DNA from: Planctomycetota bacterium
GTDB taxonomy: Bacteria; Planctomycetota; Phycisphaerae; Phycisphaerales; SM1A02
DNA length: 64,000 nucleotides
NCBI GenBank assembly: GCA_027622195.1
Contig: JAQBZO010000003.1
Span: 1-64,000, forward strand
Direction of reading: 5' to 3'
Part shown: positions 1-64,000 of the stretch, piece after piece
Position numbering within the stretch: position 1 is the stretch's first letter
Layout: every line of letters begins with the position of its first letter
Position numbers and translations under genes: made by a program
Notes under the pieces: model-generated
The model's input: the letters and a program-made list of their open reading frames with translations, nothing else
The model's database searches: none
What the model was told of the DNA's origin: nothing

Positions 1-165
1 GCTCACTGTCCTTCGGCTCACCGTCCTTCGGTTCACCATCCTTCGGTTCACCATCCTTCGGCTCACCGTCCTTCGGTTCACCATCCTTCGGCTCACCATC
101 CTTCGGTTCACCATCCTTCGGCTCACCATCCTTCGGCTCACCATCCTTCGGTTCACCGTCTTTCT
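1..165 (-). repeat. 15-bp minisatellite coding for GEPKD
   Basis: There are ten complete 15-bp units at 1-150 and a degenerate eleventh to about 165; the array continues beyond the left edge. On the minus strand each unit reads GGTGAACCGAAGGAT or a close variant. Differences between units are mostly synonymous (GAA/GAG, GAT/GAC), with one Gly-to-Ser change in the leftmost unit. The period is a multiple of three, so copy-number changes would keep the frame. It is coding, not CRISPR. Confidence 0.95.
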
Positions 166-724
166 CTTGCTCTTCCTTCTCTTGCTGCTCTTTCTTCTCC
201 TCCTCATCCTCCTCATCCATCTGTTTGAGCAACTTGTGAGTGCGCTCGGCATTGATGCGCGCATCGCGGTTGGATGAATCGGCAATGGCCGCATCGCGAA
301 ATGCGCGGTGGGCCTGCTCGATTGCCTGCCGCGCGAGTGCGCGCTGCGCAGGGTCTTCTTGTGGTGGTTTCGATCCATCCGATGGCGGAGTCGGAGGAAT
401 CACAGCCATCTGGCTGCATCCTTTGTTGTACGAAGCCGCCGCCGCAGTTTCTGCATCGAGAGGAACCAGTTCAGTGAGGATGTCGAGCGATGCCTGAGCC
501 GCTCCCGCATCGAGTTGTGCGACCGAGTCGTTGAACTCTTGGCGCGCACGGCGGGTTCTTGCCTTCAGGGATTCCGGTTTTGCCTTTCGCAATGTCACTT
601 CGGGGTCTGATCCGAGCGGAACCGAATCACGAATGGGCGGATCCGCCTTGGGAGCGTCGCTGACATCCTGCGCGAAGGTGGACGAACAAACCAAAGCGAG
701 CGCAAGGAGTGAAACACACTTCAT
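1..724 (-). CDS. BatC-like secreted protein with GEPKD repeat tail, partial
   Basis: The reading frame starts at ATG 724 and stays open to the left edge (at least 241 codons), so the C-terminus is missing. The N-terminus is a signal peptide (MKCVSLLALALVCSSTFA, likely cut before QD). A helical region follows with a tetratricopeptide flavour (YNKGCSQ, RAFRDAAIADSSNRDARINAERTHKLLKQ), then a run of acidic and basic residues (DEEDEEEKKEQQEKEEQEK), then tandem GEPKD pentapeptides. A helical repeat followed by a low-complexity charged tail is typical of BatC/TPR proteins of Bat operons. The ATG overlaps the batB stop (ATGA, 724-721), so translation is probably coupled. The BatC assignment rests on architecture and position; the tail function is unknown. 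Confidence 0.72.
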   Translation of the reverse strand, partial: MKCVSLLALALVCSSTFAQDVSDAPKADPPIRDSVPLGSDPEVTLRKAKPESLKARTRRARQEFNDSVAQLDAGAAQASLDILTELVPLDAETAAAASYNKGCSQMAVIPPTPPSDGSKPPQEDPAQRALARQAIEQAHRAFRDAAIADSSNRDARINAERTHKLLKQMDEEDEEEKKEQQEKEEQEKDGEPKDGEPKDGEPKDGEPKDGEPKDGEPKDGEPKDGEPKDGEPKDGEPKDSE

Positions 725-1752
725 GATCGTCTCCCCTCGCGTGCGAATCGGCGCGGAAGAAGGGATTCGGCGACGAGCACCACGAGTGCGATGAGCGCGG
801 GCCATTGGAATCGTGGAGTGGCGTATTGAAAAGTTGAACTTCCTTGATCGGCGCGTTCGAGGTCAGCAAGAAGATCGACCAAGATCGCGCCAAGATCGAC
901 TTGTGAAGTTCCTGCAGGGATGAAGGATCCATCTGCAGCGAGGGCGATCTCTTGCAGAAGGCGCGAGTCCATGCGTGTCCACACTTCTTCGCCCTCGTAG
1001 GTCAAGAATCGTCCAGTGCTCGTCGGAATCCGTGCTCCATCGCGTTCATCGCCGAGGCCCATCGTCAAGACACGAATCCCGTGCTCTTCCCAGATGGACC
1101 GAGCCACTTCGACAGGGCTCTCGCCACCATCAACTGACGCGAGATCCTCGCCGTCACTAAGGATGACAATGGCCCGTCCGCTCGCACGTTGTTCAGGGAA
1201 ACTCTTCGCTGCGAGGCGAAGTGCCTGAGCAAGATCGCTGCCGCCTTGCGCGGACTGTTTGATGGAAAGATCTTGGATTTGACGTTTGACCGCGGTGTAG
1301 TTCAGCGTAAGAGGGCTGCGCAGCGAGGCAACGCCAGCGAAGTCGATGAGTCCAACGCGATCTCCTGCCAGACGATCAATGGCGTCCATCGCGAACTGTT
1401 TCTCACGCTCGAAGCGAGACGGAGTGGCATCATTGGCGAGCATGGATCGACTCGCGTCGATGACGAACATGATATCGGCACTCTTCCTTTCGACGGTGAT
1501 GGATTGCGATCCCTGTCTTGGATCCATCAGCGCTCCGATCAGCATGATGAATGCCACGGTGCCAGCGGCGGCGCGGACGATGTTCCGCCACGATGTGGCC
1601 GAGGGAACAACGAGTGGTTGGAGAGCGACCGAGGCGAGCGCGGCAATCGACTGTTTCTGCCGATGCATCGCCCAGAGAGCTGCGATGCAGAGCAGCAGCG
1701 CCAACCACATCCATCGAAACGCATCCATATTGGCGAATTGAATCTCTTGCAT
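721..1752 (-). CDS. batB: BatB-like von Willebrand factor A membrane protein
   Basis: This 343-residue membrane-anchored VWA protein has two N-terminal hydrophobic segments (around MWLALLLCIAALWAM and VAFIMLIGALM). A VWA domain follows with an intact MIDAS metal site: DASRS, a later Thr in the SPLTLN region, and ILSDGED. A C-terminal transmembrane segment (ALIALVVLVAESLL) closes it. N- and C-terminal membrane helices around a VWA domain are typical of BatA/BatB. I chose ATG 1752; a TTG at 1764 directly after the batA stop and ATG 1728 are alternatives. It overlaps the downstream batC-like start by ATGA. Known Bat proteins are linked to stress tolerance and envelope integrity, but the exact biochemical role is unsettled. 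Confidence 0.85.
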   Translation of the reverse strand: MQEIQFANMDAFRWMWLALLLCIAALWAMHRQKQSIAALASVALQPLVVPSATSWRNIVRAAAGTVAFIMLIGALMDPRQGSQSITVERKSADIMFVIDASRSMLANDATPSRFEREKQFAMDAIDRLAGDRVGLIDFAGVASLRSPLTLNYTAVKRQIQDLSIKQSAQGGSDLAQALRLAAKSFPEQRASGRAIVILSDGEDLASVDGGESPVEVARSIWEEHGIRVLTMGLGDERDGARIPTSTGRFLTYEGEEVWTRMDSRLLQEIALAADGSFIPAGTSQVDLGAILVDLLADLERADQGSSTFQYATPRFQWPALIALVVLVAESLLPRRFAREGRRS

Positions 1753-1764
1753 GGATGGTGCCAA

Positions 1765-2862
1765 TCAGTCAATCTGCCTGTACTGCGTTGAGGCGAGGAG
1801 AAGTTCAAGGACGAGACACGCCGCCGCGAGAACGAGAAGTGGGGGCCAATCGCGTCCTGCCATGCTGAATCCTTGCACCGCAAGGTCTCGATACAGAATG
1901 TGGACCCGTTGCTCGACGCGTGTCTTCTCAAGTGCATCAATCGCTTGGTAGATGCGTGACAAACTAGCGGTGTCGGTTGCACGGAAGTACTTACCCCCCG
2001 AGGACTCTGCCATGCTCGTTAGGAGTTCTTCGTCGATGGTGACTGGTTGCTGCTGATACCCAAGCACTCGACCTCTAAGATCATGAACAGGAAACGGAGC
2101 GGTGCCTCGCGTGCCCACCCCCACTGTGTAGATGTGTACCCCGAGCGTCTTCGCGAGTTGCGCTGCGACCAATGGATCGGTGTCGCCCGCGTTGTTTTCT
2201 CCGTCGGTCATGAGAATCAACGCGCCGCTCTTCACCCGCTCATGACCGTCACGATTCGCACTCTCCATAGCATCTCGAAGCCGCTCGACTCCGAGTGCCG
2301 CAGCATCGCCAATCGCCGTTCCTTGCTCACTCTGTTCTTGCGCCGCTTGCATCGCTGACAAGATGGTCAGCAGATGATCGTGGTCCATCGTGAGCGGAGT
2401 AGCACTGTCTGCGAATCGGGCAAAAAGGACGAGTCCGATCAGGTCATTGGGTCGACCTGCGAGTCCCTCACCGCCGCGGATGAATTGTCCAGCAACATGC
2501 TTGATGGCGGTGAGCCGATCGACACGCTTGCCGCCAATGTTGAAGTCTTCTGCAAGCATGGATCCTGATCGATCCACCACCAACTCGATGGCTGCCCCTT
2601 CGACAAAGGTCTTGGTTTCTTGATTCGCGATCGCAGGTCGGGCGAGCGCGACAATGACAATGGCGATGGCAACCGATCTGGTCAATGGAAGTATCCATCG
2701 AGTTCTTCCCCGCCAACTCATCGGCATCACTGAAAAGAGCTCGCCTCGAGAGTGAACCGCCGCTGGAATGGATGACTTGCGCAGGTAGTGAATCCATGGA
2801 ACGAGCGCAACGGGAAGGAGGAGGAGGAACGGCCAAGCGAGAAATGAAATGGAACCGTTCAT
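1765..2862 (-). CDS. batA: BatA-like von Willebrand factor A membrane protein
   Basis: The protein has 365 residues. The N-terminus has the usual BatA layout: a first membrane helix (FLAWPFLLLLPVALVPW), a short basic segment, then a second helix (SVAIAIVIVALARP). The VWA domain has a complete MIDAS-type motif (VVDRSGSM), and LMTDGENNAGDTDP matches the conserved TDG segment. A C-terminal hydrophobic helix (LLVLAAACLVLELLL) follows. ATG 2862 overlaps the stop of the upstream BatD-like gene (ATGA), and batB follows within a few bases. The two VWA proteins probably work together at the inner membrane with the MoxR ATPase encoded at the operon start. Confidence 0.87.
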   Translation of the reverse strand: MNGSISFLAWPFLLLLPVALVPWIHYLRKSSIPAAVHSRGELFSVMPMSWRGRTRWILPLTRSVAIAIVIVALARPAIANQETKTFVEGAAIELVVDRSGSMLAEDFNIGGKRVDRLTAIKHVAGQFIRGGEGLAGRPNDLIGLVLFARFADSATPLTMDHDHLLTILSAMQAAQEQSEQGTAIGDAAALGVERLRDAMESANRDGHERVKSGALILMTDGENNAGDTDPLVAAQLAKTLGVHIYTVGVGTRGTAPFPVHDLRGRVLGYQQQPVTIDEELLTSMAESSGGKYFRATDTASLSRIYQAIDALEKTRVEQRVHILYRDLAVQGFSMAGRDWPPLLVLAAACLVLELLLASTQYRQID

Positions 2863-3770
2863 GACTTCACCATCGATTCCTGCTCTGTGCCACTCGACAC
2901 TGCGGATGTGTTCTCAGTGGGTAGCCGAGTCGCGATCACAAACTGCCTTGCGAAGGAGAGTGCTTGCTGCCCATCCGCGGGAGTTGCACGATGGCATGCG
3001 AACTTGACGCGGTCTGAGAAGGCCAGCAGCTTGGCGAGGGTGGATCTCACTCCCGCGTCGACGGGCAGCCGATCATGGGCTTGCGCGATGAATTCATTGG
3101 TCGTGCATTCAGGAGCTCGAAGGCCGAAACGACCTTCCACATACCGACGAATCACGAGTGAAAGATCAAACCAATACATTTGCACTTCTTCTGGAGTGAC
3201 GAGTTCCCTCGAGGCGAGAAGTGCGAGATCAGAAAGAGCGGATTCATCGGGAGTCACGATCACGAGTGGACGCGGACGCAGCATCCATACTCCGATCGCT
3301 GCGGCGATGATGGACACAACGCTTGAGATCGCGAAGATCGTTCTTTCACCAACCTCAAATGGAATCGAAAGCACTCCATGATGGGGTTGCATCGTCGTCA
3401 GTCCATCCTCTGTGGCGAGAAGAGTGGTCACCGAGATCGTTGTGGTCGGCGGCTCGATCTCGATCTGCGTGCCGTCCTGACGCAATTCGTGCAGGGGAAA
3501 CAGAGGGAGCGTGACAGTACCGGTCTCCCAGGTGAGCATGCGAATGTGAAGGTGATGTCCGTCGGGTTGCTCGATACCCAAGAGGTCAAACGCGCCCATC
3601 GCCAGAGGCAATGCGGGACGCTGCAGTGTGGAGCCCGCCTCATTGGCAAGCGTGACGATGACCGTGAACGGTTCTCCCGCTTCCACCGAAGTTGGTTCGC
3701 ATGCGATCGTGACGTCGGGTGCGGCGATGGCGATTGTTCCAGCCAACGCGCAAAGAGCGATGACACTCAT
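2859..3770 (-). CDS. BatD-like/DUF4381-like membrane protein
   Basis: This 303-residue protein starts with a short signal-like segment (MSVIALCALAGTIAIAAPDV). A beta-rich N-terminal half resembles the BatD family (CEPTSVEAGEPFTVIVTLANEAG, an oxygen-tolerance-type Ig-like module). A single transmembrane helix follows (IFAISSVVSIIAAAIGVWML) with RPRPL just after it. The cytoplasmic C-terminal part (QMYWFDLSLVIRRYVEGRFGLRAPECTTNEF) resembles the DUF4381-type domain of these operons. ATG 3770 overlaps the DUF58 stop and its own stop overlaps batA, so it is translationally embedded in the operon. The family call comes from layout and context, not a strong catalytic motif. Confidence 0.65.
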   Translation of the reverse strand: MSVIALCALAGTIAIAAPDVTIACEPTSVEAGEPFTVIVTLANEAGSTLQRPALPLAMGAFDLLGIEQPDGHHLHIRMLTWETGTVTLPLFPLHELRQDGTQIEIEPPTTTISVTTLLATEDGLTTMQPHHGVLSIPFEVGERTIFAISSVVSIIAAAIGVWMLRPRPLVIVTPDESALSDLALLASRELVTPEEVQMYWFDLSLVIRRYVEGRFGLRAPECTTNEFIAQAHDRLPVDAGVRSTLAKLLAFSDRVKFACHRATPADGQQALSFARQFVIATRLPTENTSAVSSGTEQESMVKS

Positions 3771-4651
3771 CGGCGTCTCCTTGCCTCACGCCGCCTGAGG
3801 CATGACACAATGGGTTCGACGAGATCAGCGCAATCGGTACGAACACGCACACTTTCAAGGCGCATTCGCGCGAGTGAGCGGTCCCGCGACTTCGCGCTCG
3901 CCGCAGCAATCTGTTCGAAGCGTTTTCGTGTGGGAGCATGGGAGGTGTCGACGTACTGCGCCAAACCTGTTTCTGGATCGGTGAAGGTGACGAGTCCCGC
4001 CTTCGGAAGGACGAACTCAGCGTCATCCTCGAGCACGACGGGGATGACATCATGACGGAGTGAAGCGCGGGCGAGCGGTTGTTCCCATCCCTCATCGATG
4101 AAGTCGCTGACGACAAAGATGACGCTTGGACGATGGAGCGCCCGTGCGAGTTCGTCGATGGCCACGCCGATGCGAGTCGATCGACCCTTCGGGTCAAATC
4201 CAAGCAGTTCACGCACCACACGAAGCACATGGGATCGTCCACGGCGCGGAGGGACGAACTTTTCAATTCGATCAGTGAAGAGCAAGAGTCCGACTTTGTC
4301 GTTGTTCGAAATCGCACTGAATGCCAGGATCGCGGCAAGTTCTGCGGCGAGTTCGCGCTTGAGTCGGCTGCGCGATCCATAGGCAAGGGAACCTGAAAGA
4401 TCAACAGCAAGCACGATTGACAGTTCCCGCTCTTCGCGAAAGATCTTGACGTGCGGCGATCCCGTTCGCGCCGACACATTCCAGTCAATCGTTCGGACAT
4501 CGTCGCCGGGCACGTACGGACGCACATCTTCGAATTCCATGCCTCTCCCGCGGAACGCGCTATGCCAACGACCTGCCACTGCTTCTCGCACGGCTTTCCG
4601 TGTCGAAATGTCGATGCGCCTGATCTTCGCGGAAAGGTCGGGTGTGAGCAT
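3767..4651 (-). CDS. DUF58 domain protein of the Bat operon
   Basis: The 294-residue protein has the DUF58 signature near the N-terminus: GRGMEFEDVRPYVPGDDVRTIDWN, a close match to the usual G-x-E-F-x-D-x-R-x-Y-x2-G-D-x2-R-x-I-D-W-x2-S pattern. A VWA-like fold follows (VLAVDLSGSLAYG with a DxSxS-type metal site; FVVSDFIDE). No membrane helix is apparent, so it should be cytoplasmic. The gene lies 14 nt after moxR and overlaps the BatD-like gene by ATGA. MoxR plus DUF58 plus VWA proteins is a conserved neighbourhood, so it probably acts as a partner of the MoxR ATPase. Confidence 0.85.
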   Translation of the reverse strand: MLTPDLSAKIRRIDISTRKAVREAVAGRWHSAFRGRGMEFEDVRPYVPGDDVRTIDWNVSARTGSPHVKIFREERELSIVLAVDLSGSLAYGSRSRLKRELAAELAAILAFSAISNNDKVGLLLFTDRIEKFVPPRRGRSHVLRVVRELLGFDPKGRSTRIGVAIDELARALHRPSVIFVVSDFIDEGWEQPLARASLRHDVIPVVLEDDAEFVLPKAGLVTFTDPETGLAQYVDTSHAPTRKRFEQIAAASAKSRDRSLARMRLESVRVRTDCADLVEPIVSCLRRREARRRR

Positions 4652-4665
4652 GCGGGTTCCTTGTC

Positions 4666-5697
4666 TTACGGCACCGGCACGTGCGCCAAGATGGCACTCA
4701 CCACATCATCCTGTGTGCGGCCCTCTGCTTCCGCTTCATAGGAGAGCCCGATGCGGTGGCGAAGCACTCGATGTGCCACATCCTTGACATCTTGGGGAGT
4801 GACATACCCGCGCCCGTCGAGAAACGCCTTCGCTCGACTCACCACGGTGAGCGCGATCGTCGCTCGAGGTGAACATCCGAAGGTAACGAGTCCATCGATG
4901 GGCACCTTGTGGCTTTTTGGATCGCGCGTCGACACCACAAGGTTGACGATGTAATCCTTGATTCGGTCGTCCATGTGTATGGCGTCCACCAATCCTCTGG
5001 CGACTGAGATGTCGTCTGGCTGCATCACGGCATCAATCGTGTGCGTTGCATTCGTCCGTCCCATTCGGTCAAGAATCTGCCTCTCTTGGGCAGGTGTTGG
5101 ATAGGTCACCACCACCTTGAGCATGAAACGATCGACCTGTGCCTCGGGCAGCGTGTAGGTTCCCTCTTGTTCGATCGGATTCTGTGTGGCCAGCACCATG
5201 AATGGACTTGGCAATGGGAATGTCTCGCCTCCGATCGTGACTTGGCGTTCCTGCATCGCCTCGAGGAGCGCCGACTGTACTTTCGCAGGAGCGCGATTGA
5301 TTTCGTCAGCGAGGACGATGTTCGCGAAGATGGGACCCTTCCGAACTGAAAACGTGGATCGCTGTGGTTCGTAAATCTGTGTACCAATCAAGTCGGCAGG
5401 CAAGAGATCAGGCGTGAATTGAAGTCGCTGAAAGCTCGTGTGTAGTCCAGCAGCCATCGTTGAAACGGCTGTCGTCTTGGCAAGTCCAGGCACACCCTCG
5501 ATCAGAATGTGGCCGTTGGCAAGAATGCCAAGCAGGAGTCCTTCCAGAAGCTCTTCCTGTCCAATCACCACGCGATGCATCTGGTGAATGAGTGCTGAAA
5601 AGGGACGGCTTGCAGTGCGCACTTGTTCTTCCAAGCGGGCGATGTCTGCTGAACCAGTGGTCGATTGTGAAGAAGTGTTCGTCATGGCGTTTTTCAT
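4666..5697 (-). CDS. moxR: MoxR-family AAA+ ATPase
   Basis: This AAA+ ATPase is about 343 residues from ATG 5697; ATG 5685 is an alternative. Visible motifs are Walker A (EGVPGLAKTTA), Walker B (IVLADEINRAPAKVQ), sensor 1 (VLATQNPIEQEGTY), the arginine-finger region (LPEAQVDRFMLK) and the lid with RVLRHRIGLS. No Shine-Dalgarno is clear at either start. It is the first gene of the minus-strand operon and is transcribed divergently from the dehydrogenase at 5791. MoxR ATPases are thought to act as chaperones for VWA-containing partners, which fits the DUF58, BatA and BatB genes behind it. The assignment is secure; the client is inferred. Confidence 0.93.
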   Translation of the reverse strand: MKNAMTNTSSQSTTGSADIARLEEQVRTASRPFSALIHQMHRVVIGQEELLEGLLLGILANGHILIEGVPGLAKTTAVSTMAAGLHTSFQRLQFTPDLLPADLIGTQIYEPQRSTFSVRKGPIFANIVLADEINRAPAKVQSALLEAMQERQVTIGGETFPLPSPFMVLATQNPIEQEGTYTLPEAQVDRFMLKVVVTYPTPAQERQILDRMGRTNATHTIDAVMQPDDISVARGLVDAIHMDDRIKDYIVNLVVSTRDPKSHKVPIDGLVTFGCSPRATIALTVVSRAKAFLDGRGYVTPQDVKDVAHRVLRHRIGLSYEAEAEGRTQDDVVSAILAHVPVP

Positions 5698-5790
5698 CGG
5701 AAGGGTTACGTGAGAGGAGTTGGCGAGGTTCGCCCTATCCCAGCATGGAAAAAGTACCATCGATCCCTTGACTCAAAGGAGATAAATGCC

Positions 5791-6687
5791 ATGCAAGTGG
5801 GATGGATTGGACTCGGTGTGATGGGATCTTCGATGGTGGGGCATCTGCTCCGCGCTGGCCACTGCGTCACGGTGCATACACGCACGCGATCGAAGGCAGA
5901 GCCGCTCCTCGGTCTTGGTGCAGTCCTAGCAGACAGCGCGCGCGACGCCTCTGAGGGCGCTGAGATTGTCTGCAGCATGGTGGGACTGCCGAGCGAAATC
6001 GAGGCCGTGCATCTCGGAGAATTTGGCACATTGAGCGCATCTCACCCTGCGCCAGTCCTCATTGATTTTTCGACCGCGCCCGCCGAACTCGCGCGCAGGA
6101 TCGCTGTCGAAGCGCGCAAGCGGCATGTGTTGGCGCTCGATGCACCAGTTTCTGGAGGCGACGTCGGGGCTCGCAACGCCACCCTTTCGATCATGGTGGG
6201 AGGAGATGAAAGCGCCGTTGCCACCGCGTTGCCCATTTTCAATGCCGTCGGAAAAAAGGTGGTTCATCAAGGGAGCGCGGGCACTGGTCAATCCACCAAG
6301 GCGGTCAATCAGATTCTCGTTGCCGCCAGTTGCGTTGGTATGGCCGAGGCTCTGCTCTTTGCACAGCGATCAGGACTCGATCTTGTGAAGGTGATCGAAA
6401 CGGTTGGAGCTGGGGCAGCGGGAAGTTGGACCCTTTCCAATCTCGCTCCGCGTGTTCTTCGCGGTGATGAATCCCCTGGATTTCAAGTGAACCATCTCGT
6501 CAAAGACCTTGAAATTGTCATGGAAGAGGCCCATCGCATGGGAAGCGTGCTCGAAGCCACGGCACTCGCTCATCGGCTGTACAAAGCCCTCCAAGCCTCG
6601 GGGGGCGGCGAGAAGGGGACCCAAGCGATTTGCCCATTCTTGGCGAAAGGTGCTTTGGGCACGATCCCAATAATCCACAACCCTTGA
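5791..6687 (+). CDS. 3-hydroxyisobutyrate dehydrogenase-like oxidoreductase
   Basis: The product has 298 residues, normal for the beta-hydroxyacid dehydrogenase family. It begins with a Rossmann motif (MQVGWIGLGVMGSSMVGHLL). The substrate-binding signature DAPVSGGDVGARNATLSIMVGG is intact, as is the catalytic-lysine helix (GTGQSTKAVNQILVAA, with K in the K-x3-N arrangement). ATG 5791 is chosen because AAAGGAG lies at 5775-5781. Upstream in-frame codons have no family similarity. It probably oxidises a small beta-hydroxyacid with NAD(P)+ (3-hydroxyisobutyrate, tartronate semialdehyde or glyoxylate-type substrates); the sequence does not decide which. It stands alone, divergent from the moxR operon. 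Confidence 0.85.
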   Translation: MQVGWIGLGVMGSSMVGHLLRAGHCVTVHTRTRSKAEPLLGLGAVLADSARDASEGAEIVCSMVGLPSEIEAVHLGEFGTLSASHPAPVLIDFSTAPAELARRIAVEARKRHVLALDAPVSGGDVGARNATLSIMVGGDESAVATALPIFNAVGKKVVHQGSAGTGQSTKAVNQILVAASCVGMAEALLFAQRSGLDLVKVIETVGAGAAGSWTLSNLAPRVLRGDESPGFQVNHLVKDLEIVMEEAHRMGSVLEATALAHRLYKALQASGGGEKGTQAICPFLAKGALGTIPIIHNP

Positions 6688-6712
6688 TGATTCGGCCAAG
6701 TGGGAGTACACT
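6684..6712 (+). promoter_or_regulatory. candidate sigma-70-type promoter for the 6749 gene
   Basis: TTGATG at 6684-6689 and TACACT at 6707-6712 are separated by 17 bp. Each matches 4 of 6 consensus bases. Transcription would start near 6719, leaving a leader of about 30 nt before the GGAG site at 6739-6742. The -35 overlaps the end of the upstream gene. No experimental support. Confidence 0.4.
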
Positions 6713-6748
6713 TCCCGACTCGTCCCAAAGACCCTTTTGGAGCACCTC

Positions 6749-7054
6749 ATGGACTTTACCCCAGGCACAACCGTTTCACTCACGATCACCAAGGTGCCTG
6801 TCGCTGAGGGGCATAAGAAGACCCTTGCGCGCCTCATGCGCATGCAGCCCGACATTCAGCGCGGACTGACCCGCGTTGCAAAGCGTCGTCAGCACAAGAA
6901 TCGTGAGCAACAGCGCGGCGGACGCATTTGGACTTCCCGCATTCGCGCCACCAAGTTGGTTCGCGTGGCAACGGGCGAGTCGTTCACGCTTTTCGTGTCG
7001 CCTCAGATCGTTTCCGATCTGCAAGCGGTCGCCTCGTACGTCCAAAGCAAGTAA
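6749..7054 (+). CDS. small basic conserved-looking protein
   Basis: This 101-residue protein is strongly basic in the middle (RRQHKNREQQRGGRIWTSRIRATK). It has no signal peptide and no membrane segment. ATG 6749 is preceded by GGAG at 6739-6742 with good spacing; a TTG at 6737 is the only longer alternative. The basic stretch could bind nucleic acid or ribosomes, but I recognise no family, so function is unassigned. Codon use matches its neighbours. The gene ends 15 nt before the convergent gene at 7070. Confidence 0.7.
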   Translation: MDFTPGTTVSLTITKVPVAEGHKKTLARLMRMQPDIQRGLTRVAKRRQHKNREQQRGGRIWTSRIRATKLVRVATGESFTLFVSPQIVSDLQAVASYVQSK

Positions 7055-7069
7055 CTGCGGCGCCCTGCG

Positions 7070-8002
7070 CTACGCCTTCTCTTCATCATTGGCGATCTCG
7101 ACCGAGATGGCAATGTTGTTCGTTGGATCGAGACTCATCGTGCAAGTTCCACCTCGAAGTGGCAGAGTCGTCGAGCCAGAAACGGTGATCGCGCCGTGGG
7201 TCACTTCATAGTGCAGCAAGAGCCATCCATTCGAGGCGTCGCGAGTCACGCGCAGTGTCGATCGATGTTCGGTGGAACCTGAGACTGAGAGCGTTGCGGA
7301 CTCTCCATCGTTCACAACGAGTTGCGGAGAGAGGATTGGACTTCCATCCGCGCCGCTCACTGTCAACGCCACACGATACGTTGCCCCATTCGCCATGCGA
7401 CAGGATTGAGCGAGTGATTCAACACGCGCATGAGTGCGTGCCGGAGCGGTGATGAAAATCAATCCCTGTTCGGTGGTCGCCAGCGAGACGGATTGTGCAT
7501 GGCGTACATCCTCGTCCTCGAGTTGCAACAAGATCGATTCAAGAATCGACTGAGCGCGTTCTCCACCGGGATACACCCGTGTGCAGGGGGGAACATCATC
7601 CGCAGCATCGACGACTTCGATTCGCCCGTTGACAATGATGACGGCGACCGATCCACCCGCCCTGGATTCGATCGCAGTGTCGAGGACGGAGAGAGCCGAT
7701 CCGCGAACGCCTTGGGTTGGCAAGACCCGTTCACGATCACGAAACGGAGAAGTCAAGATCGAATCCCAATCAATATGGGCGGGAACTCCTGTCGATGTCG
7801 AGACGCGGGTGACCAAATCGGCGAGCGAGAGGTCTGAATCGATTGAGACCTGTGCTGTGTTGAGTCGGTGTGCGAGTGCCACATCGCCGTCACATCCAGC
7901 CGAACCCATTGATTCAAGAACTGGGACTGAACTCTGTCCATTCACTGAGCCGACGAGCGCAACCAAAAGAACTGCATTGGCAATCGAGGATGGATGAAAC
8001 AT
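7070..8002 (-). CDS. secreted protein of unknown function, weakly secretin/STN-like
   Basis: The 310-residue protein has a signal peptide (SIANAVLLVALVGSVNGQ, likely cut after NGQ or before it). ATG 8002 has AAAGGA a few bases upstream. Residues of roughly 45-130 read like a short STN/secretin-N-type module: DSDLSLADLVTRVSTSTGVP, then a segment ending in VAVIIVNGRIEVVDAAD. The C-terminal half has beta-rich segments (YRVALTVSGADGSP, VVNDGESATLSVSG) similar in style to secretin N-domains. It lacks a recognisable secretin core. Function is unknown; the STN idea is a low-confidence impression. Confidence 0.6.
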   Translation of the reverse strand: MFHPSSIANAVLLVALVGSVNGQSSVPVLESMGSAGCDGDVALAHRLNTAQVSIDSDLSLADLVTRVSTSTGVPAHIDWDSILTSPFRDRERVLPTQGVRGSALSVLDTAIESRAGGSVAVIIVNGRIEVVDAADDVPPCTRVYPGGERAQSILESILLQLEDEDVRHAQSVSLATTEQGLIFITAPARTHARVESLAQSCRMANGATYRVALTVSGADGSPILSPQLVVNDGESATLSVSGSTEHRSTLRVTRDASNGWLLLHYEVTHGAITVSGSTTLPLRGGTCTMSLDPTNNIAISVEIANDEEKA

Positions 8003-8026
8003 GGAGTCCTTTCGAACGGAGCAGTA

Positions 8027-8761
8027 TCAATCAGCAAGGATGCGTTCGCGCAGCGGGACCAAGATATGGGGGATCAACCCCTCTTCGACGATGCGCTCGC
8101 CGTGTTCGACGAGCTTTGCCAAAAGGTTAGGCAGCTGCTTGACATCAGAGATCCCGCGGGATCTTCGAATGGTGAGGTCGACGAAGATGCGATTCGCAGC
8201 GGACTCACCCATCGTCTCAAACGAGGCGTCGATCGTGCGCACCTCAAGCACGCCCGATGTATCGGACGCCTCATCGATTTGAAATGCAGCGAATGGTTGA
8301 CTATCGAAGATGCTCGATCCGCTAGAGCCGAGCATGGCGAGCAGTGGAGAGTGGGCAAGGAGCGCCTCCGCCACGATCTCGTCACAGTTGCCATCAGTTT
8401 CGAGCTGAAAGGTGTAGCTCAGGTCAAGGGATGAGACGTCCAGAGGAGAAATCGAAAGATAGAAAGGAGCAATTTCAAGAATGGTTCGATGGAGTCGATA
8501 CGCGTCGGACAACGACGGGGGACTCGCATGAACACTCATGATCTCGGTCGGCATCAATGCCGCGAACATGCGTTCTCCAGCGTTTCGTGGAGTATCGATC
8601 ACCAGAAACGTCCCTTGCCGGTGCATGTTCATGAAGGAGGGAAACTCCTTCCGCAACCGGTCAAAAAACTCGAGTGTCGGCTCGCGCTGCGATGGTAGGT
8701 CCAGCTTGAGCGTGAGGCGTTGTTGGATGGCGAAATGAGTCGCCCAGAGCGCGTATTCCAT
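8027..8761 (-). CDS. hypothetical protein
   Basis: This 244-residue protein has no signal peptide, membrane segment or recognised motif. The start is ATG 8761 (MEYALWATHFAIQQRLTLKL). It looks like a soluble alpha/beta protein with neighbours-like codon use. It lies 24 nt upstream of the secreted protein at 7070-8002 on the same strand and 24 nt downstream of the HAD gene, so co-transcription is likely. I do not recognise it. Confidence 0.65.
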   Translation of the reverse strand: MEYALWATHFAIQQRLTLKLDLPSQREPTLEFFDRLRKEFPSFMNMHRQGTFLVIDTPRNAGERMFAALMPTEIMSVHASPPSLSDAYRLHRTILEIAPFYLSISPLDVSSLDLSYTFQLETDGNCDEIVAEALLAHSPLLAMLGSSGSSIFDSQPFAAFQIDEASDTSGVLEVRTIDASFETMGESAANRIFVDLTIRRSRGISDVKQLPNLLAKLVEHGERIVEEGLIPHILVPLRERILAD

Positions 8762-8785
8762 GACTGCGGCAGCGTACTGCGCCAG

Positions 8786-9472
8786 TTACTTCGAGCCAAG
8801 AATCCAGCGTCGAACGGCTTCGTGATCGGAACAATCTGTCACGGACAAGTTGGCTCCAGCCGAGTTCAACTGCGCGGTCGAAAAAATCCCAGTGGCGACG
8901 CCGAGGGATCGACACCCATTGTGTTTCGCGCAGTCGATATCAGAAGGCGTATCTCCGATGATGACCACATTGCGCGGGTCGATTGGAGAGCCGCGCTTTG
9001 CGTTGCATCGCTCGATGGCCACAGGAGGAAGGTGTCTGCGAGTGGAACCATCGTCGGCGAAGGCGTTGATAGCGAAGTGGGATTCACAGAATCCAGCACT
9101 TCGAATCTTCTCGAATCCAGTGTGTTCAAAATTGCCCGTCAGCAGTCCAACGGTCACGCCATCGGTCTTGCTGAGTGAGTCCACGAGCTGATGCATTCCG
9201 ACCATCGGGCGCGCGGGCTTGGTTCGAAACGCAGTGGACAAGTGGCGACCGTAACTCTCGCGAAAGGCGGCGAGTGATTCGTCATCGTTCCGCGTGCCAT
9301 GGAGGGCGGCGAACGCATTCCAAAGGCCAGTGTCGAGCTGACCAGCGACTTCGACTCCATCGAATGAATAGGCAATGTGAGGTTGGAGTTCATGAAGCGC
9401 GCAGAGAAAGGCTCGCACTCCCGCACCGTCGGTGCGAAGCAATGTGCCATCGATGTCGAAGAGAACCAGCAT
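8786..9472 (-). CDS. HAD-superfamily phosphohydrolase
   Basis: The 228-residue product has the HAD motifs. Motif I is FDIDGTLLRTDG with the nucleophile and acid/base Asp pair, motif II lies around GLLTGNFEHTG, and motif IV is VVIGDTPSDIDCAKHNG. The cap domain between motifs I and II is helical (phosphoglycolate phosphatase/Gph-like subclass). The last segment (GCRSLGVATGIFSTAQL) also fits. ATG 9472 is preferred; a TTG at 9496 overlaps the sucC stop as TTGA. The substrate is not predictable. It lies directly downstream of sucC. Confidence 0.85.
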   Translation of the reverse strand: MLVLFDIDGTLLRTDGAGVRAFLCALHELQPHIAYSFDGVEVAGQLDTGLWNAFAALHGTRNDDESLAAFRESYGRHLSTAFRTKPARPMVGMHQLVDSLSKTDGVTVGLLTGNFEHTGFEKIRSAGFCESHFAINAFADDGSTRRHLPPVAIERCNAKRGSPIDPRNVVIIGDTPSDIDCAKHNGCRSLGVATGIFSTAQLNSAGANLSVTDCSDHEAVRRWILGSK

Positions 9473-9492
9473 GGTCGCGTGTCTTTCGTGCG

Positions 9493-10689
9493 TCAAGCAA
9501 CCGCTTGCACGATGCGATTGGCGGCATCAGCGAGATCGGTCGCTGAGTGCATGGTCGGAATCTCGGCGCGCGCTGCTTCGAGGATTTGTCGCGCAGCATC
9601 CACATTCGTCCCCTCGAGTCGGACGACGAGTGGGACTTTGAATCCGACGGTGTGCGCCGCGCCCACAATGGCCCGAGCGATGCGGTCGCACTGCATGATG
9701 CCACCAAAGATATTGACGAGCACACCTTCGACACGCGAGTCAGAAAGGATGATGCGAAAGGCCTCGGTCACCGCCTCTTCCGTCGCACTTCCACCCACGT
9801 CAAGAAAGTTGGCGGGGCGACCACCGTGCAGCGCAATGATGTCCATCGTGCTCATGGCGAGTCCGGCGCCGTTCACGAGGCATCCGATATTGCCGTCGAG
9901 TGCGACATACGAGAGACCGTGTTTCGCAGCGTGCAATTCAGCAGCATTCTCTTCCGCAGGGTCGAACATGGCAGCGACTTCCTTCTGGCGGAAGAGGGCA
10001 TTGTCGTCAAAGGTGCACTTCGCATCGACCGCCATGATCTGTCCATCGGGAAAGTCGGATGAACTTGGCGTCAGGACGAGTGGATTGATTTCGAGAAGAT
10101 CTGCATCCACTCGGCGGAACAAGGATGCAAGGCGCATCATGACATCCACCGCTTGGTTGATGGTGCGTCCGGTGAGGCCAAGTTTCATTGCGACATCGCG
10201 CGCTTGAAACGGGGCGAGGCCGTCGAGCGGATGAAATGGAACACGAAGAATCGCATCGGGTCGCGTCGCTGCGACATGCTCGATTTCAACGCCTCCCTCG
10301 GCGCTCGCAATGAGTGTCGCGGTGCGCCGACTGCGATCGATCGTGATGGCGAGATAAAACTCTCGCTTGATCTCAACAGCTTCCGCCACGAGGATTCGTC
10401 GCACTTCGAGACCTTCAGGAGGAGTCTGTGGCGACACCATTCGGTTCGACAGCATGAACTGCGCCGTGGATTCCGCATCGTCCACCGTCTTGACCAGTTT
10501 CACGAATCCTGCCTTGCCTCGTCCTCCCGCGTGCACTTGTGCTTTCACCACCACAAGGTGCGCCCCTTCGATGAAGATGCGCGCTGCCGCTTGCTTCGCC
10601 GCGAGTGTGGATTCGACCATCGCCCCGGGAGGCACAGGAATACCCGCTTCGGCGAGGAGGTGTCGAGCCTGATATTCGTGAATCTTCAT
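9493..10689 (-). CDS. sucC: succinyl-CoA synthetase beta subunit
   Basis: The 398-residue product is the ATP-grasp beta subunit of succinyl-CoA ligase (ADP/GDP-forming) of the TCA cycle. It starts MKIHEYQARHLLAEAGIPVP, which fixes the start at ATG 10689. The ATP-grasp region shows VVKAQVHAGGRGKAGFVK. The ligase domain has EINPLVL, NGAGLAMSTMDIIALHGG and VNIFGGIMQCDRIA. Normal length is about 390 residues. The usual partner sucD is not next to it: the HAD gene follows and a DedA gene precedes on the same strand. The alpha subunit must lie elsewhere. Confidence 0.94.
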   Translation of the reverse strand: MKIHEYQARHLLAEAGIPVPPGAMVESTLAAKQAAARIFIEGAHLVVVKAQVHAGGRGKAGFVKLVKTVDDAESTAQFMLSNRMVSPQTPPEGLEVRRILVAEAVEIKREFYLAITIDRSRRTATLIASAEGGVEIEHVAATRPDAILRVPFHPLDGLAPFQARDVAMKLGLTGRTINQAVDVMMRLASLFRRVDADLLEINPLVLTPSSSDFPDGQIMAVDAKCTFDDNALFRQKEVAAMFDPAEENAAELHAAKHGLSYVALDGNIGCLVNGAGLAMSTMDIIALHGGRPANFLDVGGSATEEAVTEAFRIILSDSRVEGVLVNIFGGIMQCDRIARAIVGAAHTVGFKVPLVVRLEGTNVDAARQILEAARAEIPTMHSATDLADAANRIVQAVA

Positions 10690-10747
10690 CGTGTGGTTCG
10701 GGTTGTGGAAAGGATTTTTTGGTGACGCAGCAGGGGAAAAGGTGATC

Positions 10748-11413
10748 TTATCGCCCATCGATTTCTGGTGTCTGCTTCGACGATCGCACTCTCCACCACT
10801 CGATGACGAGTGGAAGCAAACTGACCACGATGATCGCGCCAATCACGATGGTGAAGTTCTTCCGCACGATGGGAACATTCCCAAAGAGGCGCCCCGCGAG
10901 GCAAAAGAGACCGACCCAGCAGGTGGTGCCGACTACGCTCGATAGGAAGAAGGTGCGCCAGCGCATTGATCCAACACCGGCTACAAACGGCGCGCAGGTT
11001 CGAACAATCGGGACAAATCGAGCCAGGATCACGGCACGCGCACCATGCTTTTCAAAGAACTTCTGGGTCTTCACTAAGTGCCCCGCGTTGAGGATGGGAA
11101 TCGTGCCAGAAAAAGCGCGCGGACCGACCTTGCGTCCAATGAACCAGTTCAGATTGTCTCCAAGGATCGCAGCGCTCCACAAGAGGATCATGGCGAGGTC
11201 GAGGCGCAGCCCTGGCAATTCTGCACTGAGTGCACCGACTGCGAAGAGGAGCGAATCCCCGGGAAGAAACGGCATGATGACGATCCCCGTTTCGACGAAG
11301 ACGATCGCAAAGAGCAGCGCATACACCCAGACCCCGTGATTCGAAACGATTTCACCCAAAAACCCCGGCAGATCTTGAAAGAGCCGCAAGAATTCGTGAA
11401 ACAGGTCGGTCAT
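10748..11413 (-). CDS. DedA-family membrane protein
   Basis: This 221-residue integral membrane protein has the DedA/VTT pattern: FVETGIVIMPFLPGDSLLFAVGAL, then GDNLNWFIGRKVG, then the conserved KHGARAVILARFVPIVRTCAPFVAG block with the acidic/basic residues and the F-x-R-x2-P signature, then further helices. DedA proteins are lipid scramblase or transporter-like proteins linked to undecaprenyl phosphate and phospholipid handling and to envelope homeostasis. It lies 58 nt upstream of sucC on the same strand and downstream of the tRNA gene. Confidence 0.9.
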   Translation of the reverse strand: MTDLFHEFLRLFQDLPGFLGEIVSNHGVWVYALLFAIVFVETGIVIMPFLPGDSLLFAVGALSAELPGLRLDLAMILLWSAAILGDNLNWFIGRKVGPRAFSGTIPILNAGHLVKTQKFFEKHGARAVILARFVPIVRTCAPFVAGVGSMRWRTFFLSSVVGTTCWVGLFCLAGRLFGNVPIVRKNFTIVIGAIIVVSLLPLVIEWWRVRSSKQTPEIDGR

Positions 11414-11450
11414 TCAGTTCATTCGCGCGGCGCAATCGAGGCAAAAAAGC

Positions 11451-11540
11451 GGACAGGGCGGGATTCGAACCCGCGATAGGGGGTATTCCCCCTATGTCGG
11501 TTTAGCAAACCGGTGATTTCAACCACTCATCCACCTGTCC
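11451..11540 (-). tRNA. tRNA-Ser(GCU)
   Basis: The 90-nt class II tRNA reads 5'-GGACAGG at 11540 to CCTGTCC at 11451, a perfect 7-bp acceptor stem. The anticodon loop contains TTGCTAA within an anticodon stem GGTTT/AAACC, giving GCU, which reads Ser AGC/AGU. The variable arm is long (TAGGGGGAATACCCCCTA), as expected for serine. The T arm reads GCGGGTTCGAATCCCGC. The CCA end is not encoded. Confidence 0.96.
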
Positions 11541-11569
11541 GTGGTGATGTCGGATGGTAGCAAATTCGA

Positions 11570-14500
11570 TTAAGGGCCAAATCCTTGGCAAGGGTCGACC
11601 AGGATGAGGGGATTATTGATATCGAGTGCCACCAAATCATGCGCAACCTGGTACTGGCCAGCCATTCCGTATCCACCAGTGACCACGCGAGTGACGAGAA
11701 GTCCACCTGGGTAAGCGGGGTCTGTCATCACCACATAGTCGCTCGCCGCACGTCCGGTAGGCACGCAGAAGTTCACGGGCGCTGCAGGGATCACTTGTGT
11801 GAGTTGGGAGAATCCAAACAAGTCATAGCGTCGGATTCGAGCGTTGTAAACGAAGACGAACGCATAGGTAATCCCGCCGCTGGTGCGCGAGGCAAGTTGC
11901 ACACGCAGCGTGCTCACATCGGATCCTTCTGTGACATTCAGTGTGCGCTTCACCTGAAGGTCTGTCGCCCGAGCGATGCTTGGATAGAACACGGTTGAAC
12001 CGTATCCGCCCGCAGCAGCACCAGCGGCCACGCCTGTACTTCCCATCCGCATCAGCGCTCCATCGAGTCGCTTCAGCGAAAAAGTGTTTCCAGAAATCAG
12101 CCGTCCAACGAGGATGTTGGCATCGCTGTCATTGCTGAGATCGACCCAGTTGCCCTGAGTGATGGCGAGTCCGCAGTTTCGAGCGTTTGGGAATCCTTGG
12201 ACGAGGCCAATCTCATCGTTGCCTTCGCCTTCAGCATCACCGAGTGCGGGTTCGGCCGCAATGATGGGTGGAGGGGTGACCTGTCCAGCCTGAGGGAATC
12301 GGTTCAAAGGATCCTGCAAGATGTTGCGCCACTCAGCGGCGGGCAATCCGATGCCATCAAAGACAGTCTTGGCATGTGCTTGGAGGCATGCAATCAATCC
12401 ACCGATTTGTGCGACTGCGGCGCTCGTGCCTGTAAATGTCGCTGTGTAACTGCGCAGCTTCTTCTGTTCGTAACAGTCGGGCGTGTATGTCGTCTGAGCG
12501 GTCACGACGGCATCGTCGCCGAGGTACAAGTCTCCATAACCGCAAGTCGTCACGCCGCGACCCCAAGCACTCGTGATGAGATTATTTGTGCCCGCATCTT
12601 GCAAGTCGTAATTGCTCTCACCCACGCGGCCGTAGTTGATGCCTCCGTTGAGTGGAGTAATTCCTTCGCCACTACCCTGTCCAGGCCAGCAGGCGCCAGC
12701 GACAACGCATCGAGTCGTATCAATTCCCGATGCGGCGTCGACAATCGCGGCCTCAACCGCTGACGCTCCGTTGCCTGCTGCAAGAACCCAGGTCATTCCG
12801 CCATCGGCTCCGATGCTCAACAGAATTGAGGTGAGGTCGACTTCGCCATTCGTTCCAGTGTTCATTGGTTGGGTTGATGCCTTGGTCATCGGAACGATGC
12901 ACACATTGGATGGCACGCTTCCGACAGTCTCGGCGGCAGTCATCACATCGATCGCCCCGAGGAGTGCTCCAAGGGTGCGGTCACCGCTGGGGAGTCCTGC
13001 GTCAGGATCACCAGCCGTGAGCGTAGGGAAGAACCACTTCTCGGTCGCGCCTGTGCAAAGTCCGGACACGCCCTTTCCGTCGGCAGCAGCGAAGAGAACG
13101 CCGAGGACCGCTGTGCCGTGGTGAGGCCAAAGCACATCGGGAGTGCCCATCACGACAGTCTCGGAACCCGCACACGCAGGCGGAATCGTGACCGCGCCTG
13201 TGACTGGGTCGAGGTAGTCCGACTCGTCGAGCGTGAGATACAACGGAATGCCCGTCTCAACTTGAATAACGCTCACTCCGCTTGCGCTGAGGAACTCTTC
13301 GTGATTGACGTAGGCGGATCGATCGAGCACACCGACCTTGATGCCCGCTCCAAAAATCTTGGGAGTCTGCAGCGACGGCGTCGAGTTCACGATCAGCGCA
13401 TTGAGTCCGCGCATGTCCAATCCACCCGCGCGGAAATTGGTGACCGCACGGAACGGATCAAAGAGAACATTGTTTGCTGCGGGATTCGGATTGGAATCAT
13501 TCGCCGCTCGGTCTGAGGTACCCCAAAGACCCAGAGGGATGCTTCCCACGGGCGCAGTGAAGGTGGTGCCGCGCACATCGACATTAACAGGTGCCGTGAG
13601 TGGAAACTCAGTCGCCGGATCGACCCCCAGCAGTTCAAAGTTATAGAACGGGGTCGTTGCCGTGTCGGGCGTCAGCTTGTTGCCGATGGAAATGAGATCA
13701 CCTACAACCAGGGCACCAAGATCGCTTCGCAATACTGTGGCGTAGCAAGGTCCGTCCTGCGCGCCTGGATCAGTCCAATTTGGGCTGCTTGGCGGAAGTG
13801 CTGTAAGTCCGAGGGCGAGGGCAACGCAGTTCTCGTCCCACGCGATCGTGCAGCAAAGAAAGTCGTTGGCGCAGACCACGGCGCAGCACGCAGGCAAGTT
13901 GGATCCGGGAAGGGTGTGCGCAATCATTGAACTCGGTTGGATGAAAACCAAGTCTGCGAAATAATCTGTGACGCCGTATCCGTTATTGATGACTCCTCCG
14001 TTGCCGAATGGAGGATCTGGAACCGGAGCATCATTTGGATGCAAGTTATCTGGCGCACCGAAGAACGTGCTGCCGATGCAAGTATCCAATTGGGCGGCTG
14101 GGTTTCCACCGGGGTAGAAACTTGGGGTGCAAAGCAACTCGGCAATGCCGACGCATGTCTGATCCCATGCTCCACCCTCGTCAAAGGACGCGGTGCAGGA
14201 CGCCTGGATGGCGCCAACGGTTGTGCAGCAATCGACAAAATTCACCCCAGGAAACCAGCCGAACTCTGTCAAGCTCACCGGATCGGTGAAAACACCAGTC
14301 GTCGGCGGACCCAGCGGTCCCTCGTACCAACTAAAAGGAGTTCCTCCGCACGCGATATCTCCGCACGTGCCGCAGTCGATTTGTGCTTGAATCGTGCGTT
14401 CTTCAATCTCGACATAGGTCACTTCTGGCATCGAGGCGAATGCGCGTGCGACTTGGACGATGCCAGATCCCGCACCCTCGACATAGAAGAAACTGGCAAG

Positions 14501-14968
14501 GTCTGGATACACCTTCCCGCTGCGAGTGCTGATGCGATTCGTAACTTCGGCGAGGATCGCAGGATCCTTGTCGATCGCCTGGCGCACTTGAAGTCCCAGC
14601 CCCATGGTCAACGCTTGGAACGTGCCGATTTGTGCGTCGTCTTCAGAATGAACTTTTCCGCCCGCAAGAATCGAAGCGCGCGGCGTGAGGTCTTCTCGCA
14701 ACTTGACGATGATTCGCCCCGTCGCAGTCGATCGGCCCGTGCGAGGATCCTTCGGGAGCTCAAGTCGTGCCGAGTCCTTGCGCATCGTTGAGAGGCGATC
14801 CCATTCAGTCATTTCGCTCACCGTTGGGATGTTTCCCAAGGTGGATGAGGTGGGCTGAAGAGTGGTGCCAACATTCAACTTTTGAGGAGCGCGATCTGCG
14901 TCGAATGAAGACGAGGTCAGTGCGATCGCCAAGAGAGCGAGAGGGGGCACGAGGAGTCCCTGAAGCAT
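11570..14968 (-). CDS. secreted subtilisin-like protease with cysteine-repeat modules
   Basis: The protein has 1132 residues from ATG 14968, with CGGAG at 14981-14977. A hydrophobic N-terminal signal segment (LLVPPLALLAIALTSSS) leads a propeptide-like region. Before the catalytic domain are two cysteine modules, about 14127-14240 and 13800-13895, of the CC-x-VC-x5-CC-x3-WD-x2-C type. The S8 triad is D549 (VGVLDRSAY), H617 (PHHGTAVLG) and S849 (TGTSAAVAQ), with oxyanion N733 (LAAGNG). The domain is long and interrupted compared with classical subtilisins of about 270 residues. The C-terminal part of about 250 residues is beta-rich and unassigned. The cysteine module is shared with the giant protein at 60173-64000. 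Substrate is unknown; extracellular action is inferred. Confidence 0.9.
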   Translation of the reverse strand: MLQGLLVPPLALLAIALTSSSFDADRAPQKLNVGTTLQPTSSTLGNIPTVSEMTEWDRLSTMRKDSARLELPKDPRTGRSTATGRIIVKLREDLTPRASILAGGKVHSEDDAQIGTFQALTMGLGLQVRQAIDKDPAILAEVTNRISTRSGKVYPDLASFFYVEGAGSGIVQVARAFASMPEVTYVEIEERTIQAQIDCGTCGDIACGGTPFSWYEGPLGPPTTGVFTDPVSLTEFGWFPGVNFVDCCTTVGAIQASCTASFDEGGAWDQTCVGIAELLCTPSFYPGGNPAAQLDTCIGSTFFGAPDNLHPNDAPVPDPPFGNGGVINNGYGVTDYFADLVFIQPSSMIAHTLPGSNLPACCAVVCANDFLCCTIAWDENCVALALGLTALPPSSPNWTDPGAQDGPCYATVLRSDLGALVVGDLISIGNKLTPDTATTPFYNFELLGVDPATEFPLTAPVNVDVRGTTFTAPVGSIPLGLWGTSDRAANDSNPNPAANNVLFDPFRAVTNFRAGGLDMRGLNALIVNSTPSLQTPKIFGAGIKVGVLDRSAYVNHEEFLSASGVSVIQVETGIPLYLTLDESDYLDPVTGAVTIPPACAGSETVVMGTPDVLWPHHGTAVLGVLFAAADGKGVSGLCTGATEKWFFPTLTAGDPDAGLPSGDRTLGALLGAIDVMTAAETVGSVPSNVCIVPMTKASTQPMNTGTNGEVDLTSILLSIGADGGMTWVLAAGNGASAVEAAIVDAASGIDTTRCVVAGACWPGQGSGEGITPLNGGINYGRVGESNYDLQDAGTNNLITSAWGRGVTTCGYGDLYLGDDAVVTAQTTYTPDCYEQKKLRSYTATFTGTSAAVAQIGGLIACLQAHAKTVFDGIGLPAAEWRNILQDPLNRFPQAGQVTPPPIIAAEPALGDAEGEGNDEIGLVQGFPNARNCGLAITQGNWVDLSNDSDANILVGRLISGNTFSLKRLDGALMRMGSTGVAAGAAAGGYGSTVFYPSIARATDLQVKRTLNVTEGSDVSTLRVQLASRTSGGITYAFVFVYNARIRRYDLFGFSQLTQVIPAAPVNFCVPTGRAASDYVVMTDPAYPGGLLVTRVVTGGYGMAGQYQVAHDLVALDINNPLILVDPCQGFGP

Positions 14969-14987
14969 GAACAATTCTCCGTGGGGC

Positions 14988-15021
14988 AAAACAAAAGCGG
15001 TCTACCGGACATCGGCAGACC
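14988..15021 (-). terminator. intrinsic terminator-like hairpin after purD
   Basis: On the minus strand GGTCTGCCG pairs with CGGTAGACC (14999-15007 with 15013-15021; eight of nine pairs Watson-Crick, one mismatch or wobble) around a 5-nt loop. It is followed by GCTTTTGTTTT. It lies about 35 nt after the purD stop, so it can terminate purD. It also sits in the presumed 5' leader of the protease, whose ATG is only 20 nt further on, so it may act as an attenuator or 5' stabiliser. Confidence 0.7.
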
Positions 15022-15031
15022 CCATGGGATG

Positions 15032-15059
15032 AGTCTAGCACCTCCGGGACGATTATCAA
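15032..15059 (-). promoter_or_regulatory. candidate sigma-70-type promoter of the subtilase
   Basis: On the minus strand TTGATA (15059-15054, 5 of 6 consensus) and TAGACT (15037-15032, 4 of 6) are 16 bp apart. Transcription would start near 15025. The -35 box overlaps the purD stop codon. The resulting leader of about 57 nt contains the hairpin at 14999-15021 and the CGGAG ribosome site. It is the best promoter for a monocistronic protease gene in this gap. Confidence 0.5.
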
Positions 15060-16405
15060 CCGCGAACGGCAGAACTCTTGAGAGCTTTATGGCCAATGTC
15101 CCTGCGGAAGAATGCGCCTTGGAATCGAATCAGCGCCGCAGCGGCGGAAGCGAGTTCGTTGGCTCGTGCGAGGTTCTCGGCGAGGGCGGTCACGCCGACC
15201 ACACGACCGCCTGAGGTCACGAGTTCGCCAAGGTTGTTTCGGGTCGTCCCTCCGTGGAAAACAACGACCTCTTCGTCAGGTCCTGCGAGTGACTCGGCTT
15301 CGGCAATGCCGCTGATGGCGTGTCCGATGGCAGGTTTTCCTGGATAACCGTTGGCGCAGACGACGACGCAACACGACACGCGCGGATCCATCGTGAATGA
15401 TCCTCCATCGAGCGTTCCTGCCGCAGTGCGGTAAAGGATCTCAACAAGATCTCCCTTGAATCGCATCATGATCGCTTGCGTCTCGGGATCTCCGAACCGT
15501 GCGTTGAACTCAATTACTTTCGGACCCGCATGGGTCATCATGATTCCTGCAAAGAGCACACCGCGAAAGGGGAGTTGAGCAGAATCATCTCGGTGTTGTC
15601 GACGAAGCGCGTCGACCGTTGGAACGAGGATTGACTTCGTGATTTCGAGAAGTCGCTCTTCATCGATGATCGGAGCGGGGCAGTACGCGCCCATTCCACC
15701 TGTATTGGGACCAGTATCTCCTTCCCCAACGCGCTTGTGATCTTGGCATGGATCAAAGACGGTGATGGTGCTTCCATCGACGAGCGCGAGGACCGATGCC
15801 TCTTGTCCCTCGAGCATCTCTTCGATCACAATCTTGCTGCCCGCCGCACCGAACTCAGCGCCCTTGAACAAGAGCGAAATCGCAGCTTGAGCCTCTGGTG
15901 TGGTCGCGCACACGGTGACACCCTTGCCAGCGCAAAGTCCAGCCGCTTTCACAACGCACGGTTCATCACGCTCCACCACAAACTTGGAAGCCGCCGCTTC
16001 ACTCGTGAAGACGCGACCTTCCGCGGTGGGGACAAGTGCCTCGCGCATGATCTGCTTCGCCCAACCTTTGTCGGACTCAATCTGAGCGAGATCCTTTCGA
16101 GGACCGAAGACCATGCGATTCGGACCGACGAGGAGATCAGCCAGTCCCTCGGCGAGTGGTCCCTCTGGTCCGATCACCACCAGGCCGATGTCATTTTTGT
16201 CGCACCAACGCAGCAAGAAAAACGACTTCGTGATGCTGATGGTTTCGGGACAGATCTGTCCCAGTTCTTGCAGCGCCGCGTTGGCCTCTTTTTGTACCCA
16301 CAAGTCGCCAAGTCGAGCGGACTGCCGCATCTTCCAAGCCAGTGCGTGCTCTCGTCCACCGGTACCGATCAGGAGAACATTGATTCGATCAGGAACTGAG
16401 GGCAT
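15056..16405 (-). CDS. purD: phosphoribosylamine-glycine ligase
   Basis: The 449-residue enzyme joins phosphoribosylamine and glycine using ATP (second step of de novo purine synthesis). Motifs include the N-terminal NVLLIGTGGREHALAWKM, VVIGPEGPLAEGLADLL, the ATP-grasp segment CVVKAAGLCAGKGVTVC, and EFNARFGDPETQAIMMR near the metal site. It is slightly longer than the common 420-430 residues because of a small insertion near the N-terminus. ATG 16405 begins MPSVPDRINVLLIG. It is transcribed divergently from the secreted protein at 16475 and followed by a terminator-like hairpin. Confidence 0.95.
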   Translation of the reverse strand: MPSVPDRINVLLIGTGGREHALAWKMRQSARLGDLWVQKEANAALQELGQICPETISITKSFFLLRWCDKNDIGLVVIGPEGPLAEGLADLLVGPNRMVFGPRKDLAQIESDKGWAKQIMREALVPTAEGRVFTSEAAASKFVVERDEPCVVKAAGLCAGKGVTVCATTPEAQAAISLLFKGAEFGAAGSKIVIEEMLEGQEASVLALVDGSTITVFDPCQDHKRVGEGDTGPNTGGMGAYCPAPIIDEERLLEITKSILVPTVDALRRQHRDDSAQLPFRGVLFAGIMMTHAGPKVIEFNARFGDPETQAIMMRFKGDLVEILYRTAAGTLDGGSFTMDPRVSCCVVVCANGYPGKPAIGHAISGIAEAESLAGPDEEVVVFHGGTTRNNLGELVTSGGRVVGVTALAENLARANELASAAAALIRFQGAFFRRDIGHKALKSSAVRG

Positions 16406-16474
16406 CCGCGCGAGTGTACTTGCGCCTTGCTCTCACGGCGTGCGAAGACGCGATTTGGTACCTTCAACACCCCC

Positions 16475-17947
16475 ATGAACTGGATTCGCCCCATTGTCCG
16501 CTCGATGGATGGATCAGCCGTCCGTGTCGCGGTTTTACTCAGCGCGTTGCTCGTTGCTGGACAAGCCCAAGCGCAGCGTGGAAGTCCGGATTCAGTCGTC
16601 AAGAAACTGAATGACGATGTCCGAAAGGTCAGCCTTGATCGGCAGTCCGCCGGACCAGTCCTGAGCGCCTGGCTCAAGGCGACCCAGCCACCTGCGACGA
16701 ATGCCAATCTGATTTGGCCGAAGATGAAGGATTGGTCTTCTGTTTCGTCCTTTGCCCAACAGAATAAACCGCTCGGCGATGCATTGATCGCCGCGCAGAA
16801 TGCGGTGAGTTTTGGATTGTTGTACGGCGTGAAGAATGTCGATCCAACTTTCGCCGAGAAGAAACTCTTCGTTGACTTCGCTTCGGGCGAGGATTTTGGA
16901 CTCGTTGACTTCGGTTACTTCCCCGCGATCAAGGCGATTGGTGTCTACGCCGTGGCCGAGATGTACCGCGCTGGCGAGGCGAAGGACTTTGACCGCGCCT
17001 TCGCTGTGGGCATCGCATGGCTCCGCTTCCTTCGACAGATGGGAGACCGAGACATGCTCGACGAGAAACTCTTTGCCATCAACGCGATGACCGAAGCGCT
17101 GTCGATTCACCGTGACTTTCTCTGGTACTACAAAGATGCTGTTCCCGTCGCCACCTTGAAACGCGTCTCTCTGCAGGAATATGCGCTCATTCGAGCCGGC
17201 GATAGTGAGCGGATGAAGCGGTTGCAATTGCCCGAAGGGGACTTGCTCCTCGCGCAGGCCGTGATGGAACGAACATTTGACAAGGGACAACCCGATGCGG
17301 ATCAATTCGTTCATGTGTATGCCAACCAAGATTCGGTGACGACCCCCATCATGCGTTTTGGTTCGGCGAAGTTGTGGCGTGCTGTCGCCGAGCGACATGG
17401 ATCAAAGGATGCAAGCGATGCCCGGCTCATTGGGATTACGGACGATTGGTTCCGACGGTGGCGTTCAAAACCGTACGGAAAACTGAGCCAGACTGCTTCC
17501 GAGTTGTCGCGCACGAATGAGGTGAGATACGCGGCGATTATCTTTAGTATCGATGATCTCCGAACGCTCTTCGATGCACGCAACTTGCTCATTGCGAATG
17601 TCAACGGAACCGCCGCTTCTGCAGGACTCTGCGCCTACCGCATTGAGTATCAGAACACGTGGCCACGCGATATCAAGAATGCGTACGCGATCCATGTGGT
17701 GAAGCGACTCGACTTTGATCCCTATGACAAGTTGGCACGAAAGCTGAGTTACCGATCGCTCGATGGAGTCCGCACAATTGAATCCCCAGCAGGTCAACTG
17801 AAGATGGATGGAATGATGCTCTGGGCACTCGGCGTTGACAATGCTGACAACGACGGGAAGACGCACTCGGATGATGGGTCCAACGGCGATCTGCTGCTCT
17901 TTCCTCCTGTGCGAGCACTCGCTCGCGAGCAAGGCATTCTCGAATGA
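16475..17947 (+). CDS. secreted hypothetical protein
   Basis: The 490-residue protein starts at ATG 16475 (MNWIRPIVRS) or ATG 16505. It has a clear signal peptide (VAVLLSALLVAGQAQA, cut before QRG). The mature protein is mostly helical with no family I recognise. It has no cysteine repeats and no lipobox. Its stop overlaps the trxB start (ATGA at 17944-17947), so the two are translated together. That link to thioredoxin reductase is suggestive but gives no function. Function unassigned. Confidence 0.75.
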   Translation: MNWIRPIVRSMDGSAVRVAVLLSALLVAGQAQAQRGSPDSVVKKLNDDVRKVSLDRQSAGPVLSAWLKATQPPATNANLIWPKMKDWSSVSSFAQQNKPLGDALIAAQNAVSFGLLYGVKNVDPTFAEKKLFVDFASGEDFGLVDFGYFPAIKAIGVYAVAEMYRAGEAKDFDRAFAVGIAWLRFLRQMGDRDMLDEKLFAINAMTEALSIHRDFLWYYKDAVPVATLKRVSLQEYALIRAGDSERMKRLQLPEGDLLLAQAVMERTFDKGQPDADQFVHVYANQDSVTTPIMRFGSAKLWRAVAERHGSKDASDARLIGITDDWFRRWRSKPYGKLSQTASELSRTNEVRYAAIIFSIDDLRTLFDARNLLIANVNGTAASAGLCAYRIEYQNTWPRDIKNAYAIHVVKRLDFDPYDKLARKLSYRSLDGVRTIESPAGQLKMDGMMLWALGVDNADNDGKTHSDDGSNGDLLLFPPVRALAREQGILE

Positions 17948-18939
17948 GTCAAGCGGGGTCTGCAGACAAGGCCGTCGAGCGCGTCGTCATCGTGGGATCA
18001 GGTCCCGCGGGTTGGACCGCGGCGATCTATGCAGCGCGCGCGAATCTGAATCCAATTGTGTACGAGGGAGTGCCGACCGCTGATCCCGCCCCCATTCTTC
18101 CCGGCGGGCAGTTGATGCTCACGACCGAAGTCGAGAACTACCCCGGTTTTCCCAAGGGTGTTACGGGACCGGAGTTGATGCAGTTGCTGCGTGAGCAGGC
18201 TGAGCGATTCGGAACTCGCATCGTTAGAGAAAACATCGACCGATGTGATTTTGGATCGCATCCATTTTCGCTTTCGACCAGCGGTGGGACGACTCTTCGC
18301 ACCCACTCGGTCATCTTGGCGATGGGCGCAACGGCGAATTGGATGGGTCAGGCGAACGAACTGCGACTCGCGACGACGGGCGGTGGAGTGAGTGCGTGCG
18401 CGGTGTGCGACGGTGCACTTCCTGTGTTCCGTGACCAACCACTCGCCGTAGTTGGTGGTGGAGACACCGCGATGGAAGAAGCGAGTTACCTCGCGAAGTT
18501 TGCCTCGCGCGTGTTTGTGATTCATCGACGCGATGCACTGCGCGCGTCGAAGTCAATGCAAGATCGCGTCCTCCGTAACTCAAAGATTGAAGTGGTCTGG
18601 AACAACCGCGTGAGCGAAGTGCTCGGCGATGCATTCATCGAGGGTGTGGAGTTGACCGACACGGTGACGGGCGCCAAGCGCGTCCTTCCAGTCAAGGGGC
18701 TCTTCATCGCGATCGGACACTCTCCTGCAACGCGATTTCTCGCAGGTTCGGGAGTGGCGCTTGATGCGGGTGGATATATCGCGCTTTCCACAAGGTCCAG
18801 TGCGACCAACATCGACGGCGTGTTTGCCGCTGGCGATGTGGCGGACTCGGTGTACAAGCAAGCGATTAGCGCAGCGGGTATGGGATGCCAAGCAGCGATC
18901 GACTGCGAACGATGGCTCGCCGCGCGCGGTGTGCATTAG
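17944..18939 (+). CDS. trxB: thioredoxin reductase
   Basis: The 331-residue FAD enzyme transfers electrons from NADPH to thioredoxin. The FAD Rossmann motif is VVIVGSGPAGWTAAIYAARA. The redox centre is CAVCDG with C152 and C155. The NADPH-binding motif is GGGDTAMEEASYLAKF followed by VFVIHRRDALRASK. The C-terminal FAD motif is GVFAAGDVADSVYKQA. The length fits bacterial low-molecular-weight TrxB. ATG 17944 overlaps the preceding stop. It converges with aspS, 29 nt away. In a cell making very cysteine-rich exported proteins its activity could matter, but that link is inference. Confidence 0.95.
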   Translation: MSQAGSADKAVERVVIVGSGPAGWTAAIYAARANLNPIVYEGVPTADPAPILPGGQLMLTTEVENYPGFPKGVTGPELMQLLREQAERFGTRIVRENIDRCDFGSHPFSLSTSGGTTLRTHSVILAMGATANWMGQANELRLATTGGGVSACAVCDGALPVFRDQPLAVVGGGDTAMEEASYLAKFASRVFVIHRRDALRASKSMQDRVLRNSKIEVVWNNRVSEVLGDAFIEGVELTDTVTGAKRVLPVKGLFIAIGHSPATRFLAGSGVALDAGGYIALSTRSSATNIDGVFAAGDVADSVYKQAISAAGMGCQAAIDCERWLAARGVH

Positions 18940-18968
18940 CCGTTCGTCAATCGTTCGAACGCGTCCGA

Positions 18969-20762
18969 TTATTTTGATGTCGCAACGGATCGCACTTGCA
19001 GTTCTTGCAACTGCGACTCATCAATCATCGATGGGGCATCAATCATCAGATCCTGACCGCTCTGCGTCTTCGGGAATGCGATGACATCGCGAATGTTGTC
19101 CGTTCCGACGATGTGCATCACAAGTCGGTCCAGTCCGAATGCCACGCCACCATGCGGAGGTGCTCCGTGGCGAAGCGCGTTGAGAAGGAATCCAAACTTC
19201 GCATCGGCTTCGTCCTTGGTCAGTCCAATGAGTGAGAAGACCTTTTCTTGCACCGACATCTGGTGAATGCGAATCGATCCTCCTGCGATTTCGCTTCCAT
19301 TGAGGACGAGGTCATACCCTGCGCTCAGGCACTCGCCTGGAGCGCGGTTGAGTTCCTCGAACTGGTCAGGATTCGGGCTTGTGAAAGGATGATGAAGGGC
19401 GACCCAACGGTTGCCGTCGGCATCCCATTCGAACATCGGGAAGTCAACGACCCAAAGAAAGTTCCATCGTCCTTCTGGAATGAGTTTGAGGTCGCGCGCC
19501 ACGCGAAGTCGAAGTTCTCCCATGACCTTCGTCGCAATTTCCCAAGTGTCTGTGGCAAAGAGAACGGTATCGCCGGGCTTGATGCCGCAGCGCGTTTCCA
19601 GTTCAGCACAAATCGGCTCGATGAACTTCGCGATGCCGGTCTCCCAACCGTTTTCTGTGCGCTTGACAACGGGAACGCCGCCCGCGCGGAAGGTGCGAAC
19701 CCACTCGCTGTAACCATCGGTCATCTTGCGCGTAAGTTTGTCTGCGCCGCCCGGTACGACGATGCACTTCACGACGCCGTTGCGACCCGATGGAGACTTC
19801 TTCGCGAGCGCTTCTTGGAACACCTTGAAGTCACACTTCGCGGCAATGTCCGAGACATCGTGGACCAAGAGGTCAAAGCGCGTGTCTGGACGATCGATGC
19901 CATACCGCTCCATCGCGTGGAGCCAAGTCATCTGCGGGATTTCTTCCACCTTGTGATGGAGCACCTCGGACCACAGATGTTGGACAAATCCCGACATCAT
20001 CGCGATGACGTCTTCACGCTCGACGAAACTCATCTCGAGGTCAATCTGACTGAACTCCGCTTGACGATCAGCACGTGGATCCTCATCGCGCAAACAGCGG
20101 CAAATCTGCATATATCGATCGCACCCCGCCACCATGAGCACCTGTTTGAACAACTGCGGACTTTGAGGAAGGGCGTACCAGGTGCCTGGATACATGCGGC
20201 TTGGAACGACGAAATCGCGCGCCCCTTCGGGAGTCGACTTGATTAGAAGAGGAGTCTCGATTTCGAGGAATCCCTTGGTCTGGAAGTAATCGCGGACAGC
20301 CTTTGTGATGCGACTGCGGGTGCGCAGGATGTACTGCATTCGTGGTCTTCGCAGGTCGATGTAGCGATATCGAAGACGAGTCTCTTCGGCGATCTTCTCG
20401 GCCTCGTAATCATCGGGAAGAATGGGAGGATTCTCAGCCCGATTGAAAATTTCAATCTCATCGACCACGATCTCGACTTCGCCAGTCGCCAGTTTTGGGT
20501 TGGGTCCACCGGTTCTGAGTCGAACCATTCCGCGAATGCCGATCACATCCTCGCGGCGAGCGGATCGTCCCAAGCGAACGACGGATTCGCTCGCGTGTTC
20601 GGAGTCGAAGACGAGTTGCGCCAAACCTTCCTTGTCTCGAAGATCAACGAAGGCGAGTCCCTTGGACTGTTCGCGGAAGGTGTTGACCCAACCACACAGC
20701 ACCACAGCTTCACCCACATGAGTCGGACGCAATTCACCACAAAAACGAGTTCGTTTGAGCAT
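18969..20762 (-). CDS. aspS: aspartyl-tRNA synthetase
   Basis: The 597-residue class II synthetase has the bacterial AspRS layout. An N-terminal OB-fold anticodon-binding domain (GWVNTFREQSKGLAFVDLRDKEG) comes first. Motif 2 is CLRDEDPRADRQAEFSQID, with the catalytic-domain start TPLLIKSTPEGARDF. An inserted GAD domain occupies the middle. Motif 3 is GVAFGLDRLVMHIVG. The sequence does not decide whether it also charges tRNA-Asn. ATG 20762 begins MLKRTRFCGEL. It is divergent from lpxB with a 68-bp gap. Confidence 0.96.
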   Translation of the reverse strand: MLKRTRFCGELRPTHVGEAVVLCGWVNTFREQSKGLAFVDLRDKEGLAQLVFDSEHASESVVRLGRSARREDVIGIRGMVRLRTGGPNPKLATGEVEIVVDEIEIFNRAENPPILPDDYEAEKIAEETRLRYRYIDLRRPRMQYILRTRSRITKAVRDYFQTKGFLEIETPLLIKSTPEGARDFVVPSRMYPGTWYALPQSPQLFKQVLMVAGCDRYMQICRCLRDEDPRADRQAEFSQIDLEMSFVEREDVIAMMSGFVQHLWSEVLHHKVEEIPQMTWLHAMERYGIDRPDTRFDLLVHDVSDIAAKCDFKVFQEALAKKSPSGRNGVVKCIVVPGGADKLTRKMTDGYSEWVRTFRAGGVPVVKRTENGWETGIAKFIEPICAELETRCGIKPGDTVLFATDTWEIATKVMGELRLRVARDLKLIPEGRWNFLWVVDFPMFEWDADGNRWVALHHPFTSPNPDQFEELNRAPGECLSAGYDLVLNGSEIAGGSIRIHQMSVQEKVFSLIGLTKDEADAKFGFLLNALRHGAPPHGGVAFGLDRLVMHIVGTDNIRDVIAFPKTQSGQDLMIDAPSMIDESQLQELQVRSVATSK

Positions 20763-20830
20763 CGGATGACCTCGAGACAGTTCTGGAAAGTGGGGGATGA
20801 TACTCAGCCAACTTCGGTAGTCTTTGCTGC

Positions 20831-21985
20831 GTGTCCAACGCGCGCGCAGGGATCCTTTTCACCGCATTCGAGCCATCGGGCGATGTGGTCGCAGCATCGG
20901 CCATCGCGGCCCTTCGACGGATCGCGCCCGAGGTGCCGGTCTTCGCGTTTGGCGGTCCTCGCATGGAGGCGGCGGGAGCCACCCTCCTTGAACCGACTGC
21001 CACCGATGGGTCGATGGCACTCGCAGCGTGGAAGAAGATTCCCGAACTTCGGCGTGCTCAGAAAAGGATGCGCGAAGTCATCGCGACGTTGCGCATTGGT
21101 GTGCATGTCCCTGTCGATTCCTCGTCGGCGAATTTCCCTCTGTGCCGCATTGCAAGGGAGCATTCTCTTCGAATCGTCCATCTCGTCGCGCCGCAACTCT
21201 GGGCCTCTCGTCCTTGGAGAGCGAAGACACTGCAGAAACTGACCGATCAAGTGCTCTGCGTCCTTCCCTTCGAGCCCGCCTGGTTTCGCGAGCGGGGAAT
21301 TCCCGCCGTCTTCATTGGACATCCTTGCGTGAATCGCTCTCTGGATGCGGCGGCCCTCGCGTTGAGTGCGAAAACACTTCCTGTTGGTGATCCACGCATC
21401 GTGCTTCTTCCTGGATCTCGACGCGCCGAAGTTCGGGCCAACTTGCCATTACTGGTCGACACTTTTGTCAATCTCGCTGGTCGATACCGCCGAGCCGTTG
21501 GTGTCATTGCCCTCGCTCGCGAAGATCTTCGAGACGCGGCCCAACGCGCGCGTGCAGACTTGCCATCGGCTATCCATACAGTCGTCGATGCGCTCGACCC
21601 TGCGCTGCATTGGGGCACGATGGCCATTGGAGTTTCTGGAACTGTTTCGCTCGACGTGGCACGGCACGGGAAGCCACTTGTGGGCGTCTACCGCATGAAT
21701 CCGATTCTCGGGATGTGCGGAAAGATGCTGCTCACGACGAAGTTTCGACTTCTGCCGAACATTCTTGCGCAGAGTGAAATCGTTCCTGAGTTTGTTCCCT
21801 ACTCGGGTGGATCAGGACACATCGCAGATGCTGCATCGGACATCTTGACGGACACGCGCGTGCAATCTCGCATTTCTGCACAACTGCGAAAAGTCGTTGA
21901 GATGTTTGGAGATCAAGACCCAGGCGAGGAAGCCGCGAAGCGCATCCTTCAAGTCGCGGGCTACCACTCTTCGATGACGACTTGA
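20831..21985 (+). CDS. lpxB: lipid-A-disaccharide synthase
   Basis: The 384-residue GT19 glycosyltransferase joins UDP-2,3-diacylglucosamine and lipid X to make the lipid A disaccharide, at the inner membrane. Features include FTAFEPSGDVVAASAIAALR at the N-terminus, FGGPRMEAAGA, the WASRPWRAKTL region, FIGHPCVNRSL, LLPGSRRAEVRANLPLL and the C-terminal GVSGTVSLDVARHGKPLVGVYRM. The start is GTG 20831 because no in-frame ATG precedes the conserved segment. It shows that the organism makes lipid A. The 3' end overlaps the convergent gene by 25 nt. Confidence 0.93.
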   Translation: MSNARAGILFTAFEPSGDVVAASAIAALRRIAPEVPVFAFGGPRMEAAGATLLEPTATDGSMALAAWKKIPELRRAQKRMREVIATLRIGVHVPVDSSSANFPLCRIAREHSLRIVHLVAPQLWASRPWRAKTLQKLTDQVLCVLPFEPAWFRERGIPAVFIGHPCVNRSLDAAALALSAKTLPVGDPRIVLLPGSRRAEVRANLPLLVDTFVNLAGRYRRAVGVIALAREDLRDAAQRARADLPSAIHTVVDALDPALHWGTMAIGVSGTVSLDVARHGKPLVGVYRMNPILGMCGKMLLTTKFRLLPNILAQSEIVPEFVPYSGGSGHIADAASDILTDTRVQSRISAQLRKVVEMFGDQDPGEEAAKRILQVAGYHSSMTT

Positions 21986-22920
21986 TGCACCTCTGCGCGT
22001 TGGCGACGTGGCGCGATCTCATTGAGCGACTCGGGCCTTTCGTCGAAGGCGACTCGGTCACAGGAATAGAGTGCTTCATACTCCCATCCCGAGAGTCCCT
22101 CGACTGTGGACATGACGAGTTCTTCAAGGTCGTCCAAACTCGCAGCGGTCACCCACACGGTGATGTACGCGCCCACGGTTGTTCGTCCTGGGCGACGAGC
22201 GACGGCAATGGCATTCCAGAGTGTCAGTCCGAGAGATCGCCCTCGTTCATCAAGGTTTTCCCCTGGATCCACATTGAGTTCGAGTGTGAATCGCTGACGA
22301 AGTTGCATGAGCACTTCATCGAGGTCGGGACATTCATCGTCATCGAGAACGAGCACTTCTCGCGGACGCATTGGTGCCGCATCCAATCGCTCGAGTCCTT
22401 CTGGCCATGTCTCAGCCACTTCACGCAGTCCGTGTCGGCGAAGCAGGGTCTGCACTTCGCGGCGCATTTCGACGGGGACGCTCATGAGCAGTCCCTTCCA
22501 AGTGTCGACAAAAACTTCGATGAATGGCTCTTCCGAATTCGCGCCCATGCCGATGTTGGCATCTTCGAGGATGAAGGGTTCATACTCATCCCATACGGCG
22601 AGGAACTCCTCGACAGGAATCGGATCGATCGCCATGAAGACATCCATCGCGCGATACGCGTCGCGTGATCCCACTTCCACAACGGGATGCACATGCTCAG
22701 GCAGCAGCGCGAACGCATCGCGCAGCAGCGGAACGAGCCGCTCGTGACTCACGACGATTTGAAATGCGTAGGTGTCTGGATCATCATCGGTGCCGAGGAC
22801 ATAATCCAAAACATATCCCTGCGAAGGTTCGGGTAAATCAATCGGCTCCACGCCAAGTGGCAGGGCGTAAGCCCCCACATGGTTGCGCGTCAGATCATCT
22901 CGAACACGAAACGGCTTCAT
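21961..22920 (-). CDS. hypothetical acidic protein
   Basis: The 319-residue protein is acidic and soluble, with no signal peptide or membrane segment. It starts at ATG 22920 (MKPFRVRDDLTRNHVGAYALP). No known motif is visible. It is the last gene of the minus-strand run that begins at rplK and follows the YkgJ-like gene after 16 nt. It overlaps the convergent lpxB by 25 nt. Function unassigned. Confidence 0.7.
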   Translation of the reverse strand: MKPFRVRDDLTRNHVGAYALPLGVEPIDLPEPSQGYVLDYVLGTDDDPDTYAFQIVVSHERLVPLLRDAFALLPEHVHPVVEVGSRDAYRAMDVFMAIDPIPVEEFLAVWDEYEPFILEDANIGMGANSEEPFIEVFVDTWKGLLMSVPVEMRREVQTLLRRHGLREVAETWPEGLERLDAAPMRPREVLVLDDDECPDLDEVLMQLRQRFTLELNVDPGENLDERGRSLGLTLWNAIAVARRPGRTTVGAYITVWVTAASLDDLEELVMSTVEGLSGWEYEALYSCDRVAFDERPESLNEIAPRRQRAEVHQVVIEEW

Positions 22921-22936
22921 GACTCAATCGTAGCCG

Positions 22937-23437
22937 TCATGGGAGCGAAGACAAAACACGATCCAACAGGTCGCGCCATTCTCCGTAGCCGTATGGAATG
23001 GCTCGCTTGTCGTGCAGGAATCGGACTGCTTCGTGCGCGCGTTCGTGCAGGACAAAAACCTCGTTCTTGACGGTGAGATCGCAGAAAAAAGCTCGACAGG
23101 GAATGGGGCGAATCGGATGGATGGAGCAGTTCCCGTTGAGCAAGAAGGGGCAGGTCCCTTGACGGCGAGACTCCAAGACCGCTGCGTGGGTCACGATCTT
23201 GGACAAGCGCGAGACCACGATCGCCGCCTCGAGTCCCGTGACATAGAGGCGGTGTCCGAACTGATCGAATCGGCAGCAGCGTCCAGAAGCAAGGCACACG
23301 GGGCGCAGCGGGCGCATCTGCTCTTCGGTCTCGAGGCGAATGGAGTCGTAGTCGGCGATGACATCGGCGTTCGCCGCAGCGCGCCACCATGCCTTTGCAT
23401 CTTCGTCGACGCCATGATTTGATGGACTCGTCACCAC
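22937..23437 (-). CDS. YkgJ-type cysteine-cluster protein (second copy)
   Basis: This 166-residue protein has eight or more cysteines arranged as in YkgJ-type putative metal-chelating domains: CLASGRCCRFDQFG near residue 48, then TCPFLLNGNCSIHPIRPIPCRAFFCD. The C-x5-CC followed by C-x6-C-x8-C-x3-C spacing suggests a zinc or iron-sulfur site. The start is GTG 23437 or the adjacent GTG 23434. It overlaps the end of the other YkgJ-like gene, so the two probably act together. Its role near rpoC is unknown. Confidence 0.8.
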   Translation of the reverse strand: MVTSPSNHGVDEDAKAWWRAAANADVIADYDSIRLETEEQMRPLRPVCLASGRCCRFDQFGHRLYVTGLEAAIVVSRLSKIVTHAAVLESRRQGTCPFLLNGNCSIHPIRPIPCRAFFCDLTVKNEVFVLHERAHEAVRFLHDKRAIPYGYGEWRDLLDRVLSSLP

Positions 23438-23904
23438 GGCTTGTCGCTATTGATGGGCAGATCCGCATCGCGTTGGATGCGAATGGACTCCACGGGAATC
23501 AGCGGCCCTTGATTCATTCCAAGGCAGGGCGTTTCACGCTTCGCGCGTTCCCAGGCAGCTTTCGACGCGAGCATGTTGGGCCAGAATGGCCAGGTGCGGC
23601 ACTGCGATGGACGAGCGTGGTACAGATCGCAGGTGGCCTTGCCCGGCACGGATCGATTCAGAAAGGTGCAGTCGTATCCGAAGGAAGTCTGTTGTTCGTT
23701 GAGTGACCGTCGTCCGTGGATCGACCTTGTGTACTTCGCTTCAAACACCTCGAGCGACAAGCCACACTGCTTCGCCATGGCGACAGCCTCGGCTGGCGTG
23801 TACCACACAGCACCCGGGTCGCCCGTGCAGCAATTGCCGCACTGCGAACAGGAGAAACGCAGTCCGTCGGCGTACCACTCAGCCGATGGCGCAGTCCGGC
23901 TCAA
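23431..23904 (-). CDS. YkgJ-type cysteine-cluster protein (first copy)
   Basis: The 157-residue protein carries the family signature CSQCGNCC near residue 19, then [32 protein letters not shown], the usual C-x-F...C-x-I/L-Y-x2-RP-x2-C-R-x-(F/Y)P pattern. The start must be TTG 23904, because the first internal ATG would delete the CxxCxxCC motif. This TTG overlaps the rpoC stop (TTGA 23904-23901), so translation is probably coupled to rpoC. Known YkgJ proteins are described as possible zinc or iron-sulfur chelators; no enzymatic role is established. Confidence 0.82.
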
Positions 23905-26900
23905 TCGCGATCCGTCGAAGGAGCCGCGGTCAGAGCACTTTCATCCGATTCATCGGTGGATGGCGGATCAATAGGCCGCAGCAAACCACTCTCTGAAATC
24001 GTTGAAACTTCTCCAGGACGCTCTGCTCCGAGTGTCTCAGCCGCTTGCTTCGCCTCAGCGATGGCGTTGGCATCGGTCTCATCAGTTCCGACTGGAACAT
24101 CGACCAAGTAGCGAATCCGCAGCTTCGCATAGGGATCGAATCCAGTACCAGCGGGGATGAGATGTCCGAGCAAGACGTTTTCCTTGAGACCGAGCAACGG
24201 ATCGACAGCACCCTTGAGCGCTGCTTCGGTGAGGACCTTGGTGGTCTCTTGGAAGCTTGCGCCCGAGAGGAAACTCTCGGATTGAAGGCTCGCCTTGGTG
24301 ATGCCAAGGAGGAGAGTCTTTCCGCGCGCAGGCTTCGCCTTGCGAGTCTTGACTCCGACCTTTCCTTCCGCCTCAGCAGCCGCATTGGCCGCCTTGATAT
24401 CAGCCTTCGAGACGATACTGCCCGCGAGGAGGTCGGTGTCGCCGCCATCTTCAATAAAGAGCCCAGCAGCAACCTTTTCATTGCAAGCGCGGAACTCAGA
24501 ACGATCGACGATGTCGCTCGGAAGCAAACCCGTATCGCCCTGATCACTGATCTTCACCTTCGCCAACATCTGACGCAGGATCACTTCAATGTGCTTGTCC
24601 GAGATCTGCTGACCTTGGGCGCGGTACACATTCTGGACTTCGCCCAACATGTACGCATAGAGCGCATCTTCACCTTGAATGGCGAGGATTTCTCCAGGGA
24701 TCAACGCACCGTCGGTGAGAGCCATGCCCGCCTCGACGCTATCGCCCGCGTGAACGGCGAGACGCTTGCCGTGTGGCGCGTAATGATCTTCGTACGGAAT
24801 GTTCTCGGAGGCGGGGTGGATGCGAATGGTCATCTTGCCACGCTTCACTTCAGGAAGAATCTCAACGCGTCCTTCGATTCTCGCCATCACAGCGGGATCT
24901 CGTGGAAGTCGCGCCTCGAAAATCTCGGTGACGCGTGGAAGACCACCCACGATATCGGCGGATCGCACAGCTTCCTTCGCCAACACAGCGAGGCGTTGAC
25001 CAGCAGCCACTGGCTTGCCATCTTCGACATCGATGCGGGCGCGAGCAGGAAGGTGATGGTGATCCATCACGGCGCCGCTCTCGTCTTCGATGCCGATACC
25101 AGGATGCTTCTCGCCGGTGTGTTCAGTCACGACGGTCTCAGCACGCGCGCCCTTTCGGACAATGCGCACCGTCACGCCGTCGATGATGTCCTTGAACCGG
25201 ACGATGCCCGACTTCTCAGCGAGGATCGGATTAACGTGTGGATCCCATTCGATCAGGACTTGGTCCTTGCGAACCTTGTCTCCATCCTTGACCGCGAGGT
25301 GTGCCGCATAGGGAACCTTGTAATTCTCAAGTTCGCGACCCTTTTCATCGAGGATCGACACTTCACCCGTCTTGCGGAGCGAGATAAACTTGCCACTCGC
25401 TCCTGCATTTGGATCCTCGACTTCGCCGCAATCCAAGATGCGGACGACGCCTGCCTTCGATGCGCGATATTCCTTTTCAGCGGTTGAGCTGAAGGCGATG
25501 CCGCCCGTGTGGAAGGTGCGCATGGTGAGCTGCGTACCAGGCTCACCGATGGACTGCGCTGCAATGATGCCGACCGCCATACCCGTTTCGACCATGCGAC
25601 CGGTGCTGAGATCCATGCCGTAACAACGGCCACAGATTCCGCGACGCGATTGACAGGTCAGCGGGCTTCGGACAGAGACCGATGGAATGCCCATCTTCTC
25701 AATGCGTTCAGCCATTTGGGACGTGATCATCTCGCCAACCGAGACAACGGTTTCGTCAGTGCGAGGATCAATGATGGTGTCGCAAGAGCATCGGCCACGG
25801 ATCATGTCCTTGAGCGCGATGTTGACTTCCTCACCCTTATAGAGCGCCTTCTTCTGCACACCGAGTTTGGCGCCGCAGTCATCCTCATTGATGACAACGG
25901 ACTGAGCGACATCGCAAAGCTTGCGCGTGAGATATCCCGAGTCAGCGGTCTTGAGGGCGGTATCGGCGAGTCCCTTACGAGTGCCGTGGGTGGACGAGAA
26001 GTACTCGAGCACACGAAGGCCTTCGCGGAAGTTCGACTTGATGGGGGTCTCGATGATTTCGCCGTTTGGCTTCGCCATGAGTCCACGCATACCCGCGAGC
26101 TGCTGCATCTGGCTCTTGTTGCCGCGAGCGCCTGAGTCCATGAACAGGAACACAGGATTGAGGTAGGGGGTTCCGACATCGTTCGAGGCAACTGCCTCGT
26201 CCTTGCCGTAAATTGGAGTCTCTGCACCGGTGCCAGAATGGCGTCGATCCTGCTTGAGTGTCTCCATCAAACTGCCGGTGAGTTCTTCACGGCACTTCGC
26301 CCACGCATCGAGCACCTGGTTGCGTCGTTCATCGTTGGTGATGTCTCCATCATCAAAGTTACGCTTCGCCTTGTCCACGCGCTTGACAGTGTCGGCGATC
26401 AACCTGTCCTTGCCTGCAGGGACGCGCAGATCGGTGATGGCGAATGAAAGTCCGCTGGTCGTGCTAGCACGGAATCCCGCTTCCTTCATCTTGTCGAGCA
26501 GGTCGATGGTCGCAGCCTTCCCGCGCCTCGCGTAGGTGTCATCGATGACGCGCGCTGCGCCCTTCTTGCCGAGGACGCAGTTATAGAACGGCATCCCATC
26601 GGGAAGAATCTCAGAGAAGAGGAGTCGACCGACGGTGGTCTCGATGCGTCCGTTGGTGGGCATCGGCACTGGAGCATCCGTCTGCAGATTCACCACTTCC
26701 TTGAATGATTCAAGGCGAACAATGATCCGCTCGTGAATGCCAATACGTCCGCAGTCGTACGCTATGGTCGCTTCGGCCACATCCTTGAATGAATTGAGTT
26801 TGATCAACTTCGAATCAAGAGGGGGCACGGTGAGGAAGTACACGCCCATGATGATGTCCTGAGACGGGCTCACGATCGGAGCACCGCTCGCGGGACTGAA

Positions 26901-28370
26901 GATGTTGTGGATCGACATCATCAACACATGCGTCTCAGCCTGTGCTTCGACAGAGAGAGGCAAATGGACAGCCATCTGGTCACCGTCGAAGTCGGCGTTG
27001 TAGCCAGCGCAGACGAGCGGATGGATCATGATCGCGTTGCCTTCGACCAACACAGGCTCAAACGCTTGGATACCCATGCGATGGAGAGTCGGCGCGCGGT
27101 TGAGCATCACGGGGTGATTCTTGATGACTTCTTCGAGGATGTCCCACACCTCGGCATCACGCCTCTCAAGCATGCGCTTCGCGCTCTTGATCGTGTCGGC
27201 GAGACCCTGCTCCTTGAGCCGACGAATGATGAACGGTTGGAAGAGCTCAAGAGCGATCTTCTTCGGAAGCCCGCACTGCCAGAACTTGAGTTCAGGTCCG
27301 ACGACGATCACCGATCGCGCCGAATAGTCGACGCGCTTGCCGAGCAGATTCTCTCGGAATCGTCCTTGTTTACCCTTGATCATGTCGGTGATCGACTTGA
27401 GTGGGCGGTTGGATGATCCGATCACGGGACGGCGGCAGCGACCGTTGTCAAACAACGCATCGACCGCCTGTTGGAGCATGCGCTTCTCGTTGCGGACAAT
27501 GACCTCGGGGGCATTGAGATCCATCAACTTCTTCAATCGATTGTTGCGATTGATGATGCGGCGGTACAGGTCGTTGAGATCGCTCGTCGCAAAGTTGCCG
27601 CTATCGAGCAGCACGAGTGGACGCAGATCAGGTGGAATCACTGGAACGACATCGAGCACCATCCACTGCGGATCATTGCTGCTTCCACGGATTTGCTCCA
27701 CGATCTTGAGTCGCTTGGAGAGATCCTTCTTTTTCTGCTGGCTCTTGGTCGTGCCGAGTTCGGTGCGAATCTCGTCTGAAAGTTCAGCGAGTGGCAAACG
27801 ATCGGGCGCAAGCAGTTCGCGCACACCCTCAGCACCCATCATCGCGGTGAAGCTATGAGCACCATACTTGGTGATGGATTCGCGGTACTCCTCTTCGGTG
27901 AGCACTTGACGGAACTTAAGTTCCGTCTGCTGTGGATCGGTGACAACCCAGTCCTGGAAGTAGATCACCTTTTCAAGATCGCTCGTCTTCATCGCAAGCA
28001 AATTGCCCAGACGGCTCGGCATTGCCTTGAAGTACCAAATGTGGACGACTGGCGCAGCCAAGTTGATGTGTCCCATGCGCGCGCGTCGGACGCGGCTATG
28101 GGTGACCTTCACTCCGCAGCGATCGCAAATGATGCCTTTGAACTTCGTGCCCTTGTACTTTCCGCAAGAGCACTCGTAGTCGCGCTCTGGTCCGAAGATG
28201 CGTTCGCAGAACAGTCCATCGCGCTCTGGGCGATAGGTGCGATAGTTGATCGTTTCAGGCTTCTTGACCTCACCGAAGCTCCACGAACGAATGTCGTTGG
28301 GGCTTGCGAGATTGATCTTGACTGATCCGTAATCATTCACACGGTCGTAGGCGCTCTCTGCGATCGTCAT
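23901..28370 (-). CDS. rpoC: RNA polymerase beta' subunit
   Basis: The 1489-residue beta' subunit contains the active-site [16 protein letters not shown] magnesium motif. The N-terminal zinc site reads [23 protein letters not shown] and the second zinc site includes [15 protein letters not shown]. The bridge-helix/trigger-loop region ([33 protein letters not shown]) is present. Length is normal for bacteria without large insertions. AAGGA precedes ATG 28370. It lies 64 nt after rpoB and its stop overlaps the first YkgJ-like gene. Confidence 0.98.
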
Positions 28371-28434
28371 GGGTCGTCCTTCTCAATGCTGTCGAAATTA
28401 GGGCAAAAATTCGTGTCGTTCGTGTCGTGTCAGA

Positions 28435-31400
28435 TCAAAGGAGTGGAAGGGCGGGTTCTCCGCCTTCTTTCTCGAGTTGGATGTTCATCGCCAATCCGCG
28501 AAGCTCCTTGCAGAGCACATCGAAGACCACTGGCATGCCGGCTTGCAGCGTGTTCGTGCCCTTCACCATCGATTCGTAAATCTTCTGGCGTCCTTCCACA
28601 TCGTCGCTCTTGACGGTGAGAAGTTCTTGCAAGACATACGCGGCACCGTAAGCCTCGAGGGCCCACACTTCCATTTCTCCGAAGCGCTGACCGCCGGTTC
28701 GAGCCTTGCCGCCCAGTGGTTGCTGAGTGATGAGGCTGTACGGTCCAGTGCTGCGTGCGTGGATCTTGTCATCCACCAGATGGTGCAACTTGAGGATGTA
28801 CATGAATCCAACGGTGGTGCGTTGATGGAATGGTTCGCCCGTGCGTCCGTCGTACAACTGGACCTTGCAGTCGGGTTGCATTCGGGCGAGCAGTTCGCGA
28901 GCTCCACCTGCATTCGTTGCGTTGTCCTCAAAATCCTTCACGCGTGCTTCAACATGCTTGTTGGCTTCCTCAATCGCGGCGAGGATTTCCTTTTCGCTCG
29001 CTCCGTCGAAAACGGGAGTGAGCGCTTGGAATCCAAGCACCCGTGCAGCCCAACCAAGGTGGACTTCAAGGATCTGTCCAACGTTCATGCGGCTCGGCAC
29101 ACCCAGTGGATTGAGAAGGACATCAACAGTCGTGCCGTCTTCAAGGAACGGCATGTCGGCCTCGGGAACGATGCGAGCGATGACGCCCTTGTTTCCGTGG
29201 CGTCCTGCCATCTTGTCGCCGACCGAAAGTTGACGCTTCGTGGCAAGGTAGACCTTGACCATTTCGAGCACACCCGATGGAAGTTCATCGCCGCGCTTCA
29301 TGTTGGCGATGCGGCGATCTCGTTCCTTGCGAATGCCATCGATGCGTGGCCAGAACTGATTCTTGGTGACGAGGGCGTCCTCGCGTGCTTCCTTCGAACC
29401 CTTGATCCACTTATCTGAGAAGTTCGTGATCTGTTCACTGATAACTTCAGGGATGTCGCTTGCGCCCACTTTCTGACGAGTCGCCGGATCGACCATCTCG
29501 GATCCGATCGTGGTATTGATCGCGGTGATCATCTTTCGGAAAAGCTCGACGGCGCGAGCGTCCATCTCAGCTTCGTATACCGCGACTTCCTTCTTGAGAT
29601 CCTTCTTCTGCTCATCCGTCATGCCAGCGCGACGGCTGAATCGACGGGCGCCGATGACGATGCCTTCGGTTCCCGCTGGAACTTCGAGCGAGTCGTTCTT
29701 GACATCTTCGCCTGCGCGACCAAAGATGGCGTGAAGCAACTTCTCTTCGGGTGAGAGTTCGGATTTGCTCTTTGGGCTGACCTTACCGACGAGGATGTCG
29801 CCAGGTCCGACCTTGGTGCCGACGCGAACAACGCCAAACTCATCCAAGTTGGCGAGGGTGCGCTCACTGACATTCGGGATGTCCGACGTGAACTCTTCCT
29901 TACCGAGTTTGGTTTCACGAATCTCGACATCGAATGATTCGATGTGGATACTCGTGAAGACATCTTCGCGAACGAGGCGCTCGTTGATCACGATCGCATC
30001 TTCGAAGTTGTATCCGTCGAATGTGTTGAAGGCGACGAGTGCGTTCTTGCCGATGGCAAGTTCGCCACTGAGCGTGCTTGCGCCGTCAGCAATGATTTCT
30101 TCCGCCTTGACCTTTTGTCCCATGCGCACTAAAGGCTTCTGGTTTTGGCATGTGCGCTCGTTCAATCCAGTGAACTTGCGAAGGACATACTCGTCGGCAT
30201 TGTCGATGACGATGCGCTCCGAGTCGAAGTAGGTGACGATTCCGCCGCGCTTCGCCTTGCGGAGCATTCCAGAGAATGAACCCGCCGTAGTTTCCATGCC
30301 CGTTCCGACGCAAGGAACCTGTGGCTTCACCAGAGGCACCGCTTGGCGCTGCATGTTCGATCCCATCAATGCGCGATTCGCGTCGTCATGCTCGAGGAAG
30401 GGGATGAGCGATGCTGACACACCCACGATTTGGCGAGAGGAGACGTCGACGAACTCGATTTCCTTCGCAGGAACTTCGAGAATGTCTCCGCTGCTTCGCG
30501 CGAGAACCGTGGATTCGTTGAGCTTGCCATCCGCGCCGAGAGCGTCGCTGGGGGCGAGGATTCGCTTGAGTTCTTCGTCAGCGCGGAGTTTGCGCACGAC
30601 TTTGCGGCCGCGTCCATCTTCCTTGATGCGACCCTTCTCGAGTTCGAGATAGGAGGTCAACAGGAATCCATAGTCGTCCACTTCCGAGAAGAGTGCGAGC
30701 GAGGCGATCAGACCGATGTTGGTGCCTTCCGGCGTTTCAATCGGACAAATGCGACCGTAATGGGAGATGTGCACGTCGCGCACTTCGAATCCTGCGCGCT
30801 TTCGGTTCAGTCCACCAGGACCGAGGGCGGAAAGGCGACGCTCGTGAACGAGCATCGAAAGAGGATTCGTTTGGTCGACGACCTGCGAGAGTTCGCTGCG
30901 TCCAAAGAAGAACTCGATGGCGCTGGAGACACTCTTCGTGTTCATCAGGTCGGCGATCTTGACGACTTCCGTCGGCTCCTTCGAACTCATCCGCTCTTGC
31001 ACAGTGCGGCGAAGTTTCTGGAACCCCTTTCGCATTTCTTCGGTGGCGAGTTCATCGAGTGTGCGCAAACGACGGTTGCCCAGATGGTCGATGTCGTCGG
31101 TATGCGCAACGCGACGGGTGCCAGCGCTCGGACGGCGCAGTTCGAGGATGTACCGCATGATCGCGAGGAAGTCCTCAGCGCGCAGTCCCATTTCAGACAC
31201 CGGAACAACCTTGTACCGCGAATCGTGTTCAAACTTGCGGTTCACTCGGAAGCGACCAACGCGTCCCATGCGATACCGATCGAGATCGAAGAATCGCTCG
31301 TGGAACAGATCACGCGCCTTGTCGACTTGCGGCGGATTGCCCGGACGCATGCGATTGTAAATGCGAAGCAAAGCGGCTTCGTGTTCGGTGACCTCGGCGA

Positions 31401-32367
31401 GGAAGTCGAGCTTCTCTTCAGCGAGGGTGTTCAGAATGAGCGGATCGCCAGGCTCGCGAATCACTTTGACTTTTTTGAGTCCTGATGCGAGCAGGGTCTC
31501 GATCATCCTCGTGTCGAACGGCTCTCCAGCCTTTTTGAAGGATCCTCCTTTTTTTGAATCAAGCATTTTTGCGAAAGCTGAGGTTCGCTTCTTGCCTCCG
31601 AGTTGATCACCCGGCTTGCAGATGACTTCTGCGGTATCGAAGTCGATGATGAGTTCAGCAGAGTAATGCTCTGGATGGAGCTTCTCGACCTTGATCTCTT
31701 CCACTTCATGGAACTCAGCAAGAATGGCCTCAGTGGTTCCATACTTCTCGCTCAATGCGCGGAGGAATGTCGTCGCCGCAATGCGAGCACTCTTGTCGAT
31801 CTTGAGCGTGAGGACGTCGTTCTTCGTCACTTCAACTTCAAGCCATGATCCGCGATCTGGAATGATGCGTGCGCCATGCAGAGGACGATCACCGATGCTG
31901 GACAGAATGCTGAAGTCCACACCCGGTGAGCGATGCAACTGACTGACGATGACGCGCTCGGATCCGTTGACGATGAACTCGCCACCTCCGAGCATGATCG
32001 GAACGTCGCCGAGGTAAATGTCCTCTTCGACGATTTCCGTTGATCCTTCACGGTGCAAGCGCAGTTTGACGCGCAGCGGATATCCGTAGGTGAGTCGCAG
32101 CTCGCGACACTCGAGTTCGGTGTGCTGCGGTTCACCGAATGAGTAACTCACGTACTCAATGCGCATCGCCGAGTCATACGACTCGATGGGAAAAATCTCA
32201 CTGAGAAGGGCTTCAAGACCGAGGCTCTTATCGCGCTCGGTTGGTCCCTTCTCAAGTTGGAGGAATCTTTCATAGGAGCGTTGTTGAACCTGTTGAAGGT
32301 TCGGGACACTCACAAAATCGACACGCTTCGAGTAATTGCGAACGGTCTTCGTCTGCATGGTGGTCAT
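28435..32367 (-). CDS. rpoB: RNA polymerase beta subunit
   Basis: The roughly 1310-residue beta subunit has the expected landmarks: YFGRSELSQ-like cluster I region ([34 protein letters not shown], the rifampicin-binding segment), [39 protein letters not shown], and [28 protein letters not shown]. The start is taken as ATG 32367; ATG 32358 is an alternative, and neither has a clear Shine-Dalgarno. In the cluster I segment Gln and Asp sit at the usual drug-contact positions. A promoter at 32496-32525 probably drives rpoB and rpoC. Confidence 0.97.
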
Positions 32368-32495
32368 CCGGGCAACGAGGGAGGAGAGACTGAAATCGTG
32401 CGTTAAAACGCGAAATATCGCGCGATGACGCAAGACGTCAGGCGAGTCAAATATTCAAGAACGGTCGTAAATCGGGGGCAGCCGACAAGCCATTC

Positions 32496-32525
32496 AGTAT
32501 AGAGGAGCGGTTGAGTTTTTCGCAA
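32496..32525 (-). promoter_or_regulatory. candidate sigma-70-type promoter for rpoBC
   Basis: On the minus strand TTGCGA (32525-32520, 4 of 6 consensus) and TATACT (32501-32496, 5 of 6) are separated by 18 bp. Transcription would begin near 32489, giving an rpoB leader of about 120 nt. It lies just past the terminator-like hairpin that follows rplL, so rpoBC would have its own supply of RNA in addition to read-through. Confidence 0.6.
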
Positions 32526-32548
32526 GGGGCGAAAACGTGAATTTCAGC

Positions 32549-32590
32549 AAAAAAGAGGGGGGGGGGTCGAAGACCCCCCCTCCGAAAAAA
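32549..32590 (-). terminator. terminator/attenuator between rplL and rpoB
   Basis: On the minus strand a G-rich arm (complement of 32574-32583) pairs with a C-rich arm (complement of 32555-32566) around a short TCTTCGA loop. It is followed by TCTTTTTTG at 32557-32549. A-tracts lie on the other side, so it could also work on the plus strand. It starts a few bases after the rplL stop (32596). Reduced transcription between rplL and rpoB is known in other bacteria; here the structure is unusually G/C-homopolymeric. Confidence 0.85.
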
Positions 32591-32595
32591 CAGGT

Positions 32596-32994
32596 TTACT
32601 TGATGGTGACCTTGGCTCCAGCCGCTTCGAGAGCAGCCTTGAGCTTGTCAGCCTCTTCCTTAGAGACTTTCTCCTTGATCGCCTTTGGAGCAGCATCAAC
32701 GAGATCCTTTGCCTCCTTGAGACCCAAGCCGGTTGCTTCGCGCACGGCCTTGATCACGTCGATCTTCTTCGCACCAGTTTCGGTGAGAACAACATCGAAT
32801 TCGCTCTGTGCTTCAGCCACAGGAGCCGCTTCGCCTGCGCTTGCAGCAACCATCACGCCGCCGCCAGCTGCTGGCTCAATGCCGTAGGTGTCCTTCATGT
32901 AGCTGGCGAGGTTGACAGCGTCCTTGAGGGTGAGCGACGCAATGCTGTCGCCGAGTTGCGAAATCTTCGCTTCGAAAGTTTGTGTATCTGACAT
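32596..32994 (-). CDS. rplL: ribosomal protein L7/L12
   Basis: The 132-residue stalk protein has the usual N-terminal dimerisation helices ([19 protein letters not shown]), an Ala/Gly hinge, and the globular C-terminal domain [54 protein letters not shown]. This domain binds elongation factors. ATG 32994 begins [10 protein letters not shown]. It follows rplJ after a 95-nt structured spacer and precedes the terminator-like hairpin. Confidence 0.97.
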
Positions 32995-33034
32995 GGTTTC
33001 AGTATCTCCAACACGAATGAACTTGCACCAGAGG

Positions 33035-33049
33035 AGCGCCGACGGCGCT
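33035..33049 (-). promoter_or_regulatory. hairpin in the rplJ-rplL spacer
   Basis: AGCGCC and GGCGCT pair perfectly around a 3-nt loop (33035-33040 with 33044-33049). A second short stem ACCAC/GTGGT lies just 5' on the minus strand. No T-tract follows in the minus direction, so it is not a terminator. It may be a processing or translational control element for rplL, whose product is needed in several copies per ribosome. Function is inferred. Confidence 0.4.
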
Positions 33050-33089
33050 TTTCACCACGAGGGCCAGTGGTACAGAGGGGTGAACTTGA

Positions 33090-33635
33090 TTAGCCGACTT
33101 TGGCGATGACTTCGCCGCGCTCGAGCCGAGTTTGAATTTCCTTGACGATTCCGAGGACGCATCCACCTGGACCCTTGACCGCGCCCATCACATTGCGAGC
33201 AGGCGAGAGGATGAGGGTGATGAGCTTGGACTGCGCTTCTTCGCGAGTTGGGAATTCGCTCAGTCGCTTGACGCCTGCAGCTCCAGCGAACCACTCGCCG
33301 TCGATGCATGCACCCTTGAGTCCGAGCTTTTCGTTCTTCTTTGCAGCCTTCACGAGTTGGCGCGCAATCGAAACAACGCTTTGTTTTCCATACACAACGG
33401 CAGTTGGGCCGCTGAGTCCTGGGCAGAGGGCTTCGAGTGCGGTACCGGTGAAGGCACGCTTGGCGAGACCGTTGCGAACGACAGTGACGCGGGCTCCGCC
33501 TCCACGCAAATCGGCGCGGAATCCGGTGTCTTCTATAGCAGACATGCCGCGGATTTCGACCAACACTGCGGCTTCGATGTTCTCGAAGCGCGACTGGTAG
33601 TCGCGGATGATCATGTTCTTGACTGGCTTACTCAT
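33090..33635 (-). CDS. rplJ: ribosomal protein L10
   Basis: The 181-residue protein forms the base of the L7/L12 stalk. It shows the L10 pattern: an N-terminal rRNA-binding domain (MIIRDYQSRFENIEAAVLVEIRGMSAIEDTGFRADLRGGGARVTVVRNGLAKRAFTGT), then GLSGPTAVVYGKQSVV, and a C-terminal helix that would hold L12 dimers (ILSPARNVMGAVKGPGGCVLGIVKEIQTRLERGE). It lies 19 nt after rplA in the canonical order. Confidence 0.95.
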   Translation of the reverse strand: MSKPVKNMIIRDYQSRFENIEAAVLVEIRGMSAIEDTGFRADLRGGGARVTVVRNGLAKRAFTGTALEALCPGLSGPTAVVYGKQSVVSIARQLVKAAKKNEKLGLKGACIDGEWFAGAAGVKRLSEFPTREEAQSKLITLILSPARNVMGAVKGPGGCVLGIVKEIQTRLERGEVIAKVG

Positions 33636-33654
33636 GGTGCGTGTTCCTTTCGCG

Positions 33655-34350
33655 TCAGACGGACACTTGGACGCTTGGCGTCATGGCGCCTGAAATGCAG
33701 ACCTTCTTAAAGTAAAGCCCCTTCGATGAAGATGGCTTCGCTTTTTCAATGGTCTCGATGAAGAAATTGAGGTTCTCGGTGAGGTGCTCGTCAGAGAAAC
33801 TCATTTTCCCGATGATGCAGTGGATGTTGCCGAAATCGTCGTTGCGGTATTCGGTCTTGCCTGCGGCATACGCTTTCACTGCACCGGTGACATCAGGGCC
33901 CACTGTGCCAGCTTTTGGAGAAGGCATCAGTCCCTTTGGACCGAGCACCTTTCCGAGCTTCGCAATGACGCGCATCATGTCGGGGCTTGCGACGGCAACA
34001 TCGAAGTCCATCCATCCTGCTTCAATCTTGGCGACGAGGTCTTCTCCGCCTGCTTCGACTGCTCCCGCTGCTTTCGCGGCGGCCACTTTGTCGGAGGCGC
34101 AGAATGCAACGACGCGTGCCGTTTTTCCAGTGCCGTGGGGGAAACTGATGGCGCCGCGGAGTGCCTGATCAGCCTGCTTCGGATCGATTCCGAGGTGGGC
34201 AACGACATTGATGGTCTGATCGAACTTGGTCTTCTTGAACTTGCGCAGCGACTTGATGGCCTCTGCTGGGTTTTGTGAATCCACTGGACGAAGTGGGGCG
34301 TTCTCGCGGGTGCGGCGGGAGAGTCCGTTGGTTGTGTTCTTGACACTCAT
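33655..34350 (-). CDS. rplA: ribosomal protein L1
   Basis: The 231-residue protein forms the L1 stalk and in many bacteria represses its own operon by binding the mRNA leader. Recognisable segments are DQTINVVAHLGIDPKQADQALRGAISFPHGTGK, then AKLGKVLGPKGLMPSPKAGTVGPDVTGAV, then GKTEYRNDDFGNIHCIIGKMSFSDEHLTENL. Length is normal. It lies five bases after rplK. The leader hairpin upstream of rplK is a candidate target. Confidence 0.96.
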   Translation of the reverse strand: MSVKNTTNGLSRRTRENAPLRPVDSQNPAEAIKSLRKFKKTKFDQTINVVAHLGIDPKQADQALRGAISFPHGTGKTARVVAFCASDKVAAAKAAGAVEAGGEDLVAKIEAGWMDFDVAVASPDMMRVIAKLGKVLGPKGLMPSPKAGTVGPDVTGAVKAYAAGKTEYRNDDFGNIHCIIGKMSFSDEHLTENLNFFIETIEKAKPSSSKGLYFKKVCISGAMTPSVQVSV

Positions 34351-34355
34351 TGGAA

Positions 34356-34781
34356 TTATCCCTCCACCTTGACGCCCATAGAGCGTGCAGTGCCTGCGAT
34401 GACCTTGATGGCGGCTTCAATGCTTCCCGCATTGAGATCCTTGACTTTGTCTTCGGCGATCTTGCGCGCTTGTGCGACGGTGATCTTGCCGAGGATTTCA
34501 GTATTCGGGCGTCCCGACCCCTTTTCAATCTTGGCTGCTTCCTTAATAAGTTCGGATGCTGGCGAACTCTTCAACTCGATGTCGAAGGTTCGATCTCCAT
34601 ACACCGTCACCAACGCACTCACGACGCGCCCATTCAGCGGACGAGTCATCTCGTTGAATCTGGTGACAAACTGACCAGGGTTGACGCCGTTCGCGCCGAG
34701 CACTGGTCCGAGTGGAGGAGCCGGAGTGGCCTTGCCACCGGGAGCCATGATTTTGAATTGTTTTGTGACCTTTTTGGCCAT
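34356..34781 (-). CDS. rplK: ribosomal protein L11
   Basis: The 141-residue protein binds the GTPase-associated region of 23S rRNA. It has the L11 signature: KIMAPGGKATPAPPLGPVLGANGVNPGQFVTRFNE in the N-terminal domain, and the C-terminal rRNA-binding domain with the ending IKVIAGTARSMGVKVEG. ATG 34781 is preceded by a strong AGGAGG eight to nine bases upstream. It is the first gene of the ribosomal-protein/polymerase unit here; the usual upstream secE and nusG genes are absent and tyrS lies divergently instead. Confidence 0.97.
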   Translation of the reverse strand: MAKKVTKQFKIMAPGGKATPAPPLGPVLGANGVNPGQFVTRFNEMTRPLNGRVVSALVTVYGDRTFDIELKSSPASELIKEAAKIEKGSGRPNTEILGKITVAQARKIAEDKVKDLNAGSIEAAIKVIAGTARSMGVKVEG

Positions 34782-34822
34782 TGGGTGTACCTCCTACTCC
34801 GTCTTGCCCATTGATTTGGGAC

Positions 34823-34852
34823 TTGCGTCAGCTCAGCCTTGGACTGACGCAA
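34823..34852 (-). promoter_or_regulatory. leader inverted repeat of the rplK operon
   Basis: A perfect 9-bp inverted repeat (TTGCGTCAG at 34823-34831, CTGACGCAA at 34844-34852) flanks a 12-nt loop, about 42 nt upstream of the rplK ATG. On the minus strand it would form a hairpin in the leader RNA. L1 is known to autoregulate L11-L1 operons through a leader structure that mimics its rRNA site, so this is a candidate; the L1 loop consensus was not verified. Confidence 0.45.
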
Positions 34853-34965
34853 CGGGGTAGTACATGCGGTGCTGAGACGAGCCACGGAATGTAACACAGA
34901 TTCACAAAATTGGGAAGGGGTGCTTGCAGTAGGGGTTGGGGGTGTGCCGATACGATCTTCAACCG

Positions 34966-36240
34966 ATGAAGAACGACCTCCTTGACGAACTGCGGTGGCG
35001 CGGATTACTCCATCAAACCACGTCCGAGAACATGGGGGCCTACCTTGCCGCGGGTACCCGAACCGCCTACGCAGGGTTCGACCCGACCGCGGACAGCCTG
35101 ACGGTCGGGAATTATGTGCCCATTGCGATGCTCGCCCATTGGCAGAGGGCAGGACACAGACCGATTGTCTTGATGGGCGGGGGGACTGGATTGATCGGTG
35201 ATCCCAGCGGAAAGAGCTCGGAACGCCCGTTGCTCGATCGCGATGCGGTTGAGGCAAATGTTGCAAGTCAGAAGCGCATCTTTGAGCGTGTGCTTGATTT
35301 CACGGGATCTGCTGCTTGCACCACGGTGAACAATGCGCATTGGCTCGGCACACTCGGATACATCGATGTCCTGCGCGATGTGGGCAAGCATTTTTCGGTG
35401 AATCAAATGATGATGCGAGATTCGATTGCTGCTCGTCTCAATACGCGTGAGCAAGGGATTTCGTATACCGAGTTTTCGTACATGATTTTGCAGTCGTATG
35501 ACTTTCTTCATCTCTACCGCACACATGGATGCACGGTGCAACTCGGTGGAGCAGACCAATGGGGCAACATTGTGTCCGGCATCGATCTCATCCGTCGCAT
35601 CGAAAGTGGAGAGGCCTTTGGCATCACGAATCCACTCGTGACCAAGGCCGATGGAGGCAAGTTCGGTAAAACGGAAACGGGCGCAGTGTGGCTGACCGCA
35701 GAGCGGACGAGTTCCTACCGATTCCATCAATTCTGGCTCAATACATCAGACGCAGACATCGCTCGCTTCTTGCGTTGGTTTTCGTTTCTGGAACGAGGCG
35801 AGATCGAGACACTTGAAGCAGCAGCAACGGCGCGTCCGCAAGAGAGAGCCGCACAGCGCGCGCTCGCGGATCATCTCACGGCGCTCTTCCATGGAGCAAC
35901 GGAATGCGGCCGAGCCAAGTCGACGGGACAAGCTCTTTTCTCGGGAAATCTGCATGAATTGGACGCCCAGCAAGTCGAAGACCTTGCATCAGACTTGCCG
36001 AGTGGTGAGATGGATCCAAGCGAATGGGGAACGTTGTCTTTGCTTGACGCGATGGTGCGCAGTTCGATCGTCGCGAGCAAACGCGAGGCGCGCGATTGCG
36101 TCACGCAAGGCGGAGCCGCGATCAATGGAGTCAAGGTCGCCGAAGATCGTCCACTTGTTGCGACCGATGCGCTGCCTGGGGGAGTCGTCCTGATCAAGCG
36201 AGGGAAGAAACAGTGGGCTGCGCTGCGATTACGGCGATGA
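34966..36240 (+). CDS. tyrS: tyrosyl-tRNA synthetase
   Basis: The 424-residue class I synthetase has FDPTADSLTVGNYVPIAML. The HIGH box is replaced by T46-V-G-N49. The nucleotide-binding GDPSGKSSER follows, then SYTEFSYMILQSYDFLHLY, QLGGADQWGNI and KADGGKFGKTETG (KMSKS counterpart K232-F-G-K-T). A C-terminal S4 domain (SKREARDCVTQGGAAINGVKV) binds tRNA. ATG 34966 has no obvious Shine-Dalgarno. Altered signature boxes occur in parts of this family, so activity is not in doubt. It overlaps the convergent ybbR-like gene by 12 nt. Confidence 0.95.
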   Translation: MKNDLLDELRWRGLLHQTTSENMGAYLAAGTRTAYAGFDPTADSLTVGNYVPIAMLAHWQRAGHRPIVLMGGGTGLIGDPSGKSSERPLLDRDAVEANVASQKRIFERVLDFTGSAACTTVNNAHWLGTLGYIDVLRDVGKHFSVNQMMMRDSIAARLNTREQGISYTEFSYMILQSYDFLHLYRTHGCTVQLGGADQWGNIVSGIDLIRRIESGEAFGITNPLVTKADGGKFGKTETGAVWLTAERTSSYRFHQFWLNTSDADIARFLRWFSFLERGEIETLEAAATARPQERAAQRALADHLTALFHGATECGRAKSTGQALFSGNLHELDAQQVEDLASDLPSGEMDPSEWGTLSLLDAMVRSSIVASKREARDCVTQGGAAINGVKVAEDRPLVATDALPGGVVLIKRGKKQWAALRLRR

Positions 36241-37275
36241 CGGTGCGATTGGTGTCGATGCAGTGGTTGGAGCAGGACTGATCTGAATCGCAACCGCGGG
36301 CTGAATGTTGGCGGATCCATTGGTGCCGATGACACGCACTCCCGGAGGAAGCATCCACAAATCGACTTGGGCCATCGGAACGCGATTGACGAGTTCTTCG
36401 TGAGTCAAGTGGACAATCGCGATGGGCTTGAACGTATTCGATGAAAGCAACTCGATCGCTTCCGTCGGTCCTGTGACGACCACTCGTTGAATGAATTGTC
36501 CCTCAGGGGGGAAGGTCACGATGAACTTGCTGAGTGATTCAGGAAGTGCGGCGATCTGCACGGCGACTCGCGGAAGTTCAATTTCGCTTGTCGCAGCGAT
36601 GACTGTGTAGTCCACTGAAACAGGGCGAATTCCGCCGAGTTCACGCCGACGCGCTTCGGGAAGGTCCATCGCCACAGGTTGGACTTCGTCTCGGTAGGCA
36701 CCAGGAGGACGGTCCATCGCGGTGAGGCGAACCGTGAGTTCGAGTTTGGCTTGTGCGAGGTCGGGAGGCACAAACACCGTCGCCTTGCTGCTCCCCTCGA
36801 TCGATGCACCCTTGACACTCTCGTCGCAATTAAGCACGATGTCGACCGTTCTCTCAACGAGATCGGTGACCACCAGCGTGGTGGATGTCGGAACGCCGCG
36901 CGCCGAGTTGATCGTGACGCGTGCAAGATCGAACTTTGCCTCGAAGAAGTCGGGCAATCGATCGGCGATGGGCCAAGATCCTTCCGTGCCTGGCACTCCG
37001 CCGGAGCCGGCGATGAGTTCAACGAGTGGCGGCAGCGTCGACTCGAATCGCCGCAATTCAGAGGCTGTCCCGATCAATTGAAGGGTCACAGGAAAGGGAT
37101 CGACCGGAGTGACCATCATGCGCTCGGAGGAGGGAAGAAACTGCGCAAGGACAATCACTTCGCGGGTCGTCGAGATGGATCGAGTCGCCTCTTGCAAAAG
37201 GTAAAGGGTGATCAGTGATGCAGCAACGACATTGAAAAGACGACCGCGCAAGAGCTTTGGAGAGAGTGTGAACAT
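36229..37275 (-). CDS. YbbR-domain protein (CdaR-like)
   Basis: The 348-residue protein has one N-terminal transmembrane segment (NVVAASLITLYLLQEATRS) followed by YbbR-type beta domains facing the outside (VTLQLIGTASELRRFESTLP, RVVVTGPTEAIELLSSNTFKP). ATG 37275 is chosen because AGGAGG lies at 37286-37281 with ideal spacing; GTG 37278 is possible. It overlaps the cdaA stop (TGATG). In Firmicutes the cdaA neighbour CdaR regulates diadenylate cyclase activity at the membrane. The same role here is inferred from gene order. Confidence 0.85.
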   Translation of the reverse strand: MFTLSPKLLRGRLFNVVAASLITLYLLQEATRSISTTREVIVLAQFLPSSERMMVTPVDPFPVTLQLIGTASELRRFESTLPPLVELIAGSGGVPGTEGSWPIADRLPDFFEAKFDLARVTINSARGVPTSTTLVVTDLVERTVDIVLNCDESVKGASIEGSSKATVFVPPDLAQAKLELTVRLTAMDRPPGAYRDEVQPVAMDLPEARRRELGGIRPVSVDYTVIAATSEIELPRVAVQIAALPESLSKFIVTFPPEGQFIQRVVVTGPTEAIELLSSNTFKPIAIVHLTHEELVNRVPMAQVDLWMLPPGVRVIGTNGSANIQPAVAIQISPAPTTASTPIAPSSP

Positions 37276-38090
37276 CACTTGACCTCCTGTACTGAAACGG
37301 GTTGCTCGGCGAGTGCGCGAGAGAGAAGGGCGAGGAGTTCTTCTCGAGGGATCGGTTCGCTGAGCACTCCCTTTTCGGCAACGCGTATCGAACCCGTTTG
37401 TTCGCTCACGACGACCACGACCGCATCGGTGTCGAGCGTGACGCCGACCGAGGCGCGGTGTCGCGACCCAAGTGGACCGTGATGAACACCTGGGTCGGCA
37501 AGGGGTAACTCGACACTCGCCGCAACAATGCGATCGGCACGCACGATGACAGCAAGATCATGGAGTGGATTCCCAGGCCAAAAGAGAGCCTCGAGTAAAC
37601 GAGCGGACAACACGGCATCGATTCGCACACCTGCTTGAGAGAGCGCGTCGAGTGACACGGCGCGTTCGATCACGATGATCGCGCCGACATGTTGGCGCGC
37701 GAGTGTTTGTGCCGCTTGTGAAACAGCGTGCGCCGCACTCGAGGCGCGGCGGGCATCAGGATCAATGATGTCGAGCGTTGATTCTCCAAGTCGCACGAGT
37801 GCTTGGCGAATCTCGGGAAGAAAGACCGCGACGCCGACCACGGCGACAATCGAAAGCAAACTGGTGAGAAGGACATGCAGTCGTGAGAATTCATCCTCAA
37901 AGGAGTCGCTGACTCCCGCAAAAAGTGCGAGGACGACGCCCACGAAGAGCACTCCCTTCACCACGCCCGCACCGCGAGAACGTCCGAGAAACTCGAGCGT
38001 TGCGAAGACGCAGGTCCACACAATCGAGAACTCGACCCACCAGAGCCAGTCCATTGTCCATGCCAAGATGAAATGGGGAGAGCCAACCAT
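37275..38090 (-). CDS. cdaA: membrane diadenylate cyclase CdaA-like, altered DGA motif
   Basis: The 271-residue protein has three N-terminal hydrophobic segments and a C-terminal DAC domain that would make c-di-AMP from two ATP. It has FWPGNPLHDLAVIVRADRIVAA, where the usual DGA metal/ATP motif reads D178-L-A, and GPLGSRHRASVGVT with the intact R210-H-R motif. VVSEQTGSIRVAEKG also matches. ATG 38090 is used; ATG 38054 is an alternative. It is followed by the YbbR-domain gene, the usual cdaA-cdaR arrangement. The Gly-to-Leu change may alter activity. Confidence 0.88.
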   Translation of the reverse strand: MVGSPHFILAWTMDWLWWVEFSIVWTCVFATLEFLGRSRGAGVVKGVLFVGVVLALFAGVSDSFEDEFSRLHVLLTSLLSIVAVVGVAVFLPEIRQALVRLGESTLDIIDPDARRASSAAHAVSQAAQTLARQHVGAIIVIERAVSLDALSQAGVRIDAVLSARLLEALFWPGNPLHDLAVIVRADRIVAASVELPLADPGVHHGPLGSRHRASVGVTLDTDAVVVVVSEQTGSIRVAEKGVLSEPIPREELLALLSRALAEQPVSVQEVK

Positions 38091-38108
38091 TGCAGATACG
38101 ATACTCCG

Positions 38109-38633
38109 ATGCGCACTGACTCTGGATTTGATGTGGGTTCATTCTCGGCCATCTGTGGGATGAGCGGCGTGGCGATTGGTCCAGGCGATCGATATGTTGC
38201 GGCGCTTGTCGAGGCAGAGTCGGAGGATCGATCGATACTGAAGCGAATCGATATTGCGCAATCGTGCTGGACTTTGGGCACTCGTCCGCCCGCGCTCATC
38301 GCCTATTGGTCCGCCGTTGCGCCGACTTCTGACTCGAAGAAAATTCGCTTGGTCGATGACGCCACATTGCTCGAAGTGGTTGCGCGGTTCGGGGAATCCG
38401 ATGATCCGCGCCGTCTGGCGTATCGGTGGGTGCTGGCGTTGCTGCTCCTTCGTCGTCGCATCCTCAAGCATCAGGGCATTCGACGAGATGATGAGGGATG
38501 CAGTTGGTGGTCGTTCCAACAGCGTGGACAGGATGGAGCCAAGCCATTTGAGGTGCTCGACCCAGGACTGCGCGATGAACAACTCTCTGATCTGAGCGAG
38601 CAACTCGCAGAAGTGCTGGCGACCGATGGTTAG
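38109..38633 (+). CDS. planctomycete-type conserved hypothetical protein
   Basis: The 174-residue soluble protein has a C-x2-SG-x5-GD pattern at the N-terminus (ICGMSGVAIGPGDRYVAALVE), a middle with VDDATLLEVVARFGES, and a helix YRWVLALLLLRRRILKHQGI. I associate this architecture with conserved unknown proteins of planctomycetes, from memory only. ATG 38109 includes the Cys; ATG 38160 would lose it. It is divergent from cdaA by 18 nt and overlaps the lipoprotein start by 8 nt. Function is unknown. Confidence 0.75.
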   Translation: MRTDSGFDVGSFSAICGMSGVAIGPGDRYVAALVEAESEDRSILKRIDIAQSCWTLGTRPPALIAYWSAVAPTSDSKKIRLVDDATLLEVVARFGESDDPRRLAYRWVLALLLLRRRILKHQGIRRDDEGCSWWSFQQRGQDGAKPFEVLDPGLRDEQLSDLSEQLAEVLATDG

Positions 38634-39417
38634 TCGCGTCCCGATCTTCGCCATTCGAATCGCATTCTTGATAGCCACACTGTCGGGTCTGGAAGGATGT
38701 CATACGCCGCCATCGCCCGACGCGCTCACCCTCGAAGCACTGTGCGAATCAATGGTGCCGCCCACCGATGCATCGGAGGTGGAATTGCGCGGACAAGCCG
38801 AATTGTGCTGGCGCGATGGAGAGACCAATCGGCGCGACAAGGTTGACCTACGCCTTTGGATTCGCGCGAACCAAGACTCAGCGCTTGATCTTTCCGCGCT
38901 CGGCACTCGCATGGCCTGGATTGGTGCCAATGCCACGCAGTGGTGGATGTTTGAACTGGAGTCGAAACCGCCGCGACTTTCGACGGGAGACGTGGCTCAA
39001 GATGTGTCGACGGGCACCCTTCCTCCACTCGCTGATGTGCGGTTGCTGCGAGTATTGCTTGGACTGACCCCACCTCCGATGGACGGCAGTTTGTCCAAGT
39101 GCGTTGATGCCGACCAACAACCGATGTGGTGTTCGGCCGACGGGACCATTCAATGGAAGGCGGACGGAAGCGGCGTCATCGTGAAATCATCGAACGATGT
39201 GTGGACGAGTTCGTGGTCTGGTCGCGTCGAAGCGAGTGGCATTGGCGCTCGATATCCATCGCGCATCGACTTCTCAAGTGCCAACAGTTCGAACCGGATG
39301 ACGGTGTGGGTGCGATCCATCCTCATTGGATCAACGAGCGCCAAGGATGTGTACTTTGATCTTGAACGGCTCAAGGTCTTGCTTCGTACAGAAATCAACC
39401 AAGAGAGTGTCCGATGA
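38626..39417 (+). CDS. lipoprotein of unknown function
   Basis: The 263-residue protein has a lipoprotein signal peptide: a basic start, hydrophobic core (FAIRIAFLIATLSG) and a lipobox-like LEGC with the Cys at about residue 25. The mature part is beta-rich, with two tryptophans in QWWMFELESKPPR. It could be a LolA/LolB-like or outer-membrane lipoprotein-type fold, but I cannot claim a match. It overlaps its neighbours by 8 nt upstream and by ATGA with the RDD gene, so the three form one operon. Confidence 0.75.
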   Translation: MVSRVPIFAIRIAFLIATLSGLEGCHTPPSPDALTLEALCESMVPPTDASEVELRGQAELCWRDGETNRRDKVDLRLWIRANQDSALDLSALGTRMAWIGANATQWWMFELESKPPRLSTGDVAQDVSTGTLPPLADVRLLRVLLGLTPPPMDGSLSKCVDADQQPMWCSADGTIQWKADGSGVIVKSSNDVWTSSWSGRVEASGIGARYPSRIDFSSANSSNRMTVWVRSILIGSTSAKDVYFDLERLKVLLRTEINQESVR

Positions 39418-40934
39418 TCGAGATGAAGAGTCGTTGGTTCGTCTTGGTGTGCATCGTGATGGTCAGCATCATGATCATCGTTCTGCCATCGCATGGTCAG
39501 TCCAATGAGAGTGCAAGTGTTGCTCAAGACCGGATGGTGACGAGCAGTGGATCACAGTTATGGATTGTGCAGGGCGAATCAGACGGTACGGCGACGATTC
39601 GCCATGTGCCTTCTGGTCGCAATCCCGGAGCGATGCGCGTTGTGCGCCCACTCCCGCGCATGCCCGAGTGGATTGCCGCGAGCGGCGATCGTCTGTGGAT
39701 GGTGATCCATGATGAATCATCCAAGAGCGTGGTGATTTCGATGACCGCGTATGCGCCGCTCAATGCATCGGGTCTGCAAGAGCCGAGGTTTGGAGAAATA
39801 GAACCGCTCACCACGCTCGCTGCGAGCGACACGGCCATTGGACTTGGTGCAGATGATCGAGGTCCAGTGTTGTTCCTATCGCCCGACTCAAGGCTCGTGC
39901 GCGGTGTCCCGCTCGCGTTGAAGACGATGGACGGGGGCGATCGTGCAGTGGATCATGTTGGATCGCGCATCGCGCCATGGTGGGATGGAACAACAGCGAG
40001 TTGGTCCATCGCGTGGGCGCAAGATGGATCTCTCTTGATGAGCATTCCCTCTGCGGGAAGTTTTCTCCGTCAACAGTGGTCCGAAGTGGGGGATTGGAAC
40101 TCGATTGCTGGTTCTCATCTTCCCGCAGTGTGGAAGCAAACAACATCGGGTGCTGAAGTGCGATCGCTTCGAGAGAATGCGACGGCACTCGTCGGTCGTT
40201 TTCCACTGGATGTGACGATCGACACCGTGGTCTTTCTCGAAGGAGGCACGGGCGGATTGATCGGATTTGATTCTCGATCTCCAGCGATGTGGCGCATGGA
40301 TCCTGTGACTGGTCAGACCGAATCGATCGTTGTGGATGTGCAAACGTCGGCTCCACCATCATTGATCTGGTGGCAACTTCCATTCATCGGCGCGGTCACG
40401 GTGGGGGCCATTCTCGCGCTCATTCTGCTTCGACCAGGACGCGATGGCGTCCTTCCCACCATGCTGCCCGAGGGATGGGAACCACTTCCGCTTGCCTCGC
40501 GCGCCGCTGCGTTTGTCGTCGATGGACTTCCGATCTTGGCGATCCTGGTCTTCATCTCTCCCGAGGTGCCGTATGGATATTGGGGCGCACTGCCAGGATG
40601 GAGTTCGGATCCTGAGAGGCTTCCCATGGGATTACTGCTTGTTGCATCACTCACGCTGAGCAGTGTGTTGCAAGAAGGACTCACAGGCACGAGCATCGGA
40701 AAACGGCTCGTGGGTGCTGGAATTGTCACGATCGCGTCGAGTGTGGAAGCCCGAAAGACCATGCAGACGATTCGACCATCGAGAATGCGCACTGCGTTTC
40801 GTCCTCTCTTACGGGCGGTGGTCTTGGTGGCTCCTGCGATCGTCTTCTTGACACTCATCGATCCATCGGGGTGTGGATTGCCCGAAGTGATCTCTCGCAC
40901 CGCTGTCGCGCGGCGGAAGCGAATCATGAAGTGA
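39414..40934 (+). CDS. RDD-family membrane protein with large extracytoplasmic part
   Basis: The 506-residue protein begins with a signal-like helix (FVLVCIVMVSIMIIVLPSHGQ). About 300 residues follow with beta-propeller-like repeated tryptophan segments (QLWIVQGESDG, RLWMVIHDES, PAMWRMDPVTG). A transmembrane segment then leads to an RDD domain: LPLASRAAAFVVDGLPILAIL gives the Arg and Asp of the signature, and GLTGTSIGKRLVGAGIV matches the second RDD block. RDD proteins are membrane proteins of uncertain, possibly transport, function. It shares an operon with the lipoprotein gene. Confidence 0.82.
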   Translation: MIEMKSRWFVLVCIVMVSIMIIVLPSHGQSNESASVAQDRMVTSSGSQLWIVQGESDGTATIRHVPSGRNPGAMRVVRPLPRMPEWIAASGDRLWMVIHDESSKSVVISMTAYAPLNASGLQEPRFGEIEPLTTLAASDTAIGLGADDRGPVLFLSPDSRLVRGVPLALKTMDGGDRAVDHVGSRIAPWWDGTTASWSIAWAQDGSLLMSIPSAGSFLRQQWSEVGDWNSIAGSHLPAVWKQTTSGAEVRSLRENATALVGRFPLDVTIDTVVFLEGGTGGLIGFDSRSPAMWRMDPVTGQTESIVVDVQTSAPPSLIWWQLPFIGAVTVGAILALILLRPGRDGVLPTMLPEGWEPLPLASRAAAFVVDGLPILAILVFISPEVPYGYWGALPGWSSDPERLPMGLLLVASLTLSSVLQEGLTGTSIGKRLVGAGIVTIASSVEARKTMQTIRPSRMRTAFRPLLRAVVLVAPAIVFLTLIDPSGCGLPEVISRTAVARRKRIMK

Positions 40935-40962
40935 TCGGCGGAGGACTTTGCTCGTTCGCTCG

Positions 40963-41982
40963 TTACGACGATGCGGGGCGTTCAATGTGTCCGCCGAATC
41001 CGAGGCGCATCGCCGAGAGGACTTTGTTCCCAAACTCTGCGCGTCCTCGTGATGCGAAGCGAGAGAAGAGGGCGGCGGTGAGCACATCCGCTGGGACTCC
41101 TTCTGCGATCGCCGCTTCGATCGTCCAACGTCCTTCGCCGCTATCCGCAACATGTCCCGCAAAATTCTTGAGCGTTGGATCGGATGCCATCGCCTGAGCG
41201 GTGAGGTCGAGGAGCCACGAACGAACCACACTTCCCCGTCTCCAAAGTTCGGTGATTTCTGCGATGGGCAAGTCATATTGAAAGAGTTCAGGATCGCGCA
41301 CCGGGGCCGTCTCGGCGTCCGCCTTGTGATCGGCGCTTCCGATATTGGCATTCGCAAGAATGTTGAGTCCCTCGGCATAGGAAGCCATCATGCCGTACTC
41401 GATGCCGTTGTGCACCATTTTGACAAAGTGACCTGAACCAGCCGCGCCGCAGTGCAGCCATCCTTCGTGTGCTGTGGATCGTGCGTCGACGCGACCGAGA
41501 GTTGGGGGCGCGGTGGAGACCCCAGGAGCGAGCGTGCGGAAGATTGGAGTGAGGCGATCGACCGCCGAGGAGACACCTCCAACCATCAAACAGTAGCCAT
41601 TGTCGAGTCCCCAGACTCCTCCCGAGACGCCGGCATCGATGTAGTCAATCCCATCAACGCCCAATTCCTTCGCTCGTCGGACATCATCGCGCCAACAGGA
41701 GTTTCCTCCATCCACCACGATGTCTCCTCGCTTCAAAAACGGCTTGAGCGAGCCTATTGTTTGATCAACGAGTGCCGCTGGCAGCATGAGCCACACCGCG
41801 CTCGGGCGATCGAGTTTTGCGCACAAATCGGCAAGCGAACTCGCACCGACTGCTCCTGTTGAGGTCAGCGCCGCAACACTTGCTGGAGCGACGTCAAACA
41901 CCACGCACGAGTGTCCTGCTCGTTGAAGGCGACGAACCATGTTGCCACCCATTCGACCAAGACCGATGAATCCGATTTGCAT
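40963..41982 (-). CDS. gnd: 6-phosphogluconate dehydrogenase, short (YqeC/GndA) form
   Basis: The 339-residue product starts MQIGFIGLGRMGGNMVRRLQRAGH, fixing ATG 41982 with AAGGA upstream. It contains VDGGNSCWRDDVRRAKEL and DAGVSGGVWGLDNGYCLMVGG, both typical, and HCGAAGSGHFVKMVHNGIEYGMMASYAEGLNIL with the catalytic Lys and His. The length matches the short family of about 300-340 residues, not the 470-residue enzyme. It oxidises 6-phosphogluconate to ribulose 5-phosphate with NAD(P)+. It converges with the RDD gene and diverges from the first pilB-like gene. Confidence 0.93.
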   Translation of the reverse strand: MQIGFIGLGRMGGNMVRRLQRAGHSCVVFDVAPASVAALTSTGAVGASSLADLCAKLDRPSAVWLMLPAALVDQTIGSLKPFLKRGDIVVDGGNSCWRDDVRRAKELGVDGIDYIDAGVSGGVWGLDNGYCLMVGGVSSAVDRLTPIFRTLAPGVSTAPPTLGRVDARSTAHEGWLHCGAAGSGHFVKMVHNGIEYGMMASYAEGLNILANANIGSADHKADAETAPVRDPELFQYDLPIAEITELWRRGSVVRSWLLDLTAQAMASDPTLKNFAGHVADSGEGRWTIEAAIAEGVPADVLTAALFSRFASRGRAEFGNKVLSAMRLGFGGHIERPASS

Positions 41983-42124
41983 AATGGAAGTCCTTAAAAT
42001 GAGGCTCGTCCCGAAGCGTAGCAGAGGCGATTGTGGATGAGCGGATCGGCGTTCGACATCGGTAGCATCAGGAATCTGTCCGAAACGATCGGGCGTATAT
42101 ATTTCTTTGGATAGGCGCATCTCT

Positions 42125-43846
42125 GTGGCACGAAAGAATCGAAAGAAACTCGGAGAGATCCTCGTCGAAGCTAGTGTTGTCGATGCGGCGGCAGTGGCCA
42201 CGGCAGTGATCGATGCGAAGGCCGCACACAAGCGCATTGGAGAAATGCTGGTCGAGCGCAAACTGTGCACCGATGAAGATGTTGCCCGCGCGTTGGGCGA
42301 GCAATTCGGACTGAAGTTCTTTGATCTCTCGAAGCCTGAGAACTCATCGCGCGTCGATCGAAAGAATCTGCCAGAAGACATCATCAAGAAGAATCAGGTG
42401 CTTCCACTCGAGAAGGAGGGAGGCAAACTGCGTCTTGTGATTCACGATCCGGTCGACTTTGATCTCTTGGAGACCCTTCGTTTTCGAGTGGGCGAGACAG
42501 AGCAAGTCATCTCGAGTCGGACGCAGATTCGCGCGTTTCTCGAGGGTGGTTCTGCGACCAAGTCCAACAATGCGCTTGAACAGTTGCAATCGAGTTCGAT
42601 GGATATGTCCGTCGATCGCTCAGTCGATCGGAGCGTTGACAAGAGCATCGATGCCGACGATTCCACGGTCGTTCGATTGGTGAACCGCCTCATCATCAAT
42701 GCGGTGCGCAACCGCGCAAGCGATATTCATGTCGAACCGCAAGTCGACACGGTTCGCGTGCGATATCGCATCGACGGCGTGTGCGTCGAAGTCCCAGGTG
42801 GCATCAGCCTCGACAATAAGTCGGCCGTACTCGCTCGACTGAAATTGATGGCTGGAGTCAATATCGCTGAGCGACGCATTCCGCAAGACGGTCGCATCAA
42901 GATGATTATTGATGAAGTGCCCATCGACTTTCGCGTGTCTACATGCCCCGCCTATCACGGCGAGAGTGTGGTCCTTCGTATCTTGCGTCCAGACGCGGTG
43001 AATCTCGGCATCGAGAAGTTGGGATTCGAGCCCGCGATGCTCGAGGCATTCAATAAAACGATCGCTCGCCCCAACGGCATCTTCCTCGTGACGGGGCCGA
43101 CTGGTTCTGGAAAAACGACGACGCTGTATTCCGCTCTGAAGGGATTGAACACCCCCAATCGCAAGATCATCACCGCCGAAGATCCCGTTGAATACAACTT
43201 CAACGGCGTCGTGCAGGTGCAGGTGAAAGAGCAGATTGGACTGACTTTCCCGATCATCTTGAAGACGATGCTTCGCCAAGCGCCGAACATCATTCTGGTG
43301 GGTGAAATCCGAGACCGCGAAGTGGCCGATATTGCGATTCAAGCGGCGCTCACTGGACACTTGGTTTTCTCGACGCTGCACACCAACGATGCTCCAAGTG
43401 CGATCACTCGTTTGATCGACATGGGTGTCAAGCCGTTCCTTGTAGCGTCCAGTATTCAGGCGATTCTTGCGCAGCGACTCGCGCGCGTGTTGTGTCCACA
43501 TTGCAAGGTCGTGGATGATTCTCCTGACCCGAAGTACATCGGCCTCGTCGGACTTCAGGAGCATGTGCATAGCGGCAAGATCTTGAAAGCCGTGGGATGC
43601 CCACAGTGCAGCAAGGGTTATCGTGGACGCATGGCCGTCTTCGAGATGATGTTGATGAGTGCCGAAGTGCGCGAACTCGCCTTCCAGCGTTCGACGGTGG
43701 CGAAACTTCGCGCCGCCGCAGTGCGCGCTGGACTCCAGAGTTTGCTCACCGACGGACGGACGAAAATCTTGAAGGGTAGAACGACACCGCAGGAAGTGGC
43801 TGCATTTGCGCAAGTTGACGGCATTGACCCGATGGAGACGACCTGA
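42125..43846 (+). CDS. GspE/PilB-type secretion or pilus ATPase (first)
   Basis: The 573-residue ATPase has an N-terminal MshEN domain (GEILVEASVVDAAAVATAVIDAK, then VARALGEQFGLKFFDL). The core follows with Walker A GPTGSGKTTTLYSAL, Asp box TAEDPVEYNFNGV, Walker B LVGEIRDREVADIA and His box TGHLVFSTLHTNDAPSA. A four-cysteine zinc site starts with CPHC at C457 and ends with CPQC. GTG 42125 is chosen; TTG 42107 is possible, with a TATATA-like -10 at 42096. It would power pseudopilin assembly at the inner membrane. Confidence 0.92.
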   Translation: MARKNRKKLGEILVEASVVDAAAVATAVIDAKAAHKRIGEMLVERKLCTDEDVARALGEQFGLKFFDLSKPENSSRVDRKNLPEDIIKKNQVLPLEKEGGKLRLVIHDPVDFDLLETLRFRVGETEQVISSRTQIRAFLEGGSATKSNNALEQLQSSSMDMSVDRSVDRSVDKSIDADDSTVVRLVNRLIINAVRNRASDIHVEPQVDTVRVRYRIDGVCVEVPGGISLDNKSAVLARLKLMAGVNIAERRIPQDGRIKMIIDEVPIDFRVSTCPAYHGESVVLRILRPDAVNLGIEKLGFEPAMLEAFNKTIARPNGIFLVTGPTGSGKTTTLYSALKGLNTPNRKIITAEDPVEYNFNGVVQVQVKEQIGLTFPIILKTMLRQAPNIILVGEIRDREVADIAIQAALTGHLVFSTLHTNDAPSAITRLIDMGVKPFLVASSIQAILAQRLARVLCPHCKVVDDSPDPKYIGLVGLQEHVHSGKILKAVGCPQCSKGYRGRMAVFEMMLMSAEVRELAFQRSTVAKLRAAAVRAGLQSLLTDGRTKILKGRTTPQEVAAFAQVDGIDPMETT

Positions 43847-43868
43847 TCGGTCGCAGGAGTGACACAGG

Positions 43869-44996
43869 ATGAGCACGATTCAAATCGATAGATTGCTAGA
43901 CACGGTTGTCAAGACCGGATCGTCCGACTTGCACCTCGCAGTGGGTCGTCCACCAACGCTTCGATTGTACGGTTCGCTCAAAAATCTTGCCACGAAGGTG
44001 CTTGAGCCAGACGACCTTGTTGCCTTGATGAAGTCGATCACGCCCGAGAAGAATCAGCAGGAGTTGCAAGAGAAGGGTGGATCGGACTTCGGCTTTGCTT
44101 ACGGCGATCAAGCACGATTCCGTGTTTCCGTCTTTCGTCAGAGGGGCAATGTTTCGATCGCCCTCCGTTTGATTCCGAACAAGCTCCTGACTTTTGAGCA
44201 ACTCGGACTTCCGCCGATCGTCAAAGAATTGATCCGTCGACCCCGCGGATTGTTCGTTGTGACGGGTCCCACGGGATGTGGAAAGACCACATCCTTGGCG
44301 ACGATGTTGGACTACATCAATATCAACTTCGATCGTCACATCGTGACGGTTGAGGATCCGATTGAGTATTACCACCAGCACAAGAAGTCCATCGTGAACC
44401 AGCGCGAAGTGGGGCAGGATGTCTCGACCTTCTCTGAAGCGCTCAAGCGGGTGCTACGTCAGGATCCAGACGTGATCCTCGTCGGTGAAATGCGCGATCT
44501 GGAGACGATCGAAGCGGCAATCCGAGCAGCCGAAACGGGCCACTTAGTCTTTGCGACGCTGCACACCACAGGTGCAGCGGGCACGATCAACCGAATCATC
44601 GATGCGTTCCCGACGAATCAGCAGGAGCAGGTTCGGGTGCAGTTGTCGACTTCGATGATCGCCATCATCAGCCAAGCACTCTTGGCTCGGTGCGATAAGC
44701 CTGGCCGAGTTGCGGCGTACGAGTTTCTAGTGATCACACCCGCGATCTCGAACCTGATCCGCGAAAACAAGACCTTCCGCATCGACTCGGCGATTCAGAC
44801 CGGAAAGCGGTTTGGAATGCAGCTGCTCGACGACCACCTTTGGTCTCACTATTCCAAGGGGCTTATTAGCGCAGAAGAGATGATCGATAAGTCCAGAAAC
44901 CCAGGTGATTTGACCGATAAAGTGCATCGTTCTGGAGGCACCGTGGGCCGTACTGAACTCGACCAACCGCACGAATCCGCGCCAGCGGCCAGTTGA
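43869..44996 (+). CDS. pilT: PilT-type retraction ATPase
   Basis: The 375-residue ATPase matches PilT. The N-terminal segment reads TVVKTGSSDLHLAVGRPPTLRLYG. Walker A is VVTGPTGCGKTTSLATMLD, the Asp box is VTVEDPIEYYHQHKKSIVNQREVG, Walker B is VILVGEMRDLETIEAA, and the His box is ETGHLVFATLHTTGAAGTINRIID. The length and the AIRAAETGHLVFATLHT form are typical of PilT, not PilB. A retraction ATPase argues for a dynamic pilus-like machine, not only a secretion system. AGGAG precedes ATG 43869. It is 22 nt after the first PilB-like gene. Confidence 0.93.
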   Translation: MSTIQIDRLLDTVVKTGSSDLHLAVGRPPTLRLYGSLKNLATKVLEPDDLVALMKSITPEKNQQELQEKGGSDFGFAYGDQARFRVSVFRQRGNVSIALRLIPNKLLTFEQLGLPPIVKELIRRPRGLFVVTGPTGCGKTTSLATMLDYININFDRHIVTVEDPIEYYHQHKKSIVNQREVGQDVSTFSEALKRVLRQDPDVILVGEMRDLETIEAAIRAAETGHLVFATLHTTGAAGTINRIIDAFPTNQQEQVRVQLSTSMIAIISQALLARCDKPGRVAAYEFLVITPAISNLIRENKTFRIDSAIQTGKRFGMQLLDDHLWSHYSKGLISAEEMIDKSRNPGDLTDKVHRSGGTVGRTELDQPHESAPAAS

Positions 44997-45052
44997 TTTT
45001 ACGGTCCCTAAAATGACTCTCAATCGAGGATGAACCCCGATGCGGTTTGTCG

Positions 45053-45121
45053 TATAATCAGGTGTCCGAATGCATATTTGTGCGAATAATCCATTCAACA
45101 AGCCGATTCTGGCGAATAATC
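45053..45121 (+). promoter_or_regulatory. promoter region of the second ATPase operon with direct repeats
   Basis: The 146-nt gap after pilT contains a perfect TATAAT at 45053-45058 with no convincing -35. Downstream GCGAATAATC occurs twice, at 45082-45091 and 45112-45121, spaced 30 bp start to start, about three helical turns. Such spacing suggests a protein-binding site in the leader or between promoter and ATG 45143. The rest of the gap holds no gene. Role inferred. Confidence 0.5.
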
Positions 45122-45142
45122 TCTGACTGAGACTGTCTTCCT

Positions 45143-46891
45143 ATGAATCAGATTGATGTCTCACAACTCAAGGGTCGCCGACTCGGTCGGGCGCTCAATA
45201 AACTCGGGCTTGTTTCGAAAGCTCAAGTCGAGGAAGCGGTACTTCGCCAACTTGAACTTGCGAAATCGGGATCGAAAAAAAGATTGGGCGACATCTTCAT
45301 CGAGTCCGGACTCGTGAGCGAAACCCAACTGGAACGCGCGATCGCCGGCACCAAGGGTGCGGACTATCTCGATTCGCTCGAGGAGGTCAAGCTCACCGAC
45401 GAGATTTACCAACTCGTGACCGCTCAAACGGCGCGGTCGTTTCGAATGGTTCCTCTGACATGGGATCCTTCTGCGCGCGTGCTCGCCATCGCCGTCGCTG
45501 GGGTCAAGGGCCTAGGAGAGATCAACTCAATCGGCCAGATGCTTTCATGTCGGATCACCGCATCGGTCTCATCCGACGCTCAAGTGGACGGCGCAGTCAA
45601 GCGACTGTTTGGCGCAACGAGCAGCGGACAGGCAATCAATGCGGAGATGACGTATTCGGACGCTGTGACCGCATCGTCGGGTCGCGGCGAGTCGATTGAT
45701 CTCGACACGCTTGCAAGGGCAGCGTCTGACAATTCAATTGTGCAACTCGTCAACATGATGGTGTTGACGGCGATCCAGGAGCGCGCATCCGATATTCATC
45801 TTGAACCGTTCGAGGATGGATTTCGCGTTCGGCAGCGCATCGACGGCGTGTTGTATGAGATGAAGGGAATCGACACTTCACTCGCATCGGCATGCGTGAG
45901 CCGCGTCAAGATCATGGCGAAGTTGAACATCGCCGAACGTCGTCTGCCTCAGGACGGACGCATCGAACTCACTTTTGCCCAGAAGCCTGTGGATATGCGT
46001 GTCTCGGTCTTGCCCACGATTTACGGCGAGAGCGTCGTGATGCGCGTGCTGGATCGTTCCAATGTGCAATTGGACCTTGCCAACATCGGTCTGCGCGACG
46101 ATGAATTGGCGCGTGTGCAGCGCATCATCTCGAAGCCGAACGGCGTGGTGATCGTGACGGGTCCAACTGGTTCTGGAAAAACCACCACGCTGTATGCGGC
46201 ACTCTCATCTCTCAACGATATTGAGACGAAGTTGCTTACGGCTGAGGATCCCGTCGAATACGACATTGCGGGACTCATTCAATGTCAGGTGAACCTCGAT
46301 CAGGAGTTGACCTTCGCGAAGTTGCTGCGCAGCTTCCTCCGTCAAGACCCCGACATCGTGCTCATCGGTGAAATTCGCGATCTTGAAACGGCGCAGATTG
46401 CCATTCAGGCTTCGTTGACTGGACATCTCGTCTTGTCGACGCTGCATACGAATGATGCGCCAAGCAGCATTCTTCGTTTGCTCGATCTTGGCGTCGAGAG
46501 TTTCTTGCTGACCGCGACACTCGAGGCGGTGATTGCCCAGCGACTCGTGCGCCGAATCTGCCCTCATTGCAAGATTGAGTTTGAGCCAAGTGAAGCCGAG
46601 GTGATGGAGCTTGGACTTCGATTGAGCGATCTTGCTGGACGCAAGTTTGCGAAGGGCAGAGGATGCGATCGATGTAGTTCTGGATATCGCGGTCGCCGCG
46701 CTCTTTTCGAGATCATGGCGATGGATGATGAGTTGCGAGAACTCGTCATGCAACAGGCTTCGACCTCTGTGCTGCGGCACGAGTCGCGCAAGCGCGGCAT
46801 GCGCACCCTTCGCGAGAGTGGCATGTTGTCGATCTATGAAGGACAAACCACGATCGACGAAGTGGTGCGCGAGACTCTTGAAGATGATTGA
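45143..46891 (+). CDS. GspE/PilB-type secretion or pilus ATPase (second)
   Basis: The 582-residue ATPase resembles the first, with MshEN-like N-terminal region (RRLGRALNKLGLVSKAQVEEAVLRQLE), Walker A GPTGSGKTTTLYAALSSL, Asp box TAEDPVEYDIAGLIQCQV, Walker B VLIGEIRDLETAQIA and His box TGHLVLSTLHTNDAPSS. The zinc site CPHC...CDRCSSGYRGR is present. ATG 45143 has no Shine-Dalgarno. It precedes pilC by 34 nt and therefore belongs to the pseudopilin operon. Two such ATPases with one PilC-like platform in the window suggest alternative motors or two machines. Confidence 0.93.
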   Translation: MNQIDVSQLKGRRLGRALNKLGLVSKAQVEEAVLRQLELAKSGSKKRLGDIFIESGLVSETQLERAIAGTKGADYLDSLEEVKLTDEIYQLVTAQTARSFRMVPLTWDPSARVLAIAVAGVKGLGEINSIGQMLSCRITASVSSDAQVDGAVKRLFGATSSGQAINAEMTYSDAVTASSGRGESIDLDTLARAASDNSIVQLVNMMVLTAIQERASDIHLEPFEDGFRVRQRIDGVLYEMKGIDTSLASACVSRVKIMAKLNIAERRLPQDGRIELTFAQKPVDMRVSVLPTIYGESVVMRVLDRSNVQLDLANIGLRDDELARVQRIISKPNGVVIVTGPTGSGKTTTLYAALSSLNDIETKLLTAEDPVEYDIAGLIQCQVNLDQELTFAKLLRSFLRQDPDIVLIGEIRDLETAQIAIQASLTGHLVLSTLHTNDAPSSILRLLDLGVESFLLTATLEAVIAQRLVRRICPHCKIEFEPSEAEVMELGLRLSDLAGRKFAKGRGCDRCSSGYRGRRALFEIMAMDDELRELVMQQASTSVLRHESRKRGMRTLRESGMLSIYEGQTTIDEVVRETLEDD

Positions 46892-46925
46892 CCCACAACC
46901 GCGATCTTCGCGGAAGGAATGATGT

Positions 46926-48197
46926 ATGGCTACTTTTGCGTATCAAGCACTCGATCAGGCAGGCAAGGCGACCAAGGGAACGATCGAGGCCGCGAATTCG
47001 GACGAAGCAGCGCGCTCTTTGCGTAGCCGTGGTCTCTTTCCTTCTGGAATCAAGGCGGTGAAGGACAAGGCGAAGAAGTCAGGAGCCAATGCTGGGAAGA
47101 AGAAGAAGGGATTCTCTCTTTCGATCGGCGGCGTTGGCGCCAAGCAACTCACCGCGTTCACACGACAACTGTCCACGCTGCAAGACGCAGGACTTCCCCT
47201 CCTGCGATCGTTGCAAATTCTGGAGAGTCAACAACAGTCGGGCAAGCTCAAGAGTGTTCTCCAAGATGTGTGCGAAGACGTTTCTGGAGGCGACGCGCTC
47301 TCGGTCGCCTTCTCAAAGCACCCGAAGGCGTTCGATCGCCTCTATGTCAAGATGGTCGCAGCGGGTGAGGTCGGCGGCGTGCTCGATGTCATCCTGCAAC
47401 GCCTCGCCGACTTCATGGAAAAAGGGCAACGACTCAAGCGACGCATCATCGGCGCAATGATTTATCCGTCGGTCGTGATCACCATCGCCGTGGCGATCGT
47501 CACCGGCATCATGTACTTCGTGATTCCGAAGTTCCAGGAAATCTTCAATGACTTTGATGTGAAGTTGCCAGGACTCACCCTCTTTTTGATCGCGGCGAGC
47601 AAGTGGGTCGCTGGACAAAACCCTGGAATGGCGGTGCCGGGCGCGGTGTGGATCATCTGCTCTCCGTTCATTCTCTACTTTTCGATTGTCTTGATACGAA
47701 AGACCCATTTTGGAAGGGCAGGTACCGACATCGTTCGGAGCAAGATTCCCGTAATCGGAAACTTGATACGAAAGACCGCCATTGCGCGGTTTACGAGGAC
47801 GCTCGGCACCCTTGTCGCGGCGGGTGTTCCGATTCTTGAGGCGATCCTCATTACGAGAGACACCTCTGGCAACTACATCTATGAGCAGGCGCTTCAGAAG
47901 GTCCACGATTCGATTCGCGAGGGTGAAACGTTTGCGAAGCCACTGCGTGAATCCAAGGTGTGCGATGCCATCGTGGTCAACATGATCGACGTGGGCGAAG
48001 AGACGGGTGACATGGACATCATGCTGATGAAGATTGCCGACAACTACGACGAAGAGGTCGATGTGGCGGTGGGCAGTCTGTTGAGTTTGCTCGAGCCGTT
48101 CATGGTGGTCATCCTCGGAGGCATCGTCGGCACCATCGTGTTGGCGCTCTTCCTTCCACTCGTGTCGATGATCGAAAGCGTTTCCCAGAGCAAGTGA
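46926..48197 (+). CDS. pilC: PilC/GspF-type inner-membrane platform protein
   Basis: The 423-residue protein has an N-terminal short domain (ATFAYQALDQAGKATKGTIEAANSDEAARSLRSRGLFP) and two T2SSF domains. The signature FTRQLSTLQDAGLPLLRSL appears in the first and FTRTLGTLVAAGVPILEAILI in the second. Transmembrane segments include VVITIAVAIVTGIMYFVIP and MVVILGGIVGTIVLALFLPL. It is the platform on which the ATPase works. AAGGA precedes ATG 46926. The pseudopilin genes begin 2 nt after its stop. Confidence 0.94.
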   Translation: MATFAYQALDQAGKATKGTIEAANSDEAARSLRSRGLFPSGIKAVKDKAKKSGANAGKKKKGFSLSIGGVGAKQLTAFTRQLSTLQDAGLPLLRSLQILESQQQSGKLKSVLQDVCEDVSGGDALSVAFSKHPKAFDRLYVKMVAAGEVGGVLDVILQRLADFMEKGQRLKRRIIGAMIYPSVVITIAVAIVTGIMYFVIPKFQEIFNDFDVKLPGLTLFLIAASKWVAGQNPGMAVPGAVWIICSPFILYFSIVLIRKTHFGRAGTDIVRSKIPVIGNLIRKTAIARFTRTLGTLVAAGVPILEAILITRDTSGNYIYEQALQKVHDSIREGETFAKPLRESKVCDAIVVNMIDVGEETGDMDIMLMKIADNYDEEVDVAVGSLLSLLEPFMVVILGGIVGTIVLALFLPLVSMIESVSQSK

Positions 48198-48198
48198 G

Positions 48199-49278
48199 AT
48201 GATGAATCGCTCCACGAGTCTGAAGTCGCGTCCCGCCGAGTGGTCTCGTGGATTCACCATCGTTGAATTGCTTGTGACCATTGGCATCATCGTCGCCTTG
48301 CTTGGACTGTTGCTGGTTGGCCTCAACGCCGCAAGTGCGTTCGCCAAGCGCGCGAAGACTTCGACGCTCATGCACACGATCGCGCAGGGACTCGCGCAGT
48401 TCAAGGAGGATGTGGGCTATTACCCGCCAGTCCTTGGTGTTCGTGGTGCCTCGACGGTCGCCAGTGTCCCAGGTGAGATCGGATACGCGCGTGACTTGCT
48501 CATGCCACCCGCCATTGCCAATCCAACGGTGCCTACTGCTGCTGAAATGGCATCGGTGCGCAATTGGTGGTCGATCACATCATTGCCCGACTACTTGGTT
48601 GGATATGACGACCGAACGCGTGACGGATACGGCTTCGTTTCCGCATCTCCACTTGCCAACAGCCCCGGACAAATGGAAATGCCTATCAATGGCATTCGTC
48701 ACTGCGGACGAGATGGCGTGTGGGGAGCGGCACTCAATCCGAATCCACTCGCTGCGAATGCGATCGGCTGTTACAAGCAGCGAAACCCAGGCGGCGGAGC
48801 GACGGGCAACCCAAATTCGTGGACTGGACTTGGGGTGAGTGGTCGGCAACTGGGTCCGTATTTTGAATTGAAGGACGCAGACTTCATCGGTGGCATCGCG
48901 GGTGTGGACGGTCAAGGCGAACCCATCGTGCTTCGTGCAGAAGAGACGCAAGACTTCGACCTGCTGCCGAAGTGTTTCATTGACCCATGGGGTCGACCGA
49001 TTCGCTATTTCCGAAGGGGATACAACGCATTGGATCCCGCCAGCTTGAACATGAACTTCAATCTTGGCGATGTCATCGCGCTGCGTCCAAAAACGATTCC
49101 TCCGGGCACCGAAGCTGATGGATACGCCGATGCCAACAATGACACCTCCACGACGCGAGGACTCGTCTCAGCCGAGTTCGCGTTGCTTTCATCGGGTCCC
49201 GATCGACTCTGGGATGCCACCACGCGCGTCGATGCAACGGGATGGAACGCGGACAACGTTGTGGAGACTGGACCATGA
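48199..49278 (+). CDS. GspG-like pseudopilin
   Basis: The 359-residue protein has a class III signal: SRG then FTIVELLVTIGIIVALLGLLLVG, with cleavage after Gly and Glu at position 5. The GspG family hallmark DPWGRPIRYFRR is present, and the C-terminal SSGPDRLWDATTRVDATGW...DNVV resembles the calcium-binding loop of GspG. It is more than twice the usual GspG length of about 140, with extra material in the middle. It is probably the major pseudopilin or a modified G. ATG 48199 or 48202 fits. It overlaps the next gene by ATGA. Confidence 0.83.
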   Translation: MMNRSTSLKSRPAEWSRGFTIVELLVTIGIIVALLGLLLVGLNAASAFAKRAKTSTLMHTIAQGLAQFKEDVGYYPPVLGVRGASTVASVPGEIGYARDLLMPPAIANPTVPTAAEMASVRNWWSITSLPDYLVGYDDRTRDGYGFVSASPLANSPGQMEMPINGIRHCGRDGVWGAALNPNPLAANAIGCYKQRNPGGGATGNPNSWTGLGVSGRQLGPYFELKDADFIGGIAGVDGQGEPIVLRAEETQDFDLLPKCFIDPWGRPIRYFRRGYNALDPASLNMNFNLGDVIALRPKTIPPGTEADGYADANNDTSTTRGLVSAEFALLSSGPDRLWDATTRVDATGWNADNVVETGP

Positions 49279-49973
49279 ACAACATCAGGCACATTTCCAC
49301 AGCATCACGGCGCGCATTCACACTGCTTGAACTCGTGGTTGTGATTGGCATCATCTTGGTGCTCATTGGACTGGTGCTCGCGGTGAGTGGATCGCTTCTC
49401 GCGGGCGCTGAAAAGCGACAGTTGGAACAGTCCTTCTCAGTGATCGACGCCGCCGTTCAAGAATGGCAACAGGAAATGGGTCGCGAGATCACATTCCGAA
49501 GAACGCTCGTCGTCACGGGTTTCACAACGGATCCGACGACGCTTGATCAGGACGGGAATCCCAACACGCCACTGATTTTGTTGGGATACGACGTGGTTGA
49601 GATGGCGAATCCAGACCAACAGAGTCAAGTGTTCCTGCTCGCGCTGACTGGACTCGAACGCCCTCGCGAGATTCTCGCCAATCTGCCCGAGAAGACACTG
49701 CGAACGATTGGCACTACGACGACGCAAGAACTGATCGATCCGTGGGGCAAGCCCATTCGCATCGTCTTTCCAGGGCGGGTTGTTGGCACAGGCACGGGAC
49801 CCGATACCGGGGTCAGGGACCAAGACAGCTCAGTCCGATCGTCGCAGGAAGTGGCACTCGGATCGTGCCTTGATCGGCGCATTCGCTTTGTCTCGTCTGG
49901 TCCAGACGGAGTCTTTGGTTCCATCGGTACAGCACAGTTTGAGGACAACGTGGAGAGTTACACCACACGATGA
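49275..49973 (+). CDS. second GspG-like pseudopilin
   Basis: The 232-residue protein has SRRA followed by FTLLELVVVIGIILVLIGLVLAVSG. The residue before the cleavage site is Ala, not Gly, and Glu is at position 5. IDPWGKPIRIVFPGRV matches the GspG DPWGxP motif and the C-terminal SSGPDGVFGS...EDNVE repeats the G-type ending. ATG 49275 overlaps the previous stop and its stop overlaps the next start. Two GspG-type genes side by side suggest duplication. Confidence 0.8.
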   Translation: MNNIRHISTASRRAFTLLELVVVIGIILVLIGLVLAVSGSLLAGAEKRQLEQSFSVIDAAVQEWQQEMGREITFRRTLVVTGFTTDPTTLDQDGNPNTPLILLGYDVVEMANPDQQSQVFLLALTGLERPREILANLPEKTLRTIGTTTTQELIDPWGKPIRIVFPGRVVGTGTGPDTGVRDQDSSVRSSQEVALGSCLDRRIRFVSSGPDGVFGSIGTAQFEDNVESYTTR

Positions 49974-50917
49974 CCCGCCAACCCACGAACCGCGATTCTT
50001 CGGTCGGGCGTGGTTTTACGTTGGCTGAACTCTTGGTGGTCATGGGCATCATTGCTCTCCTCGCCACGCTGACGGGCATTGCCGTGCAGCGAATCGCCGG
50101 TGGATCGAGATTGGCGAGCGGGACGAACACGGTGATGGCGATGTTGGGCGAGGCGCGTGCGATTGCGATTCGTGAGAACAAGTCGACTTGTGTTGCCTTT
50201 CGCGTCTATCGACCTTGGCGTGATCTTGACGCGGACCAATGGCCTGATGCGAACGAGGTCAATTCAGCAGCTCCCCAGCAAACCGAAATCGTGATCGGTA
50301 TTGCGACTGGACGCATCTTGAACCTGAATCCAGGTTCGGGTGTTTCGGATAATGATCTTCTCGTCGAAGAATTCGTTCCAGTCCCTGGCGTTGCGATGAG
50401 AAAGATCGCCAACGGCATCAAGATCGCCGGTCCGTTCACCGATTATTCGTCTCCGCAGTACGGAAGCACAGACGACACGTGGATTACCCAGCCCGAGTGC
50501 AACAACACAGAAGTGGGATCGATGTTGGTCGTTCGTTTTGGACCAGAAGGATCGATTCAGACTCGCAATCCTGCCATGCCCGCGAACATTACGCCGACGG
50601 CATCGAGTGACACAGCGTACTGCACGCTCTGGCTCGATATGAACGGGAACGGCACCATTCAGATCGGCACGACGGGCGGCAGTTCGAATGGTCGATTCTT
50701 CGACTACGACGAGTTTGGTGACGAACCCGCTGCCGATGTCGTTGAGTTTTTGGCTGTGTATGACGACCGCGATGCACGCGAGCGATACAACTCGATGGCA
50801 TGGTCGGGAACAGCGGGCGAAGATGTACGCCGTGCCGACTTGACTTCCTACATCGATCAGTTCGCAGATCGCATTCACTTCAACCGTTACACCGGTGTCG
50901 CAGGGAGAGTCCGATGA
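49970..50917 (+). CDS. GspH-like pseudopilin
   Basis: The 315-residue protein begins MTRQPTNRDSSVGRG and then FTLAELLVVMGIIALLATLTGIAVQ, a canonical class III signal with Gly before the cleavage site and Glu at position 5. The body has AIAIRENKSTCVAFRVYRPW, typical of GspH/FimT-type minor pseudopilins in which RS-type residues precede a beta domain. It is longer than typical H (about 170). ATG 49970 overlaps the preceding stop by ATGA and the next gene follows with the same arrangement. Confidence 0.8.
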   Translation: MTRQPTNRDSSVGRGFTLAELLVVMGIIALLATLTGIAVQRIAGGSRLASGTNTVMAMLGEARAIAIRENKSTCVAFRVYRPWRDLDADQWPDANEVNSAAPQQTEIVIGIATGRILNLNPGSGVSDNDLLVEEFVPVPGVAMRKIANGIKIAGPFTDYSSPQYGSTDDTWITQPECNNTEVGSMLVVRFGPEGSIQTRNPAMPANITPTASSDTAYCTLWLDMNGNGTIQIGTTGGSSNGRFFDYDEFGDEPAADVVEFLAVYDDRDARERYNSMAWSGTAGEDVRRADLTSYIDQFADRIHFNRYTGVAGRVR

Positions 50918-52206
50918 TTCGTCCTGTGCGAGGATTCTCACTGATCGAGTTGTTGCTCGCTGTTTTCATTCTTGCGATCGGCATCATCGGCGTGGCGGCC
51001 ATCTTTCCTGCAGGCATCGTGACGCAGCGCCAATCTCAAGACGACACCTACGGTCCACTTGTGGCTGAGAGTGCGCTGAGCATCCTGCGTGGAAAAGTGC
51101 GAGTGCGCGATTTTGGGTCCTTCGAGGAGTTTTTTGATTCAGCGGGCAATCCTGCGACGGATTTCATTCCCAGCACCACGGGTCCGCTTCCGTTAATCAA
51201 TCCGTCAACGCTCGCGACGAATTTTCCTGCGATCGTGACGCAGGGATATCGACCGCTGATTGGCGATTGGCGTTGGAAGCGTCCGACGATCATCTTTCAA
51301 GACAACATCACCGGGCTCGATCCTGCCAATGGCTATCAGGGGGCGATTGATGTTTTCGGCGCGACCCTCTTTGAAACGATCAATGCGAGTAGTCCGGTGC
51401 CGCTGATTGCTCGTGTGAGTCCTGTTGAAACACGCAGCGAAACGGGGATGGCGGGGTATCCCGCATCGGCAACCAACTTGAATCGTTGCTACGGCATTCC
51501 GTGGAATCGAAACTCATCGGCGTTTGCTCCTTGGGCCATCGTCACGATGCGCGAGCGGACCTGGCCGCAGGGTTCGGATTATCTCAATGCTTCAGCGAGG
51601 CAGCAGTATGTGTGGGACTGCATGTTCCGTCGGCGCGGTGGTCGGATTCAGGTGGCGGTGTTTGTGTATCGCGTCTCTGCGCCCGGTGGAGAGTCTGGTC
51701 CATATACCGTTGCCGAGAATGCGATTGCGAGCAATCCTGCGGATCCACTCAGTGGACCACTCCCTGTATTCCCTCGAATGTTGACCCTTCCCTCAGCGGA
51801 TCGTTGGGGCACGGGTGGAGCTGACAACTCGCTCACCACTGCAGTGGACTCGAACACCATCATCAATACTGCCGTGAACTCTGGTCCTCCCAATTGGAGT
51901 CTGTCCGTCGACAGTTATGGTTGGCAGAATCCGGGTCAATGGATCGTGGACAATTTCGGCAATGTGCATCGACTCGCGCAGGGACGTCGTTCCAAGTCAG
52001 AGGGACCCGTTCGACTTTCGTCTCCTATTCCATATACAGCGCCTTGTGCAGCGAACTTCCCATACGGTTGGCTTCCGATGAACTCAGGACAGTTTGACGG
52101 AGGACAAGTGAGCAACAGTTGGGTGGATCAAATCTGGTTCATGCCCACCATCGATTCGGTGGGGAACAACATCACTCCGATTTTTGTGGCGGTGCAGGAA
52201 CTCTAA
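50914..52206 (+). CDS. GspI/PilV-like pseudopilin
   Basis: The 430-residue protein begins at ATG 50914 (MIRPVRG then FSLIELLLAVFILAIGIIGVAAIFPAGIVTQRQ). This is the PilV/GspI type of signal with the A-I-x-A-I-x-I pattern in the helix. The remaining 390 residues are unusual in size for I (about 120) and beta-rich. It overlaps GspH by ATGA and the next gene by one base (TAATG). Confidence 0.78.
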   Translation: MIRPVRGFSLIELLLAVFILAIGIIGVAAIFPAGIVTQRQSQDDTYGPLVAESALSILRGKVRVRDFGSFEEFFDSAGNPATDFIPSTTGPLPLINPSTLATNFPAIVTQGYRPLIGDWRWKRPTIIFQDNITGLDPANGYQGAIDVFGATLFETINASSPVPLIARVSPVETRSETGMAGYPASATNLNRCYGIPWNRNSSAFAPWAIVTMRERTWPQGSDYLNASARQQYVWDCMFRRRGGRIQVAVFVYRVSAPGGESGPYTVAENAIASNPADPLSGPLPVFPRMLTLPSADRWGTGGADNSLTTAVDSNTIINTAVNSGPPNWSLSVDSYGWQNPGQWIVDNFGNVHRLAQGRRSKSEGPVRLSSPIPYTAPCAANFPYGWLPMNSGQFDGGQVSNSWVDQIWFMPTIDSVGNNITPIFVAVQEL

Positions 52207-53975
52207 TGATGCACGCCACAACGAGTCCATCCACCCGTCGCGCTCGCGCCTTCACCCTCACCGAGATTCTTGTGGCGGTGGTCGTGTTGGTCGTGGTCAT
52301 TGCGGCGACAGCGCAGATTTTCGGCACAGCGAGTCGGGTCGCTGGACTCGGGCAGGCGAATCAAGATCTTCTGCAAGAATCGTCGGTTGTTGAGCGCATG
52401 ATTCGAAGCGACCTTGAAAGGCTCGCAACCGAGGGATACATGGTGGTGCAGGGGATTGCCGTCCGGAACGATGCACAGCGCATGTATCCGACTGCTGATC
52501 CCAACGCGCCACTCTTGGATGCAACGAAGTTGCCAGGCGAGTATCTGCGCGCCGATCGAATCGTCTTCTTCGCCACAGGACAAGAAGACACCACTCGCTT
52601 CCTCGGTGGGCGAGATCAAGGTGATTTCGGCGGAGTGCCTGCGACCACACTCTCTCGCATTTCGTATGGACACGCGGTGCAACTTCCAGATTCTGTTGTG
52701 GCGCAAGGGGCGTCCACGCTTCGACTCGATCCTGTTGCCTTTGATGAGGGACCGCTCACGCCGTGGTCGGGAGACAATCCACTGAATGGTCCAAGTCTTG
52801 ATACGAGCAACTGGACCACTGGAGCCGCCGGTCCGCGTCGTAGCGGTCGCCAGCCCGAGGCGCGCGATTGGATTCTTGCAAGGAGTGCGACATTGCTCGC
52901 CCATGATGGAGGATCTCGAGTCCACCTCGCGACCGACAACGCCTACGGAAGTTCGAGTGCGATTTCGGTGATCCAACAGAACAATCTTTGGCAGACGGTC
53001 GCAGCACCTCAACCTTCGCGCGCGATTCTTTCGTCGCGTGTCGATGCGGCGAGTAGCACGATCGAGTCGATCCAACGCACTCTCGAAAACGGTGTGCTCG
53101 TCGATTCGACTGGACAAGTCTTCAGCGAGACCGTCCTTCCTCAATTCAGTGCGACGGCGACTTGGAACAATCAGATTCGCGGACGTATCCTCGGCGCCAC
53201 ATTTGGTCCGATCTTGAATCCACTTCCTCCAGTCGGCGGATGGCCGCGCGCCGAAAAAGTGGCACCCACGATGGATCGTTCAGATCAGATCCTCGTCGCA
53301 CCAATGATTGCCGGGAATTGCAGTTCTGTCATGGTGGACTGGACATGGGATCGGTGGGTTGGACACGAGCATGTTGGGGATCACGAATCCCCTGATGTGA
53401 CGGTGTATGCCAATCCACTCAACCCCGCGGCGGGAAGTTGGAACGCGTCGGGTTATGTTCCAAACTTCGCTGAGCCAAGAGTTTGGTACGGACTTCCAGA
53501 CGGACTTTCAGGTGTTACGAACCGAGGTGTGTACTCGTTGACTCAACTTGTGGGCACTGGTGTACCGCTCACGGGATGGAATTACGTGACAGGACCAAAC
53601 CAGCCCACGCTTTTTCCTCCGCTGTGGGATCCAGTTTCTGGAATTGGTCCACAGCGCATTGAGGGAGCAAGTGTCGCTGCGCTGGGCCAACCCGTACAGG
53701 CGTGGCCGTCCACTGCAAATGCAGTGCTGTATGTGTACAGCGCCGTTTTTGGATTCAAGCACACGCAGGGCGTTGACTTGGTAGCGAATGCGACGATGAT
53801 TGATCCCGTCACCAATATGCCGCGAACGGTTGCAGTCGCACGGAACGATGTGACTCCACTCCCTAGTGCGCTTCGATTCACGATTCGATTGCATGACAAA
53901 GATAAGAAGGTCGAAGGCGGACGCGAGTTTCAGTTCGTCGTCGAATTGACTCGAGCAGGAGGGCGTGAGCGATGA
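52206..53975 (+). CDS. GspJ-like pseudopilin
   Basis: The 589-residue protein begins MMHATTSPSTRRARA and then FTLTEILVAVVVLVVVIAATAQIFG, with Ala before the cleavage site and Glu at position 5. SSVVERMIRSDLERLATEG matches the GspJ helix region. The gene is about 2.5 times normal J length; ATG 52209 is an alternative start. It overlaps GspI by 1 nt and GspK by ATGA. Its place between I and K supports the J call. Confidence 0.78.
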   Translation: MMHATTSPSTRRARAFTLTEILVAVVVLVVVIAATAQIFGTASRVAGLGQANQDLLQESSVVERMIRSDLERLATEGYMVVQGIAVRNDAQRMYPTADPNAPLLDATKLPGEYLRADRIVFFATGQEDTTRFLGGRDQGDFGGVPATTLSRISYGHAVQLPDSVVAQGASTLRLDPVAFDEGPLTPWSGDNPLNGPSLDTSNWTTGAAGPRRSGRQPEARDWILARSATLLAHDGGSRVHLATDNAYGSSSAISVIQQNNLWQTVAAPQPSRAILSSRVDAASSTIESIQRTLENGVLVDSTGQVFSETVLPQFSATATWNNQIRGRILGATFGPILNPLPPVGGWPRAEKVAPTMDRSDQILVAPMIAGNCSSVMVDWTWDRWVGHEHVGDHESPDVTVYANPLNPAAGSWNASGYVPNFAEPRVWYGLPDGLSGVTNRGVYSLTQLVGTGVPLTGWNYVTGPNQPTLFPPLWDPVSGIGPQRIEGASVAALGQPVQAWPSTANAVLYVYSAVFGFKHTQGVDLVANATMIDPVTNMPRTVAVARNDVTPLPSALRFTIRLHDKDKKVEGGREFQFVVELTRAGGRER

Positions 53976-56900
53976 CACAGCAGTCTTTCTTCAGTAGCCG
54001 TCGTGGAAACACGCTCGTCCTTGTGACTGCGATTCTCGTGCTGCTCGCCATTGTCGCGGCGGCGTATCTCTCTCGCACTCAAGCGGGACGAGCGACGGCG
54101 GCGGCCCAGCAGAAATCGAGTTCGCGCGGTCAACGGATTGATGCCATCGCCGACAACATCTCGCAGATGATCGGTGATGCACTGTTCACCCGTCCTGCTG
54201 ATCCGAGCGACCCTTGGCTCTTGATTCCTCCAATGGGTACTGGATCCATGCCGACTCCTTCGCCTTCGCGACCTCGCGGATTCGTGGACGGCAATGCACA
54301 TCGATACAACATTGACACACTCGATGTGTTCCATCGGTTGAATGCGCAACCGGGAACAGACGGGATTCCAGAGGGATACAACTACGCGCCGTTCGTCGTG
54401 CAACCTTGGACCAATTGGCCCGATATCTTTGGCGTGTTCCCAGGCGACGGCAATCCCGCTGGAAATCCAGGATTTGGCGATTCGAGATGGCTTCGCAGCA
54501 CGGAACCGACGCGACAATTGGTCACTCCAGGTGACGGACCCATTCCCAATTTCTCACCCTTCGGTGGATTCACCCATTGGCAGCACTTGAGTTGGCTGCC
54601 CACCGCGGACAACGGGTGGCGTCTCATCACTGACTTGAAGGATGTGGATTCATCGCTCGCGGCTTCGATTGCAATGACTCCCGCAGCACTCGGTGTCGCT
54701 GCGACGGGTGCTGGCTGGGCACTCGATCAACCCTACGAACAATGGTTGCCAGATGTCATCCCCGCGGCAATCTATGGAGCTCAACTCAACGGTACCGCAG
54801 GATCCGTTGCACTCGCGCAGCAGTTTCGAACCGATTCGCAAGCGTGGTTCTCGAATTACCTCAATCGGGTCGGAGTGCTGAACTCTGGTATCGGTGCGAA
54901 TCCTCTCCCCAACTTGTTCCGCCTCGCATCGTTCGGCGTGGAGTCGGATGACTATGTTGATGGCAGCGCGCGCAACTTGATTACTCGCACATTGGCTGAT
55001 GCCGATGGTGATGGATTCACTGACTCGTATTGGTTCCTCGCGCCAACGAGTGCTGACCGTGGCGTTCGGCAGGCGGTCGCCGTGTCGATCACTGATAACG
55101 CAGGACTGGTGAACGCCAACGTCGCGACCCGATTCGATCGACGAACAAGTTTTGGTGCAACGCCCGCGGATGTGGCGTTGGTGACCACATTTGATCTGAC
55201 GGCATTTGCATCCAATCCGTTCGATGTGCCTGTTGGATTCTTTACGGATCCAGACAACTCATCCGAGCCAGGAACGGGGGCAACTGCATCATTCCTCTAC
55301 CCACCGACTCGCGTTCGCTTCGATGACGCGATGTACGGTGGTGCGACCAACGTAGCCACCGCAGGATCCGCTTCCACAACGCTGTTGACTGGAGATGCGG
55401 ACAATCCAACATTGCTTCGCGCACTCGGTGTTGTCCGCAATACCAGCGCAACAACCTCTGCCCTCTTGGATGCATTTCGAGAACAGCTCCTCACCTCGGT
55501 CGAGCGCGTGCGTTGGTTCAAGGCGATGGGTTCGGATGGCGAGATCACCAGTTGGATCAATCCCGACGAGACAGCATCGGGAGGACCCGCCGCCACGATT
55601 TTCATGAGGTCTGCGAATGGAATGCCTCCTGGACGAATCCGACCGTTCGATGAGTCAGATGAACTCGAACTGCGAATGAGTTCGTCGAGCAACAACGCAT
55701 CGGTGATCTCGCGCTTCGAGAGGGCAGTACAGCGCGTTGATGCGTGGGGTGCAGGAGCGAATGTCCCCTCTGCATCGCACTATGACTTCTTGCGCGCAAG
55801 TGGCGATCGACTCGAAACGCTGGACGCATTAGAGCAACAGTCCACTGCGACCGGTGGGCAATTCGATCGATTCCGACGGTTGAACGCAGTGCAATTGCTC
55901 CGCGACAATCGTCGCAAGCTCACACTCATCAGCGGATCGCGCAATGAACTGATGCCACCGTGGCTTTGGACTGTGCCTCACGGCAACTTCAATCCGCAAA
56001 CGGGAACATGGGCTTATTCCGCTGGGTTCGCGCCCGGGCAAGTGTGGCAGGCGGAAGGTGCACAAGCTTCGTTCGGCCATTTTCCTGCGGCAGCGTTCAC
56101 TCGCACGGATTTCCTCGCGTGGAACCGCAAGGTCGATCTTCGGAAGGCTGCTCCCGATCCCGTCTACTCGTCTTCAGGACAGCTGTTGAATGCTGCCGCA
56201 CTCAAGGCGGATCGATACGAATTCCTGAATCAAGTTTCGCGTGTTTTTGAACGGGCGTTGCTCGACCGAGATACGCGAACGACGTACTTCGGAATCGAAG
56301 CTTCGGGCAGTAACGAACTCTTGATGACTCGGAGAATGATTGCGAGTTGGGCTGCGAATCTTGAATGTTTCCGAGACTCGGGTAAGCAGTTCAGCCAGTC
56401 TGTGTTGATCGATCAGCCGTTCCATCCTGCAGAGGGTTACACCATTGCGGAAGATGCAACGGGGTCGAATCAGCGCATTTTCATCGGTCAGGAGAAGCAG
56501 CCGTACATTCAGGAAGTCTTCTTTGCCTTGGTGTATCCGAAGAGCGTGGTACCCCCTGGTTATCCCGCTGTGGGCGGCACGACGCCGAACCAGATTCCGT
56601 TCGGTTATCCAGGTGGTGGTGAGCACTTCGTGGCCTACGACGAGGCGGGTGGTCCAACGCAACAGCCCGCGATCGTGATGGCGGTTCAAATTGCGAATCC
56701 GCATCAAGAGCCCATAACGCTCACTGACTTCGCCATCCGAGCGTTTGGACAAACGTTTCGCTTCGCACAACCATCCTCGACCGGTTGGGGATACGGACTC
56801 GGACCGGTTCTTGGACCAGCGACTGAGACCACTCCACGCAGTGCGATTGTCTTCGCGTGTCCAAAGCAGTTCTCAGATCGTCCATTCTTCCGTGCCGAAA

Positions 56901-59320
56901 TGATGGACTTCCTCGACATCACCCATGATTGGGTGCGACCTGGATTCACTCCTCCCGCGCAGCAGGCGTATCCGAGCGCGCTGCAAGCAGAATTGCTCGC
57001 GGCAGTAGGTTCTGGTGTGACGCCGTGGCCGCCGACTCCAGCGACAACGGCGGCGGACCTCTTCGAGGATTCCAATACCGCGTACGCCGACACGCTCGTC
57101 TTCAACGCGACCATCGAAGCAGGCAACCTCGTGGGGCGATGGGAGGATGAGAATCCCACTGTCTACAAGAACTATCTCACCGGCGGCACCTCTCCGACGG
57201 TGGAACTCATTCGGCGAGTCGCTCCGCTCGACCCTGTGATTGGACCGGCGTTGGATGTCGTGGTCGATCGCATCGAGAATGATTTCAATTCCAATTCGGG
57301 TGACTTCCGTGATGTGCTCGCTCGGATGTTTGATCCGACGGGCGGTTACATCCCGCCCGCGCCGACGACGTATGACCCGAATGCGGATCCAAACAATCCG
57401 TTGTCATCGCGTCCACCTTCATTCAATGGAGTTCGCCTCGGCACGAACGGTGATTTTTTCTGCACCTGGGTTCGAGTCGCGCGCCCTTGGGCTGCATCAG
57501 TCGATCCCGATGGACCTGGAGCAGTCACGGCGGATGACGAGATTCAATTGATTGAGCGCGTGCCTCGTTATGTGATTGCTGCGGGCCAGCGTCCCATTGC
57601 TGTCAAGACACAGCAGGATTGCAAGGAGAATGGAGTGGATAGCCCTCGCACTGGAAGTGTTTGGGCGTCGACTGAAGATCCAGACGGACTCTCGGTCACG
57701 CAACCCGCTCCCTGGTTCGTGACATCGTCGAAGGACCCCATCGGCCGCATGGTGCGCGGAAAGCCAACGCGCTTTTCAGGACAAGGGGTCTTCCAAAATG
57801 CTGGAGGAACAGGGGGCACCGACCGCCTTTATCCTGGATTTGTCCCAGTCCTGGATTACGCGGTAACGCTGGTGTCGGCGGGTGGAACTTCACTCTTCGT
57901 TATTCCTGGAGACAAGGGGATTGCACCCGAAACGACGACCGCCGAGATTTGGAAGACGCCTCTGGATATGTCGGTGAAGGACGGAGACTTTGAACAGATC
58001 GCTGAGATCGCGAATGTCTTCCAGTGGGGTCCCGTGATCACGTCGGGCGGAGCTGGTGGATACTCCACCTACGCGACATTCTCAGAAATCATGTCGGGCG
58101 AAGTTGATGAGTTCCCTGTCATCCACGCGATGTCGGATGAAGCCCCGAATCCCATTTGGAAGTTTGCGAACAGGCTCTCATTCCCGTACGACCCGCTCTC
58201 TGCCGATCAATCCCTTCCACATAGTTTTGATCCCACCAAGACGCGCACATTGTTGCAGAGTGTCGTCGCGTTCATTCCGCCACTCCCCGCAGGATGCTCT
58301 CTCTTCGATGGATTCACCATCGATGACCGAGGCGCGGCGCCATTTGCAGCGAACCCTAGCCAGTTGGTCGTTGGAGCGACAACCCAAGCGGAGCACGAGA
58401 ACAATCTGGTTCGTGCGGAAGATCGGCGGTTTCGACTTGCAATGGGATATCAAGCGGAGGCCACTCCGGGCATGGTGAATCTGAATACCGCGCTCCTTGA
58501 AACGATTGGAGCCATGCCCTTCATGACGCGACTTGTTCTTAACGAACAAGCGTCTGGACCAGCTTGGGCCACATCCTTTGGAACGCCGACGGATCTCAGT
58601 ACATGGAGTAATCCGACGGGAGGGATGCCGTATGTTCGCGTCCCGTCGAGCCTGATTATGTACAGAGATCTTCGCGGTGGATCGATGCCCTATACGCCGA
58701 GCAACACCACACTCCCGCCTCTGTACACCGACCGTGGTTTGGCTCCCGAAACGATTCCAAACACTCCAGGCATGTGGGATGGAATGCGTCGCGGCCAAGG
58801 CATTTGGTCACTCGGCGAATTGGCGCTCATGACCCGAACGGTCGGCGTCGTTCCCGTCGGCAGTACGACGGGATTGCCTGGTACGAGCGGCGACCGCAAC
58901 TGGTCGATTCAATACGCTGCTCTTGATCCATACGACTATGGCGGCATCGGATGGAACTCGGGTCGATCGATGGACGCTCGAGTGAGTCTCGATCGAACGC
59001 CGTTCGTCATCCAAGAGGACAACCTTTCGACGACAGTGATCGAGCCGACAATGATTGCCAGTGATGGCGAAGCGGGCACGGCTGAAGAAGCCAATATGTT
59101 GCTTGGTGGAATCATGAATAGTGCGTCGGTGCGAAGCGATATTTTCACTGTCCATTTCATCGTGCGCACATTTCGGCAGAACAGTTTGACGGGACGTTGG
59201 AATGCGACTGATCCAACTGCAGTGCTCGACGAGTCGCGCTATGTCATGCTGGTCGATCGATCGAACATCGATAAGCCAGGACAAAAGCCTCGGATCCTCT
59301 ATTTTGCAAAGGCCCCTTGA
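53972..59320 (+). CDS. giant GspK-like protein, 1782 residues
   Basis: The N-terminus SSRRG then NTLVLVTAILVLLAIVAAAYLSR resembles GspK/PilX: a class III signal without Glu at position 5, as known for GspK. GspK features recur in the body: SITDNAGLVNANVATRF near the start and GMVNLNTALLETIGAMP at about residues 1501-1517, like the D-x-x-G-x-hN-x-N and hNLNTA-x3-L-x-x-hP segments of GspK. Usual GspK is about 320 residues; here over 1100 residues lie between these segments and beyond, with no transmembrane helix. It is the last gene of the pseudopilin operon. GspK caps the pseudopilus; a receptor role for the large part is inferred. Confidence 0.82.
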   Translation: MTQQSFFSSRRGNTLVLVTAILVLLAIVAAAYLSRTQAGRATAAAQQKSSSRGQRIDAIADNISQMIGDALFTRPADPSDPWLLIPPMGTGSMPTPSPSRPRGFVDGNAHRYNIDTLDVFHRLNAQPGTDGIPEGYNYAPFVVQPWTNWPDIFGVFPGDGNPAGNPGFGDSRWLRSTEPTRQLVTPGDGPIPNFSPFGGFTHWQHLSWLPTADNGWRLITDLKDVDSSLAASIAMTPAALGVAATGAGWALDQPYEQWLPDVIPAAIYGAQLNGTAGSVALAQQFRTDSQAWFSNYLNRVGVLNSGIGANPLPNLFRLASFGVESDDYVDGSARNLITRTLADADGDGFTDSYWFLAPTSADRGVRQAVAVSITDNAGLVNANVATRFDRRTSFGATPADVALVTTFDLTAFASNPFDVPVGFFTDPDNSSEPGTGATASFLYPPTRVRFDDAMYGGATNVATAGSASTTLLTGDADNPTLLRALGVVRNTSATTSALLDAFREQLLTSVERVRWFKAMGSDGEITSWINPDETASGGPAATIFMRSANGMPPGRIRPFDESDELELRMSSSSNNASVISRFERAVQRVDAWGAGANVPSASHYDFLRASGDRLETLDALEQQSTATGGQFDRFRRLNAVQLLRDNRRKLTLISGSRNELMPPWLWTVPHGNFNPQTGTWAYSAGFAPGQVWQAEGAQASFGHFPAAAFTRTDFLAWNRKVDLRKAAPDPVYSSSGQLLNAAALKADRYEFLNQVSRVFERALLDRDTRTTYFGIEASGSNELLMTRRMIASWAANLECFRDSGKQFSQSVLIDQPFHPAEGYTIAEDATGSNQRIFIGQEKQPYIQEVFFALVYPKSVVPPGYPAVGGTTPNQIPFGYPGGGEHFVAYDEAGGPTQQPAIVMAVQIANPHQEPITLTDFAIRAFGQTFRFAQPSSTGWGYGLGPVLGPATETTPRSAIVFACPKQFSDRPFFRAEMMDFLDITHDWVRPGFTPPAQQAYPSALQAELLAAVGSGVTPWPPTPATTAADLFEDSNTAYADTLVFNATIEAGNLVGRWEDENPTVYKNYLTGGTSPTVELIRRVAPLDPVIGPALDVVVDRIENDFNSNSGDFRDVLARMFDPTGGYIPPAPTTYDPNADPNNPLSSRPPSFNGVRLGTNGDFFCTWVRVARPWAASVDPDGPGAVTADDEIQLIERVPRYVIAAGQRPIAVKTQQDCKENGVDSPRTGSVWASTEDPDGLSVTQPAPWFVTSSKDPIGRMVRGKPTRFSGQGVFQNAGGTGGTDRLYPGFVPVLDYAVTLVSAGGTSLFVIPGDKGIAPETTTAEIWKTPLDMSVKDGDFEQIAEIANVFQWGPVITSGGAGGYSTYATFSEIMSGEVDEFPVIHAMSDEAPNPIWKFANRLSFPYDPLSADQSLPHSFDPTKTRTLLQSVVAFIPPLPAGCSLFDGFTIDDRGAAPFAANPSQLVVGATTQAEHENNLVRAEDRRFRLAMGYQAEATPGMVNLNTALLETIGAMPFMTRLVLNEQASGPAWATSFGTPTDLSTWSNPTGGMPYVRVPSSLIMYRDLRGGSMPYTPSNTTLPPLYTDRGLAPETIPNTPGMWDGMRRGQGIWSLGELALMTRTVGVVPVGSTTGLPGTSGDRNWSIQYAALDPYDYGGIGWNSGRSMDARVSLDRTPFVIQEDNLSTTVIEPTMIASDGEAGTAEEANMLLGGIMNSASVRSDIFTVHFIVRTFRQNSLTGRWNATDPTAVLDESRYVMLVDRSNIDKPGQKPRILYFAKAP

Positions 59321-59321
59321 G

Positions 59322-60071
59322 GTGAGTAGTTCTGTGTCCACGCAATCTGAATCCACACCCACGACTCAATCGACGGTTCCTGCTCACATCGCCATCATCA
59401 TGGATGGCAACGGACGCTGGGCGAAGGCGCAGGGACTTCCGAGGTTGATGGGACATCAGGCTGGTGTGGATGCGGTGCGTCGAGTGGTGGAAGCGTGCGC
59501 CCATCGTGGCGTTCGCTACCTCACGATCTATTCGTTCAGCACCGAGAATTGGTCGCGCTCGGCTGATGAGGTTCGAGGACTCATGTCGCTGGCGAAACTC
59601 CAACTCGCTGTGCAAAGGCGTGGTCTTGCCGAAAACAATGTCCGCTTCAAGCATCTCGGTCGTCGTGAGGGACTTCCCGCAGAAGTGTTGTCAGAACTCG
59701 ACTTGACGGTGGCAGCGACAGCACACTGCACAGGATTGACCCTGAGCGCAGCGGTGAACTACGGTTCGCGCCAAGAGATTGTCGATGCCGTTCGATCGAT
59801 TGCGCGAGAAGTCAAGGATGGAACATTGAATCCTGACGGGATCGATGAGGCGATGATCGCGGCGCGTCTGTGCACGGCCGACATGCCCGACCCCGACCTC
59901 GTCATTCGCACGGCGGGGGAGATGCGACTCTCGAATTACCTCCTCTGGCAGTCCAGTTACGCTGAGTTCATCGCACTGCCTGTCCTTTGGCCCGATTTCA
60001 ATGAGGATCATCTCTCCCGAGCGATTGCGGACTATCAAAAGCGCACAAGAACGTTCGGAGGACGAGCGTGA
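59322..60071 (+). CDS. uppS: undecaprenyl diphosphate synthase
   Basis: The 249-residue cis-prenyltransferase makes the lipid carrier for peptidoglycan and polysaccharide synthesis. It has IAIIMDGNGRWAKAQGLPRLMGHQAG (catalytic Asp28), LTIYSFSTENWSRS, and the C-terminal PDPDLVIRTAGEMRLSNYLLWQSSYAEF. GTG 59322 is chosen as the longest start outside the giant GspK-like gene; GTG 59334 is possible, and upstream in-frame codons lie inside that gene. It begins 1 nt after the preceding stop. Confidence 0.95.
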   Translation: MSSSVSTQSESTPTTQSTVPAHIAIIMDGNGRWAKAQGLPRLMGHQAGVDAVRRVVEACAHRGVRYLTIYSFSTENWSRSADEVRGLMSLAKLQLAVQRRGLAENNVRFKHLGRREGLPAEVLSELDLTVAATAHCTGLTLSAAVNYGSRQEIVDAVRSIAREVKDGTLNPDGIDEAMIAARLCTADMPDPDLVIRTAGEMRLSNYLLWQSSYAEFIALPVLWPDFNEDHLSRAIADYQKRTRTFGGRA

Positions 60072-60129
60072 GTCCCTGTTCATTTGGTGCTTCAATGCGC
60101 GGATTTCTGGCGCGGCACCGCTCAGGGGC

Positions 60130-60135
60130 TATACT
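60130..60135 (+). promoter_or_regulatory. candidate -10 element of the cysteine-repeat gene
   Basis: TATACT at 60130-60135 (5 of 6 consensus) lies about 38 nt before ATG 60173. No good -35 is present at 16-19 bp upstream. It falls in the only gap between uppS and the giant gene. Low-confidence. Confidence 0.35.
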
Positions 60136-60172
60136 CCTTCAGACGTCACGCCCTCTGCATGACGAACAGATC

Positions 60173-63100
60173 ATGCACGCCCTTTCGAGCATTCTGAGTG
60201 GATGTCGCGCAGCCTTATTGCTCGTTGTATTCGCATGGGCATCGACCTCGCAGAACGCTCAAGCGCAAATGCCTTGGACTGGCATGTCTTCGTACTACGG
60301 TGATCTCAACAATGATCGACTCGTCGACGATGCGGACATGGCAGTACTCAACGCCGATTTCGCGAGTGGTGCCTATGTGACTCGCAGCGATCTGAACCGA
60401 GACGGAATCGTGAACCAGCTGGATGCAGGAGACCTGACTCGCGCGATCGCATTCGCACGCGAGGGTCCTGGAGAGCCTTCGATCAAGATCCCTCAGTTCT
60501 ATTTTTCTGAGTTGCGTTGGGGCAATCCAAACTCGCAGAGTCTCTTTCTGCAGGCACGGTTTCTGGAATTCGGTGTGACCGCTCAACCGAAGGCTGCTCC
60601 GTTTTCTGGCACATTCCCAACGGGCGTGTATTACATCGCCATTGGAAAGGAAGGTTCAGGACAGGCTGCGAATCAGGGCATCATTCTGAAAGTAGAAGAT
60701 CTTGCAGGAATGGCGTTCGGCACCTTGGGTGGCAGTCTTGACCGTTGCCTTGTCATCGATCCAATCTCTGCAGATTCCTTTCCATTCACTATCCCTGCGA
60801 CGAGTCCTATCAATCTTTCGGATCGAAGCCTTGGTGATTTTGCATGGGAAGACATGAATATCTCCCATTACTTGGTCTATCGGCGTCCAACGGCACTCGA
60901 TCCGGCCTACACGAGCCCACTCGCGAGACCAGAGCCAGGGCAAGACATTGCGACACAAGCCAATCCGTGTGAGATTGATCCACGCACTGGAGTTGTGGGA
61001 GACCAACTGCCTCCATGGGACCTTGTCATTGACGCATTCACCACAGTGCGCAGTTCCAATCCAGGAGCTCCAGCGATTTTCGGTTGCCTGTACGCGCAAG
61101 GTGATTCGTACCAAGTCGGTCCAGACGGATTCTTCAGTGCCCCGTACCACGCTTGGCGTTGCGAACCATTCGGCACATGGCGTTTCAATAGTCCGCTCGC
61201 CACGGGAGCAGACACGCCTGGATCAACCAACCTCCTGTGCAATCCTGAGAATTTTTGCGGATCGACCGTGTCGGGTTCATGCACGACTCCGCACAGCGGA
61301 CCATTCTGTTCCGACATCGACTGTTGCAACTGGGTGTGTTCGCAAGATGCCGCCTGCTGCACACTGAGCTGGGACAGTTCGTGCGCAGGACTCGCCGCGG
61401 CGGGATGCACCAGTTGCGGAGGACTCGGCACGGGTAGTTGCTTCGATGTGCATGTCCTCTCGAACTGCGACGACCTCGCGTGCTGCACGCTCGTGTGCCT
61501 CCAAGCACCTGAGTGCTGCTTCCAGGGAATGGGTTGGGATGCCAACTGCGTCGAACTCGCACGGGCTGAGTGTCTCTCGTGCGGAAGTTCAGTGCCAGGT
61601 CCTTGCGACACGGTGCACGCGTATCCGTCTTGCTCTGATGCTGAATGTTGCACGGTCGTGTGTAGCGCAGACCCCGCATGCTGCGCATTGACATGGGACC
61701 AATCGTGCGTTGACGGAGCCCTCTTGCTCTGCAGCCCCTACGAATGCGGATCGCAACTCGCTGGATCCTGTTGCCTCTCGCATTCCACGCCTGGCTGTAG
61801 AGATGCCTTCTGTTGCCAATTCATCTGCACCATGGATGCGTATTGCTGCGAGGTGCGGTGGGATGTGGTTTGCGCGATGTTGGCGGATACCGAGTGCGGA
61901 CTGCAATGCGCCTGCGGTCCCATCGAAACGAGCGGTGGACCAGTCTCCTTGAGTTGTTTCGCGACTCATTACAGTCCAGGTTGCGGCGACTGGGGTTGCT
62001 GCGACACCATTTGTAATGCTGATCCATTCTGCTGCGCTGTGAGCTGGGACGAAGCATGCGTCGCCGTGGCCAATCACTTCTGCTCATCCTCATTCGCGGA
62101 TGTCTGTGGATATCAACTCGACAATATCCCGCTCGCCGCAAGTTGCGTGGTCCCTCATCCATGGGGAGGATGCGAAGACGGCGGTTGCTGCGACTCAGTG
62201 TGTTCGCTTTTCCCAGAGTGCTGCACCGTCATCTGGGATGAAGCGTGCGTTGCCGTGGCCATCGACATTTGCGAACGATGCGGAGAAGCGCTCACGGAAA
62301 GTTGTTTTTCTGCGCATGGAAGCCCAAACTGCAATGCGACCGCGTGCTGTGACGCCGTCTGCGCCATCGATCCATTCTGTTGCTCTGACGAGTGGGATTC
62401 CGTGTGTGTGAAGCAAGCCATCGCAGTATGCGGAGATCCCATCGAGGCGTGCGGAGGCACGACACTTCGCCCATGCGAGGTTTCATCTGGACTCCCAGGC
62501 TGCAGCAACGCCGCATGTTGCACCGACATCTGCACCAATTACGACTCGTACTGCTGCGATGTGGTATGGGATGCGATCTGCGTCCAACAAACAATGGTCT
62601 TCTGCCCCGATGTGCAAACGGGTGGTCGCGGAGATTGTCTCCAGGTGCATGAGCAGATTGGTTGCGGCAATCCAAGTTGCACTGCGACAGTGTGCAGCGT
62701 CGATGTTGCATGTTGTGTCGCAACATGGGATCAGTCGTGTGTGAATGCAGCGGAAGCATTGTGCATCGCCGTGAACCTCTGCCCTGGCGTAGGAAGCAAA
62801 ACTGTGGTGCATCCGACCCCAGGCTGCGCCGATACGGCTTGTTGCAACGCGGTCTGCCTCGTCGATCCAACCTGCTGCTCTGAAGCGTGGGACGCAGCGT
62901 GCGTCCAAGCAGCACTTGTGCAGTGCGCCACGCTCGCTTCGTGGGAATGCCCATGTTTTGGCGATCCCTTCAGTATTCATTCCAATCCAGGATCCGATGA
63001 TGCTTCCTGCTGCGCCATCGTTTGTCAGCTCGATCCTGGTTGCTGCATCGACGGTTGGGACGAACAATGTGTCGTGATCGCGCGCGATCGATGCTGTGGT

Positions 63101-64000
63101 GCGATCGGATGCGGGAGCGGATGCAACGGCGACTGCTTCACTGAACACAACTCTCCATACTGCGCCGATCCATTCTGCTGCTCGGCAGTTTGCGCTGAAG
63201 ATCCGTACTGCTGCATCGGAGCATGGGATGGATTCTGCGCGGAAATCGCGAGCGTGCGGTGCAGCGGATGCGGCACTGATTCGGTGCAGATGGGCTGCTT
63301 CACCGAGCACATTGGACGAGGATGCAATATCGACGAGTGTTGCACATCGATCTGCGGCGTGGATCCATACTGCTGTGAAACGGTGTGGGACGCGACCTGC
63401 GCCGCCTCAGCGGGAACGGATGCCGATTGCACGGGAGCTCGCGCGGAATGCGGAGCACCGCTGCTCGGAGAACCGTGCATCGAACACCTTGATGTGGGCT
63501 GCAACGACGAACAATGCTGCGATGCGGTCTGTTTGTTGGATCCGTACTGCTGCACCTATGCATGGGATGGGACGTGTGTCGACCTCGCGTTGGCGAATTC
63601 CAGTTGCCCCTGTGCGAAGGACTGCGGCGACGCCTGCGCTGGAGAATGCTGCGAACCTCATGCAGGTCCATCATGCGACAATGAGGAGTGCTGCGGTTTG
63701 GTCTGCGCCGCCGATGCATTCTGCTGCGCGACCGAATGGGATGAAGTCTGCGCGAGTTCTGCTCGAGCACTGTGCTACGCGACAGGGGATGCATGTCCAT
63801 ACACATGCGGCATTCCAGGATCGAAGAGTTGCTGCGTCATTCACATTGGTGCGACATGCGATAACGAAGCGTGTTGCTCAGAGGTGTGCGCGGTGGATAT
63901 CTTCTGCTGTGTTCAGAGTTGGGATTCCGCTTGCGTCGCTCATGCGGCCAAAATGTGCGGCGACCTTTGCTCGCAGCCCAGCCTCTTCTGCGGATCCGCG
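60173..64000 (+). CDS. giant secreted cysteine-repeat protein with N-terminal dockerin-like module, partial
   Basis: The frame is open from ATG 60173 to the right edge (1276 codons); the C-terminus is missing. A signal peptide (AALLLVVFAWASTSQNAQA) is followed by two EF-hand loops: D44-x-N46-x-D48 to D55 and D73-x-N75-x-D77 to D84, spaced as in a type I dockerin. Residues about 95-350 are unassigned. From about residue 360 come at least 16 repeats of about 57 residues with core CC-x2-VC-x2-DP-x-CC-x3-WD-x2-C and a preceding H-x3-G-C. Each unit has eight to ten cysteines, so many disulfides or metal sites are expected. ATG 60095 lies in frame upstream but would spoil the signal peptide. Function unknown. 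Confidence 0.9.
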   Translation, partial: MHALSSILSGCRAALLLVVFAWASTSQNAQAQMPWTGMSSYYGDLNNDRLVDDADMAVLNADFASGAYVTRSDLNRDGIVNQLDAGDLTRAIAFAREGPGEPSIKIPQFYFSELRWGNPNSQSLFLQARFLEFGVTAQPKAAPFSGTFPTGVYYIAIGKEGSGQAANQGIILKVEDLAGMAFGTLGGSLDRCLVIDPISADSFPFTIPATSPINLSDRSLGDFAWEDMNISHYLVYRRPTALDPAYTSPLARPEPGQDIATQANPCEIDPRTGVVGDQLPPWDLVIDAFTTVRSSNPGAPAIFGCLYAQGDSYQVGPDGFFSAPYHAWRCEPFGTWRFNSPLATGADTPGSTNLLCNPENFCGSTVSGSCTTPHSGPFCSDIDCCNWVCSQDAACCTLSWDSSCAGLAAAGCTSCGGLGTGSCFDVHVLSNCDDLACCTLVCLQAPECCFQGMGWDANCVELARAECLSCGSSVPGPCDTVHAYPSCSDAECCTVVCSADPACCALTWDQSCVDGALLLCSPYECGSQLAGSCCLSHSTPGCRDAFCCQFICTMDAYCCEVRWDVVCAMLADTECGLQCACGPIETSGGPVSLSCFATHYSPGCGDWGCCDTICNADPFCCAVSWDEACVAVANHFCSSSFADVCGYQLDNIPLAASCVVPHPWGGCEDGGCCDSVCSLFPECCTVIWDEACVAVAIDICERCGEALTESCFSAHGSPNCNATACCDAVCAIDPFCCSDEWDSVCVKQAIAVCGDPIEACGGTTLRPCEVSSGLPGCSNAACCTDICTNYDSYCCDVVWDAICVQQTMVFCPDVQTGGRGDCLQVHEQIGCGNPSCTATVCSVDVACCVATWDQSCVNAAEALCIAVNLCPGVGSKTVVHPTPGCADTACCNAVCLVDPTCCSEAWDAACVQAALVQCATLASWECPCFGDPFSIHSNPGSDDASCCAIVCQLDPGCCIDGWDEQCVVIARDRCCGAIGCGSGCNGDCFTEHNSPYCADPFCCSAVCAEDPYCCIGAWDGFCAEIASVRCSGCGTDSVQMGCFTEHIGRGCNIDECCTSICGVDPYCCETVWDATCAASAGTDADCTGARAECGAPLLGEPCIEHLDVGCNDEQCCDAVCLLDPYCCTYAWDGTCVDLALANSSCPCAKDCGDACAGECCEPHAGPSCDNEECCGLVCAADAFCCATEWDEVCASSARALCYATGDACPYTCGIPGSKSCCVIHIGATCDNEACCSEVCAVDIFCCVQSWDSACVAHAAKMCGDLCSQPSLFCGSA
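61255..63996 (+). repeat. 16 or more tandem cysteine-rich protein repeats
   Basis: Sixteen units can be laid out by eye, averaging about 171 nt. Well-preserved examples include CCDTICNADPFCCAVSWDEAC, CCSAVCAEDPYCCIGAWD and CCTSICGVDPYCCETVWD. The DNA of the units is much less alike than the protein, so the array is old or selected at protein level. Linkers vary from about 10 to 25 residues. A few units depart from the pattern: one has CTATVC for CCxxVC (about 62673), one lacks the first GC cysteine (about 62990). The array continues past the edge. Confidence 0.9.

Follow-up and report, generated by a model that had tools for sequence, protein, structure and literature searches.

A cysteine-rich module common to a predicted secreted subtilase and a 17-unit array protein in one family of Phycisphaerae

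What does a small cysteine-rich module do in a protease, and is it the same module that fills a large repeat protein encoded some 46 kb away? The question arises from a 64,000-nucleotide stretch of a planctomycete contig (Phycisphaerales, SM1A02; the whole stretch is called the window here), in which a first-pass annotation had noticed two such motifs ahead of the catalytic domain of a subtilase, and had taken their likeness to the repeat protein as a hint of common export, anchoring or self-assembly. The features delimited in the window are collected in Table 1; M1 and M2 are the two modules of the subtilase, and the numbering of the cysteines (C1-C9) is explained below.

Table 1. Position and basis of the features in the window
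Feature	Position	Strand	Basis
Subtilase (S8) gene, from ATG	11570..14968	-	ORF, Pfam PF00082, motifs aligned with relatives
Presumed propeptide (VKLREDL...MPEVTYVEIEERTIQ)	14375..14707, approximate limits	-	Conserved in relatives; pattern and position
Module M1, conserved VG subtype without C5 and C7	14123..14236 (aa 252-289)	-	HMM, 16.8 bits
Module M2	13790..13939; core 13811-13930 (aa 354-393)	-	HMM, 44.4 bits; alignment; AF2
Array protein	60068..64000, past the window end to C13:64144	+	ORF; first unit ~61271

The full open reading frame of the subtilase spans 11570-14989 and begins with TTG; the ATG at 14968 is the end that had been taken before. Its N-terminus resembles a signal peptide (MLQGLLVPPLALLAIALTSSS). 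The match of the window protein to Pfam PF00082 (Peptidase_S8; domain at aa 548-873) falls slightly under the cut-off (20.9 versus 21.8 bits), while that of its same-genus ortholog passes (22.1 bits) and more distant relatives score 59-66 bits. A profile of the subtilase group matches subtilisin structures, and the D, HGT, AAGN and GTSAA motifs align between the window protein and its relatives. By profile and by the predicted Asp/His/Ser triad (D556/H624/S856, numbered from the TTG start) we assign the protein to the S8 family. At the position of the catalytic Asp the window subtilase has D (VGVLDRSAYVNHEEF), and several relatives, including L012, L014 and L015, have E (IKVGVIEFAAFINHEDF and similar) and retain HGT, AAGN and GTSAA-type motifs. 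The propeptide is presumed from its pattern and position, and gave no match to Pfam I9.

Both motifs ahead of the catalytic domain are real copies of one module, as had been proposed. The HMM used for scoring excluded the subtilase and was trained on 25 units, drawn from four further proteins of this genome (the array protein and those listed as C10, C28 and C2). The scores of M2 and M1 (Table 1) compare with 4.6 bits for the best domain among 2000 shuffled proteases. M2, the core of which is CCAVVCANDFLCCTIAWDENC, has Ser in place of both C1 and C2 and keeps C5 and C7; M1 reads CCTTVG..C..WDQTC. The match to the array-type spacing also held, in the exact form CC-x2-V-C-x5-CC-x3-WD-x2-C and not with CC-x-VC, as given by the first-pass annotation. 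The likeness of M2 to array units extends beyond this motif, to H...PG[C/S] upstream and Vx2A downstream. In a neighbour search, M1 and M2 of the window were nearest to M1 and M2, respectively, of the same-genus subtilase, and not to array units, so the sharing is old and was not brought about recently by exchange with the array that lies 46 kb away.

A single module comprises about 46 residues, with the consensus GxCxxxHxxPGCxDxxCCxxVCxxDPxCCxxxWDxxCVxxAxxxC and, usually, nine aligned cysteines (C1-C9). The Trp, C6 and C8 are nearly invariant among the units. Given alignments of related units, AlphaFold2 models two array units (pLDDT mostly 90-95) and M2 (pLDDT 86-94 over the module, lower in the flanks) alike, with the same three short helices. 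Over the modules there was no matching model in Pfam or NCBIfam, and no profile (sequence) match in the PDB. Foldseek, a tool weak for very small domains, returned nothing from the PDB at E<=0.001, VIA-align found nothing, and matches in BFVD were not significant. Nor did we find a description of the module in the literature searched.

The cysteines of the module tend to disappear in pairs. In a MAFFT alignment of 590 units, C5 and C7 are jointly absent from the same 12 units and singly from none (Fisher p=3e-25, a value that overstates independence, since the units share ancestry). Joint loss of C1 and C2 affects 17 units, loss of C2 alone 2 and loss of C1 alone 18. These paired losses predict that C5-C7 and C1-C2 form disulfides. 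Subtilases account for nine of the 12 units without C5/C7, the array of another genome for two and a further protein for one; such confinement to subtilases and two other proteins points to few independent events. Units without C5/C7 outside subtilases are in L042:181-2460 and L032:427-3141, so that more than one origin of the variant is probable.

Does the lack of C5 and C7 make M1 a degenerate copy, as it had been called? A relative of the subtilase was found in 137 of the 151 family genomes sampled. All 28 scored subtilase ORFs fetched from the family search carry M2 and 25 carry M1, one ORF having an extra M1. Subtilase relatives yielded 26 M1 copies, of which 25 are without both C5 and C7 and one has both. 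The M2 copies inspected read CC..VC.....CC, with the C5/C7 pair kept, except for L133, a CS..VC variant (the M2 state was read by eye, since regular-expression labels misplace C5/C7 in many rows; the count for M1 was confirmed in the same way). The order propeptide-M1-M2-S8 recurs throughout the family. M1 is thus a real module for which the word degenerate is misleading, because its form without C5/C7 is conserved in relatives. It is an old, conserved subtype and not a decaying one, predicted to have lost one disulfide (C5-C7), the cysteines of which M2 retains.

The source genome contains 26 module matches in five proteins. Among 61 relatives, the module is present in 35 of the 37 genomes of the same family, in 1-111 copies each; the remaining 24, which belong to other families of the order, have none. 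Two phyla were sampled directly, planctomycetes and Myxococcota. In the planctomycete sample, at E<=1e-4, 8 of 10 family members matched and none of the 382 genomes from outside the family did: within the sampled phylum, the module is confined to one family. In Myxococcota, 46 of 282 genomes have matches. A genome-wide scan for VCAxDP[FY]CC returned 438 stretches, 418 of which encode the whole module; this, together with the absence of matches in the sampled planctomycetes outside the family, shows that the motif is not a common generic one, the possibility by which the earlier proposal could have failed. That protease and array share a module family is shown. The 80 scan stretches kept are mostly planctomycete/Phycisphaerae MAGs and include three Nannocystaceae loci (two from Paraliomyxa miuraensis and one from isolate SSF46). 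Some module contigs are titled as unrelated groups (L092, L093, L097, L120 (Limnohabitans); L104 (Bacteroidia); L061 (Singulisphaera)) and are likely mislabelled or mis-binned MAGs. No relatives were found in viral contigs, phages or plasmids.

The array protein has a dockerin-like domain near its N-terminus (Pfam Dockerin_1, 20.6 bits, under the cut-off of 22.9), followed by 17 module units when read on the full contig. Nine other arrays also have exactly 17 units, and in each of them 6 to 17 of the window units best match the unit of the same index, so that copy number and unit identity in the array look old and fixed. The window, a same-genus genome (G002:C30) and one other genus (G018:C16) all have protease and array on opposite strands at a distance of ~45-55 kb, which is probably plain synteny. 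A 1782-aa open reading frame near the array (53972-59320, plus strand) starts with RRGNTLVLVTAILVLLAIVAAAYLSRTQ, which resembles a type IV pilin-type N-terminus.

What else the module is attached to, which the first-pass annotation had proposed to list, became apparent upon scanning 66 module proteins. Peptidases among them are reprolysin-like (metzincin), M43, M64, trypsin, S46 and M57; the other domains are lectin C, GBD_T9SS_assoc (galactose-binding), PPC, P-domain and dockerin, the GC-type dockerin being present on five proteins. These known domains are of types that are usually secreted. Signal-peptide-like N-termini were scored, by a crude test, in 54 of 91 module proteins versus 49 of 257 other ORFs. 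With such N-termini enriched and the attached domains of usually secreted types, the common export suggested earlier is plausible and can reasonably be inferred. Anchoring is only suggested, by the dockerin-like C-termini of 45 of 93 module proteins (regular expression, a rough test); on the window subtilase, Pfam and NCBIfam detected no dockerin. Self-assembly would be a conjecture only. The protease had no match in PADLOC.

We consider it most probable (at roughly 57%) that the module is a disulfide-stabilised accessory domain of extracellular proteins, exported and bound outside the cell, which would aid the folding, stability or attachment of the protease. One family of Phycisphaerae, along with some Myxococcota, would add this ~46-residue unit, three short helices held by several predicted disulfides, to secreted hydrolases and surface proteins. 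After export, the modules would oxidise into compact, protease-resistant units. In the subtilase, M1-M2 may stiffen the stretch ahead of the catalytic domain, and binding of the modules to substrate, matrix or the cell surface may keep the enzyme in place outside the cell. As M1 and M2 are N-terminal to the catalytic core, maturation could strip them off along with the pro-region.

Taken further, this position allows the main rival reading, unlikely though worth weighing, in which M1-M2 are part of the pro-region, aid subtilase folding or latency in export, and are cleaved off at maturation. Throughout the subtilase group the two modules always lie between the propeptide and the catalytic domain, and the linker that follows them, ~150 variable residues up to the catalytic Asp, would give room for a cleavage site. 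However, in at least one metzincin (L053) the modules (from 456) come after the catalytic domain (reprolysin match 217-418), and in many carriers no protease domain was detected, which makes a general role in pro-regions unlikely. We give only a small chance to the module being a generic disulfide-knotted spacer without a specific partner, gained and lost via duplication and recombination. Such a spacer would accommodate the wide range of copies per genome, the varying positions of the module within proteins and the repeated loss of cysteine pairs, but not so easily the near invariance of the Trp, C6 and C8, the constancy of M1 and M2 in subtype and order across many genera, or the retention, in ten sequences of one array, of exactly 17 units that are orthologous by position.

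The CC/H pattern might also mark a module that binds metal (zinc-type) and is no disulfide domain, given how common a His is at the fourth residue after C1 (317 of 546 units). This is very improbable: the His is often replaced (by N in 85 units, R in 22 and S in 21), the cysteines vanish in pairs, as expected of disulfide partners, and the carriers look secreted. A chance or generic cysteine-rich likeness of two unrelated proteins, for which the shortness of the motif might speak, has a negligible probability and is refuted by the HMM scores against shuffles, the clade-restricted distribution and the architecture conserved in orthologs.

Genomes of an abundant aquatic lineage, most of it uncultured, contain up to ~110 copies of the module, which is absent from the domain libraries searched; naming it would connect many 'hypothetical' proteins and secreted proteases. 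M1 and M2 form a natural pair for comparing a module that has one predicted disulfide with a module that lacks it, and the paired losses provide disulfides that can be tested. Some module loci are from Lake Zurich MAGs (ZH-13MAY13-plancto series), from the study of freshwater planctomycetes that named Nemodlikiaceae/CL500-3. The Nemodlikiaceae/CL500-3, which may differ from the family of the window, are reported to have lost several amino-acid pathways and to have rich amino-acid and oligopeptide uptake (PMC6461901). Proteases displayed extracellularly would suit such an auxotrophic, peptide-uptake life style.

The closest known systems share features with the module or its carriers. Cellulosome scaffoldins resemble the array protein, in architecture only, by combining repeated small domains and a dockerin-like domain in one protein. 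Unlike them, the array is made of modules whose sequence is not that of cohesins (Pfam gave no match), and here enzymes bear both module and dockerin. A putative cellulosome-like assembly outside the cell, with module and dockerin-like domains as its two halves and the conserved 17-unit array as a scaffold for carriers of modules or dockerins and for secreted proteases, serving protein breakdown in Phycisphaerae, seems to us quite improbable. S8 subtilases with an accessory PPC or P-domain have the same Asp/His/Asn/Ser motifs and likewise carry an accessory domain on a secreted protease; in the window protein, however, the accessory units are cysteine modules and stand before, not after, the catalytic domain. 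GC-type dockerin-anchored proteins (NCBIfam NF041540) and planctomycete Dockerin_1 domains, presumed extracellular, make up the C-terminal region in many of the module proteins, but that region is a separate calcium-loop domain, whereas the cysteine module has another sequence and its own predicted fold. The Myxococcus cysteine-rich repeat (TIGR02232, GEECDDGN type) is also short, found in secreted proteins and present in Myxococcota, but its motif differs from that of the module. One protein, L116, has both, with one GEECDDGN-type repeat at 240 (by regular expression) separate from three modules at 414-567.
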